Positions 1-64,000 of a stretch of 64,000 nucleotides of DNA are shown piece by piece. Position 1 is the stretch's first letter. The number at the start of each line of letters is the position of its first letter. Origin of the DNA: Thermodesulfatator indicus DSM 15286 (GTDB taxonomy: Bacteria > Desulfobacterota > Thermodesulfobacteria > Thermodesulfobacteriales > Thermodesulfatatoraceae); the NCBI RefSeq assembly GCF_000217795.1, contig NC_015681.1, positions 1,231,244-1,295,243 of the forward strand. Reading direction: 5' to 3'. The position numbers and the translations under genes were made by a program. Under the pieces are notes generated by a model. The model was not told where the DNA came from. It did not search any database and was given only the letters and a program-made list of their open reading frames with translations.

Positions 1-269
1 ACCGCTGTCTCTACGGTGCCGTGGCCAGAAATCACTATAACGGGAAGATCAGGGCTTTCTTTACGAAGTGTTTTAAGAAGCTTTAAGCCGTCCTGGTCTG
101 GCAACCAGACGTCAAGGATAAGGAGGTCGGGTTGCTCTTGTTTGACTTTCTGTAAGCCTTCGGCTGCATTTTTAGCCGTAATAACCTGATAGCCTTCGTC
201 TTCTAAGATATCTGCCAGGCTTTCTAATATGGCCTCTTCGTCATCTATAACCAGGATTTTTTCATTCAT
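1..269 (-). CDS. ntrX: NtrX-type response regulator, N-terminal part
   Basis: This is the start of a response regulator and continues past the left edge; about 89 residues are visible. They form a receiver domain that opens MNEKILVIDDEEAI, with the acidic pair (DDE) near residues 9-11, the phosphoacceptor Asp in LILDVWLPDQDG, and the conserved switch Ser in VISGHG. LDVWLP-DGL is typical of the NtrX branch of NtrC-like sigma-54 activators, but the AAA and DNA-binding domains are outside the window. Its ATG overlaps the TGA of the upstream kinase gene (ATGA), so the two are translationally coupled and form one two-component system. The NtrX name rests on this pairing and the receiver sequence. 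Confidence 0.85.
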   Translation of the reverse strand, partial: MNEKILVIDDEEAILESLADILEDEGYQVITAKNAAEGLQKVKQEQPDLLILDVWLPDQDGLKLLKTLRKESPDLPVIVISGHGTVETA

Positions 270-2443
270 AAGGTCTTAGGTAGCTCGATGATAAATTTGG
301 CTCCTTTTGGGTGATTATCTTCTGCCCAGATTTTTCCCCGATGTTCTTGAACAATAGAGTTTACGATGGCCAGCCCCAGCCCGCTACCCCCATTGGCTGA
401 AAAATAGGGCTCAAAAAGTCTTCCACGGATTTCTGGGGCCACGCCTTCACCGGTATCAGCTACTTCTATTCTCAGGCGACCATTTTGCTCAAAAATGTTT
501 ACCTGGATTTTTCCCTGGCGATTCATAGCCCGGATAGCGTTGTCAAAGAGGTTTAAAAAAACCCGTTTTATTTGCTCTTTATCAAATATGGCCTTAGAAG
601 AACCATTTACATTTAAACTAAATTCCACTTGAGGATGACCTTCTCTATAAAGATCAATAACCTCTCGGGCTATCTGAGCGATATCACCCTTTTCAGCCTT
701 AAGTGACGGCAAACGGGCAAAGGCTGAAAACTCGTTTACGAGATGTTTTAATTCTTCTACCTGTTTTTCGATGGTAGAAGTGCAGCGCTCAAGAATCTTT
801 TGTTCGTCTTCAGGAAGTTTTCCTGCCAGACGTTTTCTAAGGCGCTGGGCCGAAAGCTGAATTGGTGTCAAGGGATTTTTAACTTCGTGGGCAATACGGC
901 GGGCTACCTCTCGCCAGGCTGCCAGCCGTTGTACCCTTTCTTTTTCCGTTACATCTTCAAGTAAACACAAGTAGCCTACGTTTTCTCCTGTTTCCGATTC
1001 AAGAAGAGTTATGGTTACTAAAAGGGTTATTGGCTTACGGCGTAATTCTACCTTGACTGTTTGCTGAACCAACTTTTGGGGAGAGCTTTTAGCTTTTAAG
1101 AGCAATTCTTGAGCCATTTCAAAGTATTCTTCCGGTAAGAGTTTTCTTATCTCCTGACCGATGAGGCGTTCTGGGTAAGCCCCCAACAGCTTGGCGGCCA
1201 TGCGATTGATAAAAGTAACCCGACCTTGGTGGTCAAGAGCAATCACTCCAGCGGTAACATTGGCCAGCAGAGTTTCAAGATACCAGGTACGCCGGCTAAG
1301 CTCTATGTTGATTTCCTGTAACGCGGCTGTGGTTTCTTCAACTTTCTGGCGATATTCTTTTAGCTCTTTGGTCATACGGCGGAAAGCCCTGACGAGATGT
1401 CCTACTTCATCAGCTGTTTCTTCAGGCAGCTCCACGTCAAAGTTGCCACTGGCAATCTGCTGAGTGGCTTCAGCTAGCGAGTGTACTGGTTCAGTTAGCC
1501 TCTTCGCAAAGCGCATACCAAACCAGATGGCCACAAAAAGGGTAAGAAGTGTGACCAAAAGCAGCATTAAAATAAGAGAAGATTTTAAAGGATCTTTGAA
1601 AAACTTGAGCTGTTGATAGGCTTCGATGCCTTTGCCCACTTCGCTTATAAGCTTTTCAATGCTAGGGTCTAGAAATAATCCACATGCTACGACTATTTTT
1701 TGCTGGCGATAGGTGGCAGGGATAAAAACCCTTAAAATCACTTTATTTTTCAGGGAACTGATTTTACTTGAAGGGGTATTTTTACTAATAACTTTTTCTA
1801 AAAGACCAGGAGAAATCCCAATGTTTTTAGGGAGAGGGCGGCTATAAGAGCCTTTAATGAGTTTTCCTGATGAAGAATAGATTTCGAGGGTATCAAGGTC
1901 TAATCTTTTTCGCCAGTAGCGAAGGTGTTTAGAAGACAAGCTTTTAGTCTCGGAAAGATAGCCATTGATAAATAGTTCGGCCTTATTAGTCAGTTCCTTT
2001 TCTTTTTCTTGGTAAATAGACTGGGCTTCAAATAGGGCTTCCTGTAAACTGCGGTCGAGATTGCTACTAAACCAGAAATCAAGGCTAGTTTCGATGAACT
2101 TAAAAGACACCATAAAAAGAAAAAGGGTAGGCACTAGAGCCAGGAAGATAAAAGCCACGGCAATGCGAGTGCGCAAACGTTCAGCAAATCGTCCCCTTGG
2201 GGTATCAAAAAAAAGCTTTAGCAAATTTCTGATTACTAAAAAGGCCACTAACAAAAGAAGAATAGCGTTTACTTGAAAGAGGATATAAGCAAGAAGATTT
2301 ATCTCCCGTGAAGGGATCTCGCGAAATATTTTAACTTCAAAAACTATGAGGACACCTAAGAGTAAAAAGGCAAAAAGAGCTATTAATAGCTCTCTTCGCC
2401 TTTTTCTTCTTTCTTGATCAAGGGTCTGTTGTTTTGAGGACAT
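266..2443 (-). CDS. ntrY: NtrY-family membrane sensor histidine kinase
   Basis: This 725-residue sensor kinase probably phosphorylates the NtrX-like regulator encoded just downstream. The N-terminal part has three hydrophobic helices (about residues 17-37, 48-70, 92-113), an extracytoplasmic loop, and a fourth helix near 290-312. A HAMP linker and a PAS domain (VTAGVIALDHQGRVTFINR) follow. The H-box is RIAHEVKNPLTPIQLSAQRL and the ATPase domain has an N box (NLFDNAIRAM), a G1 box (ADTGEGV) and a G2 box (GGSGLGLAIV). The HEVKNPLTPIQLSAQR form is characteristic of NtrY. NtrY/NtrX pairs are linked to nitrogen or redox responses in other bacteria; the signal here is unknown. Confidence 0.9.
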   Translation of the reverse strand: MSSKQQTLDQERRKRRRELLIALFAFLLLGVLIVFEVKIFREIPSREINLLAYILFQVNAILLLLVAFLVIRNLLKLFFDTPRGRFAERLRTRIAVAFIFLALVPTLFLFMVSFKFIETSLDFWFSSNLDRSLQEALFEAQSIYQEKEKELTNKAELFINGYLSETKSLSSKHLRYWRKRLDLDTLEIYSSSGKLIKGSYSRPLPKNIGISPGLLEKVISKNTPSSKISSLKNKVILRVFIPATYRQQKIVVACGLFLDPSIEKLISEVGKGIEAYQQLKFFKDPLKSSLILMLLLVTLLTLFVAIWFGMRFAKRLTEPVHSLAEATQQIASGNFDVELPEETADEVGHLVRAFRRMTKELKEYRQKVEETTAALQEINIELSRRTWYLETLLANVTAGVIALDHQGRVTFINRMAAKLLGAYPERLIGQEIRKLLPEEYFEMAQELLLKAKSSPQKLVQQTVKVELRRKPITLLVTITLLESETGENVGYLCLLEDVTEKERVQRLAAWREVARRIAHEVKNPLTPIQLSAQRLRKRLAGKLPEDEQKILERCTSTIEKQVEELKHLVNEFSAFARLPSLKAEKGDIAQIAREVIDLYREGHPQVEFSLNVNGSSKAIFDKEQIKRVFLNLFDNAIRAMNRQGKIQVNIFEQNGRLRIEVADTGEGVAPEIRGRLFEPYFSANGGSGLGLAIVNSIVQEHRGKIWAEDNHPKGAKFIIELPKTL

Positions 2444-2448
2444 TATTC

Positions 2449-3000
2449 TTAAAATTTAAAGCGAATAGTTACCCAATCAGATTCAATTTTACCGCCTCTA
2501 AAGATGAAACGTAAGATACGGGAAGGAAGATTGGGAGATATCTTTTGAAAAAGAATGGCTTTTATCTTTAAGCGGTAAAATTGTTTAGGCTTAAGAAGAT
2601 TTAACGGTATGACTGGAATATTCTTGACATCTCCAGCAAGGTGTAAGGCCTCTTTAAGAGAGCTTACGGCTTTTGGCGGAGAAGAAGAACCCACTAACTG
2701 GACTAAATAGACTTTTTTTACGGCATCGTAATAGATCTCTCGCAGGACGATGTGATAAAGTAATCTTTCGTCCCACCAGAAACGTTTTGGCCGTTCTAAA
2801 ACAATCTCAAATTGCAGACGCACAGGTATCCCATGATGAAGAGCAGCGTCCAATTTGGTCACAGGGAGTTTAGTAAGATTCCAGGAACAAACGAGATAGC
2901 CGTTTTCTGAGCCAAGGGTAAGATTTTTAATAGAAAAGGCCTGTCCGCTTTGAGCTTTTAATAAAAACAAGAAAACAACTACAAAAAAAATCTTTTTCAA
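2449..3000 (-). CDS. DUF4390-type secreted protein
   Basis: This 183-residue protein has an N-terminal signal peptide (MKKIFFVVVFLFLLK, cleavage probably after QSGQA) and no other membrane segment, so it is likely periplasmic. The mature part is mostly beta-strand, with features remembered from DUF4390 proteins: a GIPVRLQFEI stretch and an RPKRFWWDE motif before repeated short strands. DUF4390 genes commonly sit next to ntrY/ntrX, as here, with only 5 nt to the kinase start. That suggests a role in the signal the NtrY kinase senses, but the function is unknown. The family name comes from recognition of motifs and context, not from a search. Confidence 0.7.
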   Translation of the reverse strand: MKKIFFVVVFLFLLKAQSGQAFSIKNLTLGSENGYLVCSWNLTKLPVTKLDAALHHGIPVRLQFEIVLERPKRFWWDERLLYHIVLREIYYDAVKKVYLVQLVGSSSPPKAVSSLKEALHLAGDVKNIPVIPLNLLKPKQFYRLKIKAILFQKISPNLPSRILRFIFRGGKIESDWVTIRFKF

Positions 3001-3002
3001 AA

Positions 3003-3530
3003 CTACCAGTACTCCTTAAGAATTACTTCTTCTAGTGGTTTGCGACTGCTTTTTTGGTCTCTGGTCTTGGGGTGTCCCAGGGCAACAACTGCCATCAATT
3101 CTAAATTCTCAGGAAGATCAAGACTTTGGCGTACCTCTTCGGCATTTTTTAAAATTTCTCCAAGCCACACGGCTCCAAGCCCAAGGGCATGGGCCGCAAG
3201 AAGCATATTTTCAATACAGGCTCCCATGGCTTGGTGATCTTTTACTTCGTGGTACATAGCATTTTTATCCACAAATACAGCTATAACTACTGGAGCATTT
3301 TTTATGATTTCGCCATAACGGGTAAGTTCAGCCAGTTCTAGGCGTTTGTTTTGATCCTGGACAATAACAAAGCGCCAGGGCTGATTATTAAGCCCAGAGG
3401 GCGCCCAGGTGCCAGCTTTTATTATTTCGTAAACGAGTTCTTTGGAAACTGGTTCTTCAGTGTAGTTTCGGACACTTCTTCTGGTATAAATGGCCTCAAG
3501 TACCGGGTTTTCAAATTTAGTTCTCTCCAT
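3003..3530 (-). CDS. nitroreductase family FMN-dependent oxidoreductase
   Basis: A 175-residue single-domain nitroreductase. The N-terminal RRSVRNYTEEPVS is the family's FMN-phosphate contact region, WAPSGLNNQPWRFVIV is the second FMN-binding segment, and GLGAVWLGE plus the late ALGHPK complete the fold. Such enzymes are cytoplasmic flavoproteins using NAD(P)H; the substrate cannot be read from sequence. The start is the ATG at 3530, which overlaps the end of the preceding flavodoxin-like gene by 14 nt, so both flavoproteins are likely co-expressed. It ends 2 nt before the DUF4390 gene begins. Confidence 0.88.
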   Translation of the reverse strand: MERTKFENPVLEAIYTRRSVRNYTEEPVSKELVYEIIKAGTWAPSGLNNQPWRFVIVQDQNKRLELAELTRYGEIIKNAPVVIAVFVDKNAMYHEVKDHQAMGACIENMLLAAHALGLGAVWLGEILKNAEEVRQSLDLPENLELMAVVALGHPKTRDQKSSRKPLEEVILKEYW

Positions 3531-4206
3531 GGCTTTTCTCGTAAGCCTCCTTTTCGTCTAAAATTTGACGACGTATCTTTTCCAGAAGTTCTTTATCGTC
3601 AAGGTAGCTCAAAGGGCCATTTAATCCCTTTAGTTTGGCGGCAAGGCCGGTGGCCAGAAGCCCTACGTTAACGGCGTCCATAACCGCCCGGTCATCATAA
3701 ATGGCCTTATTAGCCATACGAGAATAGGCGTGGGACCAAGGAGCAATAATGGCTCCCATGGCGTTTAACACCGTGAGCAAATACCCTCCGGCCATAGTGA
3801 GCCCTGCGTCTGCACCCACAGTAATAGCTCCAACGACCTTTCCTTCCATATAGCTTGGCTCACCGTAAGCCACCATATTTTCAAGACAGGTTATACGATC
3901 TATCAGGTTTTTCATAACCCCTGAAGGGGCATACCAGTAAACCGGAGTGGCAAAAATAATAACCTCAGCTTGATTTATTTCTAAAAGTACTTCTTTGCCG
4001 AAATCTTCAAAAATACAGGGGAAGCGACAATTTGGATCTTCTTCCTGAATACATCCTTTGCATGGCTTTATTTCGCCATCATAAAGGGATATTAATTTGG
4101 TCTGGGCTCCTGCCTCTTTAGCCCCAAGAAGAGCCGCCCGGAGAAGCTGACTTGAACCACCGAAAGGTCTTGGGGAACCTAAAATTCCTAATACTGAAAC
4201 AGACAT
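3517..4206 (-). CDS. flavodoxin-fold NAD(P)H-dependent FMN reductase / iron-sulfur flavoprotein
   Basis: This 229-residue protein begins with the family's phosphate-binding loop, LGILGSPRPFGGSS, and has the FMN contact ATPVYWYAPSGVMKNLIDR. Between them, PCKGCIQEEDPNCRFPC holds four cysteines; iron-sulfur flavoproteins of sulfate reducers and methanogens have a compact Cys cluster here, so an Fe-S site is possible but not proven by spacing. The C-terminal half (GADAGLTMAGGYL, then MGAIIAPWSHAY) fits the NADPH-dependent FMN reductase class. Its start lies next to the stop of speE, and its end overlaps the nitroreductase. The role is probably electron transfer or quinone/nitro reduction. Confidence 0.8.
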   Translation of the reverse strand: MSVSVLGILGSPRPFGGSSQLLRAALLGAKEAGAQTKLISLYDGEIKPCKGCIQEEDPNCRFPCIFEDFGKEVLLEINQAEVIIFATPVYWYAPSGVMKNLIDRITCLENMVAYGEPSYMEGKVVGAITVGADAGLTMAGGYLLTVLNAMGAIIAPWSHAYSRMANKAIYDDRAVMDAVNVGLLATGLAAKLKGLNGPLSYLDDKELLEKIRRQILDEKEAYEKSHGEN

Positions 4207-5100
4207 TTATTTCAATACCTCCTGCCAGAATTTAGGAATAGAAAAAGAAGCGCGATGAACCTCGTGGGTGTAGTACTTAGTATCTTCAAGAGCAGGACGC
4301 CTTGGTTCAATTGGAGTCTCTCCTTGGGCCCGCAAAATATAGGCATTGTCTCCGCCAAAAGAGGGGATATCGGCCCGGTAACAGTAAACCTCGTCCTGGC
4401 CGTAAACCTTGACAAAGGTTTCATAGGTCCAGGCAAGTACGTTTTTCATGGTAAAAGGAGTAGCTGCCTGCTGAACTATTAAACCCTCAGGAGCAAGTGC
4501 CTTTAAAAGTTCATGGAACTCCTGACTGAAAAGAGAATGAGAAAGTTCAATTGTTTTACCTTCAGGAGAAATATCAGGGTCTGTGGAGTCAATTATTACT
4601 AGGTCAAAATGTTTTTTTTCTTTTACGTAATCTTCTACCAATTTATAAGCATCGGTTATCAAAAGTTTTAAGCGAGGATCCTCCCCAGGCATAAGCTCTG
4701 GAAAGTATTCTTTTACTATTTCTGGCACGTGGGGGTCTATATCAGCGATAATAATTTCTTCAATATCCGGGTATTTGAGTAGTTCTCGGGCAGCACCAAA
4801 GTCTCCACCACCACAAATTAAAACGCGTTTGATTTTTCCTTCTTCACGGGCCTGAACCGGAATGTGAACCAGGGCTTCATGATAAATAAACTCGTCTCGA
4901 GTGGTAAACTGAAGAGTACCATTAAGAAATAAAATACGCCCCCAGAAGGGATGTTCCATAACGTAGAGAGTCTGCGCACCACCTTCAGAGTGGATAATGT
5001 TTCCATGATAAACGTAAAAAAAGTCTTTTTGTACCGGCTCTCCTAGGATGAGACGAATTCCTTTTCCTTCAGTGGGCAAGGAGTTTGCCATAATGGCCAT
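4207..5100 (-). CDS. speE: spermidine synthase (polyamine aminopropyltransferase)
   Basis: A 297-residue aminopropyltransferase that moves the aminopropyl group of decarboxylated S-adenosylmethionine onto putrescine or a related diamine. The family motifs are present: a beta-strand N-terminal domain with HPFWGRILFLNGTLQ and YHEALVHIP, the nucleotide-binding ICGGGDFGAARELLKYP, and the catalytic-loop VIIDSTDPD. Polyamines are abundant in thermophiles, so the substrate may be larger than putrescine. The first ATG (5100) is chosen because GGAGG lies 7 nt upstream; the second Met is four codons later. No S-adenosylmethionine decarboxylase is in the window. Confidence 0.92.
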   Translation of the reverse strand: MAIMANSLPTEGKGIRLILGEPVQKDFFYVYHGNIIHSEGGAQTLYVMEHPFWGRILFLNGTLQFTTRDEFIYHEALVHIPVQAREEGKIKRVLICGGGDFGAARELLKYPDIEEIIIADIDPHVPEIVKEYFPELMPGEDPRLKLLITDAYKLVEDYVKEKKHFDLVIIDSTDPDISPEGKTIELSHSLFSQEFHELLKALAPEGLIVQQAATPFTMKNVLAWTYETFVKVYGQDEVYCYRADIPSFGGDNAYILRAQGETPIEPRRPALEDTKYYTHEVHRASFSIPKFWQEVLK

Positions 5101-5575
5101 AAAGCAGCCTCCATAAATAAGATTTCTCTTGATTTTGGCAATTTTGTTTCAAAGATAGCCTAAGCTTAATTAAGAGCAAAGCTTTATTTTAAAGCTTAGC
5201 GGGAATCTAGGGTAGCTTTCCATAGTCTTGAAATCTGAATCTATTTTACCCCGATGGTAAAAGACAAGAAGCCAAGAGCACAGCTATCAAGCGCAAACCC
5301 ATCGACCCATTAACGTATTAACCTAGGTGCGTACGGAGTCCCAATAAATAAGTGGGAATCTAAGGAGAGGTAAAGGTTTTAGCCCATTTTTGCGCTCAAG
5401 GCTGAAATACCAAGGAACTTTGAGAAATTTAATATTTGCTGATAAAAAACGCTCCTAATTTAAATTAAAATGATAAAATTCGGTTTTTCAATTTTCAAAG
5501 ATTAGGTATAAATGCTTTAACCTAGCACAAAAGCAAATTTGAGTTGAGAATCACAAATTTTTAAGGAGGTGTACG
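5101..5575. other. intergenic region between divergent speE and sat
   Basis: No gene is seen in these 475 bases. They must hold the promoters of both divergent genes. A clustered set of inverted repeats lies at 5160-5199. For sat, a weak candidate pair is TTTTCA at 5485-5490 and TATAAA at 5507-5512 (16-base spacer). The sat ribosome site AAGGAGGTG ends 5 nt before its ATG. A short GGGAATCTA word occurs near 5200 and again near 5353. No riboswitch pattern was recognised. Confidence 0.5.
5160..5199. repeat. interlocking palindromes upstream of sat and speE
   Basis: AAGCTTTA-TTT-TAAAGCTT (5179-5197) is a perfect 8-bp inverted repeat. A wider pair, CTAAGCTT at 5160 and AAGCTTAG at 5192, encloses it, and CTTAATTAAG (5165-5174) is itself a palindrome. 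The AT-rich arms and the position between two divergent genes suit a regulator operator better than a terminator, but no known operator is recognised. Confidence 0.45.
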
Positions 5576-6934
5576 ATGTCGAGGTTTTTAATCCAACGTC
5601 CCCTGCCTCATGGAGGTAGATTAGTAGAAAGGGTCATCACTGACAAAGAAGCTGCCAAAAAGATGATCAAAGGCTGCCCTTCCTACGACATTAAGCCCAC
5701 TCTTCACTATGAAACCGGTGTCCCTGTGCGCAATGTCTATCGTGAGATTATGTCTATCTGCTACGGCTTTTTCAGCCCGGTAGAAGGTTCTATGAAGCAG
5801 GCTGAGGTAGAAAGAATTCTTAAAGAGCGTCGTCTTTTGAATGAATGGATTTTCCCTTATCCGTTAGTTTTTGACATTAGCGAAGAAGATTTTAAAAAGC
5901 TTGGTGTAGGTGCTGGAGACCGCCTGGTTTTAAATCTCAAAGGCAAACCTTTTGCCATTCTTGATATTGAAGAAGTCTGGCGCATTGATAATCCTGAAGA
6001 ACTTGCTCACTTAACTTTTGGTACCCCTGAGCGCAACCCCGAAGTAGTCAAAGAGCCCTTTAACAAAAAACATCCCGGTTGGGTTATTTATCGCAGCTTA
6101 CAGCCAGTAGTTTTGGCTGGTAAATACACCATTATTAATGAGCCCAAGATGAGGCCTCCTTTCGATAGGTTCTGGTATCCGCCGCGCAAGAGCCGTGAAG
6201 AATTTGATCGCCGTGGCTGGCGTACAGTTATCAACCACCAGACCCGTAACGTTCCCCACGTAGGTCACGAATTTTTGATGAAATGCGCGGCTTTTACCGG
6301 TGACGTTGAACCCTGCCACGGTATTTTGGTAAACGCGGTTATTGGTGTGAAGCGCCGTGGTGACTATCCTGACGAAGCTATCGTTGAAGGCCACGAGGCT
6401 GTTAATAAGGGCGGTTATATCAAACCTGAGCGTCATCTCCCCACCATTGTTCTTTGGGATATGCGCTATGGTAACCCGCTTGAGTCCTTGCTCCACGGTA
6501 TTATCCGTCAGAACATGGGTTGCACCCACCATATGTTTGGGCGTGACCACGCGGCTGTCGGTGAATACTACGACAAGTGGGCTACCCAGATCCTCTGGAC
6601 CAAGGGTATTCCGAGCTTTGGTTTTCCTGCTCCTCCAACAGATGTTCCTTACGGGCTTGATATCAGGCCTCAGAATATGCGCGAATTTTCTTATTGCCCC
6701 ACTTGTAAAGAAATGGCTTACTCTGAAACTTGTGGCCACAAGCGCGAAAAGCTCTCTGGAAGCTTTCTCCGTGGCATGGTAGCTGAAGGTGTTCAGCCGC
6801 CTAGCATTATCATGCGTCCTGAGGTTTACAAAGTAATTGTCAAATGGTGGAAGCACTTTGGTTATCCGTTCTGCAACGAAAAGTATGTCGTCAACAAGGA
6901 AAAAGAACTTGAAGTTGACCTTGAAGACCTTTAA
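5576..6934 (+). CDS. sat: sulfate adenylyltransferase (ATP sulfurylase)
   Basis: A 452-residue ATP sulfurylase, the cytoplasmic enzyme that activates sulfate to adenosine phosphosulfate, the first step of dissimilatory sulfate reduction. The catalytic motif QTRNVPHVGHE lies near residues 222-232 (the QxRNPxHxxH region) and GRDHAAVGEYY near 322. The C-terminal part has CPTCKEMAYSETCGHK (about 374-389), a zinc-type cysteine/histidine cluster known from homodimeric bacterial and archaeal enzymes. No APS kinase domain is attached, as expected for the dissimilatory form. The ribosome site AAGGAGGTG precedes the ATG. A short unknown gene follows 30 nt later, then a terminator, so this is a two-gene unit. 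AprAB and Dsr genes are not in the window. Confidence 0.97.
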   Translation: MSRFLIQRPLPHGGRLVERVITDKEAAKKMIKGCPSYDIKPTLHYETGVPVRNVYREIMSICYGFFSPVEGSMKQAEVERILKERRLLNEWIFPYPLVFDISEEDFKKLGVGAGDRLVLNLKGKPFAILDIEEVWRIDNPEELAHLTFGTPERNPEVVKEPFNKKHPGWVIYRSLQPVVLAGKYTIINEPKMRPPFDRFWYPPRKSREEFDRRGWRTVINHQTRNVPHVGHEFLMKCAAFTGDVEPCHGILVNAVIGVKRRGDYPDEAIVEGHEAVNKGGYIKPERHLPTIVLWDMRYGNPLESLLHGIIRQNMGCTHHMFGRDHAAVGEYYDKWATQILWTKGIPSFGFPAPPTDVPYGLDIRPQNMREFSYCPTCKEMAYSETCGHKREKLSGSFLRGMVAEGVQPPSIIMRPEVYKVIVKWWKHFGYPFCNEKYVVNKEKELEVDLEDL

Positions 6935-6964
6935 AGAAAACAACCTTTAAAAAGGAGGACGAAA

Positions 6965-7321
6965 ATGGGTGAATATTTCATTGTGGTCCTTTTGGACGAA
7001 AACCGGTTGTCTAAAATAAAAGGCACCGATTTAGAAAAACACATTAAATATATGTTTGGTGGAGAGCTTAGGCTTATTGAAGTGCCTGTTAATGAAGAAC
7101 TTAAGAATAAAATTCTTCAGGAGTTTGATACTGCTCGGGTTGACTCCCGTGGGGCTATTACCGACTTACCCGTAGCTTTCATGAGAGAGCTTTTTAATCA
7201 GATCGTTGAAAAGAAGTCTCTTGGCCCTGAGGTGATAGAGGCTGTGCTTCAGAAGGTTGACGAGATTAAAGAAGCGGCGGCGAAAGAATCTGAATATCTT
7301 CCTCCGCCAGAAATAGACTAA
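6965..7321 (+). CDS. uncharacterised small protein co-transcribed with sat
   Basis: A 118-residue soluble protein with no signal peptide or membrane helix, behind a strong ribosome site (AAAGGAGGACGAAA). It starts 30 nt after sat and ends 9 nt before a strong terminator, so it almost certainly shares the sat transcript. I do not recognise a domain. The N-terminal half alternates strands and helices (GEYFIVVLLDE, then MFGGELRLIEVPV); the C-terminal half is a charged helix (VIEAVLQKVDEIKEAAAKE) and a short PPPEID tail. No cysteines are present, so it is not an electron carrier. A partner or stability factor for ATP sulfurylase is a guess from position only. Confidence 0.85.
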   Translation: MGEYFIVVLLDENRLSKIKGTDLEKHIKYMFGGELRLIEVPVNEELKNKILQEFDTARVDSRGAITDLPVAFMRELFNQIVEKKSLGPEVIEAVLQKVDEIKEAAAKESEYLPPPEID

Positions 7322-7330
7322 AATCAGACA

Positions 7331-7360
7331 AAGAAGCCGCCTGCTGGCGGCTTCTTTTTT
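7331..7360 (+). terminator. intrinsic terminator of the sat operon
   Basis: AAGAAGCCGCC - TGCT - GGCGGCTTCTT forms a perfect 11-bp stem with a 4-nt loop, followed by more T residues up to 7360. The next gene's ATG begins at 7361, directly after the T tract. Confidence 0.93.
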
Positions 7361-8515
7361 ATGGTAAAGAGCGGCCTAGAAAGACTCCTTAAAGAATCTA
7401 GAAAAGATTTACTTGATAGACGTTTAGGTTTACTCTGCCATCAGGCCTCAATTCTTCCTAATTTAACTCCTGCCTGGGTAGCGTTAAAGGCCAAGTTTTC
7501 GCAAAAACTTAAACTACTTTTTTCTCCACAACATGGCCTTTTTGGTGAAAAACAGGCCAACATGATAGCTTCTTATGAAATCGTAGAACCTGAGACAGGA
7601 GTTCCTGTTATAAGCCTTTATGGACCGCGTCTTGCTCCTGAACCAGAGCATCTAGCTGAAATAGATATTCTTTTGGTTGACTTGCAAGATGTTGGGACGC
7701 GAGTCTATACCTATATCTGGACATTGCTGCTTACCATGAAAGCTTGTTCTAAAAACGGTGTCAAACTAATAGTTCTTGACCGCCCTAATCCTATTGGGGG
7801 CAAAATTGAAGGGCCAATTCTTGAAGAAAAATTTTTTTCTTTTGTAGGGTTAGCTCCTATTCCTATGAGGCACGGTCTAACTATAGGCGAGCTGGCTTTG
7901 TATCTCTGCCAAAAATTTTCTCTAGATTTGGAACTTGAGGTTATTCCCATGGAAGGATGGTCTCGTGACATGTTTTTTCCAGAAACAGGTCTTCCCTGGG
8001 TTTCCCCCTCGCCTAACATGCCGCGGTTTGAAACATCTCTAGTGTATCCCGGGCAGGTAATCCTTGAAGGGACCAATCTTTCTGAAGGACGCGGTACAAC
8101 AATGCCTTTTGAAGTATTTGGGGCCCCCTGGCTCAAGGTCTTGGCTCTTAAAGAATTTTTTTCTAAAATAGAAGGCATCAAAGTACAAATCATGCACTTT
8201 ATCCCCTGGTTTGATAAATGGGCAGGCAAATTGTGCCAAGGTATAAGACTTTGGATAAAAGAGCCTCAGACTTACCAGCCAGTTAAAACCACCCTTTTAA
8301 TGTTAAAGGAGGTTGCGGCTCAAAATCCTGAATTTACTTTTAGGTCCCCACCTTATGAATATGAATGGTCAAAAAGTCCATTTGACATTATAGTTGGGAA
8401 GGAAGAATTGCGGGAGGCCTTGATTACCCAAAACGAAGAACATATTTTGACTTTATTAGAAGAGGGGACTAAAGAATTTCAGGAAGAAGTAGAAGGTTTA
8501 AAACTTTATGTCTAG
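7361..8515 (+). CDS. DUF1343 / NamZ-like exo-beta-N-acetylmuramidase family protein
   Basis: This 384-residue protein belongs to the DUF1343 family, whose Bacillus member NamZ removes terminal N-acetylmuramic acid from peptidoglycan fragments. Family landmarks are LGLLCHQASI, FSPQHGLFGEKQA, LLVDLQDVGTRVYTYIWT, VLDRPNPIGG and PIPMRHGLTIGEL, then EGTNLSEGRGT. No signal peptide is visible, so a cytoplasmic muropeptide-recycling role is more likely than secretion. The ATG follows a terminator T tract with no ribosome site; the N-terminal residues nevertheless match the family's expected start, and there is no better downstream start. It overlaps the next gene by 8 nt. Confidence 0.83.
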   Translation: MVKSGLERLLKESRKDLLDRRLGLLCHQASILPNLTPAWVALKAKFSQKLKLLFSPQHGLFGEKQANMIASYEIVEPETGVPVISLYGPRLAPEPEHLAEIDILLVDLQDVGTRVYTYIWTLLLTMKACSKNGVKLIVLDRPNPIGGKIEGPILEEKFFSFVGLAPIPMRHGLTIGELALYLCQKFSLDLELEVIPMEGWSRDMFFPETGLPWVSPSPNMPRFETSLVYPGQVILEGTNLSEGRGTTMPFEVFGAPWLKVLALKEFFSKIEGIKVQIMHFIPWFDKWAGKLCQGIRLWIKEPQTYQPVKTTLLMLKEVAAQNPEFTFRSPPYEYEWSKSPFDIIVGKEELREALITQNEEHILTLLEEGTKEFQEEVEGLKLYV

Positions 8516-9554
8516 CATGCCAGCTTGTAAATTAGCGGTTAAAGAACCGGAAAAAGAAATTATTGAACCTAAAATAACCAGATTTAAGTCAAATCGGGAA
8601 AGGGTTCGAACTCTTCTTTCTCAATTCAAAAAAGAAGACCGGGTTCTTATCTTGATATGGGCGGATCCTGACTCTATAGCCAGCGCCCTAGCCATGAAGC
8701 GCCTTATTCGCCAGCGCGTATCTGAGGTTACTATTGCCCATGTTAACGAGATAAGAAGGCTAAATAATCTGGCCATGGTTCAACTTCTTAAAATTCCTCT
8801 GGTCAAGTTACGACAGATTAAACCTTCAGAGTACAATAAAAAAATTCTACTCGATTCCCAGCCGCCTCATAACGCCGAGTTTATGAAGTTTGATTTTGAT
8901 GTAGTGATTGACCACCATCCCGTAAGCAACGGTTGGGATGCTCCTTTTATAGATATTCGTCCTGAATATGGTGCTGTTTCTTCAATGATGACCGAGTACT
9001 TGCGCACCCTGAAGATAAAGCCAGCAGTAACGCTGGCCACAGCTCTTATCTACGGCATAAAAACCGATACCAACAACTTTGAAAAAGAATGTACTATTCA
9101 GGATGTCCTTTGTTTTCAATACCTGTTCAAACGCATGAACCGCCACTTGTTGCACAAGATAGAAGCATCCACCATCAGACGCACGGAACTCAAATATTTT
9201 CGCAAGGCCCTGGAAGAAGTTAAGATTAGGAAACAGCGCCTTTTTTCACACCTTGGTAAGGTACCAAACCCTGATATTTTAGTGGTTATTGCTGATTTTT
9301 TGAACCATGTGCACGAGATAGGCTGGGTCTTCATTTCTGGAGAATACCGCGATCGTCTGGTGGTTATTATTCGCTGTGATGGTTATCGTAAAGATGCCGG
9401 GAAACTTGCCCAGCGAGTATTTGGTAAGCTAGGTTTTGCCGGGGGCCATAGAGAGAAGGCCCGTGCTGAAGTACCTTTTGGAAATCTAAACAATCACACT
9501 CACTTTACTACCCGGAGTCTTATTCGCATACTTGAAAAACACTTTCGCAAATAG
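8508..9554 (+). CDS. DHH/DHHA1-family phosphoesterase (NrnA-like)
   Basis: A 348-residue cytoplasmic phosphoesterase. An N-terminal extension of about 40 residues precedes the DHH domain: ILIWADPDSIASALA is motif I, LLDSQPPH is motif II, VIDHHPV is the DHH signature, and IYGIKTDTNNF supplies another metal ligand. The C-terminal DHHA1 domain ends GFAGGHREKARAEVP. Family members include nano-RNases and pAp phosphatases; pAp is a product of sulfonucleotide metabolism, but that link is only a possibility. The His that usually begins motif I is not seen. The ATG lies inside the end of the DUF1343 gene, giving translational coupling. Confidence 0.85.
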   Translation: MSSMPACKLAVKEPEKEIIEPKITRFKSNRERVRTLLSQFKKEDRVLILIWADPDSIASALAMKRLIRQRVSEVTIAHVNEIRRLNNLAMVQLLKIPLVKLRQIKPSEYNKKILLDSQPPHNAEFMKFDFDVVIDHHPVSNGWDAPFIDIRPEYGAVSSMMTEYLRTLKIKPAVTLATALIYGIKTDTNNFEKECTIQDVLCFQYLFKRMNRHLLHKIEASTIRRTELKYFRKALEEVKIRKQRLFSHLGKVPNPDILVVIADFLNHVHEIGWVFISGEYRDRLVVIIRCDGYRKDAGKLAQRVFGKLGFAGGHREKARAEVPFGNLNNHTHFTTRSLIRILEKHFRK

Positions 9555-9570
9555 CTCCTGGGGGACACCT

Positions 9571-9930
9571 ATGCCTATTTACGAATATCGCTGCCTCGAC
9601 TGTGGTAAAGTGAGCGATCATCTCGTGTTTAATAGAGATTCTTTTGTGCCTTTCTGTAAACATTGTGGCAGCAAAAACATGGAAAAACTTATTTCACGGG
9701 TGCGGGTACGTCTTTCTCTTGATTCCCGTCTGGAAAAAATGGCTGACCCCTCTCTTTTTGGCTCTTTTGACGAAGAAGATCCCAAAAGTCTAAAAAGAAT
9801 GATGGATAAGTTTGGAGCGGAATTTGGAGACGAACTGGGTGACGATTTTGATGAATTAATAGAAGGCGTTGAAGAAGAAATAGAAAGCGATACCAAATCA
9901 AATACCCAGGAGACCAAAGATGCCGACTAA
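9571..9930 (+). CDS. FmdB-type zinc-ribbon protein
   Basis: A 119-residue protein with the FmdB-family zinc ribbon at its start: MPIYEYRCLDCGK then PFCKHCGSKNMEKLIS, two CxxC knuckles. The remainder is highly acidic (GDELGDDFDELIEGVEEEIE) and probably unstructured. The start at 9571 is chosen because MPIYEY is the universal family beginning and GGGGGA precedes it by a few bases; an earlier in-frame start would run into the DHH gene. FmdB proteins are putative regulators or metal-binding proteins with no settled function. It overlaps glgC by 11 nt. Confidence 0.85.
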   Translation: MPIYEYRCLDCGKVSDHLVFNRDSFVPFCKHCGSKNMEKLISRVRVRLSLDSRLEKMADPSLFGSFDEEDPKSLKRMMDKFGAEFGDELGDDFDELIEGVEEEIESDTKSNTQETKDAD

Positions 9931-11164
9931 ACAAAATGTCTCGGTTTTGGCTATGATTTTAGCTGGGGGGCGGGTGGACGAGCTTTCAGTGTTAACCTTT
10001 TATCGTCCTAAGGCCTCTTTACCTTTTGGCGGAGTTTACCGGGTCATTGATTTCCCTATGACTAACCTTATGCGCTCAGGGATTTTACTGGTAGGGGTTC
10101 TCTCCCAATATCGTCCTTACTCTTTGATGGAACACCTTGACCATGGTATCCCTTGGGATATGACTGGCCGCCGTCGAGGGGTTTATATTTTACCTCCCTT
10201 TCGTGGGCGCGAAGCTTCAGACTGGTATAAGGGAACAGCTGATGCTGTTTATCAGAATCTGGAATTTATTAAAAGATGGTCGCCTGAGGTGGTTCTTATT
10301 CTTTCTGGTGATCATATTTATCGCATGGATTACCGTCCGCTCCTTGATTTTCACCGGCAAAATAAAGCCGATGTTACCGTGGCCTTTACTCCTGTGAAAG
10401 AAGAAGAGGCTTCTCGTTTTGGACAGGGAGTAATAGAAGAAGTTTCTCCTCTAGGGGGACCTCTTAAAGATTACCAGGAAAAGGTATCCCCACCGGTTTC
10501 TCGTTATGCTTCACTTACTATTTATGCCTTTAGGCCAGAGGTTTTAAAAGAAGTACTTTTGGCCAATGCTAAGGAAGATTCTCATGAGTTCGGGCGTGAT
10601 ATCCTTCCCAAGATGTTAGGGACATATCGTATGTATGGCTATATTTTTAGAGGATACTGGGGATATACGAGAACAGTTAAGGAATTCTGGCAGACTAATA
10701 TGGATTTGCTGGGGCCAAACCCTAAAATTGATTTAAAACGTTGGCAAATTTGTACTAATCTTGCCCATCGAGACATAAGAGACCATAAGCCATCTATTTT
10801 GGGAGAAAGCGCCAGCATTTGTGATAGCTTGTTTTATAATGGCTCATTTATTAACGGAGAAGTCACTCGCTCGATATTATTCTCGGGAGTAGTCATAGAA
10901 GAGGGAGCCCAGGTGTCTGATTCTATTCTATTTTACGGGACGATAATTAAGCGGGGAGCCAGGCTTAAAAGAGTAATCTGTGATGCAGAAGTTACCATTG
11001 GAGAAGGTACTTTAATAGGTAGCGAAGAAGACGTTACCGTGATAGGGAGTCGAACACATGTTCCTGAAGGCCTTGAGATAGGTTCAGGAGTTACTATTTA
11101 TCCCGGCCTTGGACGGGAAAGGTTTTCTGAAAAAAGCTATTCTTCGGGGGTAACTATTGCCTGA
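9920..11164 (+). CDS. glgC: glucose-1-phosphate adenylyltransferase
   Basis: A 414-residue ADP-glucose pyrophosphorylase, the committed step of bacterial glycogen synthesis. The nucleotidyltransferase domain shows MILAGGRVDELSVLT and RPKASLPFGGVYRVIDF (family GG-x-G and PK motifs), KGTADAVYQN, and the ILSGDHIYRMDY metal site. The C-terminal part is a left-handed beta-helix with hexapeptide-like repeats (SILFSGVVIEEGAQV onwards). In the first motif the usual GxGxRL reads GGRVDEL, a modest variation. The gene overlaps FmdB upstream and shares one base with the HPr start downstream. No glycogen synthase is in view. Confidence 0.92.
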   Translation: MPTKQNVSVLAMILAGGRVDELSVLTFYRPKASLPFGGVYRVIDFPMTNLMRSGILLVGVLSQYRPYSLMEHLDHGIPWDMTGRRRGVYILPPFRGREASDWYKGTADAVYQNLEFIKRWSPEVVLILSGDHIYRMDYRPLLDFHRQNKADVTVAFTPVKEEEASRFGQGVIEEVSPLGGPLKDYQEKVSPPVSRYASLTIYAFRPEVLKEVLLANAKEDSHEFGRDILPKMLGTYRMYGYIFRGYWGYTRTVKEFWQTNMDLLGPNPKIDLKRWQICTNLAHRDIRDHKPSILGESASICDSLFYNGSFINGEVTRSILFSGVVIEEGAQVSDSILFYGTIIKRGARLKRVICDAEVTIGEGTLIGSEEDVTVIGSRTHVPEGLEIGSGVTIYPGLGRERFSEKSYSSGVTIA

Positions 11165-11424
11165 TGTTTAAAGAAAAGGTTATTATAGAAAGTGAGTTAG
11201 GTCTTCACGCACGTCCAGCAGCTAAGATTGCCGAAATAGCTAGGCGTTTTAAAGCAAGAGTTTATTTAAAAAAGGGGTCACAAACTGCTGATGCAGCCAG
11301 CATATTAGATGTTCTGGCGTTAGTCTGTCGAAAGGGGTCTGCCGTAGAAATATGGGCCGAGGGAGAGGAAGCCGAGAAGGCTATAAAAGAGATAACTACA
11401 CTTCTGCGCTCGAACGCCCTATGA
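11164..11424 (+). CDS. ptsH: HPr phosphocarrier protein
   Basis: An 86-residue HPr with the phosphorylatable His15 in GLHARPA and the region around Ser46 as ADAASILDVLAL, so a regulatory serine is also present. It would receive phosphate from enzyme I, encoded immediately downstream with an ATGA overlap. It starts on the last base of the glgC stop codon (TGATG). No EII sugar-permease component or HPr kinase is seen nearby, so it probably serves a regulatory phosphorelay rather than sugar uptake. The gene symbol is given from the protein family. Confidence 0.92.
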   Translation: MFKEKVIIESELGLHARPAAKIAEIARRFKARVYLKKGSQTADAASILDVLALVCRKGSAVEIWAEGEEAEKAIKEITTLLRSNAL

Positions 11425-13145
11425 AGCGCCTTAAAGGCATAGGCGTTTCTCCAGGTATAGCTATTGGGCCAGCTTTTATTCTTCTTACCGGACGCCTTAA
11501 AATTGCTAGAAAGGTCCTTCGTCCTGAACAAATAGAAAAAGAAATAGTTCGCTTTCGTAAGGCACTGGCTACGGCTGTCAGAGATTTAGAAGAAGTCAAA
11601 AGGCATATTCCTCCTGAGATGACCCAGCCTTTATCCATTATTGATGCTCATATTTTAATGCTTAAAGATCCTTCCCTTATTAAAGAAACAGAAGAATTTA
11701 TAAGACGTTATTACGCCAATGCCGAGTGGGCCTTGCGCAAGGTTCTTGATAAGTATCAAAAAATTTTTTCTTCTATAGATGACTTTTATCTCAAAGAGCG
11801 AGTCTATGACCTCGAACATTTAATCGAAAGAGTCATTCTGGCCCTTAAAGGCAAAAATGAAAATTTCGATTTAGAAGAACCTGCTATAGTTGTCGCGCGA
11901 GATCTTTCTCCTGCTGATACCGCTCGTCTCAAGCCAGAAACCACTTATGCCTTTGTTACGGAAATGGGTAGTCGAACTTCTCATACAGCGATTGTGGCTA
12001 GAAGCCTAGGTATTCCTGCGGTGGTAGCGGTAAGTGACTTGATGAATGAGGTTTCACCTGATGATTTATTAATTGTAGATGGCTTAAGTGGAGAGGTTAT
12101 CATTAATCCTTCTCAAGAGGTAATCGAAGAATTTCTTGAGCGTCGAATCCGTTGCGAAGAGGCGAGAGAAAGGCTTTTAGCTCAAGCCAAAAAACCTGCC
12201 ATTACCCGCGATGGTCGAAAAGTAATAGTAAGAGCTAATCTTGAGCTTCTTGATGAAATTCCTCTGGCCCTTGACTTCGGGGCTGATGGAGTTGGACTTT
12301 TTCGTACCGAATACCTTTACGTTACCCGTAAAACCATTCCTAATGAGGAAGAACTTTTTGCCAATTATCGCCAGGTAGTAGAAAGCCTTTATCCCAATAT
12401 AGTTACTTTTCGCACCCTAGATCTTGGTGGTGACAAGTTTGCCGAAGAACTGGATTTACCAGAAGAGATAAACCCGGCTCTTGGGCTCAGGGCCATAAGG
12501 CTATGCCTTAAAAACCCAGCTCTATTTAGAATTCAACTGCGTGCTATTTTACGGGCCTGTGCTTACGGAAACGTGCGGATAATGTTCCCCCTGGTATCTG
12601 GCATTGAAGAATTAAGAGAGGCCAAAAAGTTTTTGCAAGAAGTTTTTGAAGAGTTAAGGCAGGAGGGCTTGGATATAGAATTTCCTCCTTGTGGAGCAAT
12701 GATAGAAATACCTACAGCTGTTTTTATTGCCGATCATTTGGCCAAAGAAGTAGATTTTTTTAGTATCGGTACCAACGATTTGATTCAATACGCTCTGGCC
12801 ATTGATAGAGGTAATGAACAGGTAGCTCATCTTTATGAGCCTTTACATCCAGGAATTCTTAGAATGGTCCACTATATTTTAGAAGCAGGTCATCGAGCTG
12901 GCATTCACGTGGCCATGTGCGGTGAGATGGCTGGCGAACTCCTTTATCTTCCCCTCCTCGTAGGTTTTGGTTTCGATGAGCTAAGCATGAATCCCCAGTC
13001 TATTCCGGCCATCAAAGATTATATATGTGCTTTATCTTTCGAAGAATGCCGTAGTTTGTGTGAAGAAATTCTTCAATTCGCCTCGGCCGAAGAAGTGAGA
13101 AACCATCTTGAAGCCTGGCTAGAAAAAAAGGGCCTTTTACCGTAA
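11421..13145 (+). CDS. ptsI: phosphoenolpyruvate-protein phosphotransferase (PTS enzyme I)
   Basis: A 574-residue enzyme I that transfers phosphate from phosphoenolpyruvate to HPr. The start at 11421 (MKRLKGIGVSPGIAIG) is the usual family beginning and overlaps the HPr stop by four bases. An HPr-binding helical domain leads to the active-site histidine in GSRTSHTAIVARSLGIPAVV (about residue 190), then the PEP-binding barrel with GVGLFRTEYLY, IMFPLVSG, FFSIGTNDLIQYALAIDR and the catalytic Cys in VAMCGEMAG. All essential motifs are intact. With glgC and ptsH it forms a small module without transporters. Confidence 0.95.
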   Translation: MKRLKGIGVSPGIAIGPAFILLTGRLKIARKVLRPEQIEKEIVRFRKALATAVRDLEEVKRHIPPEMTQPLSIIDAHILMLKDPSLIKETEEFIRRYYANAEWALRKVLDKYQKIFSSIDDFYLKERVYDLEHLIERVILALKGKNENFDLEEPAIVVARDLSPADTARLKPETTYAFVTEMGSRTSHTAIVARSLGIPAVVAVSDLMNEVSPDDLLIVDGLSGEVIINPSQEVIEEFLERRIRCEEARERLLAQAKKPAITRDGRKVIVRANLELLDEIPLALDFGADGVGLFRTEYLYVTRKTIPNEEELFANYRQVVESLYPNIVTFRTLDLGGDKFAEELDLPEEINPALGLRAIRLCLKNPALFRIQLRAILRACAYGNVRIMFPLVSGIEELREAKKFLQEVFEELRQEGLDIEFPPCGAMIEIPTAVFIADHLAKEVDFFSIGTNDLIQYALAIDRGNEQVAHLYEPLHPGILRMVHYILEAGHRAGIHVAMCGEMAGELLYLPLLVGFGFDELSMNPQSIPAIKDYICALSFEECRSLCEEILQFASAEEVRNHLEAWLEKKGLLP

Positions 13146-13176
13146 ATTCTCCTAGATTTCCGTTTAACCGGGAATT

Positions 13177-13485
13177 TTGCCCTCACTATTGACTTTAACA
13201 ATTTATCTTTTATTTTACCCATCTAAAACCCTTTTGGAATTTTTTATCTCTGAAGGCAAGTCTCAAAAAGAAAAGCTAGATCCTATACATCAGCAGCTAC
13301 CACCATGTCAACCATATCCTCCTCCTTATTATGAAGAAGACGAAATTGACCTCTATGAACTCTGGCTGGTTTTAAAAAAACGCAAAAATTTAATTTTAGG
13401 ACTTACGTTTGGCCTGGCCTTTTTAGTAGCTATCTATCAGACTCTGTTTGACTGTTTCATAATACGAATACTAAAAAAGTTTTAG
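13177..13485 (+). pseudogene. truncated Wzz/GumC-type chain-length determinant fragment
   Basis: This reading frame has a Pro/Tyr-rich segment (about residues 43-51) and then EDEIDLYELWLVLKKRKNLI plus a hydrophobic helix (LGLTFGLAFLVAIYQ). That is the typical cytoplasmic tail and first membrane helix of a Wzz/GumC protein, which would normally continue for several hundred residues. Here it stops about 15 residues later in unrelated sequence (FDCFIIRILKKF) and overlaps the 3' end of the converging gene by 15 nt. The TTG start is weak and has no clear ribosome site. It is most simply the remnant of a gene cut by a deletion; an expressed mini-protein is less likely. Confidence 0.6.
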
Positions 13486-14889
13486 AAAAAATAGGCGTAA
13501 ATGCCAGTCTTTATTTTCTTTTCCTATGCCAAGTAGGCCATTTAAAAATTTTAGTTCAAAGGCATCTGGTTTATGTTTATAACTCACCAGAAACGCTAGT
13601 TCCCATATTTTTTCTTTGCCTATGGTATCGTGACGATAAAAACCCCAAAGGGCCTTTGAACGCACTGTGCCATCAGGGAAATGTATATTTTCGTATAAGC
13701 GCAAAAGAGGAGCAATAGTGAGGTCTATCCCCCGGTTATGGAAAGGAATAATGGCCGGGAAGAAAAATACTTTACTGCCATCCTGACGACGTTCGGCCTC
13801 AGCAATAGGCCAGAGGCGGCCAAACTCGTACAAAGAATGTCCCTTTTTATCTGTGATTTTAACAAATCTGCTAAAAAGAAGGATCCTGCTACCATGATAA
13901 TAGATTTTTTTGGGCGAATACCCTAGGACATCTTCATAAAAGATAAAAAAAGGCCAGAGGAAAAAACGCCTTTTACTGTCTTCTCTAGCCCGGTACCCCA
14001 CCAGAGGCCATATTTTGTATTCGCGATAATAAGGATCATCACCGCGGCCATAACGTAAAAAAGGTCTGGGAAAATCCCACATTTTGGTATTAGTTTTCTT
14101 GTTGTGAAAATACCGAAAAAAAGGCCATAGAACTGTATAGCGATGGTAGTCAGGAGAGCTTTCTTCTATCCAGAAGGGGAAAAACATCTCTCTTTTGCCT
14201 GTCCCATTTTCCAGGAAAAAAGTTTCCTTCCAGAAAAAAGGCCACAGCCAGAACTTACGGTCATACATATCTTTTTTAACGCGATGGCCGTAAATAGGCC
14301 AAAATTTTCTCTGATAAAGGGTAGGGCCATCGGTACGGTTATAAATAGGCCAGAACCAGGTACGAGAGACATTTTTGTCTATGCGAGAACGAATGTAAAC
14401 CGGCCAGAGATAAAAGCGAATTTCGTCCTTACCGAAAAAGTCATAAAGTTTGCCATAAAAGGGGAAAAATCCTGAAAACTTTTTTCCTTCTTTGGATTCT
14501 CCCCAAAAAAACAATAAAAAACTGCGAAAGCGTTTTTTTTCAGAATGGTTATTATCAGCCGAAATAAAAGGAATAAAGCGTAAACGGCTATAATTATCCC
14601 CGCGCTGATAATGGCCAAAGGGTGGCAAAAAGTAGAGATCGTATTGATCGTCTTTTTCTTCTTCAGCCAAAAAAGGTCTTAGGGCCAGCCCTTTCTCCTG
14701 CGGGGTGGAATAAGAATAAAAAAACGGCCCGAGAATTTCTAATTCGCTGGCAGAACCATCACTTGATCGTTGATAAAAGAAAAGAGGCCACCAATTTTGG
14801 CGAATTTTTTCTGCTCTAGCAGTGGGGCCCAGCAAAGAGCCTAAACATGTTAGTAATATTACTAGAGAAAATATCTTTTTGCAGGCCAT
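13471..14889 (-). CDS. secreted W/F-P repeat protein at the end of the mla operon
   Basis: A 472-residue protein with a signal peptide (hydrophobic core FSLVILLTCLGSLLG, cleavage probably after ARA, residue 26). The mature part is built of roughly 13 short units centred on W/F-P followed by a hydrophobic pair: NWWPLFFY, FFPFYGK, YLWPVYIR, WFWPIYNR, KFWPIYGH, WLWPFFWK, VLWPFFRY, KIWPLVGY, FLWPFFIF, RLWPIAEA and others. Basic and aromatic residues follow each unit. The alternating pattern suggests repeated beta-strands, perhaps an outer-membrane barrel or beta-propeller. I do not recognise a named family. It starts 1 nt after mlaD ends, so it is probably the last gene of mlaE-mlaF-mlaD and could be their outer-membrane partner. 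Confidence 0.88.
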   Translation of the reverse strand: MACKKIFSLVILLTCLGSLLGPTARAEKIRQNWWPLFFYQRSSDGSASELEILGPFFYSYSTPQEKGLALRPFLAEEEKDDQYDLYFLPPFGHYQRGDNYSRLRFIPFISADNNHSEKKRFRSFLLFFWGESKEGKKFSGFFPFYGKLYDFFGKDEIRFYLWPVYIRSRIDKNVSRTWFWPIYNRTDGPTLYQRKFWPIYGHRVKKDMYDRKFWLWPFFWKETFFLENGTGKREMFFPFWIEESSPDYHRYTVLWPFFRYFHNKKTNTKMWDFPRPFLRYGRGDDPYYREYKIWPLVGYRAREDSKRRFFLWPFFIFYEDVLGYSPKKIYYHGSRILLFSRFVKITDKKGHSLYEFGRLWPIAEAERRQDGSKVFFFPAIIPFHNRGIDLTIAPLLRLYENIHFPDGTVRSKALWGFYRHDTIGKEKIWELAFLVSYKHKPDAFELKFLNGLLGIGKENKDWHLRLFFLKLF

Positions 14890-14890
14890 C

Positions 14891-15946
14891 TTATTGTAGG
14901 ACCATTCCCCCTACTGTGCCAAGAATGGTGATAGGCATTTGTTCCTGAAGGCCCACTGCGGCCTGGTTTACGTTACGTATAGTTTTTTTCAGGTCTAGAT
15001 ATAAAGAGTCATCAGTGAGAAGTTTCCCTAAAGTGCCTTTACCTGAAGAAAGTTTTTGAGCCACAAGATTTAAAGACTTCACGGCTTCGTTTAGTTGATT
15101 GTATAGTTCATCATCAGTGAGAAGTTTTCCAAGGGTGCCTTGCCCGGCTTCAGCTTTTTGCACTAAGTTTTTAAGCGTTTGAGTGGTTTGATTAAGATCT
15201 GCTATAGTCTGTTCCAGCTGAACGTATAAGTCATCCTGATTAACCAATTTGGCCAGAGTTCCGTTTCCGTGATTAATTTTTTCTGCAACCTGATTCAAAT
15301 TGTCAGCAATAGACTCAAGTTTGTAATAAAGCTTATCGTCTGCTATGAGTTTTCCGAGGGTCCCTTCACCGTTTGCTAGCATTTCATTAATTTTACGGAA
15401 AGATTTGGCAGCTTCTCGCACATCAATGGACATCTGTTTAAAATTGGCTCTCACCTCTTCGGAAAGCAAAACTTCTTTGATACCAGAAGTAATCTCTCTT
15501 ATATCGCTAAAAGCTGGACCAATTTCTGCAAGCAGTTGGTCTATATCTACAGGAGTTACTGTTTTAGCTATTATTTCTCCAGGAGAAAGATAGGCTTTAG
15601 CCTTCCCTTGCTTGATTTCCACGTACCGGTCTCCTAACACGCCTTTGGTGCGAATAGCAGCTTGGGCATCTTTAGTTATCTTTATGCCTTCTCTAATACG
15701 CATTTCTACCAGCGCTTTTCCATCAACTAACGAAATATTTGATACCCTTCCAATCTCTACCCCAGCCATTTCCACTCGTGCTCCACTTACCAAACCAGAA
15801 ACATTATCAAAAACGGCCTTAAGGGGATAACCTTTTTGTTTAAAAAAAGTTTCTTCTCCTAATTGAAGGCTGAGGTAACCCAGAGCTAATAAGGTAATGA
15901 AGACAAAAAGACCTACTTTAATTTCTGTGCCGCTATTCTTTCTCAT
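14891..15946 (-). CDS. mlaD: MlaD-type MCE domain lipid-transport protein
   Basis: A 351-residue MCE protein: one N-terminal membrane helix (VGLFVFITLLALGYLSL), then the MCE domain (LKAVFDNVSGLVSGARVEMAGVEIG split over residues 43-67; TKGVLGDRYVEI). The long C-terminal region carries four repeats of GxGTLGKLxxDDxLYxxL beginning near residues 190, 228, 268 and 303, predicted helical. Such repeats are known in longer MCE proteins of the Mla/Ttg2 class and may form a coiled coil or tube in the periplasm. It overlaps mlaF by 14 nt. It would bind phospholipid and pass it between membranes with MlaE and MlaF. Confidence 0.9.
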   Translation of the reverse strand: MRKNSGTEIKVGLFVFITLLALGYLSLQLGEETFFKQKGYPLKAVFDNVSGLVSGARVEMAGVEIGRVSNISLVDGKALVEMRIREGIKITKDAQAAIRTKGVLGDRYVEIKQGKAKAYLSPGEIIAKTVTPVDIDQLLAEIGPAFSDIREITSGIKEVLLSEEVRANFKQMSIDVREAAKSFRKINEMLANGEGTLGKLIADDKLYYKLESIADNLNQVAEKINHGNGTLAKLVNQDDLYVQLEQTIADLNQTTQTLKNLVQKAEAGQGTLGKLLTDDELYNQLNEAVKSLNLVAQKLSSGKGTLGKLLTDDSLYLDLKKTIRNVNQAAVGLQEQMPITILGTVGGMVLQ

Positions 15947-16691
15947 GGTGCCCCTCCTTAAAGCAGGCTGGTAAGGCCCTTATAAATTTTTTGACAAAGG
16001 GGTGCTCTGATTTTTTTATTTTTTCAGGAGGCCCTTCTTCTACTACTTGTCCTTCGTATAAAAAGGCTATCTTATCAGCAACAGCAAAAGCAATGGGAAC
16101 ATCATGGCTTATAACCACACAAGTAAGATTTAATCTTTCCTGTGTTTCTTTAATTAAATAAGAAATACTTTCTTGCATTATAGGATCAAGACCGGTAGTT
16201 GGTTCATCAAACAAGACTATCTCTGGATCAAGGGCCAGGGCACGGGCTAGAGCCACCCGTTTTTTCATCCCGCCAGATAGCTCGGAGGGCATTTTATTGA
16301 TGGCTTCCAGTAATCCTACCTGAGATAACTTAAGTTCTACCCTTGCCCTAATCTCTTTTTCCGAAAGTTTTGTGTGTTCTTTTAAAGGAAAAGCTACGTT
16401 TTCTCCCACAGTCATGGAGTCAAAGAGGGCCCCTTCCTGAAAGAGCATACCAAAGCGTTTACGAACTTTCATAAGTTCTCGCTCAGAAAGCTTGGTAATA
16501 TCTTTACCATCAACTAAGATTTGGCCTTTATCTGGAGAAATGAGTCCAATAATATGTTTTAAGAGGACGCTTTTTCCGGTTCCACTGGCTCCCATAATAA
16601 AAGTCATTTTACCGGCAGGGATTTTCAAATTTACCCCTCGCAATACCTGGTGTTTGCCAAAAGACTTGTAGAGATCGATGATTTTTATCAT
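15933..16691 (-). CDS. mlaF: MlaF-type ABC transporter ATPase
   Basis: A 252-residue ABC ATPase that powers lipid transport. It has a Walker A motif (GASGTGKS), the LSGGMKKRVALARALA signature, Walker B with the catalytic Glu (IVLFDEPTTGLDP) and the H-loop (VVISHD). GGMKKRVALARAL is the form usual in MlaF/Ttg2A. It starts 7 nt after mlaE ends and overlaps mlaD. No STAS-domain MlaB is found next to it. Confidence 0.93.
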   Translation of the reverse strand: MIKIIDLYKSFGKHQVLRGVNLKIPAGKMTFIMGASGTGKSVLLKHIIGLISPDKGQILVDGKDITKLSERELMKVRKRFGMLFQEGALFDSMTVGENVAFPLKEHTKLSEKEIRARVELKLSQVGLLEAINKMPSELSGGMKKRVALARALALDPEIVLFDEPTTGLDPIMQESISYLIKETQERLNLTCVVISHDVPIAFAVADKIAFLYEGQVVEEGPPEKIKKSEHPFVKKFIRALPACFKEGHHEKE

Positions 16692-16698
16692 AGAGCCC

Positions 16699-17472
16699 CT
16701 AACCGAATAAAAGAGAGGTAAGAATGTAATCAGCCACTAAAATACTGATTGAAGAAATTACCACGGCCTGAGTAGTGGCTTTACCTACACCTTCAGCTCC
16801 ACCACGGGCATTGTAGCCTTTATAACAACCTACTGTGGCCAAAATCGCTCCAAAAATAAAGGCCTTGTAAAGACCATTAGCAATATCTGAAAAATCAACA
16901 AGTTCACGCATTTTAGCTATATAAATACCTGCGTCTATATTAAGTAAACCAACGCCTACAAAATAGCCACCTGCTATACCCACTACATCGGCGAGTACGG
17001 TAAGCAAAGGCACCATCAAAATAGCCGCCCAGATTCTGGGAACCACCAGATAGTGAACCGGATTTATCGCCATTACTTCCAGGGCGTCGATCTGTTCCGT
17101 GACACGCATGGTGCCAATTTCTGCGGCCATAGCTGAACCAGCCCTTGCGGTAACCATAAGGCCGGTGAGAACCGGCCCTAGCTCACGCAAAAGGGAAAGG
17201 GCTACCGTTGCTCCTAGTAAAGTTTCTCCTCCGAATTTTTTGAAGCCGTAATAGCCCTGTAGGGCCAAAACCATTCCTGAAAAAAGCCCGGTAAGCACTA
17301 CTACCAAAGTAGATTTAACACCAACGAATTCCATTTGCTTGAAAAGCAGTTTTAAGCGAAATGGAGGACGAAAAGTATAAGCCAAGGCCTTGAAAAACAT
17401 TAAGGCCATGCCGCCCATTTCCTCTAATAACTGAAGGAAAAATTTGCCTAAGACCGCTATGGGATTATACAA
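16699..17472 (-). CDS. mlaE: MlaE-type ABC transporter permease
   Basis: A 257-residue permease of the MlaE family with five or so membrane helices. Landmarks are FVGVKSTLVVVLTGLFSGMV, LLRELGPVLTGLMVTARAGS, AAEIGTMRVTEQIDALEVM and the PRIWAAILMVPLLT helix. The start codon appears to be TTG at 17472, since GGAGG sits 5 nt upstream; no ATG gives the right N-terminus. First gene of the mlaE-mlaF-mlaD-repeat protein operon. No periplasmic MlaC carrier is encoded nearby. Confidence 0.92.
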   Translation of the reverse strand: MYNPIAVLGKFFLQLLEEMGGMALMFFKALAYTFRPPFRLKLLFKQMEFVGVKSTLVVVLTGLFSGMVLALQGYYGFKKFGGETLLGATVALSLLRELGPVLTGLMVTARAGSAMAAEIGTMRVTEQIDALEVMAINPVHYLVVPRIWAAILMVPLLTVLADVVGIAGGYFVGVGLLNIDAGIYIAKMRELVDFSDIANGLYKAFIFGAILATVGCYKGYNARGGAEGVGKATTQAVVISSISILVADYILTSLLFG

Positions 17473-17540
17473 TCAGTCCTCCTGTGGATCTCTGGGCCTA
17501 ATTTAAAACTCAGCTTTGACTTTAATAAAGATCCCGATTT

Positions 17541-17630
17541 TTGTAAAATAATTCTATATCCTTCACCGTATTGGGAGAGAGATCGGGAGGGGCATTTGGG
17601 GTCTGACAAGTTGTAAAATTATTCGTATTA
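17541..17630. repeat. paired direct repeat upstream of arsC
   Basis: TTGTAAAATAATTC at 17541-17554 recurs as TTGTAAAATTATTC at 17611-17624, exactly 70 bases later, with 13 of 14 bases identical. The pair sits in the 174-base gap between the divergent mlaE and arsC genes. It could be a double binding site for a regulator of either gene; nothing in the sequence decides. Confidence 0.5.
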
Positions 17631-17646
17631 TTTTAAAGCCTTAAAA

Positions 17647-18045
17647 ATGAAACGTATTCTTTTTGTATGTACGGAAAATGCCTGCCGCTCTCAAATGGCC
17701 GAGGCCTTGGCTAACCACTTTTTTGCCCAAGAAGTTAAGGCCTTTTCAGCAGGAATAAGGCCCACCAAAGTTAACCCCCTTGCTAAAAAGGTTTTAGAAG
17801 AAGTAGGCATAAATACAGGTGGCCTAAGAAGTAAATCTTTGTCTGAATTTTCACTAAAGGATTTTGATTTGATAGTAACCCTTTGTGACTCTGCGGCGGA
17901 GGAGTGCCCCTTTTTGCCCGAAGCAAATATTATTCACTGGCCATTTCCTGATCCCGCCAAAGAAAAAGATATTAGCACTTTCAGAAAAGTAAGAGATATG
18001 ATAAAGGCGGCTCTTCCTGAAATAATTTTAAAAGCTAGGTCTTAA
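17647..18045 (+). CDS. arsC: ArsC-type arsenate reductase (LMW phosphatase fold)
   Basis: A 132-residue protein of the low-molecular-weight phosphatase fold. The P-loop is VCTENACRSQMAEA, with the catalytic Cys at residue 8 and the Arg of CxxxxCR. TLCDSAAEECP gives two further cysteines spaced seven residues apart, the arrangement of thioredoxin-coupled arsenate reductases, and HWPFPDPA supplies the general acid Asp. A tyrosine phosphatase lacks that Cys pair, so arsenate reduction is favoured. It stands alone; no ArsR or arsenite pump lies next to it. Its 3' end overlaps the converging radical SAM gene by 11 nt. Confidence 0.87.
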   Translation: MKRILFVCTENACRSQMAEALANHFFAQEVKAFSAGIRPTKVNPLAKKVLEEVGINTGGLRSKSLSEFSLKDFDLIVTLCDSAAEECPFLPEANIIHWPFPDPAKEKDISTFRKVRDMIKAALPEIILKARS

Positions 18046-19183
18046 TGTAAGGGAAGGCTTTTCTAAAAAGTTTGTTATTAGGAAAGAAAGAACTAATGTC
18101 TTTCAGTCGTCCTTCTTTGCGGGCTTCTAAAATGCGCCTGGCAATGGTAGGCCCTATGCCTGGCACCCTTAAAAGTTCTCTGTAAGAAGCTCTGTTTACG
18201 TCCACCGGGAAAAATTGAGGATTACTTTCTGCCCAGAGTTCTTTTGGGTCTTTTTCAAGGGGTAAAAAGCCGTCTTTTAAAGGAATTTCTCTAGCAGAAA
18301 AACCGTATTTACGAAGTAAAAAGTCAACTTGATATAGACGATGTTCTCGTAGAAAAAAGTTGTTTTGACGGGCTAGATGTTCTCCTGGAAGGTCTTCTCT
18401 ACCTAACCCCGGTTGATAAGCCGAAAAATAAACACGGTTTAACTTTAACTGGCGGTAAAGTTTTTCTGTTTGCCATATTATTTCCGCATCGGTTTCTCCG
18501 GCAGCTCCTACGATAAACTGGGTGGTTTGAGAAAAAGAAAAGTTTTCTTTTAGCTTCTTAATTTGGCTTAAACCCTGCCAAATTTTTTCAAACTTTTTAG
18601 TCCGAGAAAGACAGGCAAGCCTTTTGGGCGCCGAAGCTTCTATGTTTAAAGATAGGGCATTAGCCAGCTTAGCTGCCGCTTCAATGGCTGCTTCACTGGC
18701 CCCGGGAATAACTTTTAAATGGATATAACCGCCAAAACCTTCTTTTTCTCTTAAGATGCGTGCTACGGCGATAAACTTTTCCATTACCTGGTCAGGATGG
18801 GCAAAAATAGCTGAACTCAGGAATAAACCATGGACGATTTTCCGTCGCCACAGGGATATAAAGGCCTCGGCTATTTCCTCAGGTTTTAACGAAAGCCGAG
18901 GGAAGTCTCTTTCCTGGCGTAAAGGACAATAGGCACAATCACTATAACATTGATTAGAAAGTAAAGTTCTAAAAAGGGTCATACGCCGGCCGTTTGGCAA
19001 AACCACAGGATATAGCCAGCGGCCCAAAGGCCCTCTTTTACGTCCCTGTCCCAAGGCATCTTTGGCACATGAGCCTGCTAAATCAAAACGTGAATCTCGA
19101 GATAGGAGGCTTAAACGCTCACGAAAATCAGGCTTGATTTTTATGGCGGGAGCTTTTTCAAAAAGAGAGGCCTGCCTAAGCAT
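18035..19183 (-). CDS. radical SAM protein with helix-hairpin-helix (putative DNA modification/repair family)
   Basis: A 382-residue radical SAM protein with the cluster motif CYSDCAYC (CxxxCxxC) near residue 77, a following LFLSSAI segment, and a C-terminal helix-hairpin-helix: NRASYRELLRVPGIGPTIAR. The combination is typical of the family annotated as putative DNA modification/repair radical SAM proteins, in which HhH suggests DNA binding; the reaction is unknown. Its start codon lies in the loop of a strong hairpin that ends the upstream gene's transcript, and no ribosome site is visible. No other in-frame ATG, GTG or TTG occurs in the next 40 codons, so this start is retained. Confidence 0.85.
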   Translation of the reverse strand: MLRQASLFEKAPAIKIKPDFRERLSLLSRDSRFDLAGSCAKDALGQGRKRGPLGRWLYPVVLPNGRRMTLFRTLLSNQCYSDCAYCPLRQERDFPRLSLKPEEIAEAFISLWRRKIVHGLFLSSAIFAHPDQVMEKFIAVARILREKEGFGGYIHLKVIPGASEAAIEAAAKLANALSLNIEASAPKRLACLSRTKKFEKIWQGLSQIKKLKENFSFSQTTQFIVGAAGETDAEIIWQTEKLYRQLKLNRVYFSAYQPGLGREDLPGEHLARQNNFFLREHRLYQVDFLLRKYGFSAREIPLKDGFLPLEKDPKELWAESNPQFFPVDVNRASYRELLRVPGIGPTIARRILEARKEGRLKDISSFFPNNKLFRKAFPYIKT

Positions 19184-19204
19184 GTTATAAGCTTGGCAGG
19201 CCTC
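19167..19204 (-). terminator. hairpin/terminator enclosing the start codon of the radical SAM gene
   Basis: On the minus strand GAGGCCTGCCAAGC (19204-19191) pairs with GCTTAGGCAGGCCTC (19181-19167), 14 bp with one bulged base and a 9-nt loop, followed by TCTTTTTG. This fits an intrinsic terminator for the gene ending at 19221. The AUG of the next gene begins in the loop at 19183. Confidence 0.8.
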
Positions 19205-19220
19205 GCGGGAGACGTCAAGT

Positions 19221-20324
19221 CTAAGCTACAGGATACGCCTTTTCTGGACGTTCTTCTACTAGGCGCACGTTGGTAGCACCTTCATCAAGTTGGACGATTT
19301 TTGTTCTAGTAACTACTCTTTCTGGAAGCTGGATAACTCTGCCTTTGCGCCTAATCACCGTAGGGGAAATCCTTGTCTTATAAGTGATCTTTACACCAAA
19401 GACTTTGCGGCCAAAACGGGTGGTAAACTCACCGGGGCCCTCCATTTTGATATCAAAGGCATCGCCAGGGAAATAAATCCTTTTTACCCTTAAGCGCGGA
19501 TAGGCCCTACCACCTTTATATTCGTGCGGACTTTCATAGACAAGCCACATAACCTTTCCCGCCCGATAACGGGCCTCGGTGGGTACATAGGTTTCTGCCT
19601 TTTGTTCTTCCTCAAGTAGCCGCTGGAGATACTCCTCAATGGTTTCTTCCTGAACTAGCTCGTCCTCATTCCAGACTTCATAAACAATATCCCAATTATT
19701 GACCGCGGCGATAATGTTAGCCAGTTTTACGCTGCGTTCATTCTCTTTATGGGCAATCTCACGGACTTTTTCCACGTGTTCACCTAAGCGTCTTTCTAAC
19801 TCCCGGGAATATGTAAGCGTGACCAAAAAGTCGGCGTATTTTTTTAATTCGGTAAGTTCTTCCGGCTCGTCAACAAAAAGCATGGCCTTACGCAAACGGC
19901 AAAATTCTTTTCTAAGAACATCTAACTCTTTTTGAATGGCTTCAATGATTTCAAGGGGCTTGGCCTCTTCTATCTCTTTGATAAGAGCATCATCTAATTC
20001 ATCAAGCTTTTCTTCTATTTCTTTGGCTGTATCAGCCCGCCAGGGATTATAATGCTTATCCCATCCTTTATAACGAGCTATATAATTGGCCAACCGCACG
20101 GTAGCTACATTTTCCTCACGAGCTATCTCGCGGAGTTTTTCAATTATGGGGCCAAACTTTTTTTGCCAGAAAGGGCTATAAGTCAGAGTGCAGAGATAAT
20201 CAGAACGTTTTTTAAGGTCAGTAAGTTGCTCAGGAGTTTCCACCGCAAGCATTTCGTCGCGAATGATACAATTTATTCTTCTTATATCGTCAACGGTATT
20301 TACCGGTCCATAGATCCAGGCCAT
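19221..20324 (-). CDS. unknown protein with a duplicated helical domain
   Basis: A 367-residue soluble protein with no signal peptide and no recognised domain. It contains two copies of a helical unit of about 75 residues (roughly 20-95 and 140-215). Matching landmarks are TPEQLTDLKK / EPEELTELKK, LCTLTYS / LVTLTYS, KLREIAREEN / KVREIAHKEN, VRLANYIA / VKLANIIA and GWDKHYNPW / NWDIVYEVW. A charged coiled linker separates them. The last 110 residues are strand-rich and basic (RAYPRLRVKRIYFPGDAF, then TRFGRKVFGVKITYK). AAGGAGGTGGG precedes the ATG. It is a single-gene unit closed by the hairpin at 19167-19204. A structural or binding role fits better than catalysis, but this is inference. Confidence 0.85.
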   Translation of the reverse strand: MAWIYGPVNTVDDIRRINCIIRDEMLAVETPEQLTDLKKRSDYLCTLTYSPFWQKKFGPIIEKLREIAREENVATVRLANYIARYKGWDKHYNPWRADTAKEIEEKLDELDDALIKEIEEAKPLEIIEAIQKELDVLRKEFCRLRKAMLFVDEPEELTELKKYADFLVTLTYSRELERRLGEHVEKVREIAHKENERSVKLANIIAAVNNWDIVYEVWNEDELVQEETIEEYLQRLLEEEQKAETYVPTEARYRAGKVMWLVYESPHEYKGGRAYPRLRVKRIYFPGDAFDIKMEGPGEFTTRFGRKVFGVKITYKTRISPTVIRRKGRVIQLPERVVTRTKIVQLDEGATNVRLVEERPEKAYPVA

Positions 20325-20406
20325 CCTCCCACCTCCTTAGTTTGGTTTCATTTCTGAAAATAGGTACGCAAACTCTACTTGTCCAGTCAAGGTTCAGCAA
20401 AATAAA

Positions 20407-20952
20407 CTAAAATGGTTTGAGTTTGAGAGGAAGGAAAGCAATGGGTTTCAATTGAATCTTCCTAGCTATAAAAAAGCTAGATATACCAATAATAGCCCCT
20501 GCTAAAACATCTAAAGGAAAATGTACCCCTAAATAAATCCTTTCTATACCCACTAAAAAACTATAAGCTAATAAAACTACTTGACCTAATTTATTAACCT
20601 TGCGATAAAAAAAGGCAATTATTACAAAAACAAGGGCCACGTCTCCTGAAGGAAAGGAACAATGATAAAGAGGGAGGAGGGGTTTAAAATTGTCTAGTAA
20701 GCTTCCTGGCCTAGGTTGAGGAAAAACATTTTTTATCAAGATAACTATTAAAGTTTCTAACAATATAGCCAATAAAAAAGTTCCTATGTGTTTTCGAAAC
20801 TTAAAAAATACCAATACTAAAACCGGTAAAAGTATCCAACCCTTTCCGAGAATCACAAAGCTTTTAAAAAACAAGTCCAGTTCAGGAGTATGTAAACTCT
20901 GAACTAAATAAAATATTGACAGGTTAGGATAAAAACTTTCAATATTTATCAT
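20407..20952 (-). CDS. PAP2-family membrane phosphatase
   Basis: A PAP2-superfamily integral membrane phosphatase of about 181 residues with five or six helices. The three active-site motifs are KNVFPQPRP (KxxxxxxRP), CSFPSGDV (normally PSGH) and ERIYLGVHFPLDVLAG (R, H and D of motif 3). The motif-2 His is Asp here; the motif-3 nucleophile His is intact. Substrates of the family include undecaprenyl pyrophosphate and phosphatidic acid. The ATG at 20952 is preferred over an upstream TTG because GGGGA lies 8 nt before it. Confidence 0.85.
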   Translation of the reverse strand: MINIESFYPNLSIFYLVQSLHTPELDLFFKSFVILGKGWILLPVLVLVFFKFRKHIGTFLLAILLETLIVILIKNVFPQPRPGSLLDNFKPLLPLYHCSFPSGDVALVFVIIAFFYRKVNKLGQVVLLAYSFLVGIERIYLGVHFPLDVLAGAIIGISSFFIARKIQLKPIAFLPLKLKPF

Positions 20953-20969
20953 TTTTATTATCCCCAACT

Positions 20970-21175
20970 TTTTTTAGACGACAAAGTGTCATCGTAGACA
21001 AGCTTAGTGGCCGCGGCGAATAATCCTTCTCTATTGCTGCGAGGAGGCTGTTAGGCCGACAGAGTATCCCTAACAGGTCATCACCAGGAGGTCCGTTAGG
21101 ACCTACGAAGTAATCTCTGAGATAGCCTTGAGGCCTTGTTTGAGATCGCTTAGCTTCGCTCATAATGACTAAAAT
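20970..21175. repeat. interspersed intergenic repeat, family with ACAAAGTGTCAT left end
   Basis: Part of a 448-base gap without a credible gene (20953-21400). The left end, TTTTTTAG-x3-ACAAAGTGTCAT (from 20971), matches the left end of the element at 50101, and the right part ends in GAGATCGCTTAGCTTCGCTC-ATAATGAC, a degenerate GCTTCG/CGCAATGAC unit shared with the other intergenic repeats. A 98-codon open frame crosses it but is only repeat sequence. From 21176 to 21400 the DNA is AT-rich, with TGTAAAATTTTT repeated at about 21279 and 21309; I see no gene there. Confidence 0.6.
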
Positions 21176-21400
21176 TGTCATCTGTTTTATGTTCCTGGTG
21201 ATGATAATTTCTGTTTTTATCAAAATAGATATCAATAGGTATAGTTTTTCTATATTTTGGAAAGAAAATTTAAATTTTTGTAAAATTTTTGTTAAAAAAT
21301 AGACAGACTGTAAAATTTTTTGGGATGGTTTAGCTATGGAAGCGAATAAATTAGTCTTAGGAAGGTTAAATAATATTTTTGATTTTCATACTTGTGATTA

Positions 21401-22291
21401 TTATCTTTTATTAAAAGTTTGTTGGCAGTTAAAACAATAAGCCTTTCCTTTAAAGCGTTCTTTGTTATTCCAACAAAATTTGGCTTCTTTTTCGGAAATA
21501 GATTTCCTACATTTTGCACAAAAATATCTATTTTTTGTTCTTTTTTGTTCTTCTGTTATTTTTTGTTTTTCTGTTATGCCGAATTTTTCTGCCCAGTTTA
21601 TTTGGACTGGTTTATGAAATCTTACTAATTTTTGAGCAAAGTTAAAAATAGTTTCTGTTGAGCTAATATTTAAAATAAATAAAGGATTATTTGCATTATC
21701 TAAATTATTTTCTATTACTTTTTTAATTTGGTCGGCTTTAATAATTTGTGAAGTATCAAATTTCTTATTATTAGGCCGTTTAATGATAGAACTAGGAGAA
21801 ATTAAAATGTAATTAAAAAATTTTGGTTTGAGGCTTATTCCTAAACGTTTGGGCATTAAATCATTATCTCGAATTAATTCGCATAATACTTCTATGTGTC
21901 TTTTATTTTGTTCAATAGGAGAAGGGATGCCAAAATACTTGCCTTTATAATAAACTTCAAAGTCTCCAGAAGGGGTTATTCTTAGCCCATAAGAGAAGTT
22001 TTTGGATTCTAATACATAAATTTCAAAAATTCTGTTAATTAATAAATGATCAATCTGAGCCACTCGGCCTCTGTGTTCAATTCTTAAGTCATGAATAACC
22101 ATCCAATTTTTGGATTTTCCATAATGAAAGTCTATATAATAAGCTGCATCTCTTTCTCCTTGTTCACCTTTTTGAATAGCTCTTATTTCCCGTTCTATAA
22201 GAAATCTTTGCTTGGGAGAAATGTTATAACTTAACAATTTTCTTAGCTTTTTTATATCATTCTCTCTAGAATCTTTTCTTTTGATAATCAT
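21401..22291 (-). CDS. NERD-domain protein with C-terminal zinc knuckles
   Basis: A 296-residue protein with a NERD (nuclease-related) domain: GEQGERDAAYYIDFHYG, IDHLLINRIFEIYVLESKNF gives the D-x(n)-E-x-K catalytic-like core of the restriction-endonuclease fold. The C-terminus has CAKCRKS ... CWNN ... CFNCQQT, probably one zinc site. NERD proteins are suspected DNA-processing or defence nucleases, often on mobile DNA. Codon use is markedly AT-rich compared with the surrounding housekeeping genes, suggesting transfer. It is flanked by gene-poor stretches on both sides and has no partner gene. Confidence 0.82.
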   Translation of the reverse strand: MIIKRKDSRENDIKKLRKLLSYNISPKQRFLIEREIRAIQKGEQGERDAAYYIDFHYGKSKNWMVIHDLRIEHRGRVAQIDHLLINRIFEIYVLESKNFSYGLRITPSGDFEVYYKGKYFGIPSPIEQNKRHIEVLCELIRDNDLMPKRLGISLKPKFFNYILISPSSIIKRPNNKKFDTSQIIKADQIKKVIENNLDNANNPLFILNISSTETIFNFAQKLVRFHKPVQINWAEKFGITEKQKITEEQKRTKNRYFCAKCRKSISEKEAKFCWNNKERFKGKAYCFNCQQTFNKR

Positions 22292-22511
22292 TTTTTATGC
22301 TCCACAAAATAGCCAAAAATTTTTTCTAAAGAACAAAAATATTTTTTATTTCCAGTGCTCGGCAAGTAACTTAAGATCTTCATGACTAACGTGGCTTTTT
22401 TAAGATAGCTGGCCATAAAAAGTACAAACTTAAATCATATTGCTATTTAACTTTTCGGCGTTTGTGGAAAAGACCTAAAGGGGATGGTTAAGAGTTGAAA
22501 AATTAAAAAAA

Positions 22512-22588
22512 TGGTCGGGACGGCAGGATTTGAACCTGCGACCCCTGAGTCCCGAACCCAGTGCTCTACCAGGCTGAGCCACGTCCCG
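22512..22588 (-). tRNA. tRNA-Pro (anticodon CGG)
   Basis: 77 nt including encoded CCA. The acceptor is CGGGACG/CGTCCCG, with a D-arm GCTC-AGCCTGGTA-GAGC, an anticodon stem CTGGG/CTCAG around loop TTCGGGA (anticodon CGG), and a T-loop GTTCAAATC. It reads the codon CCG. Confidence 0.96.
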
Positions 22589-22599
22589 ACTCTAGCTTA

Positions 22600-22627
22600 A
22601 TAATAAAGGGCGCAACTTAGCTGTCAA
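22600..22627 (-). promoter_or_regulatory. sigma-70-type promoter of tRNA-Pro
   Basis: On the minus strand TTGACA (22627-22622), a 16-base spacer and TATTAT (22605-22600), about 12 bases before the mature tRNA 5' end at 22588. Confidence 0.7.
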
Positions 22628-22758
22628 GCTCGGCTCTAAAATAGCTCCCGTTTTAGGCCGACGGCTTCGGCCCCTAGCATAACCGTACAAGACAAAATAG
22701 ACCCCGCAAAGATCAGAAAAAGACACTAGTAGAGATAGCGTAAGGCTTTCTTCAAGGT

Positions 22759-23064
22759 TTAGCTAGCCTCTCCCTCTTCAGGGAGCTCTTCAATTGATTT
22801 AGGAAACAGATGAAGATGGGCTGTCTGACCTCTATCTACGGCTACTAAATCGGTTTCCACTTTGAATTTATTGCCTATGATAACGGCTTCTTTTAGCCAG
22901 AAAAATCCATCTTTGTAGGCTTCAAAAAGACCTTCATAGCGAGTGCCAGCTCTGGTTTGCACTACTACTTTTTGGCCTTTTAAGGTTTCAAAATAATTCT
23001 TCTGCTGATTTTCTGGCTTTTTCTTTTCAGCAGGCTTTTTTAAAACGATCTTTTTAGGTTTCAT
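22759..23064 (-). CDS. Sm-like (LSm/Hfq-fold) small protein
   Basis: A 101-residue protein. After a lysine-rich tail (MKPKKIVLKKPAEKKKPE) the core reads FETLKGQKVVVQTRAGTRYE, GLFEAYKDGFFWLKEAVI, then TDLVAVDRGQTAHLH. This is the strand order and spacing of an Sm1-Sm2 fold: a G-x-Y-x-G turn, a D-x-F-x-x-L-x-x-A strand and a short final strand. The match is to the fold, not to Hfq signature residues, so an RNA-binding role is inferred. The acidic C-terminus is EELPEEGEAS. It overlaps the preceding GNAT gene by 11 nt and is probably co-translated with it. Confidence 0.72.
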   Translation of the reverse strand: MKPKKIVLKKPAEKKKPENQQKNYFETLKGQKVVVQTRAGTRYEGLFEAYKDGFFWLKEAVIIGNKFKVETDLVAVDRGQTAHLHLFPKSIEELPEEGEAS

Positions 23065-23539
23065 TCCCTTCCTCTTTCCTCCTCAGGTCTTTGCGTAGTT
23101 CGTACGCTCCTAGACCAGAAGGATAATAGTTATCAATCTTCTTTTTAATAACATAATTTGCCTTTTTAAAGAGGGCCAGGGCTTTTTTATTTTCAAACCC
23201 AACATGAGCCCGCAAATAACGATAACCTTCTTTTCGGGAAATTTTTTCGGCAGCTTTAAGCATAAAAGTACCCAGGCCCTTGCCTTGCCACTCGGGAGCT
23301 ACAAAAATAGCCGTTATATCAATATAGGGCTGCCAAAACGAATTAAACATGGGTCCAAGCATAATGAACCCCACAGGCCTTTCTATTTCCAGAATGTAAG
23401 TTTTTATCCAGGGGTCATCAAACCAGCGGGGAATAATTTCGTGATAAGGGCCAAATTTTTGAAATTCATAGGCGGCCTGAGAGATAAAAGACTTGTCTTT
23501 GGGCTCTCCCTGTCTCAGTTTCATATTGACGTCTGCCAA
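23054..23539 (-). CDS. GNAT-family N-acetyltransferase
   Basis: A 161-residue acetyltransferase with the GNAT acetyl-CoA loop in IFVAPEWQGKGLGTFMLKAA and the following ALALFKKANYVIKKK helix. The substrate is unknown; the family acetylates proteins, peptides or small amines. A TTG start at 23539 with AAGG about 7 bases upstream is preferred; an ATG five codons later has no ribosome site. It overlaps the Sm-like gene downstream. Confidence 0.83.
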   Translation of the reverse strand: MADVNMKLRQGEPKDKSFISQAAYEFQKFGPYHEIIPRWFDDPWIKTYILEIERPVGFIMLGPMFNSFWQPYIDITAIFVAPEWQGKGLGTFMLKAAEKISRKEGYRYLRAHVGFENKKALALFKKANYVIKKKIDNYYPSGLGAYELRKDLRRKEEGNET

Positions 23540-23564
23540 AGCTTACCTTAAGAAAATTATTAAA

Positions 23565-23730
23565 AGAGACTTTGCCAAATTCAAAAAGCATAGGTTGAGA
23601 TTGCTTCGGCTGCGGGAGCAGCCTCGCAATGACTCTTTTTGGTTATAACTGCGAGCCTATTTTCTATTTGTCACTGTGAGCCCTTATGGGCGAAGCAGTC
23701 TCTTAAGTAAAATATTTGGCAAAGGTCTCT
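23565..23730. mobile_element. MITE-like element with terminal inverted repeats
   Basis: A 166-base element. The left end AGAGACTTTGCCAAAT (23565-23580) and right end ATTTGGCAAAGGTCTCT (23714-23730) are inverted copies differing by one inserted base. Inside, GAGATTGCTTCGG...CCTCGCAATGAC and GTCACTGTGAGCCC...GGGCGAAGCAGTCTC are also mutual inverted units. No coding capacity. Related copies are at about 29.64, 32.58 and (diverged) 21.0 and 50.1 kb. It lies just before the UPF0173 gene. Confidence 0.65.
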
Positions 23731-23752
23731 AAAAAAAATAAGGAGACAAGTC

Positions 23753-24448
23753 ATGCAAATAACTTTTTTAGGGCACGCTACCTTTAAGATAATAAGTCCT
23801 GAGGGAATTCGCATCCTTATTGACCCCTGGCTTGATAACCCGGTCAATCCCTATAAGGATGACCGTGGCCCCTACGACCTTATTCTCATCACCCACGCCC
23901 ATGGGGATCACCTCGGCAACATTTTAGAAGTAGCCAGGTCAGCAGCTACAGAAGTTATCGCGATTCACGAGATTCAACAATATTTGCTTGCCCAGGGTGT
24001 TCCTAACGTAACCGGCATGAATATAGGCGGTTCATATCGCACCAAGGGTATCACCATTACCATGGTCCAGGCCATACACAGCTCTTCTATCCAAGAGGGG
24101 GACCACATAATTTACGGGGGAGACGCCGCTGGTTTTGTAGTGCGCCTGGAAAATGGCCGTACTTTTTACCACGCTGGAGATACTGGTCTTTTTTACGACA
24201 TGAAGCTAATTGGTGAGTTATATCAGCCTGAAGTGGCTTTTCTACCTATAGGGGATCACTATGTTATGGGGCCACGAGAGGCGGCCAAAGCCTGTGAACT
24301 TTTAAAGCCAAAAGTAGTAATCCCCATGCACTTTGGCACTTTCCCTCTGCTTACCGGTACCCCTGAGGCCTTTAAAAAATACCTGGCAGAATTTGCGCCG
24401 GAGGTTTTCTTAAAAGTGCTCAAACCTGGTGAGACGGTAGAACTCTAA
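23753..24448 (+). CDS. UPF0173-type metal-dependent hydrolase
   Basis: A 231-residue metallo-beta-lactamase-fold hydrolase of the UPF0173 type. Metal ligands are THAHGDHLGN (HxHxDH), the His of MVQAIHSSS, the Asp of FYHAGDTGLF and the His of VIPMHFGTFP. The opening ITFLGHATFKI and LIDPWLDNP are typical. The physiological substrate is unknown. AAGGAG precedes the ATG. The mobB start overlaps its last base. Confidence 0.9.
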   Translation: MQITFLGHATFKIISPEGIRILIDPWLDNPVNPYKDDRGPYDLILITHAHGDHLGNILEVARSAATEVIAIHEIQQYLLAQGVPNVTGMNIGGSYRTKGITITMVQAIHSSSIQEGDHIIYGGDAAGFVVRLENGRTFYHAGDTGLFYDMKLIGELYQPEVAFLPIGDHYVMGPREAAKACELLKPKVVIPMHFGTFPLLTGTPEAFKKYLAEFAPEVFLKVLKPGETVEL

Positions 24449-25107
24449 TGCCTTTTGCCATATCTTTTATCGGCCGGCACAACAGCGGGAAGACTACGCT
24501 TGCCGCGCAGGTAGCGGCTCTGTTGAAAGCCAAAGGCCTAAAAGTCGGGGCCCTTAAGTCTTCTAAGGAAGCGGGGCCACGCTTAGAAGAAGGCCGCCAG
24601 GATACTAACCTTTTCTGGCGCGAGGGCGTTGAAAAAGTCGCCTTCTGGGGTCAAAATGAAGGTTTTTTACGCTTCCATGTGCCGGAGAAAAATGACTTTA
24701 GCTTCTGGTACTTTGTCAAGCGCTTTTTTCCCGAGGAAGACATCGTTATTTGTGAAGGCTTTAAAAGCCTAAGAAGTCTTCCCAAAATTGAAGTGGTAAG
24801 GGAAGATCTCCCTGAAGAGCCTCTTTACAAGGAAGGAATCCCCGGCCTCATTGCCGTGGTAGGCGATAAAAAAAGCCCTTACAGGGCTTTGCCAAATGAC
24901 CCTGAGGAAATAGCCGAGTTTATTCTTTCTATTAAACCCCGACCGGAAAATAACATTTTACTGGTGGACGGAAGGCCTGTGGGGCTTACCCGTTTTGTGG
25001 CCAGGGCCTTGACTGAAACTGTAAGAGGCTTTCTCAGAAGCCTTCGCGGGATAAAGGACCCCAAAGTGATAGAGCTACGCCTTAAGCTCCCTGAGGACAA
25101 GGGCTAG
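24448..25107 (+). CDS. mobB: MobB-type molybdopterin-guanine dinucleotide biosynthesis GTPase
   Basis: A 219-residue P-loop protein beginning FIGRHNSGKTTLAAQVAALL, the MobB Walker A, with DIVICEGFKSLRSLPKIEVV as the family's following strand. MobB binds GTP and helps make the guanine dinucleotide form of molybdopterin for enzymes such as formate dehydrogenase. A C-terminal extension (LLVDGRPVGLTRFVARALT, then VRGFLRSLRGIK) also seems usual in deltaproteobacterial MobB proteins. Its 3' end overlaps the convergent thyX by 33 bases. Confidence 0.88.
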   Translation: MPFAISFIGRHNSGKTTLAAQVAALLKAKGLKVGALKSSKEAGPRLEEGRQDTNLFWREGVEKVAFWGQNEGFLRFHVPEKNDFSFWYFVKRFFPEEDIVICEGFKSLRSLPKIEVVREDLPEEPLYKEGIPGLIAVVGDKKSPYRALPNDPEEIAEFILSIKPRPENNILLVDGRPVGLTRFVARALTETVRGFLRSLRGIKDPKVIELRLKLPEDKG

Positions 25108-26070
25108 TCCTTCAGCCAGCCGTCTAATTTCCCACTGGGCCTTGGGATGATTACGCTTGTTTACAAAATCTTCCCACACGAAGTAAGGCCCGGTAGCCAA
25201 AATGGTAGTGGACGACCCTTGCGGGGTTATGAAACGGGCGTCTTCTTTTTTAACTCCTCTTTTGACGATGTTCTGGTAGGCGTGAAGGCCCTCTTCAATC
25301 TGCCTGGTGTAAATAGCGCGAGCCTCATCGTCAAAAGAAGGCGGAAATACGAACTGGTCCACTTGGGTATAGCGATGCGAACGTTGGTTAAAGTTAAGCC
25401 AGGTGTGCCGCACGAATTGATGGGAGAAAAGCCGGCTAAATCCTTCGGCTACAACGGCCAGCCAGCCAAAAGGCTTTGTTTCTGAAGGGGCTACGTCTAT
25501 CACGAAGACTTGAGGCCTGGCCTCTATGCCTTCTGGCTCGTTAAAAGTTTGAGAAATTAGCTTGCCTAAAGTCGTCCTTTGAACAATTTCAGCCTTGCCT
25601 TCATGATAGGCTATTTCAAAAACTTGAAATTCTTGCCACGCATGGCTTTTTTCGTATGAAGCCTCAAGTATTTCCATAAATTCTTTTTCTTCATAGACCT
25701 CAGCAAAGTGGCGCAAATTCAAGCACACGGAGCCGTCATGGGCCCACCAGGCCTTAAAAAGCACCTGAGAAAGGCGGACCATTTTTTCAGGAGACAAGCT
25801 TTCGTTAACCACTACGGGAGAGTGGGCAAAGACGCTGGCGTGGCCAGAAAGCTTGAGCCTTCTCAAAAAAGAGAGAAATTCTTCTCTTTCCCGAAAGCGC
25901 TTTTCTGCAAAAAGATTTAAGGGTCTCGTTGAAGCGTAACAAATGCGCGCTCCTAAAAAACTCAAAAACAAAGTATCCCGAAAAAGGGCCTTATCTTTTT
26001 CTACCAAAGAATCAAAAAAAGGCTTCGTTTCCTCTAAAAAGCGTTTATAGTAGTCTTGCACGCTAATCAT
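25075..26070 (-). CDS. thyX: ThyX-family flavin-dependent thymidylate synthase, divergent
   Basis: A 331-residue ThyX homologue, longer than the usual 210-260. ThyX makes dTMP from dUMP using FAD, NADPH and methylenetetrahydrofolate. RLFSHQFVRHTWLNFNQRSH aligns with the ThyX motif RHRxxSxNxxSxRY: the first RH, the Asn, the second Ser and RY are kept, but the third motif residue Arg is Thr. GHASVFAHS replaces the more usual GHxSxxEH. The C-terminal HPKAQWEIR arginine region is intact. Its ATG overlaps the dut stop by 4 nt. Thymidylate synthesis is the best call given dut next door; a changed function cannot be excluded. Confidence 0.82.
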   Translation of the reverse strand: MISVQDYYKRFLEETKPFFDSLVEKDKALFRDTLFLSFLGARICYASTRPLNLFAEKRFREREEFLSFLRRLKLSGHASVFAHSPVVVNESLSPEKMVRLSQVLFKAWWAHDGSVCLNLRHFAEVYEEKEFMEILEASYEKSHAWQEFQVFEIAYHEGKAEIVQRTTLGKLISQTFNEPEGIEARPQVFVIDVAPSETKPFGWLAVVAEGFSRLFSHQFVRHTWLNFNQRSHRYTQVDQFVFPPSFDDEARAIYTRQIEEGLHAYQNIVKRGVKKEDARFITPQGSSTTILATGPYFVWEDFVNKRNHPKAQWEIRRLAEGLALVLRELKA

Positions 26071-26510
26071 TTTTCATATCCTCCAGTGCTACCAAAACCC
26101 CCTCTTGATTTGGGGCAGGGAACCTCTGAAACCTCTTCTAACTCTCCGTCAGTTAGCACTTTCATAAAAAGGAGCTGGGCAATGCGCTCACCAGCCGAAA
26201 CCAGAACAGGCTCGTCTTTTAAGTTTAAGGCGAGAATTTTTAACTCGTCGTCTTCGCCGCAATAATCAAAGTCTATAATGCCGGCTGAGTGGGGGAAAAT
26301 CAGCCCTTTTTTGCGGAAAAGAGAAGACCTGGGAAAGATAAACATGCCGTATGGCGACGGCGCTTTGATAACCAGGCCTGTGCGAATAAAAGAAACTTCA
26401 CCTGGAGGGATTTCGGTGTCTTCAAGGGCAAATAAATCCCAACCAATGGCCCCAGGCGAGGCCTTCTCTGGCAGCCTCGCCCGCGGGTCTTTGCGAAAGA
26501 CTTTTATCAT
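26067..26510 (-). CDS. dut: dUTP diphosphatase (dUTPase)
   Basis: A 147-residue trimeric-type dUTPase that hydrolyses dUTP to dUMP and pyrophosphate, feeding thymidylate synthesis and keeping uracil out of DNA. All five motifs are visible: GAIGWDLFA (1), FPRSSL (2), SAGIIDFDYCGED (3), GERIAQLLF (4) and RGGFGSTG (5). Motif 3 carries Asp/Phe in place of the more usual residues after AGIID, a mild change. It overlaps the upstream DUF505-like gene and downstream thyX by 4 nt each, so all three are translationally coupled. Confidence 0.95.
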   Translation of the reverse strand: MIKVFRKDPRARLPEKASPGAIGWDLFALEDTEIPPGEVSFIRTGLVIKAPSPYGMFIFPRSSLFRKKGLIFPHSAGIIDFDYCGEDDELKILALNLKDEPVLVSAGERIAQLLFMKVLTDGELEEVSEVPCPKSRGGFGSTGGYEK

Positions 26511-28225
26511 GCGTAAATCCTTATCTCTTCCCAGTTGGTTTTAAGATTTTTTAAGAGGTCAAGGCCTTCAAGCAAGTTGACCCCGGTTTCTAAGACGTCT
26601 AACCCTGAGATGTAACGGCAAAGTCGCGCGGTTTCAAGAGCAGAGCCAATAATTTCTGGGGCTAAATTTTTTACTTTTTCTTCAAGCTTGTCGTAATCTT
26701 CTTTGCGTACCCTTATTTTGCGCCCTTTAGGAGAGAAGCGGCCAATTTCCCTTAAGGCCAGGAGCACATACCAAACGTGAGGGGTTAAAGGAAAGTCAAC
26801 ACCGTTGGGCACGGCGGAAAGCCCCTGTTTTATTTTCTCACCAGCCGGAGTTAGCACGTAAAGCCCGCCAGGAAGAAGATCAACAAGCCCTGAGGCCAGG
26901 AGTTTGCGCAATCCGTGTAAGACCTGGGGGCGTTTGTTTTCAGGGTAAAAACTTAGAATCTCTTCTTCGCTAACTCCTCGCCAGAGAGGGATGCCGCGCA
27001 TAACGAGCATTTCTTCCCTGGTAACTACTGGTAGGCGGTCAATGTTAGAGGCAATTTCGGCCAAAAGTCTTCCCTTCTGGCTGGGAAAGCCATTGCCAAT
27101 GACCCCTTGTTCTTCAGCGGTCTTTATCCATTGGTCATCTGGAGGCATATTTTCTGTGCGGGTAACGGTGATAGCCATAACCGCCTGGGCGTAAACCGGG
27201 CTCAAGTCTTCAAGGGCCAAAAGCTCTTCTCCATAAGGAGTCAAGGTGTAAGAGCCATCCGGCTCGCTGGCGATCAGGCGAAATCCTTCCAGGCGATAAA
27301 GGCTTTGCTTGATTTTAAACGGGTCACGAATATCCTGCGCGGCCAGGAATTCTTCTATGCCTTCGCGAGTCTTTACCGGTGAAGCCTTAACGGCCCTTAA
27401 AACCGATATATTCCAGCCACTCAGGTCAATGGAGGGATTTACGGTTATGGGCTCAAAGAAGAGTTTGGCCGCCATCAAAAGGTGTTTGCCTGGCACGGTA
27501 AGATTGCCTTGAGGGTCAATGGCTCCAAGTGTTTCCAGAGCTTCAGTTTTTTTGTTTTCAATGATGTCTCGCAAAGTAGTTACACTAATGGAAACTTCAG
27601 GCACAAGTCCGGTTCTTAAGGCTGCCCAGAGCTGGCTGCCCACCCCGGTAAACGCGTAGTACTCTCCTTCAGGGAGGGTAAAGGTCAAGAGCCGTTGGGC
27701 CTCAAGCTGAAAAATGTGATTTTCAGGGATAGGCTCAAGGAAGTTTTTACGAGCCGGGCCCACAGGCAGGCCCAGAATGCTTTTGGCCAATTCCGGAGTC
27801 ACGAAAAACTCAATAGTTGCCGAACGATAGGCCTCAAGTATAGCCTGAGCCCAGGGCTGTAAGCGTCCGTCTCTGGCCAGCCCCCTTTCTTCAAGTTCTT
27901 TGTTTATTTCCTGGTTAAAATCCGTGCGCCCTTGAGCCCGCTCGGCAATCTGAAGCATAGAGATGATACGCGAGCCTACCAGGCGATAGTTTTCGTAAAG
28001 GTCTGAAAAGTTGAGATTGTTAACATTTTCAGCGGTTCTTAGAGACTCAAGGATTAAAAGCCCGCTTCTGGTAAGGGCAAAGCTTTCCTCTTCTTCGGTA
28101 ATTAAACCGGCAAGCCTTAAATGTAAGAGAATTTCCAGGTCTTCCGCAGTAAGTTCCTCAAGCTTTTCAAGGCCTCCTTGCTCAAGCCGCTTTAGCATTT
28201 CAAAGTGTTTTACCGTTACGATCAT
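26507..28225 (-). CDS. DUF505-like multi-winged-helix protein in the endoQ-dut-thyX operon
   Basis: A 572-residue soluble protein with no signal, membrane helix or catalytic motif that I can name. It is made of repeated winged-helix-like units, each ending in a wing with an LT-xx-G motif: FALTRSGLLILESL, YAFTGVGSQLWAAL, NLTVPGKHLLMAAK, YTLTPYGEELLALE and YVLTPAGEKIKQGL. Tandem winged helices usually bind nucleic acid or protein. The family name DUF505 is from memory and uncertain. The start at 28225 (MIVTVKHFEML) is chosen because GGAGG is 6 nt upstream, whereas the longer frame has no ribosome site. Its stop overlaps dut (ATGA), and endoQ ends 58 nt upstream. Confidence 0.82.
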   Translation of the reverse strand: MIVTVKHFEMLKRLEQGGLEKLEELTAEDLEILLHLRLAGLITEEEESFALTRSGLLILESLRTAENVNNLNFSDLYENYRLVGSRIISMLQIAERAQGRTDFNQEINKELEERGLARDGRLQPWAQAILEAYRSATIEFFVTPELAKSILGLPVGPARKNFLEPIPENHIFQLEAQRLLTFTLPEGEYYAFTGVGSQLWAALRTGLVPEVSISVTTLRDIIENKKTEALETLGAIDPQGNLTVPGKHLLMAAKLFFEPITVNPSIDLSGWNISVLRAVKASPVKTREGIEEFLAAQDIRDPFKIKQSLYRLEGFRLIASEPDGSYTLTPYGEELLALEDLSPVYAQAVMAITVTRTENMPPDDQWIKTAEEQGVIGNGFPSQKGRLLAEIASNIDRLPVVTREEMLVMRGIPLWRGVSEEEILSFYPENKRPQVLHGLRKLLASGLVDLLPGGLYVLTPAGEKIKQGLSAVPNGVDFPLTPHVWYVLLALREIGRFSPKGRKIRVRKEDYDKLEEKVKNLAPEIIGSALETARLCRYISGLDVLETGVNLLEGLDLLKNLKTNWEEIRIYA

Positions 28226-28283
28226 GGGCCACCTCCTCGCTTCAAGATATCCTGGCTTTACGGTAATCACCCGAGGCCTTAAA

Positions 28284-29561
28284 TCAAGCGAAGAGGCTTT
28301 TCTGGCGGGGACCTGCTATTTGTTCTTCTTCGTCGGGTTCAAAGATGCGAATCTTTCCGTAAACCCCGTCAAAACCCGGTTTGATGTAAAGACGGCCCTC
28401 TCTTACACGGGAAATCCCTTCAACAATCCGTTCAGGAAAAAGGCTTTTTAATTCAGAAAGGTCCTTATAAAGAAGGATATCAAGTTCGCTTCCGGCCCGT
28501 TCAAGCAGTTGACGGTAAGTCCTGGCCACGATCTGGCTCTGCACTCCCTTGCCAAGAGCTTCGGCTACGATTTCCTGAAGGGGCACGAGATGTACTGCCG
28601 GAGGCTTTTCTTCTGGCTTAAAACCATTGGGGCGGTCGGCTAACTCCACAACCCTGTGCATTACGCCTACAGTTAGGGGCTCACCACAAACAGGGCACTT
28701 GCCACCGTGAGCCATGGTCTCTTCTGGAGAGAAAAGCACGCCACAGTTTCGATGGCCATCGTAGTGATACTTCCCTTCTTCGGGATAAAACTCAACGGTA
28801 AAGGCCAGCTTGTCATTCCGGAGGGCCTGGGCCATGGCCTGATAGCCCAAGGGTCTAAAAAAGGCATTGGCCTCGCGGGCCAGTTTGCTTGGCGAATGGG
28901 CGTCTGAGTTTGAAACCAGGGCGTAGCGGTCAAGGGTGGAAAGACGCCAGTTCATGGCCGGGTCAGAAGAGAGCCCGGTTTCAAGGGCATCAATGTGTTC
29001 GGCTTCTTCCTCAAAACATTCTTCAATGGAGTCAAAGCCAGAGAAAGCTCCGAAAAGAGAGTACCAGGGCGTCCAGATGTGGGCCGGTATAATCAAAATG
29101 TCAGGTGAAATGCGCCTAAGGAGTTTTACCAGGTCTTTTACCGGAAAACCAAAAATCGGCCGGCCGTCAGCGGAAAGATTGCCAAACTTGGCCAGGGCTT
29201 TGTTTATTTCGCGAACTATCTCAAGGCTTGGGGCCAAAATCACCGTGTGAACACGGCGATTTTTCTTATCCCCTTGCGAAAAAATATTAGAAACCTCGGC
29301 GCTTAAAATAAAACGAGGACTTTCTGGGTCTTCTTTATACACATAAAGGCCGTCTTCTGGAGCCGGGATTAGGTATTCTTCAAGCTCAGCCAGGTAATCC
29401 GGATGGGTAAAGTCACCGGTGGCTACTACTTCTAGGCCCTTTTCTTTGGCCACTCGGGCAAGAGTGGGAATGGTCATCTCTTTACTGGTGGCTCGAGAAT
29501 AGCGGCTATGGATATGTAAGTCGGCAAAGTAAATCTTTTCTCGCGGCGGAAGTTTTATCAT
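28284..29561 (-). CDS. endonuclease Q-type PHP-domain DNA repair enzyme
   Basis: A 425-residue PHP-domain protein that matches endonuclease Q (formerly the TIGR00375 group), which nicks DNA 5' of deaminated bases such as uracil and hypoxanthine. The metal-binding PHP motifs are DLHIHSRYSRATS, VVATGDFTHPDY, ILSAEVSN, IIPAHIWTPWY and VSNSDAHSP. A zinc-type region follows (HRNCGV ... GGKCPVCGEPL), then a helical segment. The last residues, QKSLFA, match the beta-clamp-binding consensus QL[S/D]LF. AAGGA sits a few bases upstream of the ATG and a promoter lies at 29593-29620, so it is probably the first gene of the operon with the DUF505-like gene, dut and thyX. Confidence 0.88.
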   Translation of the reverse strand: MIKLPPREKIYFADLHIHSRYSRATSKEMTIPTLARVAKEKGLEVVATGDFTHPDYLAELEEYLIPAPEDGLYVYKEDPESPRFILSAEVSNIFSQGDKKNRRVHTVILAPSLEIVREINKALAKFGNLSADGRPIFGFPVKDLVKLLRRISPDILIIPAHIWTPWYSLFGAFSGFDSIEECFEEEAEHIDALETGLSSDPAMNWRLSTLDRYALVSNSDAHSPSKLAREANAFFRPLGYQAMAQALRNDKLAFTVEFYPEEGKYHYDGHRNCGVLFSPEETMAHGGKCPVCGEPLTVGVMHRVVELADRPNGFKPEEKPPAVHLVPLQEIVAEALGKGVQSQIVARTYRQLLERAGSELDILLYKDLSELKSLFPERIVEGISRVREGRLYIKPGFDGVYGKIRIFEPDEEEQIAGPRQKSLFA

Positions 29562-29592
29562 TTTTAAATCCTTTGATGCTTATTTCCGAGTT

Positions 29593-29620
29593 ATTTTAGA
29601 TTACTTTTAAGCGCTGGCAA
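29593..29620 (-). promoter_or_regulatory. candidate promoter of the endoQ operon
   Basis: On the minus strand TTGCCA (29620-29615), a 16-base spacer and TAAAAT (29598-29593), 31 bases before the endoQ ATG. The spacing and near-consensus boxes are good; no transcript data support it. Confidence 0.5.
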
Positions 29621-29636
29621 TAAGGTTATTTTTGGC

Positions 29637-29893
29637 GAGATTTTGCCAAATTTAGAAAACATAGATTGATCGCCACGGCGACTAAATCGCCTCGCGAGAT
29701 TGCTTCGCTCGCCAGCGGCTCGCTCGCAAGATACCCCCGTCACGGCGAGAAGCCTCTCTCCTTCTGTCACTGTAAGGGCCGAAGGGAGTCGGGACAGGCG
29801 ACGCAGTCTCTTGAACCACCAGCCATCAGCCATAGGCCATTTAGTCACGGCGAGCCCGCAAGGGAGAAGCCGTCTCTTAAGTATGGCATTTTG
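29637..29893. repeat. compound intergenic repeat between endoQ and the hybrid kinase
   Basis: The left end ATTTTGCCAAATTTAGAAAA then CATAGATTGA matches the left end of the 23.57 kb element with a few changes. It is followed by several GCGAGATTGCTTCG, GTCACGGCGAG and GTCACTGTAAGG units. The last unit, at 29844-29893, is a near-identical 50-base copy of 32580-32629 (two substitutions) in the same orientation. It forms the last codons of the histidine kinase gene. Confidence 0.65.
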
Positions 29894-32391
29894 CTTTTAA
29901 ATATTTTGTTTATTATCTCATAAAGCTTTTTTAGGTTATATGGTTTGGTAAGTATTTCCAAAAAGGGGTATTTTTCAAGAATTTTTTCGGTATCTTTGGT
30001 GTAACCAGTAGAAAGAATAGCTTTAACGCCAGGGTCTAATTGTCTGAGTTTTTCTATGGTCCATACTCCGCCTTTCCCTCCAGGAACGGTAAGGTCAAGG
30101 ATTACCAGATCAAAAGGCTTACCTTCTTCCATGGCCTTTTGGTATTTAGCCAGAGCTTCCTGGCCATTCTCGGCTGTTTCTACCAAAAAACCCTTAATAC
30201 TGAGGGCTTCTTTGAGAAGATCTCGCAGATATTTTTCATCATCCATCACCAGAATCTTTCCTGTTGTCACTTCACAAGAATTGACTTCTTCTTGCTTTTT
30301 TGGTTTTTCTTTGGTTTTTTCCATGGCGGGGAAAATCAAAATAAAGCTTGTTCCCATGCCTGGAGCGGACTTTACTTTTAGCTGTCCCTGAGCTTTTTCT
30401 ACGAGGCTTTTAACTATGGCCAGCCCAAGTCCGGTTCCTGTTTCTTTAGTAGTAAAACCCGGTTCAAAAATTTGGTCTAAAATGGCCTCAGGTATTCCTG
30501 GGCCTGTGTCTCGAACAACCAGAATTACTTTTCCGTTCTCATGTTCCGCCTGAATAAAAAGGTTGCCTCCGTTAGGCATGGCTTCTTTGGCGTTAATAAT
30601 TAGGTTTTGAATGATTTGAGAAAGATGCCCCGGATCTATCTTTACCGTTGGTATATCATCAGGAATTTCTACTACAGCTCTTATACCGCTACCTTGAAGT
30701 AAAAATTTAACCAGTTCGGTGATAAAATTTTTTAGCGAGACCTCTTCAGGAACCGGGATATCTCCTTTAGAGAACATGAGAAGCCTTTGTGAGAGGCGCT
30801 GGGCCTGTTCAACAACATTTAAACACCGTTTAAGAATGCTTTTGAGTTTTTCATCAGAGGCAACTTGAAGGGCCAGATCAACATTTAACATGATAGAAGC
30901 CAGAAAATTGTTAAAGTCATGGGCTATTCCACCGGCCAACATCTCAAGGGCCCGGTGTTTTTCCAGGTTGATTCTTTCTTCTTCAAGCTTTTTTCTTTCA
31001 GTAATATCCTGAATAAGTCCTAAAAAAACAATATTATCGGAAAGCTTCAAAAAATTGAAATATATTTCAACCGGAAAAACTGAGCCGTCTTTTCTTTTGG
31101 CCTCAACTTCTAGCCTTTTTCCCGCCAGTCGGAATTTTCCGGTTTTTAAGGCTCTTTCAAAGCATTCCCGATAAAGGGAATGATATTTCTCTGGAGCAAG
31201 GGTTAAATGAAGGTCTTTTCCGTATAATTCTTCAGCCTGGTAGCCGAATATTTTTTCCACAGCCGGGTTTAAGTAGGTAATTTTTCCCGTTTCATCCATT
31301 AAAATTACCCCAAGAGGAGCTTTTTCAGCCAGAGATCTGAAAAGAAACTCACTTTCTAACAACGACTGGTAAACATTTTTAAAGTCAGTAATATCTTGAA
31401 AGACATTCCAGAGATAAGTGTTGCCTCCTTCTTTTATTAGCCTGGAAGTTATTTCTACCCAGATAGTTTTATTGGTAAGAGTTTTTTGTTTAAGCTCGTA
31501 CTTTTGAACTTCTCCCCTTTGTTTTAGGGTTTTAATAAATTCTTTTCTGTCTTCTGGATTGGCGTAAAAGTCATAGGCCTTTAATCTGGTCACGTCAAAG
31601 TTTTCTGGAACCTGAAACAACTTCTTAAAGGCCTGATTCACTCTATAAATTCGGCCTTCTAGGTCACTAATGGCAATGCCTACTGGGCTTTCTTGAAAAA
31701 GACGTTTAAATCTCTCTTCAGCCAGCTTTTGTTTCTCTATATCTATAAGGAAATGTAATTTATAACTTTCGGTACTTGATACGGGAAGAACTGATTGATA
31801 AAAAAGATAGCGGCGATTTTTTAGAGTAATTTCTACGGAGGATTTTAATTCAGAACAGAAATCACAAGGTTTATTTCTTTCAAAGAGGATTTGATAACAT
31901 TTTTTTTGTGAAAAATCTTTTTTTATTAAATTGTTAAATTCTTTGTTGGCTATAATAACTTCATGATTTTTATCAACCACGTAAAATGGCCAGGGGAAAA
32001 TATCTTCTCCCAGTTTTTCTAAAATAATAGCATCTAATTCTTTAAATTTGATTGAGCGTATTACATGTAGCCAGCCAATTAACTGGCCATCTTTTTTTAT
32101 AGGATAGACATAACACCAGAGCCAGCTCTGGATAGAGGGTTCAAATATATGCATACAAACAGAGCCCTCGCCTCGGGCCCTGGTTCTAATACAAAAGGCA
32201 GGGACAGTTTTAACCTCGTGAACGACTTCATAGCAACGCTTGCCTATTATTTCATTACGTGGTTTATAAAGTATTTTAGTTAAGGCTTCGTTGGCATAGA
32301 CGATCTTACCCTGAGGGTCAAGGAGCATGAGGCCATCTGGCAGGAGATCAATGAGTTCGGTTTCAAACTGGCTTATATGTAGTTTTTCCAT
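29845..32391 (-). CDS. hybrid histidine kinase with multiple PAS domains and a receiver
   Basis: An 848-residue soluble hybrid kinase. Four PAS-type sensor domains are visible: one at the start (LIDLLPDGLMLLDPQGKIVY), a second with a CysX2Cys motif (NKPCDFCSEL), a third (VGIAISDLEGRIYRVNQAF) and a fourth (APLGVILMDETGKITYLNPA). The H-box is LAGGIAHDFNNFLASIMLN, and N (NLIINAKEAMPNGG), G1 (RDTGPGIPE) and G2 (GTGLGLAIVKSL) boxes follow. The C-terminal receiver has DDEKYLRDLLK, LVILDLTVPGGKG and a Lys (LTKPYNL). No output domain and no membrane helix are seen. About 15 residues at the very end come from an intergenic repeat. GGAGG lies 5 nt before the ATG, with a G9 tract further upstream. Confidence 0.9.
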   Translation of the reverse strand: MEKLHISQFETELIDLLPDGLMLLDPQGKIVYANEALTKILYKPRNEIIGKRCYEVVHEVKTVPAFCIRTRARGEGSVCMHIFEPSIQSWLWCYVYPIKKDGQLIGWLHVIRSIKFKELDAIILEKLGEDIFPWPFYVVDKNHEVIIANKEFNNLIKKDFSQKKCYQILFERNKPCDFCSELKSSVEITLKNRRYLFYQSVLPVSSTESYKLHFLIDIEKQKLAEERFKRLFQESPVGIAISDLEGRIYRVNQAFKKLFQVPENFDVTRLKAYDFYANPEDRKEFIKTLKQRGEVQKYELKQKTLTNKTIWVEITSRLIKEGGNTYLWNVFQDITDFKNVYQSLLESEFLFRSLAEKAPLGVILMDETGKITYLNPAVEKIFGYQAEELYGKDLHLTLAPEKYHSLYRECFERALKTGKFRLAGKRLEVEAKRKDGSVFPVEIYFNFLKLSDNIVFLGLIQDITERKKLEEERINLEKHRALEMLAGGIAHDFNNFLASIMLNVDLALQVASDEKLKSILKRCLNVVEQAQRLSQRLLMFSKGDIPVPEEVSLKNFITELVKFLLQGSGIRAVVEIPDDIPTVKIDPGHLSQIIQNLIINAKEAMPNGGNLFIQAEHENGKVILVVRDTGPGIPEAILDQIFEPGFTTKETGTGLGLAIVKSLVEKAQGQLKVKSAPGMGTSFILIFPAMEKTKEKPKKQEEVNSCEVTTGKILVMDDEKYLRDLLKEALSIKGFLVETAENGQEALAKYQKAMEEGKPFDLVILDLTVPGGKGGVWTIEKLRQLDPGVKAILSTGYTKDTEKILEKYPFLEILTKPYNLKKLYEIINKIFKSKMPYLRDGFSLAGSP

Positions 32392-32412
32392 CTCTACCTC
32401 CGTTCCCTTCCT

Positions 32413-32421
32413 CCCCCCCCC
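32413..32421 (-). repeat. poly-G9 tract in the leader of the hybrid kinase
   Basis: Nine consecutive G residues on the minus strand, 22 bases upstream of the kinase ATG and before its GGAGG site. Runs of this length are prone to slipped-strand length change. Confidence 0.7.
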
Positions 32422-32579
32422 GCTCCTTCTATTTTATTGAACTAAAAGTTCTATGTCGATTATTAAATCGTCCAAAATTTTAATTTAGTAAAAATTTTTT
32501 TAGAACTTTTTAAATCCTAGGGCCTTATTATCTTTGTGAGCCAGTTCAATATATCTAGCTTTTGTCAAGCAGTTTTTCT

Positions 32580-32639
32580 GTCACGGCGAGCCCGCAAGGG
32601 CGAAGCGGTCTCTTAAGTATGGCATTTTGTATAGGTCTC
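32580..32639. repeat. intergenic repeat copy upstream of rsmG
   Basis: GTCACGGCGAG-CCCGCAAGGG-CGAAGCGGTCTC from 32580, ending with TGGCATTTTG and AGGTCTC (32633-32639). The first 50 bases match 29844-29893. It lies in the 323-base gap between the kinase and rsmG (32392-32714), which otherwise holds the G9 tract and AT-rich DNA and no gene. Confidence 0.75.
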
Positions 32640-32714
32640 GGATTAATATTGTATAGCCAAAAAAAACGGCTTTGTTACGCTAGTAGTAAAAATTGTTAGT
32701 TAAGTGAGAGGAAA

Positions 32715-33380
32715 ATGTCCTTTGCCGAAGAGGTTCAACAGTACCTTGAAAAAGGGCTAAAAGAGCTTGGGGTTTCACTTACCCCGGAACAAGCGGGGAA
32801 AATTGTCAGTTTTTTGTCTCTTTTACGGGAATTTTCTGAGCCTTTAGGGCTTACGGCTATAAAAGATCCAAAAGAAATAGCGGTAAAACACGCCCTTGAT
32901 AGCCTGAGTGTGGTGCGCCATCTGCCGGATAAGGGCCCAATTCTTGATTTGGGGACAGGCGCGGGCCTGCCGGGCATGATTATCAAAATTGCCCGGCCCG
33001 AACAGGAAGTCTGGCTGGTTGACGCGCGCAAAAAGCCCATTTCTTTCCTCACTTACGCGGCCGGAGTTCTCGGCTTAAAAGACATAAGAATTATTCAGGC
33101 CACCGTGGGAAGGAAGGACCCTTTACCCCGTGGCTATTTCAACTGTGTGGTTTCGCGAGCGGTTAGTGAGCTTCCTCTCCTCTGGGAGCTTGCAAGCCCC
33201 CTTCTTAAGCGGGAGGGCTTTCTGCTGGCTATGAAAGGCCCCAGGGCCGGGGAAGAAATAGAAGCTTTTGAGAAAAAATTTCCTGAAACAATCGTTGACT
33301 TTAAAGAATTCACCTTACCTATAACCGGGGACAGGCGAACTCTTGTTTTTGTCAAAGGGTCTCCCAGTTCAGGCAATTAG
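32715..33380 (+). CDS. rsmG: 16S rRNA (guanine-527-N7)-methyltransferase
   Basis: A 221-residue RsmG that methylates G527 of 16S rRNA using S-adenosylmethionine. ILDLGTGAGLPGMIIKIARP is the SAM-binding loop, VKHALDSL the upstream conserved helix, VVSRAVSELPLLWE the catalytic-side motif, and RRTLVFVKG the end. The 3' end overlaps the converging zinc-ribbon gene by 29 nt. GAGAGG precedes the ATG. Confidence 0.94.
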   Translation: MSFAEEVQQYLEKGLKELGVSLTPEQAGKIVSFLSLLREFSEPLGLTAIKDPKEIAVKHALDSLSVVRHLPDKGPILDLGTGAGLPGMIIKIARPEQEVWLVDARKKPISFLTYAAGVLGLKDIRIIQATVGRKDPLPRGYFNCVVSRAVSELPLLWELASPLLKREGFLLAMKGPRAGEEIEAFEKKFPETIVDFKEFTLPITGDRRTLVFVKGSPSSGN

Positions 33381-33558
33381 GGCATACCCAGGTTACGGTG
33401 TTACAGGAAAACTTCCTGGGGCCTGCGGCCATACACTCCTGGCAGATCAGGTAGCCACACTTTTGACAACGATAACAAAGAGGCATTTCGCGGCCGCAAA
33501 CATCACAAATCCCGGCTGTTGTTTTTTGGCGCAAAGCTTTTCTTTTTCTCCGGCTCAT
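33352..33558 (-). CDS. small cysteine-rich zinc-ribbon protein
   Basis: A 68-residue protein with CDVCG, then CYRCQKCGYLICQECM, and CNTVTWVCPNC. These pairs suit two zinc sites of a RING/ribbon type. A basic N-terminus (MSRRKRKALRQK) precedes them. AGG is 5 nt before the ATG. It converges on rsmG with a 29-base overlap and is divergent from uvrB. The regular Cys pattern argues that it is real rather than a shadow frame; the function is unknown. Confidence 0.68.
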   Translation of the reverse strand: MSRRKRKALRQKTTAGICDVCGREMPLCYRCQKCGYLICQECMAAGPRKFSCNTVTWVCPNCLNWETL

Positions 33559-33597
33559 TTTTGCCTGTCCCCATCTTTTTGCGTAAAATAATAAACC

Positions 33598-35598
33598 ATG
33601 AGTGTGTCAGAAGGAACTTTTAAGCTTGAAAGCCCTCATAAGCCAACAGGAGACCAGCCAAAGGCCATTGATACGCTGGTAAACTGGCTATCTCACGGTG
33701 TAAAGCACCAGGTCCTTAAGGGAATTACTGGTTCAGGCAAAACCTTTACCATGGCCAATGTTATTGCCCGCCTCAACCGGCCAACTCTTATTATCGCGCC
33801 TAACAAGACCCTGGCCGCCCAACTTTATAACGAATTCAAAAAGCTATTTCCCTATAACGCGGTGGAATATTTTGTTTCTTATTACGACTACTATCAGCCT
33901 GAGGCCTATATCCCTTCAACGGATACCTACATTGAAAAAGACGCCTCTATAAACGAACTCATAGACCGGCTCAGGCACTCAGCCACAGCAGCTGTGCTTT
34001 CTCGACGCGATGTTATCGTGGTGGCAAGTGTTTCCTGCATTTACGGCCTGGGTTCACCAACTGAGTACTCGCGTATGCATCTTTATCTTCAGGTGGATAA
34101 AGACTTCCCGCGGGACCGCATCATCAGGCGCCTCGTTACCATGCACTACGAACGCAAAAATTTTGAGCTTACCCGCGGCACTTTTAGAGTGCGCGGAGAT
34201 ATTATTGAAATCTTTCCCGCTCATGAAGAAAAGCGAGCTATCCGGGTAGAACTTTTTGGTGACACCATTGAAAGCATTAAGGTTATAGACCCCTTTCGTG
34301 GTAAGGTTTTGGGCCGTCTGGAGGCGGTTACCATTTTCCCTGGCACTCACTACGTGACTGACGAAGAACGTCTGAAAGTAGCCATTCAGGAAATAAGAAA
34401 AGAACTTGAAGAGCGAGTGGCCTGGTTTAAAAGGCAGGGCCGTTTGGTTGAAGCTGAACGTCTCCTGAAGCGCACTCTGTTTGACCTGGAGATGCTTGAA
34501 GAGATGGGTTTTTGCCACGGTATTGAAAACTACAGCCGCTATCTTGACGGCCGCGCTCCTGGAGAGCCCCCTTATACTCTGCTTGATTATTTTCCTGATG
34601 ACTTTCTCATCTTTATTGACGAGAGCCACATTACCGTGCCCCAGCTCCATGGGATGTATCGTGGTGACCGTTCCCGCAAAGAAACGCTTGTGGAATACGG
34701 CTTCAGGCTCCCCTCGGCCCTTGATAACCGCCCGCTTACCTTTGAAGAATTTGAAGAAAGGATAACCCAGGTGCTTTACGTCTCAGCCACTCCCGGTGAT
34801 TACGAGCTTGAAAAGGCCGGGCCTTACGTGGTTGAGCAAATCATAAGGCCTACAGGCCTGATGGACCCTATTATAGAGGTTCGCCCAGCTAAACACCAAA
34901 TAGACGACCTGGTGGCCGAGATTAAAAAGCGCCTGGCCAGAAAAGAAAGGGTGCTTGTTTGCACACTTACCAAGCGCATGGCCGAGGAATTAACAGATTA
35001 TTTGTCTGATCTAGGGATTAAAGCCAAATACCTGCACTCGGATATAAAAACCCTTGAGCGGGCCAAACTTATTCGGGATCTGAGGCTCGGGGTCTTTGAG
35101 GTGCTGGTGGGTATAAACCTTTTGCGAGAGGGTCTTGATCTACCTGAAGTTTCTCTCGTGGCCATTTTAGACGCAGACAAAGAGGGCTTTTTGCGTTCAG
35201 AAAGATCGCTCATCCAGATTGCCGGCCGTGCCGCCAGAAACGTAAACGGCACGGTTATCCTTTACGCTGATAACGTTACGGACTCCATGAAGCGGGCCAT
35301 AGAAGAAACCAGGCGTCGCCGCAAAATTCAGGAGGAATATAACCTAAAACACGGCATAACTCCTAAGACCATCAAAAAGGACTTTGAAGACGCCCTCTCT
35401 CAATTTTACGAAAGCGACTATGTGGACCTAGAAGCCCTGGCGGACATTGATATAGAAGATGTTGACGAACTTAAAAGGCTCATAAAGCAGACGGAAAAAG
35501 AAATGCGCGAGGCGGCCAAAAACCTGGAATTTGAAAAAGCTGCCGCTTTGCGAGACCGTCTTTTCAGCCTGCGTCAGCAACTTTTAAAGGCAGCCTAA
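33598..35598 (+). CDS. uvrB: excinuclease ABC subunit B
   Basis: A 666-residue UvrB, the damage-verification helicase of nucleotide excision repair. It has Walker A ([14 protein letters not shown]), the beta-hairpin region ([17 protein letters not shown]), Walker B (FIDESH), helicase motif VI (QIAGRAARN) and a C-terminal UVR motif ([17 protein letters not shown]). All family landmarks are complete. The stop overlaps the converging RluA-type gene by 4 bases. Confidence 0.97.
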
Positions 35599-36293
35599 AG
35601 CTTTCTTTCGGTTTTTAGCCAAGGGATCTTAGCTGGTGGATAAAATTCTTTGGGCCAGTAGAAAGGAAGGCCGGCCTCAAAGCGCAAAATTTCGTCTTTA
35701 ACCGGGTGAGGAAGAACAATGCGCCAGGCGTGAAGCAGTATGGCCCGACCGAAATAGATTCGTTCTTTGGAGCCGTATTTAACGTCGCCCACAATGGGGT
35801 GTTTTCTTTTGGCTAACTGCACCCGAATTTGATGCTTACGTCCGGTTATGGGCTGCACCAGTAAAAGGGATTTTTTATTCTTGGTGCGAAGTTTAAGGTA
35901 AACAAGGCTTGCCTCTTTGCCTTTGCTAGAAATATAGGCTTTTCTTTTGTTTTCGTCCCAGGCAATCTTGTCTTCAAGGAGGCCTTTAGGAGGAGGGGAA
36001 CCGTGCACCACCGCCAAGTAGTGTTTTTTTACCAGCTTTTCTCGAAAAAACTTGGCGAGCCTCTGGGCGGCTTTGGAAGTGCGGGCAAAGATAACCACTC
36101 CTGAAGTTACACGGTCAAGCCGATGCACTACTCCCAGGTAAACGTTTCCCGGTTTCTGGTATTTTTCTTTTAGATATTCCTTGGCCATGGATAAGAGGGT
36201 AATATCACCGGTGCTGTCCCCCTGAACGAGAAGACCACCGGGCTTTTCCACCACCAGTAAATGATTATCTTCGTAGATAATTAAATCCTTCAT
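35595..36293 (-). CDS. RluA-family pseudouridine synthase
   Basis: A 232-residue RNA pseudouridine synthase with the catalytic Asp in [16 protein letters not shown] and the downstream [20 protein letters not shown] motif, then LLHAWRI. It lacks an N-terminal S4 domain, so it is of the smaller single-domain type. The rRNA or tRNA target cannot be assigned from sequence. Confidence 0.9.
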
Positions 36294-36354
36294 AGGAAAA
36301 CCTTTTTATATTAGAATCATTTGTCAGATTTTAGAAGCCCAAAAGGAGTTAGCC

Positions 36355-36654
36355 ATGGAAATTTATCTTATTTTAGCCGCGGTTTTAGGTATTTTTATAG
36401 CGGTCTTTGCCATTCAAAATGCCGCCCCGGTAACGGTCAAGTTCCTTGTCTGGCAGTTTGAGAGTTCTTTAGCCGTGCTTATCATCTTGGCCATACTGGC
36501 AGGTATGGTTTTGGTGTTGTTAATTTCTCTTCCTGGCCGGCTCAAAAGACGCAAAGAACTTTTTGACAAACAGAGAAAGATAAGAGAGCTTGAAAAAAAG
36601 CTTGCTGAACTCACTCAAACACAAAGCACTTCCTCCCAGGAGGCCCAGTCATGA
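36355..36654 (+). CDS. LapA-domain inner-membrane protein
   Basis: A 99-residue protein with two membrane helices (LILAAVLGIFIAVFAIQN and LAVLIILAILAGMVLVLLI) and a coiled-coil cytoplasmic tail (RKIRELEKKLAEL). FAIQNAAPVTVKFLVWQFES is the signature of the LapA (lipopolysaccharide assembly protein A) domain. In enteric bacteria LapA/LapB help control LPS synthesis. A strong AAAGGAG precedes the ATG; the next gene starts in an ATGA overlap. Confidence 0.85.
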   Translation: MEIYLILAAVLGIFIAVFAIQNAAPVTVKFLVWQFESSLAVLIILAILAGMVLVLLISLPGRLKRRKELFDKQRKIRELEKKLAELTQTQSTSSQEAQS

Positions 36655-37442
36655 TAGGGCTTATGCCAGTAAAATTAGATGAAGCCATCTCTGAGAAAAA
36701 GGCCCTTTTAAAAGCCCTTTACGAAGTATTTGAGGACGAAGTCAAGAAGTATCCTTTTGTCTGCCGGCCGGGATGTGCCGACTGTTGCACGGTAAACGTT
36801 ATCGCCACTGGTATTGAAACCATTCTTGTGCTGGATTCTTTGGGAGAAGGAGAAAAAGGAAAGCTTTACAGCGAGCTTTCACCTTTGAAGGCCAAAGAAA
36901 GGCTGCGGCCAAAGGTAACCCCCAACGAGATGGCTTCTTTTTACATGGCTGGCAAAGAGCCACCGCTTGATGAGGGTTTTGTTTTTGAGCCCTGTCCTTT
37001 TCTTGATGAAAAGAATCTCTGTCGCCTTTACGAAGTAAGGCCTCTTGCCTGTCGTACGTTTTTTTCTCTTAAACTCTGTCGTGAAGCCGGGGAAGCCGTA
37101 GTCCCACCGGAGTTTTTTTCCCTTACCATGGTTTTTATGCAGGTCCTTGAAGAGATAGACATTGCTGGCGTTTACGGCAATTTTATTGATTTGCTTCTTT
37201 TTTACCTGGAAAAAGAAAAAGCCAAGCCCGAAGATTTAGTTATTCCCGAAACAATTCTGGCCAATCGAGAGGCTCCCGATTTTGCCATTCCTCCGCAGCA
37301 TGAAGAATATGTTAGAGGGGTGCTGGCGAGACTTTATAAACATCCCGTTGGAGATAAAACTTTTAAAGAACTTTTAGACGCAGTCAAAGCCCGCATAAAA
37401 CCCAAAGAGGCCTTAAGCTTTCTGGGAGAGGCCCTTTCATGA
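36651..37442 (+). CDS. YkgJ-family cysteine-cluster protein
   Basis: A 263-residue protein with CRPGCADCCTVNV and FEPCPFLDEKNLCRLYEVRPLACR (written in two parts at about residues 110-135), the YkgJ-type cysteine cluster thought to bind zinc or an Fe-S centre. The function of the family is not established. The start overlaps the LapA gene and the end overlaps the phosphatase gene, so the three form one operon. Confidence 0.85.
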   Translation: MIGLMPVKLDEAISEKKALLKALYEVFEDEVKKYPFVCRPGCADCCTVNVIATGIETILVLDSLGEGEKGKLYSELSPLKAKERLRPKVTPNEMASFYMAGKEPPLDEGFVFEPCPFLDEKNLCRLYEVRPLACRTFFSLKLCREAGEAVVPPEFFSLTMVFMQVLEEIDIAGVYGNFIDLLLFYLEKEKAKPEDLVIPETILANREAPDFAIPPQHEEYVRGVLARLYKHPVGDKTFKELLDAVKARIKPKEALSFLGEALS

Positions 37443-38071
37443 AGCCAACGCGTCTTTTTCTGGTAAGGCACGGCCAGGTTGATGGCCCCAAGGGGGTTCT
37501 TTATAGCCAAAAGGATGTCCCTTTATCAAAAGAAGGGTTAAGGCAGAGTGAGCTTCTGACCGAGCTTTTTGCTGGCATTTCTCTGGCAGCGGTTTACACC
37601 AGCGATCTCAGCCGGGCCAAGCTCCCTGGTGAACTCTTAAAAGAACGAAAAGATGTTCCTTTATTTATTAAGAAGGAACTTAGAGAGATAGATTTCGGCT
37701 CCTGGTCCGGGAAATCTTATAGTGAACTTTTAGAAATGCCCGCTTTTAGGGAACGTTTAAAAGCGCCTTCAAGGTTTAGGCCACCAGGGGGAGAAACCCT
37801 CGGCGAATTACTAAATCGGGGCCTGAAAGTCATTGAAGAAGCCGTTCAAAAGTTTCCCGGCGAAAATGTAGTTTTCTTCATTCACGGAGGGTTGATCAGA
37901 GTGCTTGTGCTTCACGCATTGGGTTCTTCTCTTGATAACTTTTTCCGCCTGCAAATAGACTACGCCAGTATAAATTTGATTGACTTTTATCCCGAAGGTC
38001 CGGTGGTGAGGCTTGTAAATGCCCCAGCAGGACTTAACTTTAAGATGATTCTAGAGAAATCTTCTCTTTAG
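37439..38071 (+). CDS. histidine phosphatase family protein
   Basis: A 210-residue phosphoglycerate-mutase-fold phosphatase. The catalytic His is in LFLVRHGQVDG, the second Arg in TSDLSRAKLPGE, Glu in REIDFGSWSG, and the final His in VVFFIHGGLIRVL. The general layout resembles alpha-ribazole phosphatase (CobC) but no cobalamin genes adjoin, so the substrate is open. ATGA overlap with the YkgJ-type gene. Confidence 0.88.
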   Translation: MKPTRLFLVRHGQVDGPKGVLYSQKDVPLSKEGLRQSELLTELFAGISLAAVYTSDLSRAKLPGELLKERKDVPLFIKKELREIDFGSWSGKSYSELLEMPAFRERLKAPSRFRPPGGETLGELLNRGLKVIEEAVQKFPGENVVFFIHGGLIRVLVLHALGSSLDNFFRLQIDYASINLIDFYPEGPVVRLVNAPAGLNFKMILEKSSL

Positions 38072-38120
38072 TCCGTAATTTCATTTTGATGTCTTTAATT
38101 TAATTGCTGGCTGATAAACC

Positions 38121-38606
38121 ATGAAAATCAAGAAAAAATCCTTTATCATAGAGCTTTATGACAGAATAGAAGTTTTCTTCTACCTCTTGTTAATGTTGGC
38201 TTTGGTTTTAGCTATCTCTTTTATCTTTTTGGAGGTTTTTACTTCTTGGGTTCACTATTTAAAAAAAGACGAAATAATTTATTTCGTCTTTTTTGTACTT
38301 GATAGGTCGCTTTTGGCTTTAATGTTGCTGGAGATACTTCACACCATCAAGATAACACTCAAAGGCTCTATTAAATTGGCCATTGAACCCTTTTTAATGA
38401 TAGGCATAATTGCTTCGGTGAGGCGAATTTTGGTTTTATCAGTAGAAATAGCTCATCCCCCAGAGGGCTGTGTAGTTTCAGAGACCATGTTCAAGCACTA
38501 TATGCTTGAGACAGCCCTTTTGATTGTTCTTATTCTTTCTTTTGTAGCAGGTATAATAATTCTGAGACGCTGCTTTGCTGTTTCGTCTAAAAGTAGTGTT
38601 TCTTGA
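38121..38606 (+). CDS. PsiE-family membrane protein
   Basis: A 161-residue protein with four hydrophobic helices (about residues 19-40, 55-75, 88-105, 128-150). LEILHTIKITL and FLMIGIIASVRRILVLSVE are recognisable pieces of the phosphate-starvation-inducible PsiE family. The function is unknown. It ends inside the candidate -35 box of hrcA. Confidence 0.78.
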   Translation: MKIKKKSFIIELYDRIEVFFYLLLMLALVLAISFIFLEVFTSWVHYLKKDEIIYFVFFVLDRSLLALMLLEILHTIKITLKGSIKLAIEPFLMIGIIASVRRILVLSVEIAHPPEGCVVSETMFKHYMLETALLIVLILSFVAGIIILRRCFAVSSKSSVS

Positions 38607-38632
38607 CACGATTTAGTGGATAGGACTAAGTT
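38603..38632 (+). promoter_or_regulatory. candidate promoter of hrcA-grpE-dnaK
   Basis: A perfect TTGACA (38603-38608) overlaps the PsiE stop codon; an 18-base spacer leads to TAAGTT (38627-38632), a weak -10. No CIRCE inverted repeat (TTAGCACTC-N9-GAGTGCTAA) lies in this 54-base gap. Confidence 0.4.
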
Positions 38633-38660
38633 AACTAGAGATTAAGCATAAGGAATAAAG

Positions 38661-39695
38661 ATGTTTGAGGTCTTGGAGCTTTCTGATCGCTATAAAAAAG
38701 TTTTAACCATTGTGGTGGAGGATTATATTCGCCACGCTGAGCCTGTGGGCTCGCGTACGGTGGCCAAGCGCCTTAAGCCGCCGCTTTCTCCGGCCACGGT
38801 ACGCAATATCATGGCTGACCTTGAAGAACTTGGCCTTCTCTCTCAACCACACGTCTCTGCAGGGCGAGTGCCCACCGAAGAAGGTTTCAGATATTATGTA
38901 GAAAACTTACTTGAAGCTGAGCCCCTTTCGGAAAAGGCCCGTGAAACCATTGAAAGGGCCTTTGAAAGTGAAGAAATAGAAGACCTTTCAGAGCTTTTAC
39001 GTATTACCTCGCGTCTTCTAAGCCACATGACCGGGTTCCCTTCGGTGGTTTCTGCTCCCAAAATAGGCAGTGAAAGGCTACTTAAGCTTGATTTTGTTCC
39101 TTTAGGGCGAGGACTCGTGCTGGTGGTAGCCGTCACCGAGGCCGGTATCGTTGTAAATCGTCTTTTAAAGATCCCGGCCAGTGTGTCTCCTGAAGCCCTT
39201 GAGCGCCTGGCGCAATACCTTAATCAAAAGCTACCTAGGCTGACGTTAGAAGAAGCCCGTGATGAACTTTTAAGAGAAATAGAAGCTGAAAGAAAGTTTT
39301 TAGATACGTTGTTTGAGGAACTTGAAGAAGGCGAAGGGCCATCTGAACCCATTGTAGAAGGGATTTCCAGGCTTTTAGACGTACCGGAATTTAAAGACGT
39401 AGAGCGCCTGAAAGAGTTGCTGGCGGCCTTTGAAGAGAAAAATATATTTTTGAAAATTATAGAACGCTGCTTAGGTAGCCATGGTGTTCAGGTGTTAATA
39501 GGAGCAGAAACAGGATTAGGGGCTCCGCGCAATCTTAGTGCGGTGGCTTCTCCCTATTATCGGGACAAATGCCCCATGGGCGGGCTTGCCGTAATTGGCC
39601 CTATGAGGATGGATTATTCCAAGGTAGTTCCCGTGGTGGATTATACGTCAAGAATTGTTTCTCACCTTCTGGACAAGTTCCTTCCGCGTACTTAA
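38661..39695 (+). CDS. hrcA: heat-inducible transcription repressor HrcA
   Basis: A 344-residue HrcA. The N-terminal winged helix reads YIRHAEPVGSRTVAKRL, SPATVRNIMADLEELGLL and PHVSAGRVPTEEGFRYYV. The central GAF-like domain follows, and GLAVIGPMRMDYSKVVPVVD is the conserved end. HrcA normally binds CIRCE and represses grpE-dnaK and groE. It heads the hrcA-grpE-dnaK order found in many bacteria, but no CIRCE is seen in the immediate upstream region. Confidence 0.95.
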   Translation: MFEVLELSDRYKKVLTIVVEDYIRHAEPVGSRTVAKRLKPPLSPATVRNIMADLEELGLLSQPHVSAGRVPTEEGFRYYVENLLEAEPLSEKARETIERAFESEEIEDLSELLRITSRLLSHMTGFPSVVSAPKIGSERLLKLDFVPLGRGLVLVVAVTEAGIVVNRLLKIPASVSPEALERLAQYLNQKLPRLTLEEARDELLREIEAERKFLDTLFEELEEGEGPSEPIVEGISRLLDVPEFKDVERLKELLAAFEEKNIFLKIIERCLGSHGVQVLIGAETGLGAPRNLSAVASPYYRDKCPMGGLAVIGPMRMDYSKVVPVVDYTSRIVSHLLDKFLPRT

Positions 39696-39728
39696 TTTTT
39701 CGCTCAGGAAGAAAAAATGATAGGGGGG

Positions 39729-39769
39729 TAAGCCTTATGGGTAAGGTTTACCACCTCTATCGAGGTGGT
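39729..39769 (+). promoter_or_regulatory. tandem RNA hairpins ahead of grpE
   Basis: TAAGCCTTA-TGGG-TAAGGTTTA (39729-39750, 9 bp with one G-U) is immediately followed by ACCACCTC-TATC-GAGGTGGT (39750-39769, perfect 8 bp). GGGGGG precedes the first and an in-frame ATG lies in its loop. They could gate translation of a longer GrpE form. No known riboswitch fits. Confidence 0.5.
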
Positions 39770-39805
39770 GTGCCAGCGAAAAAGGAAAAGGAGGGTACTA
39801 AAGTT

Positions 39806-40384
39806 ATGGAAAAGGCCAGAGAAGAGGCCCAAGAGATGCAAGAAACTCAAGAAACTTATCCTGAAAATCGGGACGAACTTATAGAGCTTATCAAAAAGAA
39901 AGAAGCTGAAGCTAAAGAATACAAAGAGATGGCCCTCCGTTACGCCGCGGAGGTGGAAAACTTAAAGAAAAGTTTCAAGCGGGAAAAAGAAGAGTATTTC
40001 AAATACGCTCTTGAAACTTTTATGAAAGAACTGCTTCCCTTTGTGGACAACCTTGAAAGGGCCCTTGAGGCGGCTAAACAATCTCAGGACGCCAAAGCCC
40101 TTATTGAGGGCATAGAGCTAACTTTAAAGGGATTATTCCAGACCCTTGAGAAATTTGGCTTAAAGCAGTTTGAAGTGGCTATTGGTGATGCCTTTAAACC
40201 TGAAATTCATGAAGCCCTGGCCGTTGAAGAAACCCATGAGCACCCGGAAGGTGCCATAGTTAGAACCTTTCAGAAGGGTTATACCCTTCACGGTCGGGTG
40301 ATTCGCCCGGCCCTGGTAGCCGTAGCTAAAAAACCAGCTGAACAAAAGAAAGAAACGCCTGAACAAGGCGAAAACAAAAATTAA
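39806..40384 (+). CDS. grpE: nucleotide exchange factor GrpE
   Basis: GrpE, the ADP/ATP exchange factor of DnaK, about 192 residues from this start. An acidic N-terminus leads to a long coiled coil ([32 protein letters not shown]), then the four-helix segment ([12 protein letters not shown]) and the C-terminal beta domain ([35 protein letters not shown]). ATG 39806 has GGAGGG 10 nt upstream. An in-frame ATG at 39737 after GGGGGG would add 23 residues (MGKVYHLYRGGVPAKK...), but that AUG lies in a hairpin loop. Which start is used is unresolved. Confidence 0.9.
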
Positions 40385-40401
40385 GATTGGAGGTAGAGAC
40401 T

Positions 40402-42342
40402 ATGAGTGAAAAAAACGTAAAACCTTTTGGGATAGACCTTGGTACCACAAACTCCTGCATGGCCATTTATGAAGCAGGAGAACCCAAAGTAATTCCTAAC
40501 CAGGAAGGAACGCGCACTACACCCTCTGTGGTGGCCTTTCTTGAAGACGGCCAGATTTTAGTAGGGCAGCTGGCCAAACGTCAGGCTATTACCAATGCGG
40601 AAAATACCATTTTCGGTATTAAGCGCTTGATGGGGCGTAAGTTCAAAGACCCAGTGGTCCAGGAATGGGCCAAACGCGTGCCTTATAAAATCGTTGAGGC
40701 CCCTAACGGAGACGCCCACGTAGAAGTGCGCGGTAAGCGCTATAGTCCACCTGAAATTTCGGCCATGATTCTTCGCAAACTTAAAGAAGATGCCAAGGAA
40801 TACCTTGGTAGCGATGTAACCGAAGCGGTTATCACCGTGCCGGCCTATTTTGATGACTCTCAGCGCCAGGCTACTAAAGACGCTGGCCGTATCGCCGGCC
40901 TTGATGTAAAGCGCATTATCAACGAGCCTACTGCAGCCTGCCTGGCCTACGGCCTTGACAAGAAAAAAGAGGGTACCGTAGCTGTCTTTGACCTTGGCGG
41001 CGGTACTTTTGATATTTCTATCCTTGAAATTGGCGAAGGTGTCTTTGAAGTTAAGGCCACGTCTGGTGACACCTTCCTTGGTGGTGAAGACTTTGATATG
41101 CGTCTGGTGGACTACATTGCCGAGGAGTTCAAAAAAGAACACGGTATTGATCTTCGCCAGGACCGCATGGCCTTACAGCGTTTGAAAGAGGCCGCTGAAA
41201 AGGCCAAGATAGAGCTTTCTACGGTACAGGAAACCGAGATTAACTTGCCCTTTATCACCGCGGATGCCAGCGGACCTAAGCATCTGGTAATGAAAATAAC
41301 CCGGGCCAAACTGGAAAGCCTGTGTCAGGACCTTTTAGACCGCCTGGAGGAGCCTTGCCGCATCGCTATGAAAGATGCGGGCATCACGCCCCAGGACATT
41401 GACGAGGTTCTGCTGGTCGGTGGTATGACCCGTATGCCAGCGGTGCAGCGCAAGGTGAAAGAAATATTCGGCAAAGAGCCGGTAAAAGGCGTTAACCCTG
41501 ACGAAGTGGTGGCCATGGGTGCCGCTATTCAGGCTGGTGTGCTTAAGGGTGAAGTAAAAGACGTATTGCTCCTTGACGTGACCCCGCTTTCTCTTGGTAT
41601 TGAAACCCTTGGAGGCGTGTTTACGGTTATCATTCCGCGGGGAACTACTATTCCTACGCGGAAGAGCCAGATTTTTACCACAGCGGCGGACAACCAGACC
41701 TCGGTTACCATTCACGTGCTGCAGGGTGAACGCCCCATGGCTAAGGATAACAAGAGCATTGCCCGTTTTGAATTGGTAGGTATTCCTCCGGCACCGCGTG
41801 GAGTGCCTCAAATTGAGGTTACCTTTGATATTGACGCTGACGGTATCTTGAATGTCACGGCCAAAGACCTGGCTACGGGTAAAGAGCAGTCCGTGGTGGT
41901 TAAACCTTCTTCTGGTCTCTCTGAAGAAGAGATTCAGAAGATGATTAAAGAAGCGGAAATGCACGCTGAAGAAGACCGTCGTCGCAAAGAGCTCATTGAA
42001 GCTCGTAACCAGGCTGATAGCATCATTTATTCCGTTGAGAAGTCTTTGAGCGAGCTCGGCGATAAGGTGCCTGAAGACTTGCGCAAGGAAGTTCAGGAAA
42101 AGATTGATAATCTTCGCAAGGTTATGGAGGGTGATGATATTGAGGCTATTCGTAAGGCTACCGAAGAGCTAACGCAGGCCTCTTACCGTCTGGCAGAAAT
42201 GGCTTACAAGCACGCTCAGGCTGGTCAAGCCGGCCAGGCTGGAGGGGCGGGAGCCCAGGGAGCAGCTGGTGGTGAGGCCGGAAGCAGCGATAAAAAAGGT
42301 GGCGATGACGTAATTGACGCTGACTTTGAAGAAATGAAGTAA
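40402..42342 (+). CDS. dnaK: molecular chaperone DnaK (Hsp70)
   Basis: A 646-residue DnaK. The start at 40402 ([19 protein letters not shown]) has GGAGG 8 nt upstream; the longer frame begins at an unlikely site. ATPase landmarks are [34 protein letters not shown] and [14 protein letters not shown]; the linker is [15 protein letters not shown]; the substrate domain and a Gly/Ala-rich tail ([13 protein letters not shown]) end in [12 protein letters not shown]. No dnaJ follows; the operon closes with the terminator at 42365. Confidence 0.97.
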
Positions 42343-42364
42343 TATCTTTCCGATTTAGCGAGAC

Positions 42365-42390
42365 AAGCGGGGCCTTGGCCCCGCTTTTTT
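42365..42390 (+). terminator. intrinsic terminator of hrcA-grpE-dnaK
   Basis: AAGCGGGGCC-TT-GGCCCCGCTT, a perfect 10-bp stem with a 2-nt loop, then a T run. A second T run follows at 42392-42398, and rsmD starts at 42403. Confidence 0.93.
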
Positions 42391-42402
42391 GTTTTTTTAA
42401 CC

Positions 42403-42939
42403 ATGCGTATAACCGCCGGTAAATATAAAGGGCGTGTTCTTAAAAGTCCTAAGTCTCGCACTATTCGCCCCATGATGGACAAAGTGCGTAAGGCCCTTTT
42501 TGATTCTTTGGGGCTCAAGGTAGAAGGGGCAAAGGTGTTAGACCTTTTTTGTGGCACCGGAGCTCTTGGCCTTGAAGCCCTTTCACGTGGCGCCGAAAAA
42601 GTCGTTTTTGTTGACCAAAGTGGCGAAGCGTTGTCTTTGGTTAAAGAAAATCTAGCAAGCCTTGGTGAAAAAAACGCCGAAATAAAGCGTTTAACCCTTC
42701 CAAACGGCCTGAAGAAATTAAAACCAAACACTTTTGACCTCATATTTATAACTCCTCCATATGGCACTGGGCTTGCATTGAAAACTTTGAAAGAGATAGA
42801 GTCTTTTTTAAGTGAAGACGGTGTGGTAGTGGTTGAGGAAAATACGGAAGAAGATTTTCCTAATGAAATGGGAAACCTGCTTAAATTTCGGGAAAAGACT
42901 TACGGCCAAACCCGGTTACATTTCTATCGGAGGCGTTGA
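42403..42939 (+). CDS. rsmD: 16S rRNA (guanine-966-N2)-methyltransferase
   Basis: A 178-residue RsmD. MRITAGKYKGRVLKSP is the family's standard start and VLDLFCGTGALGLEALSRGA its SAM site. The catalytic tetrapeptide, normally DPPY, reads TPPY near residues 117-120 (LIFITPPYGTG), an unusual change. The ATG lies 12 nt after the dnaK terminator T tract with no ribosome site, yet the N-terminal sequence is clearly right. It shares one base with the coaD start. Confidence 0.9.
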   Translation: MRITAGKYKGRVLKSPKSRTIRPMMDKVRKALFDSLGLKVEGAKVLDLFCGTGALGLEALSRGAEKVVFVDQSGEALSLVKENLASLGEKNAEIKRLTLPNGLKKLKPNTFDLIFITPPYGTGLALKTLKEIESFLSEDGVVVVEENTEEDFPNEMGNLLKFREKTYGQTRLHFYRRR

Positions 42940-43442
42940 TGGAAAAAACTATTGCCATTTATCCTGGAGCCTTTGACCCGGTGACTTACGGCCATATTGA
43001 CCTTATGAAAAGGGCCCTTCGTATTTTTGATAGGCTTATAGTGGCTATAGGTGAAAACCCGGCTAAAAAACCTCTTTTTACTGTGGAAGAGAGGCTTGAA
43101 ATGATAAGAGAGGCCTTATCTAATTATGACTTTTTTGATAGGGTGGAAGTAACCAGTTTCCCCGGGCTTTTGGTGGAATTTGCTGCCCAAAAAGGGGCCA
43201 AAGTAATTGTAAGGGGGTTAAGGGCTGTATCTGACTTTGAATACGAATTTCAGTTGGCCCTGATGAATCGCAAACTTAATCGCCAGATTGATACCATCTT
43301 TCTTATGCCTGGGTTCAGGTGGTTTTTTATAAGTTCAACCATTGTAAAAGAAGCCGCCCGTTTTGGTGGGGATGTTTCTGATCTTGTGCCCCCTATTGTA
43401 GAGGAGAAGCTGCGTGAAAAATTTAAGACTTTTAATTATTAG
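42939..43442 (+). CDS. coaD: phosphopantetheine adenylyltransferase
   Basis: A 167-residue CoaD, the penultimate step of coenzyme A synthesis. AIYPGAFDPVTYGHIDL contains the nucleotidyltransferase TxGH motif, IVRGLRAVSDFEYEFQLA is the CoaD signature and FFISSTIVKEAARFGGDV the ATP-binding end. GGAGG sits 5 nt before the ATG at 42939; a TTG one codon earlier is not preferred. Confidence 0.96.
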   Translation: MEKTIAIYPGAFDPVTYGHIDLMKRALRIFDRLIVAIGENPAKKPLFTVEERLEMIREALSNYDFFDRVEVTSFPGLLVEFAAQKGAKVIVRGLRAVSDFEYEFQLALMNRKLNRQIDTIFLMPGFRWFFISSTIVKEAARFGGDVSDLVPPIVEEKLREKFKTFNY

Positions 43443-44142
43443 CCTGTTTTTGATTTTTATTGGTTCAGTCTGCCTGACTCATGCTGCCGAAAAAAAGACT
43501 TATCATTATAAAGTCAACTGGCTGGCTATACCGGCTGGTCAAATAGAACTTACGGTAATAAAAAGTAGCCGGCGCACCAAGCTTATAGCTAAGGCTTGGA
43601 CTACAGGTTTTGTGCGAATACTTCTGCCTTTTGAATCCACCTGGACTACCTGGCTTGACGAAAATGGATATCCTCGCCGCAGTCGTATTTACCGGGTGGA
43701 AAGAGGAAAGGCGGTTTTAAAAGAGTTCATTTATGACCAAAAAAATGGCAAAGTGATAAGATACAAAAACGGACACAAAGAAAAAGAAGTAAAGCTCAAA
43801 CATTATCCGGTTCACGATGAACTTTCGGCTTTTTACGCCTCTATGAATACGGTTATGAAGAAACCCGGTGATGAAAAGATTTTCTGGATTTTCGCTAAAA
43901 ATAAAGCCAATCAGGCTCGCCTAAAATATCTTAAAAATGAGAATATCCGCACTCCTTGCGGACGGATGAAAACCCAAAAGATGCAGGTAACCTTTGGCTT
44001 TCAAAGCGAATTGATCGAGCGTTCTAAAAAGGCCTATTTATGGTTAGCCCAAAAGTTGGTAATAAAGGCCCAGGGAGAACTAACACTGGGGCATGTTACC
44101 GCTGACCTTACCAATTTGCCCTGTAAAGGAGGTAATAAATGA
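43414..44142 (+). CDS. DUF3108-family secreted protein
   Basis: A 242-residue protein with a signal peptide (LLIISLFLIFIGSVCLTHAA). The mature part has YHYKVNWLAIPAGQIELTV and a repeated-strand layout typical of DUF3108 proteins, with DELSAFYA in the middle. It is probably periplasmic or outer-membrane associated, of unknown function. A GTG start at 43414 is supported by GAGGAG upstream; it overlaps coaD by 29 nt and the aldolase gene by 4. Confidence 0.82.
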   Translation: MKNLRLLIISLFLIFIGSVCLTHAAEKKTYHYKVNWLAIPAGQIELTVIKSSRRTKLIAKAWTTGFVRILLPFESTWTTWLDENGYPRRSRIYRVERGKAVLKEFIYDQKNGKVIRYKNGHKEKEVKLKHYPVHDELSAFYASMNTVMKKPGDEKIFWIFAKNKANQARLKYLKNENIRTPCGRMKTQKMQVTFGFQSELIERSKKAYLWLAQKLVIKAQGELTLGHVTADLTNLPCKGGNK

Positions 44143-44705
44143 AGTTTCCGCGCACTGCCATGGCCGAGTTTGCTCGTAAGGCCGGAGACGAAGGCTTAAT
44201 GGTTGGCACCGAAGGTAATCTTTCGGTAAGAGTTAAAGACAAAGTTTATATAACCCCCTCGGGTGTTTTTAAAAAAGAGCTTAGTCCTCAAGATATAGTT
44301 GTTCTTGACCTTGAGGGAAATGTGCTTGAAGGACGAAACCCTAGTTCTGAATATAGAATGCATCTAGCCCTTTATGAGGCTCGTGAGGATATTACCGCCA
44401 TCATCCATGCTCATCCTCCTTACACTTTGGCTTTGGATTTAACCGGTGAAGACTTTAGTCGCGATTATTTGGCCGAGATGCCTATAATTCTTGGGAAAAT
44501 TAGCCGTGTGCCATACAGAGAACCTGGGACCGAAGAATTAGCTCAGGAGGTAGCTAAGGCCGCCAAAGAAACAAATGTTTTAGTCCTTGAGCGGCACGGA
44601 GCGCTAACTCTGGGGAAAAGCCTGTCTCAAGCCTTAAATCTCATGCTAGTGCTTGAAAAAGTATGTAAAGTAATTCTTCTGGCCAAAACCTGTAAAGCCT
44701 TTTAG
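44139..44705 (+). CDS. class II aldolase/adducin family protein
   Basis: A 188-residue metal-dependent aldolase-fold protein. EGNLSVRVKDKVYITPSG is the phosphate-binding region, SSEYRMHLALYEAR carries the acidic residue, IIHAHPPYTLA has two zinc His and LERHGALTLG the third. Family members include L-fuculose-phosphate aldolase and methylthioribulose-1-phosphate dehydratase; sequence alone does not decide. GGAGG precedes the ATG. Confidence 0.87.
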   Translation: MKFPRTAMAEFARKAGDEGLMVGTEGNLSVRVKDKVYITPSGVFKKELSPQDIVVLDLEGNVLEGRNPSSEYRMHLALYEAREDITAIIHAHPPYTLALDLTGEDFSRDYLAEMPIILGKISRVPYREPGTEELAQEVAKAAKETNVLVLERHGALTLGKSLSQALNLMLVLEKVCKVILLAKTCKAF

Positions 44706-44726
44706 TGGCTTGAAGGTTACAGGTTA

Positions 44727-44754
44727 TTGACAAAAATTTTAAACCGGTTATCTT
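44727..44754 (+). promoter_or_regulatory. promoter of the initiator tRNA
   Basis: A perfect TTGACA (44727-44732), a 16-base spacer and TATCTT (44749-44754), 13 bases before the tRNA 5' end. Confidence 0.65.
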
Positions 44755-44767
44755 TTAAAGCGACTGA

Positions 44768-44844
<77 letters not shown>

Positions 44845-44853
44845 GTTTTTTCT

Positions 44854-46182
44854 CTATGCTTTTTGTCCTGCAAAATTCCCTCGGCCCATACCAGTGTATT
44901 TGAACCCCAATTTTTGCATTCGGGCTGGCTCGTAAATATTGCGGGCATCAACAATAGCTGGTTCAGCCATAAGGTTTTTTATTTTTTCCAGATCTAGATA
45001 ACGAAATTCGTTCCATTCGGTAAGGATAAGAAGGCAATGGGCCCCATCGGCTGCTTCGTAAGGATCAGTGGCATATTTCACAGGAAGTTCCGGCTTGGCC
45101 TTCTTAAACTCTTCTTCGGCTATGGGATCGTAGGCCTGGACTTTAGCCCCTTCAGCTATCAATCGTTCTACTATATCAAGGGCTGGAGATTCTCTTACGT
45201 CACTGGTATTGGGTTTAAAAGCAAGCCCTAATACCGCTATAGTCTTTCCTGGAAGGTCTCCACATATTTGTTTAACTTTTTGTACGGTAACCTCTCGCTG
45301 TCTTTCATTAACAGTCAGAACCGCCTCAAGTATATGCATAGGGTGATTGTTCTGTTTACCAAGATAAGCAAGAGCACGAACATCTTTTGGAAAACAAGAA
45401 CCTCCAAAGCCAGGTCCTGGGTTTAAAAATCTCGGGCCAATACGTGGGTCAAGCCCCATGGCCTTGGCCACCGTTATAACGTCAGCCCCTACTTTATCGC
45501 AGAGAGTGGCTACTTCGTTGATAAAACTTATTTTAGTGGCTAAAAAGGCGTTAGAAGCGTATTTAATCATTTCCGCGGTCTCAAGGTCAGTGATTACAAA
45601 AGGAGTTTCCGCCAGATAAAGGGGGCGATAAATGTCTTTGATAATGGCGATGGCGTGGTCGCTTTCGCCACCTATTACTACTCGGTCTGGACGCATAAAG
45701 TCTTCAATAGCACAACCCTCGCGTAAAAACTCAGGATTGGAAATAACATCAACTTTCACGTCATTTTTTTTGTTTTCGTCTATAAGCTGTTTTATCCAGC
45801 GGTTAGTGCCTACAGGGACCGTACTTTTGGTAACAATTACTTTATATTCGTCGATAGTTTCCGCCAAAGATAAGGCTACTGATTTTACAGCAGAAAGATC
45901 AGCTGAACCATCAGGGGCAGGGGGAGTTCCTACACAAATAAAGATTACCAGAGTGCGTTTTACTGCTTCAGCCAGATCGGTGGTAAAGGAAAGCCTTCCG
46001 GCCTTTACGTTTTTGGCCACTAGTTCTTTTAACCCCGGCTCATAAAATGGAATTTCTCCTGCTTTTAATTTGGTGATTTTTTCTTCGTCTATATCTACAC
46101 AGACAACGTTCATGCCAAAATCTGCCATGCCGGCGCCAGATACTAAACCAACATAGCCGGTACCAATTACCGCTATATGCAT
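44854..46182 (-). CDS. ugd: UDP-glucose 6-dehydrogenase
   Basis: A 442-residue dehydrogenase oxidising UDP-glucose to UDP-glucuronate for polysaccharides. The Rossmann start is IAVIGTGYVGLVSGAGMADF; SNPEFLREGCAIEDFMRPDR holds the thioester region, PGPGFGGSCFPKDVRALAYL has the catalytic Cys, and VLGLAFKPNTSDVRESPAL is the second nucleotide domain. Its product would be the substrate of the epimerase at 50803. Not adjacent to it, but only 4.6 kb away. Confidence 0.95.
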   Translation of the reverse strand: MHIAVIGTGYVGLVSGAGMADFGMNVVCVDIDEEKITKLKAGEIPFYEPGLKELVAKNVKAGRLSFTTDLAEAVKRTLVIFICVGTPPAPDGSADLSAVKSVALSLAETIDEYKVIVTKSTVPVGTNRWIKQLIDENKKNDVKVDVISNPEFLREGCAIEDFMRPDRVVIGGESDHAIAIIKDIYRPLYLAETPFVITDLETAEMIKYASNAFLATKISFINEVATLCDKVGADVITVAKAMGLDPRIGPRFLNPGPGFGGSCFPKDVRALAYLGKQNNHPMHILEAVLTVNERQREVTVQKVKQICGDLPGKTIAVLGLAFKPNTSDVRESPALDIVERLIAEGAKVQAYDPIAEEEFKKAKPELPVKYATDPYEAADGAHCLLILTEWNEFRYLDLEKIKNLMAEPAIVDARNIYEPARMQKLGFKYTGMGRGNFAGQKA

Positions 46183-46191
46183 AAAAACCTC

Positions 46192-46845
46192 CTATTCTTT
46201 TGGGGGATTGAGATAAGGGAATTTATTTAAAACCTGTTTTAAGCCTCTTTCAGCCAGCTCTTCGGCAGTTAACCAGCGTATTTTACCGTAAAGCTTAATT
46301 TTTAAAATATTTTCGCTAAGGGGTCTTTGAGTTTCATCAAACCAGCCGCGCCAGATGATTTTTCCTTCTGGCACTTTTATTAAAACCAAAGCAAAGGCTA
46401 CGGAAGCAGGTCTTACTACAGAAAAAGCCGTACCTTCCCGTTCGCGAAAACGAAAGACCTTACCATAAAGAACGGCATCAACTCCCAGGCGCTTTCCTAT
46501 CTCAGCAATTAATTTATAAGCTGAAGCTCCCGTATAAAGGGATAATACCTCAGCCCAAAGACTTAAGGCCTGATTTTCGGGTACTAAATAAAATTGTGGT
46601 TTTCCTTCCAAGTATTGGTAAAGGAGTTTAGTTAGTTTTTGAGCAGCCTTAAGGGAAACATGATTATCTGGGGTTATTTGTCCGGCGAAGGTACAGGTTA
46701 TTTCGTCTTCTTTTTGTCCGGGACAAACTGGCTCAAAGGGAAGAACCGCTATCTTTTTTAACGGGGGATAGATGGTAAGGTCCCTTGGCTTGGCACAGGA
46801 GGCCAGGATAAATCCAATTAAAAATAAAATAATAAATTTTTTCAT
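46192..46845 (-). CDS. lipoprotein of unknown function
   Basis: A 217-residue lipoprotein from MKKFIILFLIGFILASCAK, with a lipobox LASC (Cys at residue 17). The mature part starts with IYPPLKKIAVLPFEPV, a strand seen in several outer-membrane-associated lipoproteins of the LpoB/CsgG kind, and contains a Cys pair (EPVCPGQKEDEITCTF). LGVDAVLYGKVFRF and GKIIWRGWFDETQRP also suit that fold. The start at 46845 is chosen for the signal peptide; a longer frame overlaps hisB. The function is unknown. Confidence 0.82.
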   Translation of the reverse strand: MKKFIILFLIGFILASCAKPRDLTIYPPLKKIAVLPFEPVCPGQKEDEITCTFAGQITPDNHVSLKAAQKLTKLLYQYLEGKPQFYLVPENQALSLWAEVLSLYTGASAYKLIAEIGKRLGVDAVLYGKVFRFREREGTAFSVVRPASVAFALVLIKVPEGKIIWRGWFDETQRPLSENILKIKLYGKIRWLTAEELAERGLKQVLNKFPYLNPPKE

Positions 46846-46852
46846 CTTAATC

Positions 46853-47443
46853 TTATAAAACCCCTTTAGAAGAGAGAACAACGTCTTTACCTAAAGGAGC
46901 AAAAGCCTTTTTCAGGGCATGGCCTAAAGCCTTAAACCCAGCTTCTACTATATGATGAGCGTTTTCTCCATATAGAAAGTGCACATGTAGAGTAAAAGCT
47001 CCCTTTATGGCCAGTGCCTTCAAAAATTCACTAACTAACTCCGTGTCAAATGTACCGATTTTTTCAACGGGGATCTTTCCTTTTTGCACGAAGCAAGGCC
47101 TTTCCGCTAGATCTATGTAAACCGCGGCCAAAGCCTCTTCCATGGGAATAACGGCTTCTCCATAACGAGCAATGCCCTTGCGTTCCCCAAGGCCTTTCCT
47201 CAGAGCTTCACCTAAGGTTAGACCAACGTCTTCCACCGTGTGGTGATAATCAACATGTAAATCGCCTTTAGCTTTCACTTCCAGGCTAAAGTTTCCGTGC
47301 ACGGCAAAAAGCTCTAACATGTGGTCAAGAAAACCAACCCCTGTGTCAATTTTGATTTGACCTGAGGTGTAAGGATCCCAAAAGACCTTAACTTCTGTTT
47401 CAAACGTCTTTCTTTCAACTTTTATCGGAAATTTGTTTTTCAT
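46853..47443 (-). CDS. hisB: imidazoleglycerol-phosphate dehydratase
   Basis: A 196-residue HisB (dehydratase domain only), step 6 of histidine synthesis. Metal ligands are GFLDHMLELFAVHG, DYHHTVEDVGLTLG and AHHIVEAGFKALGHALKKAF. It is separate from other his genes here, so the pathway is dispersed in this genome. It ends 7 nt before the lipoprotein gene. Confidence 0.95.
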   Translation of the reverse strand: MKNKFPIKVERKTFETEVKVFWDPYTSGQIKIDTGVGFLDHMLELFAVHGNFSLEVKAKGDLHVDYHHTVEDVGLTLGEALRKGLGERKGIARYGEAVIPMEEALAAVYIDLAERPCFVQKGKIPVEKIGTFDTELVSEFLKALAIKGAFTLHVHFLYGENAHHIVEAGFKALGHALKKAFAPLGKDVVLSSKGVL

Positions 47444-47481
47444 CTTTAAGTCCTCGCTAAAAGTGGCCGATTCACATAACG

Positions 47482-47835
47482 ATGAACAATGAAATTTATT
47501 CCAAGCTTAATCAATTAATGGCTTCTCTTCAAAAGGAGTTGCCCATAAAATTTTTTAATCTCACCCAGATTCCCGAAGCGGTGAGCTGGGCGGAGACTGG
47601 CGGTATCTCTGTCCATGAAAATTTTTATACCCGCAGGCGATTTTCGTATCATGTTATCTCTGCCAGCAAAGAAAATCTTGAAGCCTTTTGCCATAAACTC
47701 GGGCTCCCAAAGGACAAAATTAAGGCCTCAGAATTTTACCGGTTTTGGCATCTTACCTGGACACCATTTTCTTCAGAACCAAAGCCCAAAAGACGACGTG
47801 GCCGCCCACCTAAAAAAGCTATTTCTCAAGGATAA
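47482..47835 (+). CDS. small protein with C-terminal AT-hook-like motif
   Basis: A 117-residue protein. I recognise no folded domain. The tail KPKRRRGRPPKK contains RGRP flanked by basic residues, the AT-hook core that binds the minor groove of AT-rich DNA. The first 95 residues are mixed helix/strand with several aromatic residues (NFYTRRRFSYHVIS, YRFWHLTW). It is divergent from hisB by 38 nt and no ribosome site is evident, so a leaderless or weak start is possible. A DNA-binding role is inferred from the tail. Confidence 0.7.
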   Translation: MNNEIYSKLNQLMASLQKELPIKFFNLTQIPEAVSWAETGGISVHENFYTRRRFSYHVISASKENLEAFCHKLGLPKDKIKASEFYRFWHLTWTPFSSEPKPKRRRGRPPKKAISQG

Positions 47836-47845
47836 AAGAAAAGGC

Positions 47846-47874
47846 TTGACCTCTCAACCCAGCTCCTCTAGGAT
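47846..47874 (+). promoter_or_regulatory. candidate promoter of purD-purE
   Basis: TTGACC (47846-47851), a 17-base spacer and TAGGAT (47869-47874), 42 bases before the fusion gene's ATG. Confidence 0.55.
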
Positions 47875-47916
47875 TTTTTCATCAAAAATAAAATATTGTG
47901 GGGAAGGGGAGCTGAA

Positions 47917-49641
47917 ATGAAAGTTTTAGTCTTAGGTAGTGGCGGCCGAGAACATGCCCTGTGTTGGAAACTAGCCCAAAGTCCTCTGGTAACAAAAGTC
48001 TATTGTGCCCCTGGTAACGCGGGCATTGCCGAAGAGGCCGAGTGTGTTCCCATTTCCGTAAACGACTTTCAGGCGTTGGCCGATTTTGCCCAAAAAGAAA
48101 ATATAGACTTTACCATCGTTGGCCCAGAAGACCCTTTAGCCAAGGGAATAGTCGATTTTTTTGAAAAAAAAGGCCTTAAAATTTTTGGCCCTTCAGCCAA
48201 GGCGGCTCAAATAGAAGGCAGTAAAGTATTTGCCAAAGAAATCATGGCCAAGTACGGAATTCCAACGGCTTCTTTCGAGGTATTTGACGATCCTCAAGAG
48301 GCTTTGGCCTATGTTGAAAAAAAAGGAGCTCCCATTGTGGTCAAAGCCGACGGTTTGGCTGCGGGCAAAGGGGTAATAGTTTGTAGCACATTAGAAGATG
48401 CCAGAGAGGCTATTCACAAAATCATGGTTGAAAAAGCATTTGGTGAGGCCGGAAATCGTGTAGTTATAGAAGAATGCCTTTTTGGTGAAGAGGCTTCATT
48501 TATGATCCTTACTGATGGGAAAACACTTCTTGTCCTTCCTTCCTCTCAAGACCACAAGCCCCTTTTAGATGGGGATAAAGGGCCTAACACTGGTGGCATG
48601 GGGGCCTATTCTCCAGCTCCAGTAGTGACTCCCGAGCTTGAAGAAAAAATCATGAAAACCATAATGGAACCCTTGATAAAGGGGCTTGCCGAAGAAGGTA
48701 TCCCTTATAAAGGCGTTCTTTACGCGGGCCTTATGATCGTTGAAGGCAACCCTTACGTCTTAGAATTTAATTGCCGCTTTGGAGATCCTGAGTGTCAACC
48801 TCTTATGATGCGCATCAAAAGTGACTTAGCGGAAATTATTATGGCAGCCCTAGAAGGCAATTTAGCCGAAAAAAAACTTGAGCTCCGAGAAGAAGCTGCA
48901 GTTTGTGTAGTAATGGCCAGTAAAGGATACCCCGGAAAATACGAAAAAGGAAAGGTTATCAAAGGCTTAGAAGAAGCCGCCAAAATACCGGGAGTTAAGG
49001 TCTTTCACGCGGGAACAGCCAAAAAAGGTGGCCAATTTGTAACCAATGGCGGCCGAGTATTAGGAGTTACCGCTCTGGGGAAAGACATTCCTTACGCTAT
49101 TGATAAGGCTTATGAGGCCGTAGAGAAGATTTCCTGGGAGGGAGTCCACTTTAGGCGAGATATTGGCCGCAAAGCCATAAAACATCTCCCCCCTAAAGTC
49201 TTAGTTTTTGCCGGAAGCAAGTCTGACCTTCCTGTTATTTTGAAGACCGAAGAGATATTTCAAGAATTTTTAGTGCCCTATCGTATAGTGGTGGCTTCGT
49301 CCTATCGTAATCCCGAAAAAGTCCGATCATTGGTAAAGACCGCGGAAACGAAAGGTGTAAAAGTTTTCATTGCCGGAGCCGGGCTTGCTGCTCATCTGGC
49401 AGGAGCTATCGCCTCTGAAACTATTTTACCAGTAATAGGCTTGCCTTTGGCCACCGGTACTTTGGGAGGGATAGACGCGTTATTAGCTACCGCTCAGATG
49501 CCGCCTGGAGTTCCTGTAGCTACGGTAACCATAAATGGTTCTGTTAATGCCGCTATCTTGGCCATTAAGATATTGGCCCTATCAGATGAACGCTTGCAGA
49601 AGAGACTAACCAAATATAAAGAGCAGTTAGCCCAAGACTAA
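47917..49641 (+). CDS. purD: PurD-PurE fusion (GAR synthetase with AIR carboxylase/mutase domain)
   Basis: A 574-residue fusion. Residues 1 to about 420 are glycinamide ribonucleotide synthetase (PurD): VLVLGSGGREHALCWKLAQS, ATP-grasp VVKADGLAAGKGVIV, and LEFNCRFGDPECQPLM. Residues about 427-574 are a PurE domain: VLVFAGSKSDLPVIL, FIAGAGLAAHLAGAIA, LATGTLGGIDALL, QMPPGVPVATVTIN. The SAHR motif of PurE, with a catalytic His, reads SSYR here. PurD and PurE are steps 2 and 6 of purine synthesis, so the fusion skips several steps. ATG 47917 has AAGGGGAG upstream. No purK is in view. Confidence 0.92.
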   Translation: MKVLVLGSGGREHALCWKLAQSPLVTKVYCAPGNAGIAEEAECVPISVNDFQALADFAQKENIDFTIVGPEDPLAKGIVDFFEKKGLKIFGPSAKAAQIEGSKVFAKEIMAKYGIPTASFEVFDDPQEALAYVEKKGAPIVVKADGLAAGKGVIVCSTLEDAREAIHKIMVEKAFGEAGNRVVIEECLFGEEASFMILTDGKTLLVLPSSQDHKPLLDGDKGPNTGGMGAYSPAPVVTPELEEKIMKTIMEPLIKGLAEEGIPYKGVLYAGLMIVEGNPYVLEFNCRFGDPECQPLMMRIKSDLAEIIMAALEGNLAEKKLELREEAAVCVVMASKGYPGKYEKGKVIKGLEEAAKIPGVKVFHAGTAKKGGQFVTNGGRVLGVTALGKDIPYAIDKAYEAVEKISWEGVHFRRDIGRKAIKHLPPKVLVFAGSKSDLPVILKTEEIFQEFLVPYRIVVASSYRNPEKVRSLVKTAETKGVKVFIAGAGLAAHLAGAIASETILPVIGLPLATGTLGGIDALLATAQMPPGVPVATVTINGSVNAAILAIKILALSDERLQKRLTKYKEQLAQD

Positions 49642-50069
49642 TGGTTGGGAAAGCCATTCTCTTCTGGTTTTTAACCATCTTTTTTTGGGGCTCTGCGCCT
49701 CTTCTTGAAAGAACGGCTTTAAAGGGTATGTCTCCCCTTTTGGCCCTGGCCTTACGTACAAGTTTCGCCGCTATTCTTTTGGTATTTGCTGTTTTAGTTA
49801 GTGGAGAACACCGAACTCTTTCTCAACTGGGCAAAAAAGAGATAATAGCCGCTTTGGCCAGCGGTATTGTGGCTGGAGTTTTTGGAATGTTTACCTATTT
49901 TTCTCTTCTTAAAACAGGGCAGGCCTCAAAAGTAGTCCCATTAACCGCAGCTTACCCTCTGGTGACAGCTATCCTTTCTTTTATGCTTCTTGGAGAAAGA
50001 ATTACCCTTATGCGGTTTTCAGGAATCGTTATAACTATTGTTGGTTTGATAATCCTTTTAAGGAGTTAA
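49641..50069 (+). CDS. half-length EamA-domain membrane protein
   Basis: A 142-residue protein with about five membrane helices and one EamA unit; full drug/metabolite transporters have two. FFWGSAPLLERTALKG and YFSLLKTGQASKVVPLTAAYPLVTAILSF (about residues 86-114) are the EamA landmarks, and LLGERITLMRFSGIVITIVG the end. It probably works as a homodimer. The ATG shares one base with the PurDE stop (TAATG). The substrate is unknown. Confidence 0.87.
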   Translation: MVGKAILFWFLTIFFWGSAPLLERTALKGMSPLLALALRTSFAAILLVFAVLVSGEHRTLSQLGKKEIIAALASGIVAGVFGMFTYFSLLKTGQASKVVPLTAAYPLVTAILSFMLLGERITLMRFSGIVITIVGLIILLRS

Positions 50070-50100
50070 ACCAAGGCCTTTCTTTCTATTAATCCGAGAG

Positions 50101-50238
50101 TTTTTTAGGTAACAAAGTGTCATTGCTGACATAATAGCCAGGGCGAAGTATCCTCGCTGTCACGGCGAGGCCTAGTTAGAGGCCGAAGCCGTCTTAGGGA
50201 CTGCTTCGCCCTACGGGCTCGCAATGACCGTTTATGAC
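50101..50238. repeat. interspersed intergenic repeat, second copy of the ACAAAGTGTCAT type
   Basis: It begins TTTTTTAGGTAACAAAGTGT, as at 20971, and continues with CCTCGC-TGTCACGGCGAGG-CC, GGCCGAAGCCGTCTTAG and ACTGCTTCGCC-CTACGGGCTCGCAATGACC. It lies between EamA and the exopolysaccharide cluster and may form a large hairpin. Confidence 0.65.
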
Positions 50239-50245
50239 CTCATTA

Positions 50246-50791
50246 TTACCCAAAAGACCTGGCAAACAAATCCTCAATGGCTTCGCGACCTTCTTCTGTA
50301 AGATTACGAGTACCGGTACCAACAAAGGTATTATGAGAGATGACAGGAATATCCTCTTCCCATTTGCCGTCCTTCCAGGTAAACCAGCGGCCTTGTTTCT
50401 GGTCAAACACGTGTAACGGCCGATTAAAAAGCTTGGCAAGTTCTGCGGCCCAGCCGGTGCCCCCCTTTACCGTGGCGTTGGGCAAGATTTCGCCCACTAT
50501 GAAGACCTGATAGCCCTTGTTTACCATGTGAAAGATAACTTGAAGAACTTTGCGGATGCGTTCAGGTTTAGCGTAGTTTCGTTTCATCATTTTAGAAACA
50601 AGCTCCATGCTAATATCACCACGTTTCAATTCTTCTTCAGATAGCACTACTAAGTTTTTAGCCCTGTCCGGGGTATGCCCTTCATAGGTAAAAACGACTT
50701 CATTAACTCCCCACTTTTCGGCACATTCACCAAAATAGGCCTCTGCACCTCTTAGGCCACTGTGATATAAAGTGCATTCTTCAGGCTTCAT
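50246..50791 (-). CDS. putative Rossmann/SLOG-like nucleotide-binding protein
   Basis: A 181-residue protein. The landmarks are GLRGAEAYFGECAEKWGV at the start and VKGGTGWAAELAKLFNRP, then HVFDQKQGRWFTWKDG and HNTFVGTGTRNLTEEG later. GGTGWAA followed by a strand and a helix resembles the nucleotide-binding GGGxG turn of SLOG/Rossmann proteins, but I cannot name a family. ATG 50791 is chosen because GGAGG is 5 nt upstream; a start at 50803 has none. It is the last gene of the reverse exopolysaccharide run, 11 nt after the epimerase stop. Confidence 0.75.
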   Translation of the reverse strand: MKPEECTLYHSGLRGAEAYFGECAEKWGVNEVVFTYEGHTPDRAKNLVVLSEEELKRGDISMELVSKMMKRNYAKPERIRKVLQVIFHMVNKGYQVFIVGEILPNATVKGGTGWAAELAKLFNRPLHVFDQKQGRWFTWKDGKWEEDIPVISHNTFVGTGTRNLTEEGREAIEDLFARSFG

Positions 50792-50802
50792 AATATCCTC
50801 CA

Positions 50803-51762
50803 TTAAATGTCTCTTGCTTCTTTTTTATACCAGGAAATAAAACGTTTGATACCTTCTTCAATAGGTACCTGGGGATTATATCCCAAAATCTTTTTGGCTT
50901 TGGAGATATCGGCATAAGTTATCGGAACATCTCCTGCTTGAAAAGGTAAAAATTTTATTTTAGCCGGCTTACCGAGATTTTCTTCAATAAGCCTGATAAG
51001 GGTTAAAAGATCCGTTACTTGAGATTCACCCAGATTAAAAATTTCATAGTCAAAATCTTTATCAATAGCGGCAACTACTCCTTGGATAATGTCGTCTATA
51101 TAAGTGTAATCCCTTTTAGAAGAGCCGTCTCCATAAACGGGGATTTCCTTACCCTCATCAATGAGGCGGGTAAACTTGTGGATGGCCATTTCTGGCCGCT
51201 GGCGTGGCCCGTAAACCGTGAAAAAACGCAAGCATACCACTTTTAGGCCAAACAAATGATGGTAGGCGTGACACATGAGTTCATTAGCTCTTTTAGTGGC
51301 TGCATAAGGAGAAACCGGCTGATCGGCACACGCATCTTCCTTAAAGGGAACCTGGTCTGTATAGCCATAAACCGAAGAGGAGCTTCCGTAAACGAATTTG
51401 GGCACTTCAAAACGCCGGGCCAGTTCCAAGAGGTTTGTGGTCCCTACTCCGTTTACTTCTTCGTATAGAATAGGATCCTCTACCGAAGGGCGCACTCCGG
51501 CTCTAGCGGCTAGATGTACTACACATTTTATAGGATAACGCTTAAAAACCCTTTCCAGAAAAGGGAAATCCCTGATATCTCCTTGTTCCAGATGAAAATT
51601 GTGATTCTTTAGGGCTTGTTCAATGTTTTTCCATTTAATTTTAGGGGAATAGTAATCGTTAAAGTCATCAACAACTACTACTTTTTCACCTCTGGCCAGC
51701 AAATTATCCACTAGATGAGAACCAATAAATCCAGCACCGCCAGTAATTAAAATCGCTTCCAT
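50803..51762 (-). CDS. NAD-dependent epimerase, probably UDP-glucuronate 4-epimerase
   Basis: A 319-residue short-chain dehydrogenase-fold epimerase. ILITGGAGFIGSHLVDNLLA is the NAD site, LAARAGVRPSVEDP and YGSSSSVYG follow, and YAATKRANELM holds the catalytic Tyr/Lys. LRFFTVYGPRQRPEMAIHKF is typical of the UDP-glucuronate/UDP-galacturonate group. With ugd nearby it could make UDP-galacturonate for the exopolysaccharide. It starts 2 nt downstream of glmS. Confidence 0.88.
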   Translation of the reverse strand: MEAILITGGAGFIGSHLVDNLLARGEKVVVVDDFNDYYSPKIKWKNIEQALKNHNFHLEQGDIRDFPFLERVFKRYPIKCVVHLAARAGVRPSVEDPILYEEVNGVGTTNLLELARRFEVPKFVYGSSSSVYGYTDQVPFKEDACADQPVSPYAATKRANELMCHAYHHLFGLKVVCLRFFTVYGPRQRPEMAIHKFTRLIDEGKEIPVYGDGSSKRDYTYIDDIIQGVVAAIDKDFDYEIFNLGESQVTDLLTLIRLIEENLGKPAKIKFLPFQAGDVPITYADISKAKKILGYNPQVPIEEGIKRFISWYKKEARDI

Positions 51763-51764
51763 AT

Positions 51765-53612
51765 TTACTCCACCGTAACACTTTTAGCCAAGTTTCTGGG
51801 TTGATCAACGTCACAACCCCGCCTTACTGCTACTTCATAGGCCAGGAGTTGTAAAGGTACCGTGTAAATTATGGGAGAAACCTCCCAGTCACAAGCGGGG
51901 AGTTCCAAGACGTGCTGAGATACTCTTTTTAAAGTACCATCCCCTTCTGTTCCCAGGGAAAAGATATTCCCTTTACGAGACCTAACTTCTTCAATATTTG
52001 AAATCATCTTTTCATAAACATGATGATTTTGAGGAGCCAAAGCTACCACTGGCATCTCTTCGTCTATGAGAGCAATAGGGCCGTGTTTCATTTCGCCTGC
52101 AGCGTACCCTTCAGCGTGAATGTAAGAGATTTCCTTTAGTTTCAAGGCCCCTTCTAAAGCGATGGGGAAAAGGATATTTCTTCCGAGATAAAGAAAATGT
52201 CGCTTTTTCTGGTACTGATAAGAAAGCTCTTTTATGTCAGGATGGAGCTTTTCAATAAGCTTTTCCAGCTGATAAGGTACCTTGAGAAGGGCTTTGGCTA
52301 TGCGTTTGCGCTCTTTTTCAGATAAAGTGCCTCTTATTTCTCCAAAATAAAGAACCAGCAGTAAAAGGGCCGTAAGCTGAGAGGTAAAAGCCTTAGTAGA
52401 GGCCACGCCGATTTCAGGGCCAGCGTGGGTATAAATTGTGCCGTCTGATTCGCGGGTAATGGTACTCCCCAATACATTACAAATGGCTACCGCTCTGGCC
52501 CCAGCTTCCCTGGCTCGCCTTAAGCTGGCAAGAGTATCAGCGGTTTCTCCTGATTGAGAAATAGGGATAACCAGGGTGTTTTCATCAATCAAAAAATCGC
52601 GATAGCGAAACTCTGAACCGAGTTCTACTTCTACGGGCAAACGAACTAGGCGTTCAAATAAATATTTGCCAACCAGCCCGGCATGATAAGAAGTTCCGCA
52701 GGCAAGAATACAGATTTTATTTAGGGATTTTATTTCTTCAGGGGATAAAATTATTTCAGGTATTTTTACCTGGCCAGTTTCTGGGTCAAGACGGCCTCTA
52801 AAGGTGTTTAAAATGGCCTGGGGTTGTTCGTAAATTTCTTTGAGCATGAAATGTTTAAAACCGGCCTTTTCCGCCATGGCGGCGTCCCATTTTATCTCCA
52901 CGGGTTCTCTTTCCACAGGACTGGCGTCATGGAGTTTAAAAATTTTGCATTCTTCGCAGGTGATAATGGCCATCTCTCCGTCTTCCAGGAAGAGAACCTT
53001 CCGCGTCCAGGGAAGAAGAGCCGGAATATCAGAGGCCAGGAAATTTTCTCCTTCGCCAAGGCCCAAAACCAGGGGACTCTGGTTACGGGCCGCTATTAGC
53101 TTTTTGGGATCTTTGGCCCAGAAAACACCTATTGCGTATGAACCTTCTACCTGGGCAAGCGCCCTTCTTACCGCTTCTTCTAACGAATGACCTTTAGTTA
53201 ATTCTTCTTCGATCAGATGGGGAATGACTTCGGTATCAGTTTGAGAGCGGAACTTGTGTCCTTTCGCTTCAAGGGAAGCGCGCAAGTGATGATAGTTTTC
53301 AATAATACCATTGTGTACAACTACCAGTTCTTGTTTGCAATCTCCGTGTGGATGGGCGTTGCGTTCCGCCGGTTCTCCATGGGTGGCCCAACGGGTATGC
53401 CCCAAACCAATGCCTTCTGGCTTTTTATGATAAGATGCTAGTATTTCTTCTAGATTTATCAATTTACCAAGAGCCCTAATAACATCTATCTGGCCTTCGG
53501 CTAGCACTGCTACACCTGCGGAATCATAGCCGCGATATTCAAGACGCCTTAAGCCTTCTAATAAGACAGGGATTACCGGTCTTGGACCTACGTAACCAAT
53601 AATGCCACACAT
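51765..53612 (-). CDS. glmS: glutamine-fructose-6-phosphate aminotransferase (isomerizing)
   Basis: A 615-residue GlmS making glucosamine-6-phosphate for cell wall and polysaccharide amino sugars. The Cys2 nucleophile is in MCGIIGYVG, the glutaminase domain has LGHTRWATHGEP, and the two SIS domains show ILACGTSYHAG, IPISQSGETADTL and AEGYAAGEMKHGPIALID. The end, LAKSVTVE, is the conserved C-terminus. No glmS ribozyme is present; the ATG abuts the upstream transferase stop (one shared base). Confidence 0.97.
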   Translation of the reverse strand: MCGIIGYVGPRPVIPVLLEGLRRLEYRGYDSAGVAVLAEGQIDVIRALGKLINLEEILASYHKKPEGIGLGHTRWATHGEPAERNAHPHGDCKQELVVVHNGIIENYHHLRASLEAKGHKFRSQTDTEVIPHLIEEELTKGHSLEEAVRRALAQVEGSYAIGVFWAKDPKKLIAARNQSPLVLGLGEGENFLASDIPALLPWTRKVLFLEDGEMAIITCEECKIFKLHDASPVEREPVEIKWDAAMAEKAGFKHFMLKEIYEQPQAILNTFRGRLDPETGQVKIPEIILSPEEIKSLNKICILACGTSYHAGLVGKYLFERLVRLPVEVELGSEFRYRDFLIDENTLVIPISQSGETADTLASLRRAREAGARAVAICNVLGSTITRESDGTIYTHAGPEIGVASTKAFTSQLTALLLLVLYFGEIRGTLSEKERKRIAKALLKVPYQLEKLIEKLHPDIKELSYQYQKKRHFLYLGRNILFPIALEGALKLKEISYIHAEGYAAGEMKHGPIALIDEEMPVVALAPQNHHVYEKMISNIEEVRSRKGNIFSLGTEGDGTLKRVSQHVLELPACDWEVSPIIYTVPLQLLAYEVAVRRGCDVDQPRNLAKSVTVE

Positions 53613-55012
53613 CAGCGCGCTCCTTCTCCGAATAAGACAATTTTTATGGTTTTAAAAATAATATAAAGGTCAAACATAACTGACATATATTTGATGTAAT
53701 AGAGGTCATACTTCAGTTTTTCTAGCGCGTCTTCGTCTGAAGCTCCGTAAGGATAACAAATTTGAGCCCAACCGGTTATGCCTGGGAGAACAGTATGTCT
53801 CTGATCATAGTAAGGTATTTTTTTGCGCAGACGCTCTACAAAAAAGGGCTGCTCAGGCCTTGGCCCCACAAAGGACATGTCGCCTTTGATTACATTCCAC
53901 ATCTGAGGAATTTCATCTAAACGGAGCTTTCTTATGACTCGACCCACTCGAGTAACTCTAGGGTCATTTTTTTGAGCCCACTTGGGAGCGTCTTTTTCAG
54001 CATCGGTTCTCATAGAACGAAATTTATAGAGTCTGAAAATTTTTCCGTCTTTTCCCACCCTTTCCTGAATAAAAAGTACTGGCCCCGGTGAGTCGAGCTT
54101 AATCAGAATGGCTATTAAAAGGGCAATTGGCGACAAAATCAATAGGCCTAAAGAAGCCACTACAACCCCTAAAACCCTTTTCAAAAACATAGTTAGGCCA
54201 GATTTATAGAAGCCGCCATGAAAAATGAGCCAACTTGGCCTTATTTTTTCAACCAAAATTTTTCCGGTCAAATGTTCATAAAATGTTTCTCCTTCTACTA
54301 CATCAATACCTTTCATGCGGCACTCTAGAAGTTCGTCAACAGGAAGTTTGCCTCTTCTGTCTTCAAGGCAAACTACTATCTTTTGAATGCGATTTTTGAC
54401 GCAATTTTTATAAAGATCATCAAAGGTATGATAGATAACCGGTTTTTTTTCGAATTTAATCTTCTCTCGATCAATATTTTCTGTGGCAGCCAGAAATATA
54501 GCTTTTATGCTAAATCCACTATCTAATTGATTGTATATTTCTTCAATAATTTCTTTAGATAAAGATGAGTAGCCAACCAGGGCTAAACGTTCGTTTAAAT
54601 AATCGGCTTTTAAAAGATAAAAGTAAAAAAGCCTCCAGGAAATCGCCAAAACTATAATTAAAAAAAGAAAAAAAGTAAAAGACCAGTTATTTATCATCAA
54701 ACGGGGAAAAATAGAGTAGAGTACCCCTATAAGAAAGGTAGCCACTCCAGCTGCTTGTATTAACCTTAGAGACATATCCACTAAGGAGTCTTTTCTTTTG
54801 AAAGAATAAAGATCAAAATAATAAAGCCACAATTGAAACACGAAGGCTACTAAAAAGATTTTGGCGTATAATGGCCAATGATTAAAATCAAAAACGATAT
54901 AGTGGGTTTTAAGATAAAGAACCAAAAGAGACAAAGATGTTATCAGTGCAGATTCTAGAGCAAAAAACAATAACTTTCTAGCTGGATAGTAACGATGAAA
55001 TAACCAAATCAT
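53612..55012 (-). CDS. undecaprenyl-phosphate sugar phosphotransferase (initiating glycosylphosphotransferase)
   Basis: A 466-residue polyprenyl glycosylphosphotransferase that starts exopolysaccharide assembly by placing a sugar-1-phosphate on undecaprenyl phosphate. Four N-terminal helices (residues about 12-130) precede a Rossmann-like domain; a fifth helix (VLGVVVASLGLLILSPIALL) leads to the catalytic domain with LFIQERVGKDGKIFRLYKFR, RKLRLDEIPQMWNVIKGDMS, FVGPRPEQPFF and PGITGWAQICYPYG. The full-length layout resembles WcaJ/EpsE. It is in the reverse cluster between glmS and the tyrosine-kinase-like gene. Confidence 0.93.
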   Translation of the reverse strand: MIWLFHRYYPARKLLFFALESALITSLSLLVLYLKTHYIVFDFNHWPLYAKIFLVAFVFQLWLYYFDLYSFKRKDSLVDMSLRLIQAAGVATFLIGVLYSIFPRLMINNWSFTFFLFLIIVLAISWRLFYFYLLKADYLNERLALVGYSSLSKEIIEEIYNQLDSGFSIKAIFLAATENIDREKIKFEKKPVIYHTFDDLYKNCVKNRIQKIVVCLEDRRGKLPVDELLECRMKGIDVVEGETFYEHLTGKILVEKIRPSWLIFHGGFYKSGLTMFLKRVLGVVVASLGLLILSPIALLIAILIKLDSPGPVLFIQERVGKDGKIFRLYKFRSMRTDAEKDAPKWAQKNDPRVTRVGRVIRKLRLDEIPQMWNVIKGDMSFVGPRPEQPFFVERLRKKIPYYDQRHTVLPGITGWAQICYPYGASDEDALEKLKYDLYYIKYMSVMFDLYIIFKTIKIVLFGEGAR

Positions 55013-55022
55013 ATTTAGTTAG

Positions 55023-55862
55023 CTATTTGTAATATTTGTATTTATAGGCGTAACGATAATACTTTAATTTTGGAGAAAATAGGCCAAGAGACGAGGGCAT
55101 ATAGTTATTAAATACGAAACCAAGAAGTTTTGACTTTCCAATTTTGTCAACAGCTTCGGCCACCACTTCATAATCTGAAAAGGCATATCTGACCACAAAA
55201 AGAATGCCATCGGCCAGGCGAGAAAGAGAAATACTCTCTGAGGCTACTAGCACCGGTGGACTGTCAAAAATAAAAAAATGTTTAGGAAACTTTGTGCGTA
55301 ATTCTTCCAAAAAGTGAATAATTGATTCAGAACTAAATAAGTCTTTAGCTTCTACTCTGGTCTTCCCGGCTGGAAGAATATACAAATTGTGATAATCTGT
55401 TTTATATACCACCGAGTTTAATTCTCTTCTTTCTCCTGCTAAATAGTCACTTAATCCGTAATCTAATTTGATTCCTAATTTTTCTGAAAAAGAAGGTTTG
55501 CGCAAATCTGCTTCTATCAAAAGGGTAGGGGTAGTCCGGGCAAAAGAAAAGGCAAGACTAACAGCTGTATAAGTTTTGCCCTCTTTGGGTACAGCACTGG
55601 TAACTAAAATAAATCTTGCAGGCAACCCCGTGCGGGGGTGAAGGATCTGACTGCGTAAAATTTTAAAATGTTCAGCAACTAGGCTATCAGGCTGGTGATA
55701 GACTAACAGCCTGGGATCTACATCTGTTAGAGTAATTTGGGGAAATTCTTCATTTTTTAAAATTCTATCTTCTTCTGGGCTCAATGGAGCAGTAAAGGGA
55801 ATCTTATCTTCTTCTAAAGTTTCTTTTTCAATAGAATCAACTAGTTTTGATATTTTTCCCAT
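55023..55862 (-). CDS. CpsD/CapB-type tyrosine autokinase
   Basis: A 279-residue bacterial tyrosine-kinase-like ATPase regulating polysaccharide length. A degenerate Walker A (TSAVPKEGKTYTAVSLAFS) is followed by LLIEADLRKPS (Walker A') and HFFIFDSPPVLV (Walker B). The tail KLKYYRYAYKYKYYK has many Tyr residues, the likely autophosphorylation cluster. Its partner is the GumC-type protein at 56873, which supplies the membrane part. Confidence 0.9.
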   Translation of the reverse strand: MGKISKLVDSIEKETLEEDKIPFTAPLSPEEDRILKNEEFPQITLTDVDPRLLVYHQPDSLVAEHFKILRSQILHPRTGLPARFILVTSAVPKEGKTYTAVSLAFSFARTTPTLLIEADLRKPSFSEKLGIKLDYGLSDYLAGERRELNSVVYKTDYHNLYILPAGKTRVEAKDLFSSESIIHFLEELRTKFPKHFFIFDSPPVLVASESISLSRLADGILFVVRYAFSDYEVVAEAVDKIGKSKLLGFVFNNYMPSSLGLFSPKLKYYRYAYKYKYYK

Positions 55863-55874
55863 GTTTTTTCTCCG

Positions 55875-56873
55875 TTATTGGGCTTCCAGCAGATTTTTAA
55901 ATAATGAGTTAACTTTTTGGAAATTCCAAGCTTCAAACCAATAGGTTAATAATATAATCGTCAAAATTAGAAAAAAAATAAAAGGCAAAAAGCGCTTCCA
56001 GTTAAACCTTTTTTGACTTTTCTGTCTTGAGAGAGATATCTTTTTGGCTTTTGCGGGGATTAAGTGTTTTACTTCTTTGACTGCTTCTAAAACACTATCT
56101 TTATGGACTAGAGATTGTTTATTTAAGTAAGCATTGATCATAGCGTGGTCAGCAATAATATTTATCACCCGGGGAACTCCTTGAGAATACTCATAGATTA
56201 GTCCTATAGCTTCGTCAGTAAAAATGCGATTACGCGGAGACCCTGCCCTTATAAGCCTCATAGCTATGTAGTCTTTTACATCTTTAAAATCCTGAAAGGG
56301 GCCGAGATGGTACCTAAAAGAAAGACGTTGACGAAGAGAAGTTAGCTCCGGGGCCTCTAACTTTTGCAGTAAATCCGGTTGCCCTACCAAAATAGTAACC
56401 ATAGCGGGAAACTCTGCAGCTACGTTGGCCAAAAGGCGCAATTCTTCTAAAAGAGGGATGCTTGCCGATTGGGCTTCGTCTATGACCAATACTAAAATTT
56501 TCTCTTCACTTTGAAGTTGGCTTAGCTTCTCCCTGAATCGGAAAAGGAAAACAGATTTCGATTCATTACGCTCTTCACTTTTAAAGATTTCTTTAGCTAA
56601 CAGGGAATAAAAATCTTCTGTAGTAAGGTTAGGATTAAATATAGGGATAAGAACTACGTCTTTACGCTTTTTCAAATCCCTCAAAAAATAATTAAGTAAA
56701 GTCGTTTTACCTACTCCGATGTCTCCTGTTAAAAGCAAGAAAGGTTTTTTAGCTAAAACAGCGTATTTGAGATGAGAAAGGGCTTCTCGATGCTGGTCAC
56801 TCAGATACAAAAAATCCGGGTCAGGGTGAATTTCAAAAGGATTTTTTGATAATCCCCAAAATTTATAATGCAT
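55875..56873 (-). CDS. ExeA-like AAA ATPase of the exopolysaccharide cluster
   Basis: A 332-residue protein with LSKNPFEIHPDPDFLYLSD, Walker A (LLLTGDIGVGKTTLLNYFL), Walker B (ILVLVIDEAQSA) and sensor motif LTSLRQRLSFRYHLGPF. A C-terminal membrane helix lies near residues 297-315. Such general-secretion ExeA-like ATPases are common in exosortase-type polysaccharide loci. It shares one base with the GumC stop. Confidence 0.9.
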   Translation of the reverse strand: MHYKFWGLSKNPFEIHPDPDFLYLSDQHREALSHLKYAVLAKKPFLLLTGDIGVGKTTLLNYFLRDLKKRKDVVLIPIFNPNLTTEDFYSLLAKEIFKSEERNESKSVFLFRFREKLSQLQSEEKILVLVIDEAQSASIPLLEELRLLANVAAEFPAMVTILVGQPDLLQKLEAPELTSLRQRLSFRYHLGPFQDFKDVKDYIAMRLIRAGSPRNRIFTDEAIGLIYEYSQGVPRVINIIADHAMINAYLNKQSLVHKDSVLEAVKEVKHLIPAKAKKISLSRQKSQKRFNWKRFLPFIFFLILTIILLTYWFEAWNFQKVNSLFKNLLEAQ

Positions 56874-58408
56874 TAAAAGTGCATCTCCGCAAAAATTTTA
56901 TAAGCTAAAAAGGCATTAACCGCCAAACCAGAACAAGCTAACATAGATAAGACTACATTTTTACAAATCATCTTGATTTTGTCTTTTTTTAGTACCACTG
57001 CAGGAATGGTGGCTAAAACTCGCACTTCAAAGCCAGCCTCCAAAAAGGAAGGATCATAAACCTTCCGGTCAATTACAAACTCCAGCAAAACAGCCAGGCC
57101 TAAACCCAGGCCTAAAGCGGCCATGAAGCCCATGGCCAAAATTTTCTTTACATCAGGAGAAACTGGAACCTCAGGAGGAATAGCCGGGTCAATAATTCTA
57201 AATTGTTCCCCTTGTTGTCTTTTTTCAAGAGTTTCAGCCATAGCTGCTTGAATCTTTTTATCAAGTAACATGCGATAAGTTTTCATTAAGTTGTTGTAGT
57301 CTCTAGTAAGATCGGTTAACTCTTGTTCCCTTTTAGGAATATTTTCCAATCTTTTTTGGTAAAGATTGATTTTGTTTTGAGTTTCTTTTATTAATGTGTT
57401 TATATTTTTCAGTTCTTTATCTATTTCTTTTAGTTGCTCTTTGAGTTGTCCTACTACTGTGTTAGGGTTTTCTCCTTCTTCTTCCATTTTTTTTATTTCT
57501 TGCTCGCGTTTTTCTATTAGTTTTTTCAGGCGAATAACGTCCGGATGTTTTTCAGTATATTTCGTTAATAAGGCTGCATATTTTTGCTTTAAAAAATCTA
57601 AGCTAGCTTTGTAGTCTTGCGAATCGCCTTTTACTTCTTGTGACATCATATTTTGCTCATCTTTGGCTTTTTTTAGTTGGTCCAAAATAGCTACTTTTCT
57701 ATCTTGAAGCATTTCTTTTCTCAACTGGAGGGCTTCATATTCTTTTTGAAGACGCTGCAAAATAGCAATAATGGACTGCTTCTGTTCAGGAAGTTCAGCC
57801 ATATGTTTTCTTTTGTATTCTTGAATTGCTTGTTCTCGCTGACGTAATTCATTTTCTATGCTGGTAAGTTCTTCATCTAAAAAAGCCGTAATGGTTTTAG
57901 CTTGTTCCTCTCTTAATTTGAGATTCTCCTCGATAAAAGTATTGGCAATTTTATTTACGACTTTAGCTGCTAAGACTGGATCATAATAAGTGTAGCTAAT
58001 GATTAAAACATTTCTTTTACCGCCTCTGGGTCGTCTTACTTTAATATTTTTTCTCATTTTTTCAACTACAGTTTCCATGGGCAGTTTTTTTACTGCCTCA
58101 GGATACAAATCAAATTCTTTAATAAGATATTCTAAATTACTTCTACTGGTAATTTCTTGCCAAATAGAATGAATAAAGGCTTCCATGTCACTTGAAACCG
58201 TCGATTTAACATAAGAAGAGGGCACTTTTTGTGGAGAAATGGTGAGAACTACTTGAGCTTCATATAATTTTGGTGTTTGTAATACCTTCCACTGAGCAAA
58301 AGCAAATACCGGAATAAAAGAAAATATTATAATCCATTTGCGGCGCCAAAGAAAAGTTATAATGTATAGAAGATCAATTTGTCTCTGTAAATCTTTTATT
58401 TTGACCAT
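56873..58408 (-). CDS. GumC/Wzz-type chain-length determinant and export protein
   Basis: A 511-residue inner-membrane co-polymerase. It has an N-terminal helix (KWIIIFSFIPVFAFAQW), a periplasmic Wzz fold (YEAQVVLTISPQ), a long coiled coil (about residues 175-390, many Glu/Lys/Gln), a PxxP segment (PAIPPEVPVSPD) and a second helix (LAMGFMAALGLGLGLAVLLE), then a third near the end (VVLSMLACSGLAVNAFLAY). No kinase domain is fused; CpsD is separate. It is intact, unlike the Wzz fragment at 13.2 kb, which is of a different subtype. Confidence 0.9.
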   Translation of the reverse strand: MVKIKDLQRQIDLLYIITFLWRRKWIIIFSFIPVFAFAQWKVLQTPKLYEAQVVLTISPQKVPSSYVKSTVSSDMEAFIHSIWQEITSRSNLEYLIKEFDLYPEAVKKLPMETVVEKMRKNIKVRRPRGGKRNVLIISYTYYDPVLAAKVVNKIANTFIEENLKLREEQAKTITAFLDEELTSIENELRQREQAIQEYKRKHMAELPEQKQSIIAILQRLQKEYEALQLRKEMLQDRKVAILDQLKKAKDEQNMMSQEVKGDSQDYKASLDFLKQKYAALLTKYTEKHPDVIRLKKLIEKREQEIKKMEEEGENPNTVVGQLKEQLKEIDKELKNINTLIKETQNKINLYQKRLENIPKREQELTDLTRDYNNLMKTYRMLLDKKIQAAMAETLEKRQQGEQFRIIDPAIPPEVPVSPDVKKILAMGFMAALGLGLGLAVLLEFVIDRKVYDPSFLEAGFEVRVLATIPAVVLKKDKIKMICKNVVLSMLACSGLAVNAFLAYKIFAEMHF

Positions 58409-58422
58409 GCTTCACCCCTTAT

Positions 58423-59676
58423 TTAAAACCAAGGAAATTCTTTTCCCTGCCAGAACATATAGTTTATTTTTAAAAAAATAGAATTTACTTTATATTCATC
58501 AGCTGGATCATCTGACTTTACTTCACGATAAGAATAGGAAAGAGAAGCTGTCAATTTTTTAGTTAAAGTTCTGTTCAGGTTTAAAGAAGCTCCATATGTG
58601 TGTTTAGATAAAGTTCCGTTATCTTCCCATCTGTAAAACAGATTGGTACTTCCAGACATTCTTTTACTAAGCTTTCGCGTAACTGAAAAAGATAGATTAT
58701 AATATTTAGTGAATCCTAGATTTTGAGCTTCACCATATTGATATCGATATCCTCCGGAACCAGTAAGGCTGTAAGATGTTAATTTAAAGCGTTTTGTATA
58801 AGCAATGGAGAATTTGATTCCGTCTTCGTCTTTCCCTTTTTCATCAGAAACCTTCCAGAAGTATCCTATGGAAAAATGATAATTGTCTTTTTTGGTCGGA
58901 CTCCAGTTATAATTCAAATCAGTAGAATAAGTTTTATAATCTTCACCTTGAGGGGCTTTATCTTGAGTTTTATCTAAAGAAATGTTTAGAGACAAACTTT
59001 TATTATGAGTAATTTTATATCCTTGTGAAAAAGATATCTGCCAAGTTTCTACTGATGGAGTGGTTTCGAATTCTCTTTGTGTTGCCGAAAAACGTAATTC
59101 AGAAAAATACTTTACAACATCTCTTGAAATCGAAATAAACTCGCTATATATTCTAGAATCCTCTACGGTGGGATCTTCATTTTGTAAATAATTGATAGAA
59201 GCTCCAGTTTTTATAAAAGAATTCTTCCAATATTCATAACTGATATTGGCTGAAGAATTGATACGATAATAAGGTCTTCTTTCACCCTGTCTATCTTCAA
59301 AAATATTACTATCAGGCTCAATCGGTTCTTCTGTGCGATAATAGGTGGTATTGGTATTAAAAGATAATTTTCTGCTAATTTTTTTATTATAATTTAATGA
59401 AAGATTATGTCTAAAGGAATCGTTCTTATTTTGGCTCCAGTAAAAAGAACGGCTCAGACTATAAGAAAAATTGAGAGAAGAAACACGAGTAGCCCTAGTA
59501 GCGGAAAACAAGACTCCTAAATTAGATACAAAGTCATCCTTTTTATTTGTTTTACTAAGATAAAGATTATCTGTGTATTCATTGCTTGCAAATAAAGAGA
59601 GTGAATAAAAATGGCTTTGAGCCATAACAATCGAAGGAACACCAAAAAGAAGAAAAAACATTGCCAAATAAAACAT
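58423..59676 (-). CDS. outer-membrane beta-barrel protein of the exopolysaccharide cluster
   Basis: A 417-residue protein with a signal peptide (hydrophobic MFFLLFGVPSIVMAQ) and a regular beta-strand pattern with alternating aromatic residues. It ends in a terminal Phe strand (FLKINYMFWQGKEFPWF). SLFASNEYTDNLYLSKTNKK resembles the TIGR03016-type outer-membrane proteins that occur with GumC/Wza in PEP-CTERM/exosortase loci. It probably helps export across the outer membrane. The function is inferred from context. Confidence 0.82.
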   Translation of the reverse strand: MFYLAMFFLLFGVPSIVMAQSHFYSLSLFASNEYTDNLYLSKTNKKDDFVSNLGVLFSATRATRVSSLNFSYSLSRSFYWSQNKNDSFRHNLSLNYNKKISRKLSFNTNTTYYRTEEPIEPDSNIFEDRQGERRPYYRINSSANISYEYWKNSFIKTGASINYLQNEDPTVEDSRIYSEFISISRDVVKYFSELRFSATQREFETTPSVETWQISFSQGYKITHNKSLSLNISLDKTQDKAPQGEDYKTYSTDLNYNWSPTKKDNYHFSIGYFWKVSDEKGKDEDGIKFSIAYTKRFKLTSYSLTGSGGYRYQYGEAQNLGFTKYYNLSFSVTRKLSKRMSGSTNLFYRWEDNGTLSKHTYGASLNLNRTLTKKLTASLSYSYREVKSDDPADEYKVNSIFLKINYMFWQGKEFPWF

Positions 59677-59687
59677 TATAGCCTCCG

Positions 59688-60254
59688 CTAAGGGATCAAA
59701 ATAATATCATCTGGCAATAGATAAAAATCGTTTATTTCTTTACCTTTAACGGCTTTTTCATAATTAAAAATAAGAACTTTCCTTTTATCTTTTTCAAATC
59801 TAAGTACCTTAATTTTACTTTTATTAGCCCACTCGGTAAAACCTCCGGCTATGGATAGGGCTTGAAGGATAGTAGTCGGCTTACTAAGAGGATAAACACC
59901 GGGTTTTTTGATTTCTCCGATCATGTAATAAAATTTACTGTTTATTCCTTTTACAATCACCGTAACCACTGGTAGATCGATATATTCTTCTAATTTTTTC
60001 TGGATTTCTTCTTTAAGTTGCATAGGAGTTTTCCCCGCAGCCATTACATCATCAATCAAAGGTAAAGTTATACGTCCGTCTGGACGAACAGTGATATCAC
60101 GAGAAAAATCAGGCTCTTTCCATACAATTATTTCCAAGACATCTCCGGGACCAATGACATATTCGTCAAATTCAGTTTTAGCGGCCCAAGCGTTAGAAAA
60201 GCCAATTAAAAAATAAGAAAACACCAAAAACAGCAAAGTTATTTTAGCTTTCAT
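59688..60254 (-). CDS. Wza-type polysaccharide export protein
   Basis: A 188-residue secreted polysaccharide biosynthesis/export protein. A signal peptide (ITLLFLVFSYFLIGFSNAWA) precedes YVIGPGDVLEIIVWKEPDFS, VRPDGRITLPLIDDVMAAGK and a SLBB-like domain (YYMIGEIKKPGVYPLSKPTT). It lacks a lipobox. ATG 60254 has GGAGG 5 nt upstream; the longer frame begins inside the HNH gene. It overlaps that gene by 11 nt. Confidence 0.9.
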   Translation of the reverse strand: MKAKITLLFLVFSYFLIGFSNAWAAKTEFDEYVIGPGDVLEIIVWKEPDFSRDITVRPDGRITLPLIDDVMAAGKTPMQLKEEIQKKLEEYIDLPVVTVIVKGINSKFYYMIGEIKKPGVYPLSKPTTILQALSIAGGFTEWANKSKIKVLRFEKDKRKVLIFNYEKAVKGKEINDFYLLPDDIILIP

Positions 60255-60570
60255 TTGTTCCTCCTTTGAGTCTTGCGAGATACTCATCCCATTCCCAGGG
60301 CATAAGATATTTTTTCTTGTTATTGCATTCCTTACAGGCCGGTACTAAATTTTCCCTCACAGATTTTCCTCCCTGAGCCAGAGGAATTAAGTGGTCCATG
60401 GTAAGTTCCGAAGGTTTAAATTTCCGTCCACAATAATAGCAAATACCCGAAGCACATTTGCGGCGCCACCATTTGGTTTGCCTGAGTTTGCGGGCCTTTT
60501 CCCTTTCGGCCTTTAAAAAATCTTCACCAGTTAAAAAATCTCTTCTGCTTTTGTGTCTTGCCATAGCCAT
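60244..60570 (-). CDS. HNH endonuclease-domain protein
   Basis: A 108-residue protein with CYYCGRKF, LTMDHLIPLAQGGKSVRENL and CKECNNKKKY: an HNH nuclease domain with a Cys4 zinc site (CxxC...CxxC) and the catalytic His of MDH. The basic N-terminus (MAMARHKSRRDF) may bind DNA. It overlaps wza by 11 nt and heads the reverse exopolysaccharide run, an unusual place for a nuclease. Only 22 nt separate its ATG from the divergent mqnE ATG. Confidence 0.87.
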   Translation of the reverse strand: MAMARHKSRRDFLTGEDFLKAEREKARKLRQTKWWRRKCASGICYYCGRKFKPSELTMDHLIPLAQGGKSVRENLVPACKECNNKKKYLMPWEWDEYLARLKGGTNES

Positions 60571-60592
60571 AAACTTTTGTTAGCCCTTAAAT

Positions 60593-61675
60593 ATGCCACT
60601 GTTTTTAGACAAAAACCTCAAAAATATCCACGAAAAAATCAGAAATAATCTCCGTCTTTCCTTTGAAGACGGCTTAAATCTTTTAAAAACTCAAGATCTA
60701 CTCGGCCTTGGCTACCTCGCATCCCTGGTCAAAGAGAATCTACATTCTAAAAAAGTATACTATGTTTTCAACCAGCACGTAAATTATTCAAACATTTGTC
60801 TTAATTTGTGTAAATTTTGCGCTTTTGGCAAACCACCTGAGCACCCTGATGCCTACGAATTAGATATCGAAGAAATTATTAAAAAACTTAAGAAAAATCC
60901 TTCTCCAGTAAGAGAAATTCACATCGTAGGGGGCTTAAATCCGAGACTCCCTTATGAATATTATCTTGACTTGTTGAAAACCATCAAAAAAGAGTTCCCT
61001 CTGGCTCAAATAAAGGCCTTTACCTGTGTAGAGATAGAACATTTAGCCAGGTTAGCTCAGAAAAGTATTGAAGAAGTGCTGAAAGATTTAAAAAGTGCTG
61101 GGCTTTCCTGTCTTCCTGGAGGTGGAGCGGAAGTTTTTTCAGAACGTATTAGAAAAAAACTCTGTCCAGAAAAGATATCAGGGAAACGTTGGCTAGAGAT
61201 AGCCCGCACCGCCCATAAACTCGGTATTCCTACCAACGCTACTATGCTTTATGGCCATCTAGAGACTTATGAAGAAAGAATAGAACACCTCATAGCACTG
61301 CGGCAACTTCAAGACGAAACCAAAGGTTTTCTATGCTTTATTCCTTTGCCTTTTTTACCGCAAAAGTCTTATTTAAAGAGAGAAGTGGCCCCTACCACGG
61401 GTTTTGAGGACCTAAAAATGATGGCTGTGGCCCGGCTTATGCTAGACAATATCCCCCACATTAAGGCTTATTGGGTATTTCTGGGGCTTAAACTGGCCCA
61501 GGTGGCTCTTCACTTTGGCGCTGATGATTTACATGGCACAGTTTACGAAGAAAAAATAAGCGACTTTTCTGGAGCCGAGGGCGATAAGGCTCTTTCCCGT
61601 AAGGAAATTGAGCGCCTCATTCGTGAAGCAGGTTTTGAGCCCGTGGAACGAGACGCTCTTTACCGGCCTGTTTAG
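60593..61675 (+). CDS. mqnE: aminofutalosine synthase (radical SAM)
   Basis: A 360-residue radical SAM enzyme of the futalosine route to menaquinone: it joins the chorismate-derived enol ether to adenosine. The cluster motif [10 protein letters not shown] (CxxxCxxC) lies near residue 67, [18 protein letters not shown] follows, then [37 protein letters not shown] and [14 protein letters not shown]. The N-terminus [12 protein letters not shown] fits MqnE. No ribosome site is seen before the ATG at 60593. The 3' end overlaps gyrA by 4 nt. Confidence 0.93.
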
Positions 61676-64000
61676 TCTTTTTCCGCCAGCTTGGCTAGCG
61701 AGACAATTTTCTCTCCACCAGCCATCATAAAAAGACGCACACCTTGCGTAGCCCGTCCCTGGACGGGGATATCTTTCACCCTTAGCCTTATAATTTTCCC
61801 GGCCGTTGAAGCAAGCATTATCTCATCGTCATCACAAACTCTGGCGCAGCCCACGAGCTTTCCGGTTTTATTAGTAAGCTTCATGGCAATGATGCCCTTT
61901 CCACCCCGGCTCTGCAGACGATATTCCTTAAGACTGGTGCGCTTGCCGTAACCTAGCTCAGTGACGGTAAGAAGGCTTGCCTCATCATCAGGGTCAAGTA
62001 TTTCTAAACTAACCACTTCATCACTAGAGGTGAGTTCTATGCCTTTGACTCCTGCGGCGGTGCGGCCCATGGGCCTAACGTCTTCTTCGGAGAAACGAAT
62101 TGACTGACCTTTGCGGGTTACTAAAAGAATTTCTTTACTACCATCTGTAAGGCCGGCGGCCATAAGTTCGTCTCCGTCTTTTACCACTGCGGCCACAATA
62201 CCTGTATTTCTGGGGTGAGAGAAGGCCGAAAGGGAAGTCTTTTTCACCAGGCCTTTTTTAGTGGCGAAAAAGACAAATTGGTCTTCTTTGAACTCCTTTA
62301 CCGGTAAAATGGTGGCTATTTTTTCGTCTTGAGAAAGGGGAAGCAAATTTCTCAAAGAGGTCCCTTTAGCCGTGCGCCCGGCCTGAGGAATATCATAGAC
62401 TTTTAGCCAATAAAGTTTTCCTTTATTGGTAAAACATAGAAAATAGTCGTGGGTGGTGGCAACGTAAAGCTGAGTAACTACGTCTTCCTCTCCGGCTCCC
62501 ACTCCGGTTTTGCCTTTACCTCCGCGCCTCTGGCTCCGGTAAGTGTTGGCCGGCAAGCGCTTTATGTAGCCCCGATGGGTTATAGTTACTACCACTTCTT
62601 CTTCGGCAATTAAGTCTTCAACCGCTAGGTCCTGGGCTTTGGGTATGATTTCTGTGCGGCGCTCATCGGCAAATTCTTTTTTAATAGCCAAAAGTTCATC
62701 TTCTATCACTTTTAGGAGGACTTTTTCATCGGCCAAAATCTTTTCAAACCAGGCAATTTGGCGTTTGAGTTCTTCATACTCGGCTTTTAGTTTTTCCTGT
62801 TCAAGGCCTGTTAAGCGCTGAAGCCTCATATCAAGAATAGCCTGAGCCTGGATGGCGGTAAGCCCAAATTTTTCCATCAGGCCCTCTTTGGCTTCAGCCG
62901 GGGTCTTTGAGCTTTTTATCAAGGCGATTACTTCGTCAAGGTTGGCCAGGGCTATCAATAAGCCTTCTACCACATGAGCCCGTTCTTTGGCTTTGCGCAG
63001 ATCATAAAGGGTGCGCCTTATGACTACATTCCTACGGTGGGCCAGGAAGTGCCCTAAAAGTTCACGCAAGGAAAGTTGCTCAGGACGATTATTAACCAGA
63101 GCAAGCATGATGATGCCGAAAGTGGTTTCAAGGGGGGTTAATTTATAGAGCTGGTTTAAAATAACCGGGGCAAAGTCCTGTTTTTCTCGTTTTAACTCTA
63201 CTACTACGCGAAGGCCTTCACGGTCAGACTCATCACGCACTTCAGAAATACCTTCTATTTTTTTCTCCTGGGCCAGAGCGGCGATTTTTTCTACGAGCTT
63301 GGCCTTATTCACCTGATAGGGAAGCTCCGTAATGACGATAGCGGTTTTATTACCTTCGCGCTCGATGTGGGCTCTTGCTCTTAACTTGATAAGCCCTTTT
63401 CCCGTAGCGTAAGCCTCTTTGATCCCTTCAATTCCGTAAATGTAAGCACCGGTAGGGAAATCAGGGCCTTTGATGTGTTTTAAAAGTTCGTCAAGGGTGA
63501 TGTCAGGATTGTGTATCATGGCCACGAGCGCGTCTATCACTTCGCCAAGATTATGAGGAGGAATATTAGTAGCCATGCCCACAGCAATGCCAGCGGCTCC
63601 GTTTATCAAAAGATTGGGAATACGGCTTGGCAGCACCACCGGCTCTTGAAGGGTGTTGTCGTAGTTGGGCATGAAGTCAACGGTTTCTTTCTCTATGTCG
63701 CGCAGGAGTTCGTGGGCAATTTTGGCCATGCGGACTTCGGTGTAACGCATGGCTGCGGGGGCGTCACCGTCCATGGAGCCGAAGTTGCCTTGTCCGTCTA
63801 TCAACGGGTAGCGCATGGTAAAGTCCTGGGCCATGCGCACCAGCGTATCGTAAACCGCCATATCTCCGTGGGGGTGATATTTACCGATAACGTCACCAAC
63901 GATTCTTGCACTTTTTTTGTAGGGTTTATTCCAGTCATTCCTTAGTTCATGCATGGCGTAGAGGATACGCCGCTGTACGGGCTTTAGACCGTCTCTCACA
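61672..64000 (-). CDS. gyrA: DNA gyrase subunit A, N-terminus outside window
   Basis: About 776 residues of GyrA; the first 30-40 residues and the start lie beyond the right edge. [32 protein letters not shown] and [11 protein letters not shown], with the catalytic Tyr, are intact. The C-terminal domain begins with the GyrA box-like [10 protein letters not shown] near residue 490 and continues as beta-pinwheel repeats ([14 protein letters not shown]). The presence of this box marks it as GyrA rather than ParC. It ends LAKLAEKD and converges on mqnE. Confidence 0.96.

Follow-up and report, generated by a model that had tools for sequence, protein, structure and literature searches.

The window analysed here, a stretch of 64,000 nucleotides from the genome of Thermodesulfatator indicus DSM 15286 (2,322,224 bases, single contig), holds four reverse-strand genes that encode endonuclease Q (EndoQ), a DUF505 protein, dUTP diphosphatase (Dut) and flavin-dependent thymidylate synthase (ThyX) (Table 1). 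An earlier, sequence-only reading had described the positions of these genes, their 4-nt overlaps and a 58-nt spacing, all of which we confirmed; the identities that it gave are supported by Pfam and by a match to PfuEndoQ, and its "DUF505-like" label can be tightened to DUF505. Both overlaps, DUF505/dut and dut/thyX, consist of ATGA, and the 58-nt gap between endoQ and the DUF505 gene is measured to an ATG at 28225 with GGAGG ahead of it. A longer GTG start at 28270, which lies inside the conserved element described below and has no clear ribosome-binding site, was considered and rejected.

Table 1. Features of the locus in window coordinates, with the supporting matches.
Feature	Position	Strand	Evidence and remarks
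Probable endoQ promoter, TTGCCA-N16-TAAAAT	29593..29620	-	Promoter scan; hexamers kept in G007
endoQ, endonuclease Q	28284..29561	-	425 aa; phmmer against PfuEndoQ 5zb8, E=2.7e-61
QKSLF codons, putative beta-clamp-binding motif near EndoQ C-terminus	28290..28304	-	Kept in relatives
Promoter/operator-like element TTGATTTAAGGCCTCGGGTGATTACC before DUF505	28262..28287	-	TTGAT-N12-RTGATTACC in ten close orthologues
DUF505 protein, short subfamily, winged-helix repeats	26507..28225	-	572 aa; PF04458 E=5e-108, HTH_45 E=6e-7
dut, dUTP diphosphatase	26067..26510	-	147 aa; PF00692 E=1e-24, TIGR00576 110.4 bits
thyX, flavin-dependent thymidylate synthase, divergent long form	25075..26070	-	331 aa; PF02511 E=4.5e-32
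mobB-like gene, neighbour outside the operon	24448..25107	+	PF03205 E=5e-20; converges on and overlaps the thyX 3' end

The endoQ product is a clear relative of PfuEndoQ and a predicted deaminated-base repair endonuclease. Similarity to 5zb8 is full-length, spanning residues 13-408, and the alignment conserves the PHP metal-site motifs DLHIHS and NSDAHSP as well as the zinc-site Cys positions, while the score with the NCBIfam hypothetical equivalog TIGR00375 (189.8 bits) falls below the curated cut-off of 326.6. The C-terminal motif reads QKSLF or QQSLF in the genus and in G008, with similar motifs in G010, G026 and G030, and PMC4858679 has already described such clamp-binding motifs in bacterial EndoQ. 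The host genome has a UDG gene at another locus. The "good promoter" formerly claimed before endoQ is the sole match of our scan, a number that is unremarkable given an average of 3.8 matches in shuffled sequence; the claim gains support from the sister species G007, where TTGCCA...TAAAAT stands at the same place within a stretch that has otherwise diverged. In G001, G005 and G006, the endoQ start overlaps the 3' end of an upstream gene for a PAS histidine kinase. What lies upstream of endoQ thus varies between relatives, whereas the separate start of the DUF505 unit is retained.

Dut scores above the TIGR00576 cut-off of 102.55 bits. ThyX matches the Thy1 Pfam domain at 111.8 bits (cut-off 24.8) and the NCBIfam thyX equivalog TIGR02170 at 82.6 bits, below the curated cut-off of 87.9, and its assignment thus relies not on TIGR02170 but on the Pfam match, homology to ThyX proteins of solved structure and a pattern of replacement with ThyA. 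Of the RHR-x7-S signature, the seven aligned class members with this type carry the form RHT-x7-S; G010 has RHR. No ThyA was found in the ten genomes tested, including that of the window, which leaves the predicted ThyX as the one thymidylate synthase identified there. The two relatives found to lack an intact ThyX, G013 (no ThyX) and G026 (a decayed thyX remnant), are the two with a ThyA-type match, and two of their ThyX-bearing congeners have no such match; such an exchange in nature speaks for the long, divergent ThyX being the working thymidylate synthase.

The DUF505 protein exceeds the PF04458 gathering cut-off of 28.7 by more than 300 bits (362.5 bits), matching positions 1-296 and 362-620 of the 622-position profile, with the middle missing from the window protein. 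The genome also encodes a canonical paralogue (834455-836335, 836 bits), which has a middle stretch that is likewise absent from the window protein, and in an unrooted tree, with long branches flagged by the program, the window type and the f80 proteins form a well-supported group apart from this paralogue. T. autotrophicus has a match at 94%, and a single search of genome contigs with the protein matched only Thermodesulfatator and close MAGs; DUF505 itself is also present in Thermotoga maritima and Methanocaldococcus jannaschii. The viral contigs, plasmids and phages searched held no relative, solved structures gave weak matches only, whether searched with the protein sequence or with a DUF505 profile, and a literature search for DUF505, PF04458 and COG1542 found no relevant paper. 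HTH_45 scores above its cut-off, and other winged-helix models score below theirs. AlphaFold predicted two winged-helix units of moderate confidence in fragment 262-475 (mean pLDDT 64); its model of the whole chain is weak (mean pLDDT 50), with nothing readable beyond winged-helix topology. Single winged-helix units of the fragment matched DtxR/MarR-type domains in Foldseek, with 2.2-3.0 A over 69-74 alignment columns for DtxR domains. Together, HTH_45, AlphaFold and Foldseek signal a predicted multi-winged-helix protein of DNA-binding type, as had been suggested for the middle gene from its sequence. We also considered DUF505 as an enzyme and rejected this, the conserved columns having no catalytic-type cluster. 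The protein is very highly conserved over its whole length and, among the four products, usually shows the highest conservation (identity to G001: DUF505 85%, EndoQ 77%, Dut 70%, ThyX 64%).

How far does this gene order extend? We surveyed a class of 41 genomes in one order, several of them fragmented MAGs, counting adjacency by eye from coordinates. EndoQ is encoded in 40 of the 41 genomes, and dUTPase and Thy1 in nearly all. The dut and thyX genes are adjacent in 36, usually without DUF505 or endoQ, the five exceptions being G010 (unlinked), G013 (no thyX), G026 (decayed thyX), G027 (different contigs) and G039 (no dut found); by this comparison dut-thyX is the predicted ancestral pair. The DUF505 form seen in the window is encoded in every one of the eight genomes of the genus, as well as in G009 (sister genus), G010 (another family) and six genomes of family f80. 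It heads dut-thyX only in the genus (8/8) and in G009, and the 4-nt DUF505/dut overlap recurs in several species. In G010 it stands alone, between an inositol-phosphate-synthase-type gene and two small-heat-shock-protein-like genes, and so it does in the six f80 genomes, several of which have aldehyde-ferredoxin-oxidoreductase-like and MEMO-like genes (assigned by eye) nearby. The recurrent linkage that had been expected of DUF505 was therefore recovered with dut and thyX within the genus and in G009, whereas the G010 and f80 orthologues are linked to none of endoQ, dut or thyX. This counts against the first reading outside the genus and G009, and a thymidylate-specific role is probably not the original one of the subfamily.

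The position of endoQ is more local still. It adjoins DUF505 only within the genus, in seven of the eight genomes. In G004, endoQ and DUF505 lie close to contig ends and are followed there by genes of foreign appearance, and a Ymh-type gene and a transposase-like ORF stand between DUF505 and the contig end, a layout that may be compatible with an insertion that split an older endoQ-DUF505 order. In G009, the endoQ gene is cut off at one end of a separate small contig, and a YfdX-type gene directly precedes DUF505. The mobB gene lies beside thyX in the genus and in G008, a member of the same family in which mobB and mbl flank thyX and neither DUF505 nor endoQ is found there. Neighbours without an evident functional tie (mobB, metallo-hydrolase) are thus linked at greater depth than endoQ, which looks like a local neighbour that would have come beside DUF505 only within the genus.

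The DUF505 gene is preceded by an element of its own. The pattern TTGAT-N12-RTGATTACC, always with the N12 spacing, stands before DUF505 in all ten close orthologues (G000-G007, G009 and G010); its conservation runs on as GTA to 28259, and its TTGAT part overlaps the endoQ stop codon in the genus, window included. In the aligned endoQ-DUF505 gap, the conserved block persists where endoQ is absent. When three mismatches were allowed, the DUF505 site was the best in each of the ten genomes (tied best in G009). Eight of them had no second site at 0-2 mismatches, G007 and G009 had one extra 2-mismatch site each, and all remaining matches had three mismatches. Matches to the gapped pattern elsewhere have different spacings, bar one in G042, which itself has no DUF505 match. 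A site conserved before a putative regulator gene and specific to it, as for an autoregulated operon, is accordingly present in ten of ten genomes. In G009 and G010, where endoQ is not upstream, a G+C-rich terminator-like hairpin followed by T residues lies just upstream of the element, so that DUF505 transcription should start downstream of the hairpin. With a 16-base spacer, TTGATT...TACCGT can be read as a putative promoter, its -35-like TTGATT near consensus and its poor -10 part unusual and far from consensus, and the 10-base GGTGATTACC would form an imperfect, operator-like palindrome. In family f80, another bipartite element, GACAT-N10-GTGCTTAT, is common to four of the six orthologues. 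Rfam detected no known RNA element at the DUF505 leader.

From these comparisons we propose the following model of two adjacent transcription units. The first would consist of endoQ, which would be read from its own promoter in the window and lies behind the upstream histidine-kinase gene in some relatives. The second, DUF505-dut-thyX, would be started at the dedicated element TTGAT-N12-RTGATTACCGTA overlapping the end of endoQ. DUF505 would most likely bind this element and set the expression of its own operon, thereby tuning Dut, which would convert dUTP to dUMP, and ThyX, which would convert dUMP to dTMP. That DUF505, dut and thyX form an operon in the genus is highly likely, and endoQ is very probably a separate transcription unit; the full proposal, in which DUF505 also acts on the element, has in our judgement an even chance of being correct. 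Autoregulation through the element is a tentative suggestion that may well prove wrong, and we infer the element's function as promoter or operator, its binding by DUF505 and the control of thymidylate supply. Read-through from endoQ into DUF505 is possible, with no sign that read-through is the purpose of the arrangement. The far-from-consensus -10 and the low AlphaFold confidence count against the proposal, as do the unlinked orthologues in G010 and f80 and the conservation of DUF505, which is more like that of a core protein than of a local regulator.

This conservation would be expected if DUF505 were a general nucleic-acid-binding housekeeping protein, acting on the chromosome, in transcription or in replication, that has its own conserved promoter, came before dut-thyX in the ancestor of the two genera and is co-transcribed with these genes without regulating them. 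The stand-alone orthologues in G010 and f80, the canonical paralogue and the occurrence of DUF505 in T. maritima and M. jannaschii all speak for such a role, but an element dedicated to this gene, almost unique in each genome and partly palindromic in the manner of an operator, and a close DUF505-dut coupling kept over the genus and G009, do not, and we regard both this scenario and a general DNA-binding function as such as somewhat unlikely. It is also conceivable that DUF505 is the target and not the reader of the element, which would be recognized by another regulator or by an alternative sigma factor. The pairing of a near-consensus TTGATT with an unusual -10 region, and the different element of the f80 orthologues, would agree with this; a strict element that occurs essentially once per genome is not what one would normally expect of a sigma factor or a global regulator, and a one-gene site fits autoregulation, so we consider another reader unlikely. 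A bolder form of our own model, in which DUF505 of this type would be a multi-winged-helix regulator of a new class, sensing a nucleotide of the thymidylate pathway and autoregulating dut-thyX via GGTGATTACC, and the canonical DUF505 of hyperthermophiles would be its genome-scale relative, appears improbable. Finally, that all four genes form one uracil-avoidance operon with DUF505 as a partner of EndoQ or Dut, as first proposed, is very improbable: the genes are adjacent and co-oriented in seven of the eight genomes of the genus, the 58-nt gap has no evident terminator and an insertion in G004 may have split an older order, but EndoQ is near-universal in the class and beside DUF505 only in the genus, every close DUF505 orthologue keeps its own promoter-like element, the kinase gene is coupled to endoQ in three relatives, and the linkage of thyX with mobB and mbl extends further than that with endoQ. 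What survives of that four-gene operon is DUF505-dut-thyX (8/8 in the genus, and G009), with no support for endoQ as a member, and the DUF505 element, which had been missed and is much better conserved than the promoter-like hexamers before endoQ, argues against the single transcription unit that it implied.

The two-unit model thus leaves what is probably a thymidylate operon headed by a putative autoregulatory winged-helix protein. DUF505 is a family without an assigned function whose members are spread over such widely separated thermophiles as Thermotoga and Methanocaldococcus. The genus ties a DUF505 gene to a defined pathway, thymidylate synthesis, and the locus provides a handle on the family in the form of a DNA site before the gene that is conserved and close to unique in each genome. 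It also illustrates how adjacency in a single genus can give the impression of a repair operon for which, here, deeper comparison yields no support.

How do these proteins compare with known systems? EndoQ resembles PfuEndoQ and bacterial EndoQ in its full-length similarity, PHP motifs, zinc-site Cys positions and C-terminal clamp-type motif, and differs from known EndoQ in its score below the TIGR00375 cut-off. Dut resembles trimeric dUTPase (TIGR00576), scoring over the cut-off with five readable motif regions, and shows small motif variants (PRSS, DYCGE). ThyX shares with known ThyX the Thy1 domain, the RH-x8-S pattern and its loss or decay where a ThyA-type gene is present, but it is 331 residues long, compared with about 220-270 for solved ThyX chains, its N-terminal half matched no solved ThyX, and RHT replaces RHR. 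The DUF505 protein is colinear with PF04458 in its N- and C-terminal halves and, as part of a shortened subfamily, lacks about 60 middle positions of the profile. Single domains of DtxR/MarR winged-helix repressors superpose on the DUF505 fragment, a likeness of fold only; unlike these repressors, to which it has no clear sequence relation, DUF505 carries several such domains per chain.

A ThyA-type match was found in G013 and G026, the same two relatives that have no intact flavin-dependent thymidylate synthase (ThyX): ThyX is missing from G013, and in G026 thyX has decayed, with in-frame stops, to a remnant directly upstream of endoQ. Judged from sequence, ThyA has apparently taken the place of ThyX within one genus. 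In the complete G013 genome, endoQ is interrupted by an in-frame TGA plus a frame change, representing either a pseudogene or a sequencing error.

EndoQ ends in QKSLF or QQSLF, a putative beta-clamp-type motif that relatives conserve; such motifs have been described in general for bacterial EndoQ (PMC4858679). In G001, G005, and G006 (same genus), a PAS histidine-kinase-type gene overlaps the endoQ start. The intergenic DNA 5' of endoQ in the window (29596-29850) contains dispersed repeat-like sequence, which also occurs at window 23566-23598 and in excerpted locus L039 (6676-6783).

Elsewhere in the window's genome (G000), a 240-aa gene without a Pfam match begins at the extreme end of the canonical DUF505 gene; no such gene was seen next to the canonical gene of G008 or G015.

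Coordinates of the features discussed
Feature	Location	Remark
ThyX/ThyA observation sites	G013 C1:289792-290187; G026 C1:179010-179402; L114 7671-8198	
Split endoQ	G013:C1:976481-977732	
QKSLF codons	window 28290-28304	EndoQ end
PAS histidine-kinase-type gene	L041 3385-5607; L044 3764-5659; L045 10095-11912	at endoQ start
240-aa gene	L039 10393-11115 (G000:C1 about 836392-837114)	adjoins canonical DUF505
thyX	window 25075-26070	compared with relatives in alignment A4

In alignment A4, ThyX of the class is a long form of about 315-343 aa. Unlike this form, ThyX of G010 (another family) carries a conventional signature. The N-terminal half of the class ThyX is unlike solved ThyX structures, and its signature reads RHT where RHR is expected.
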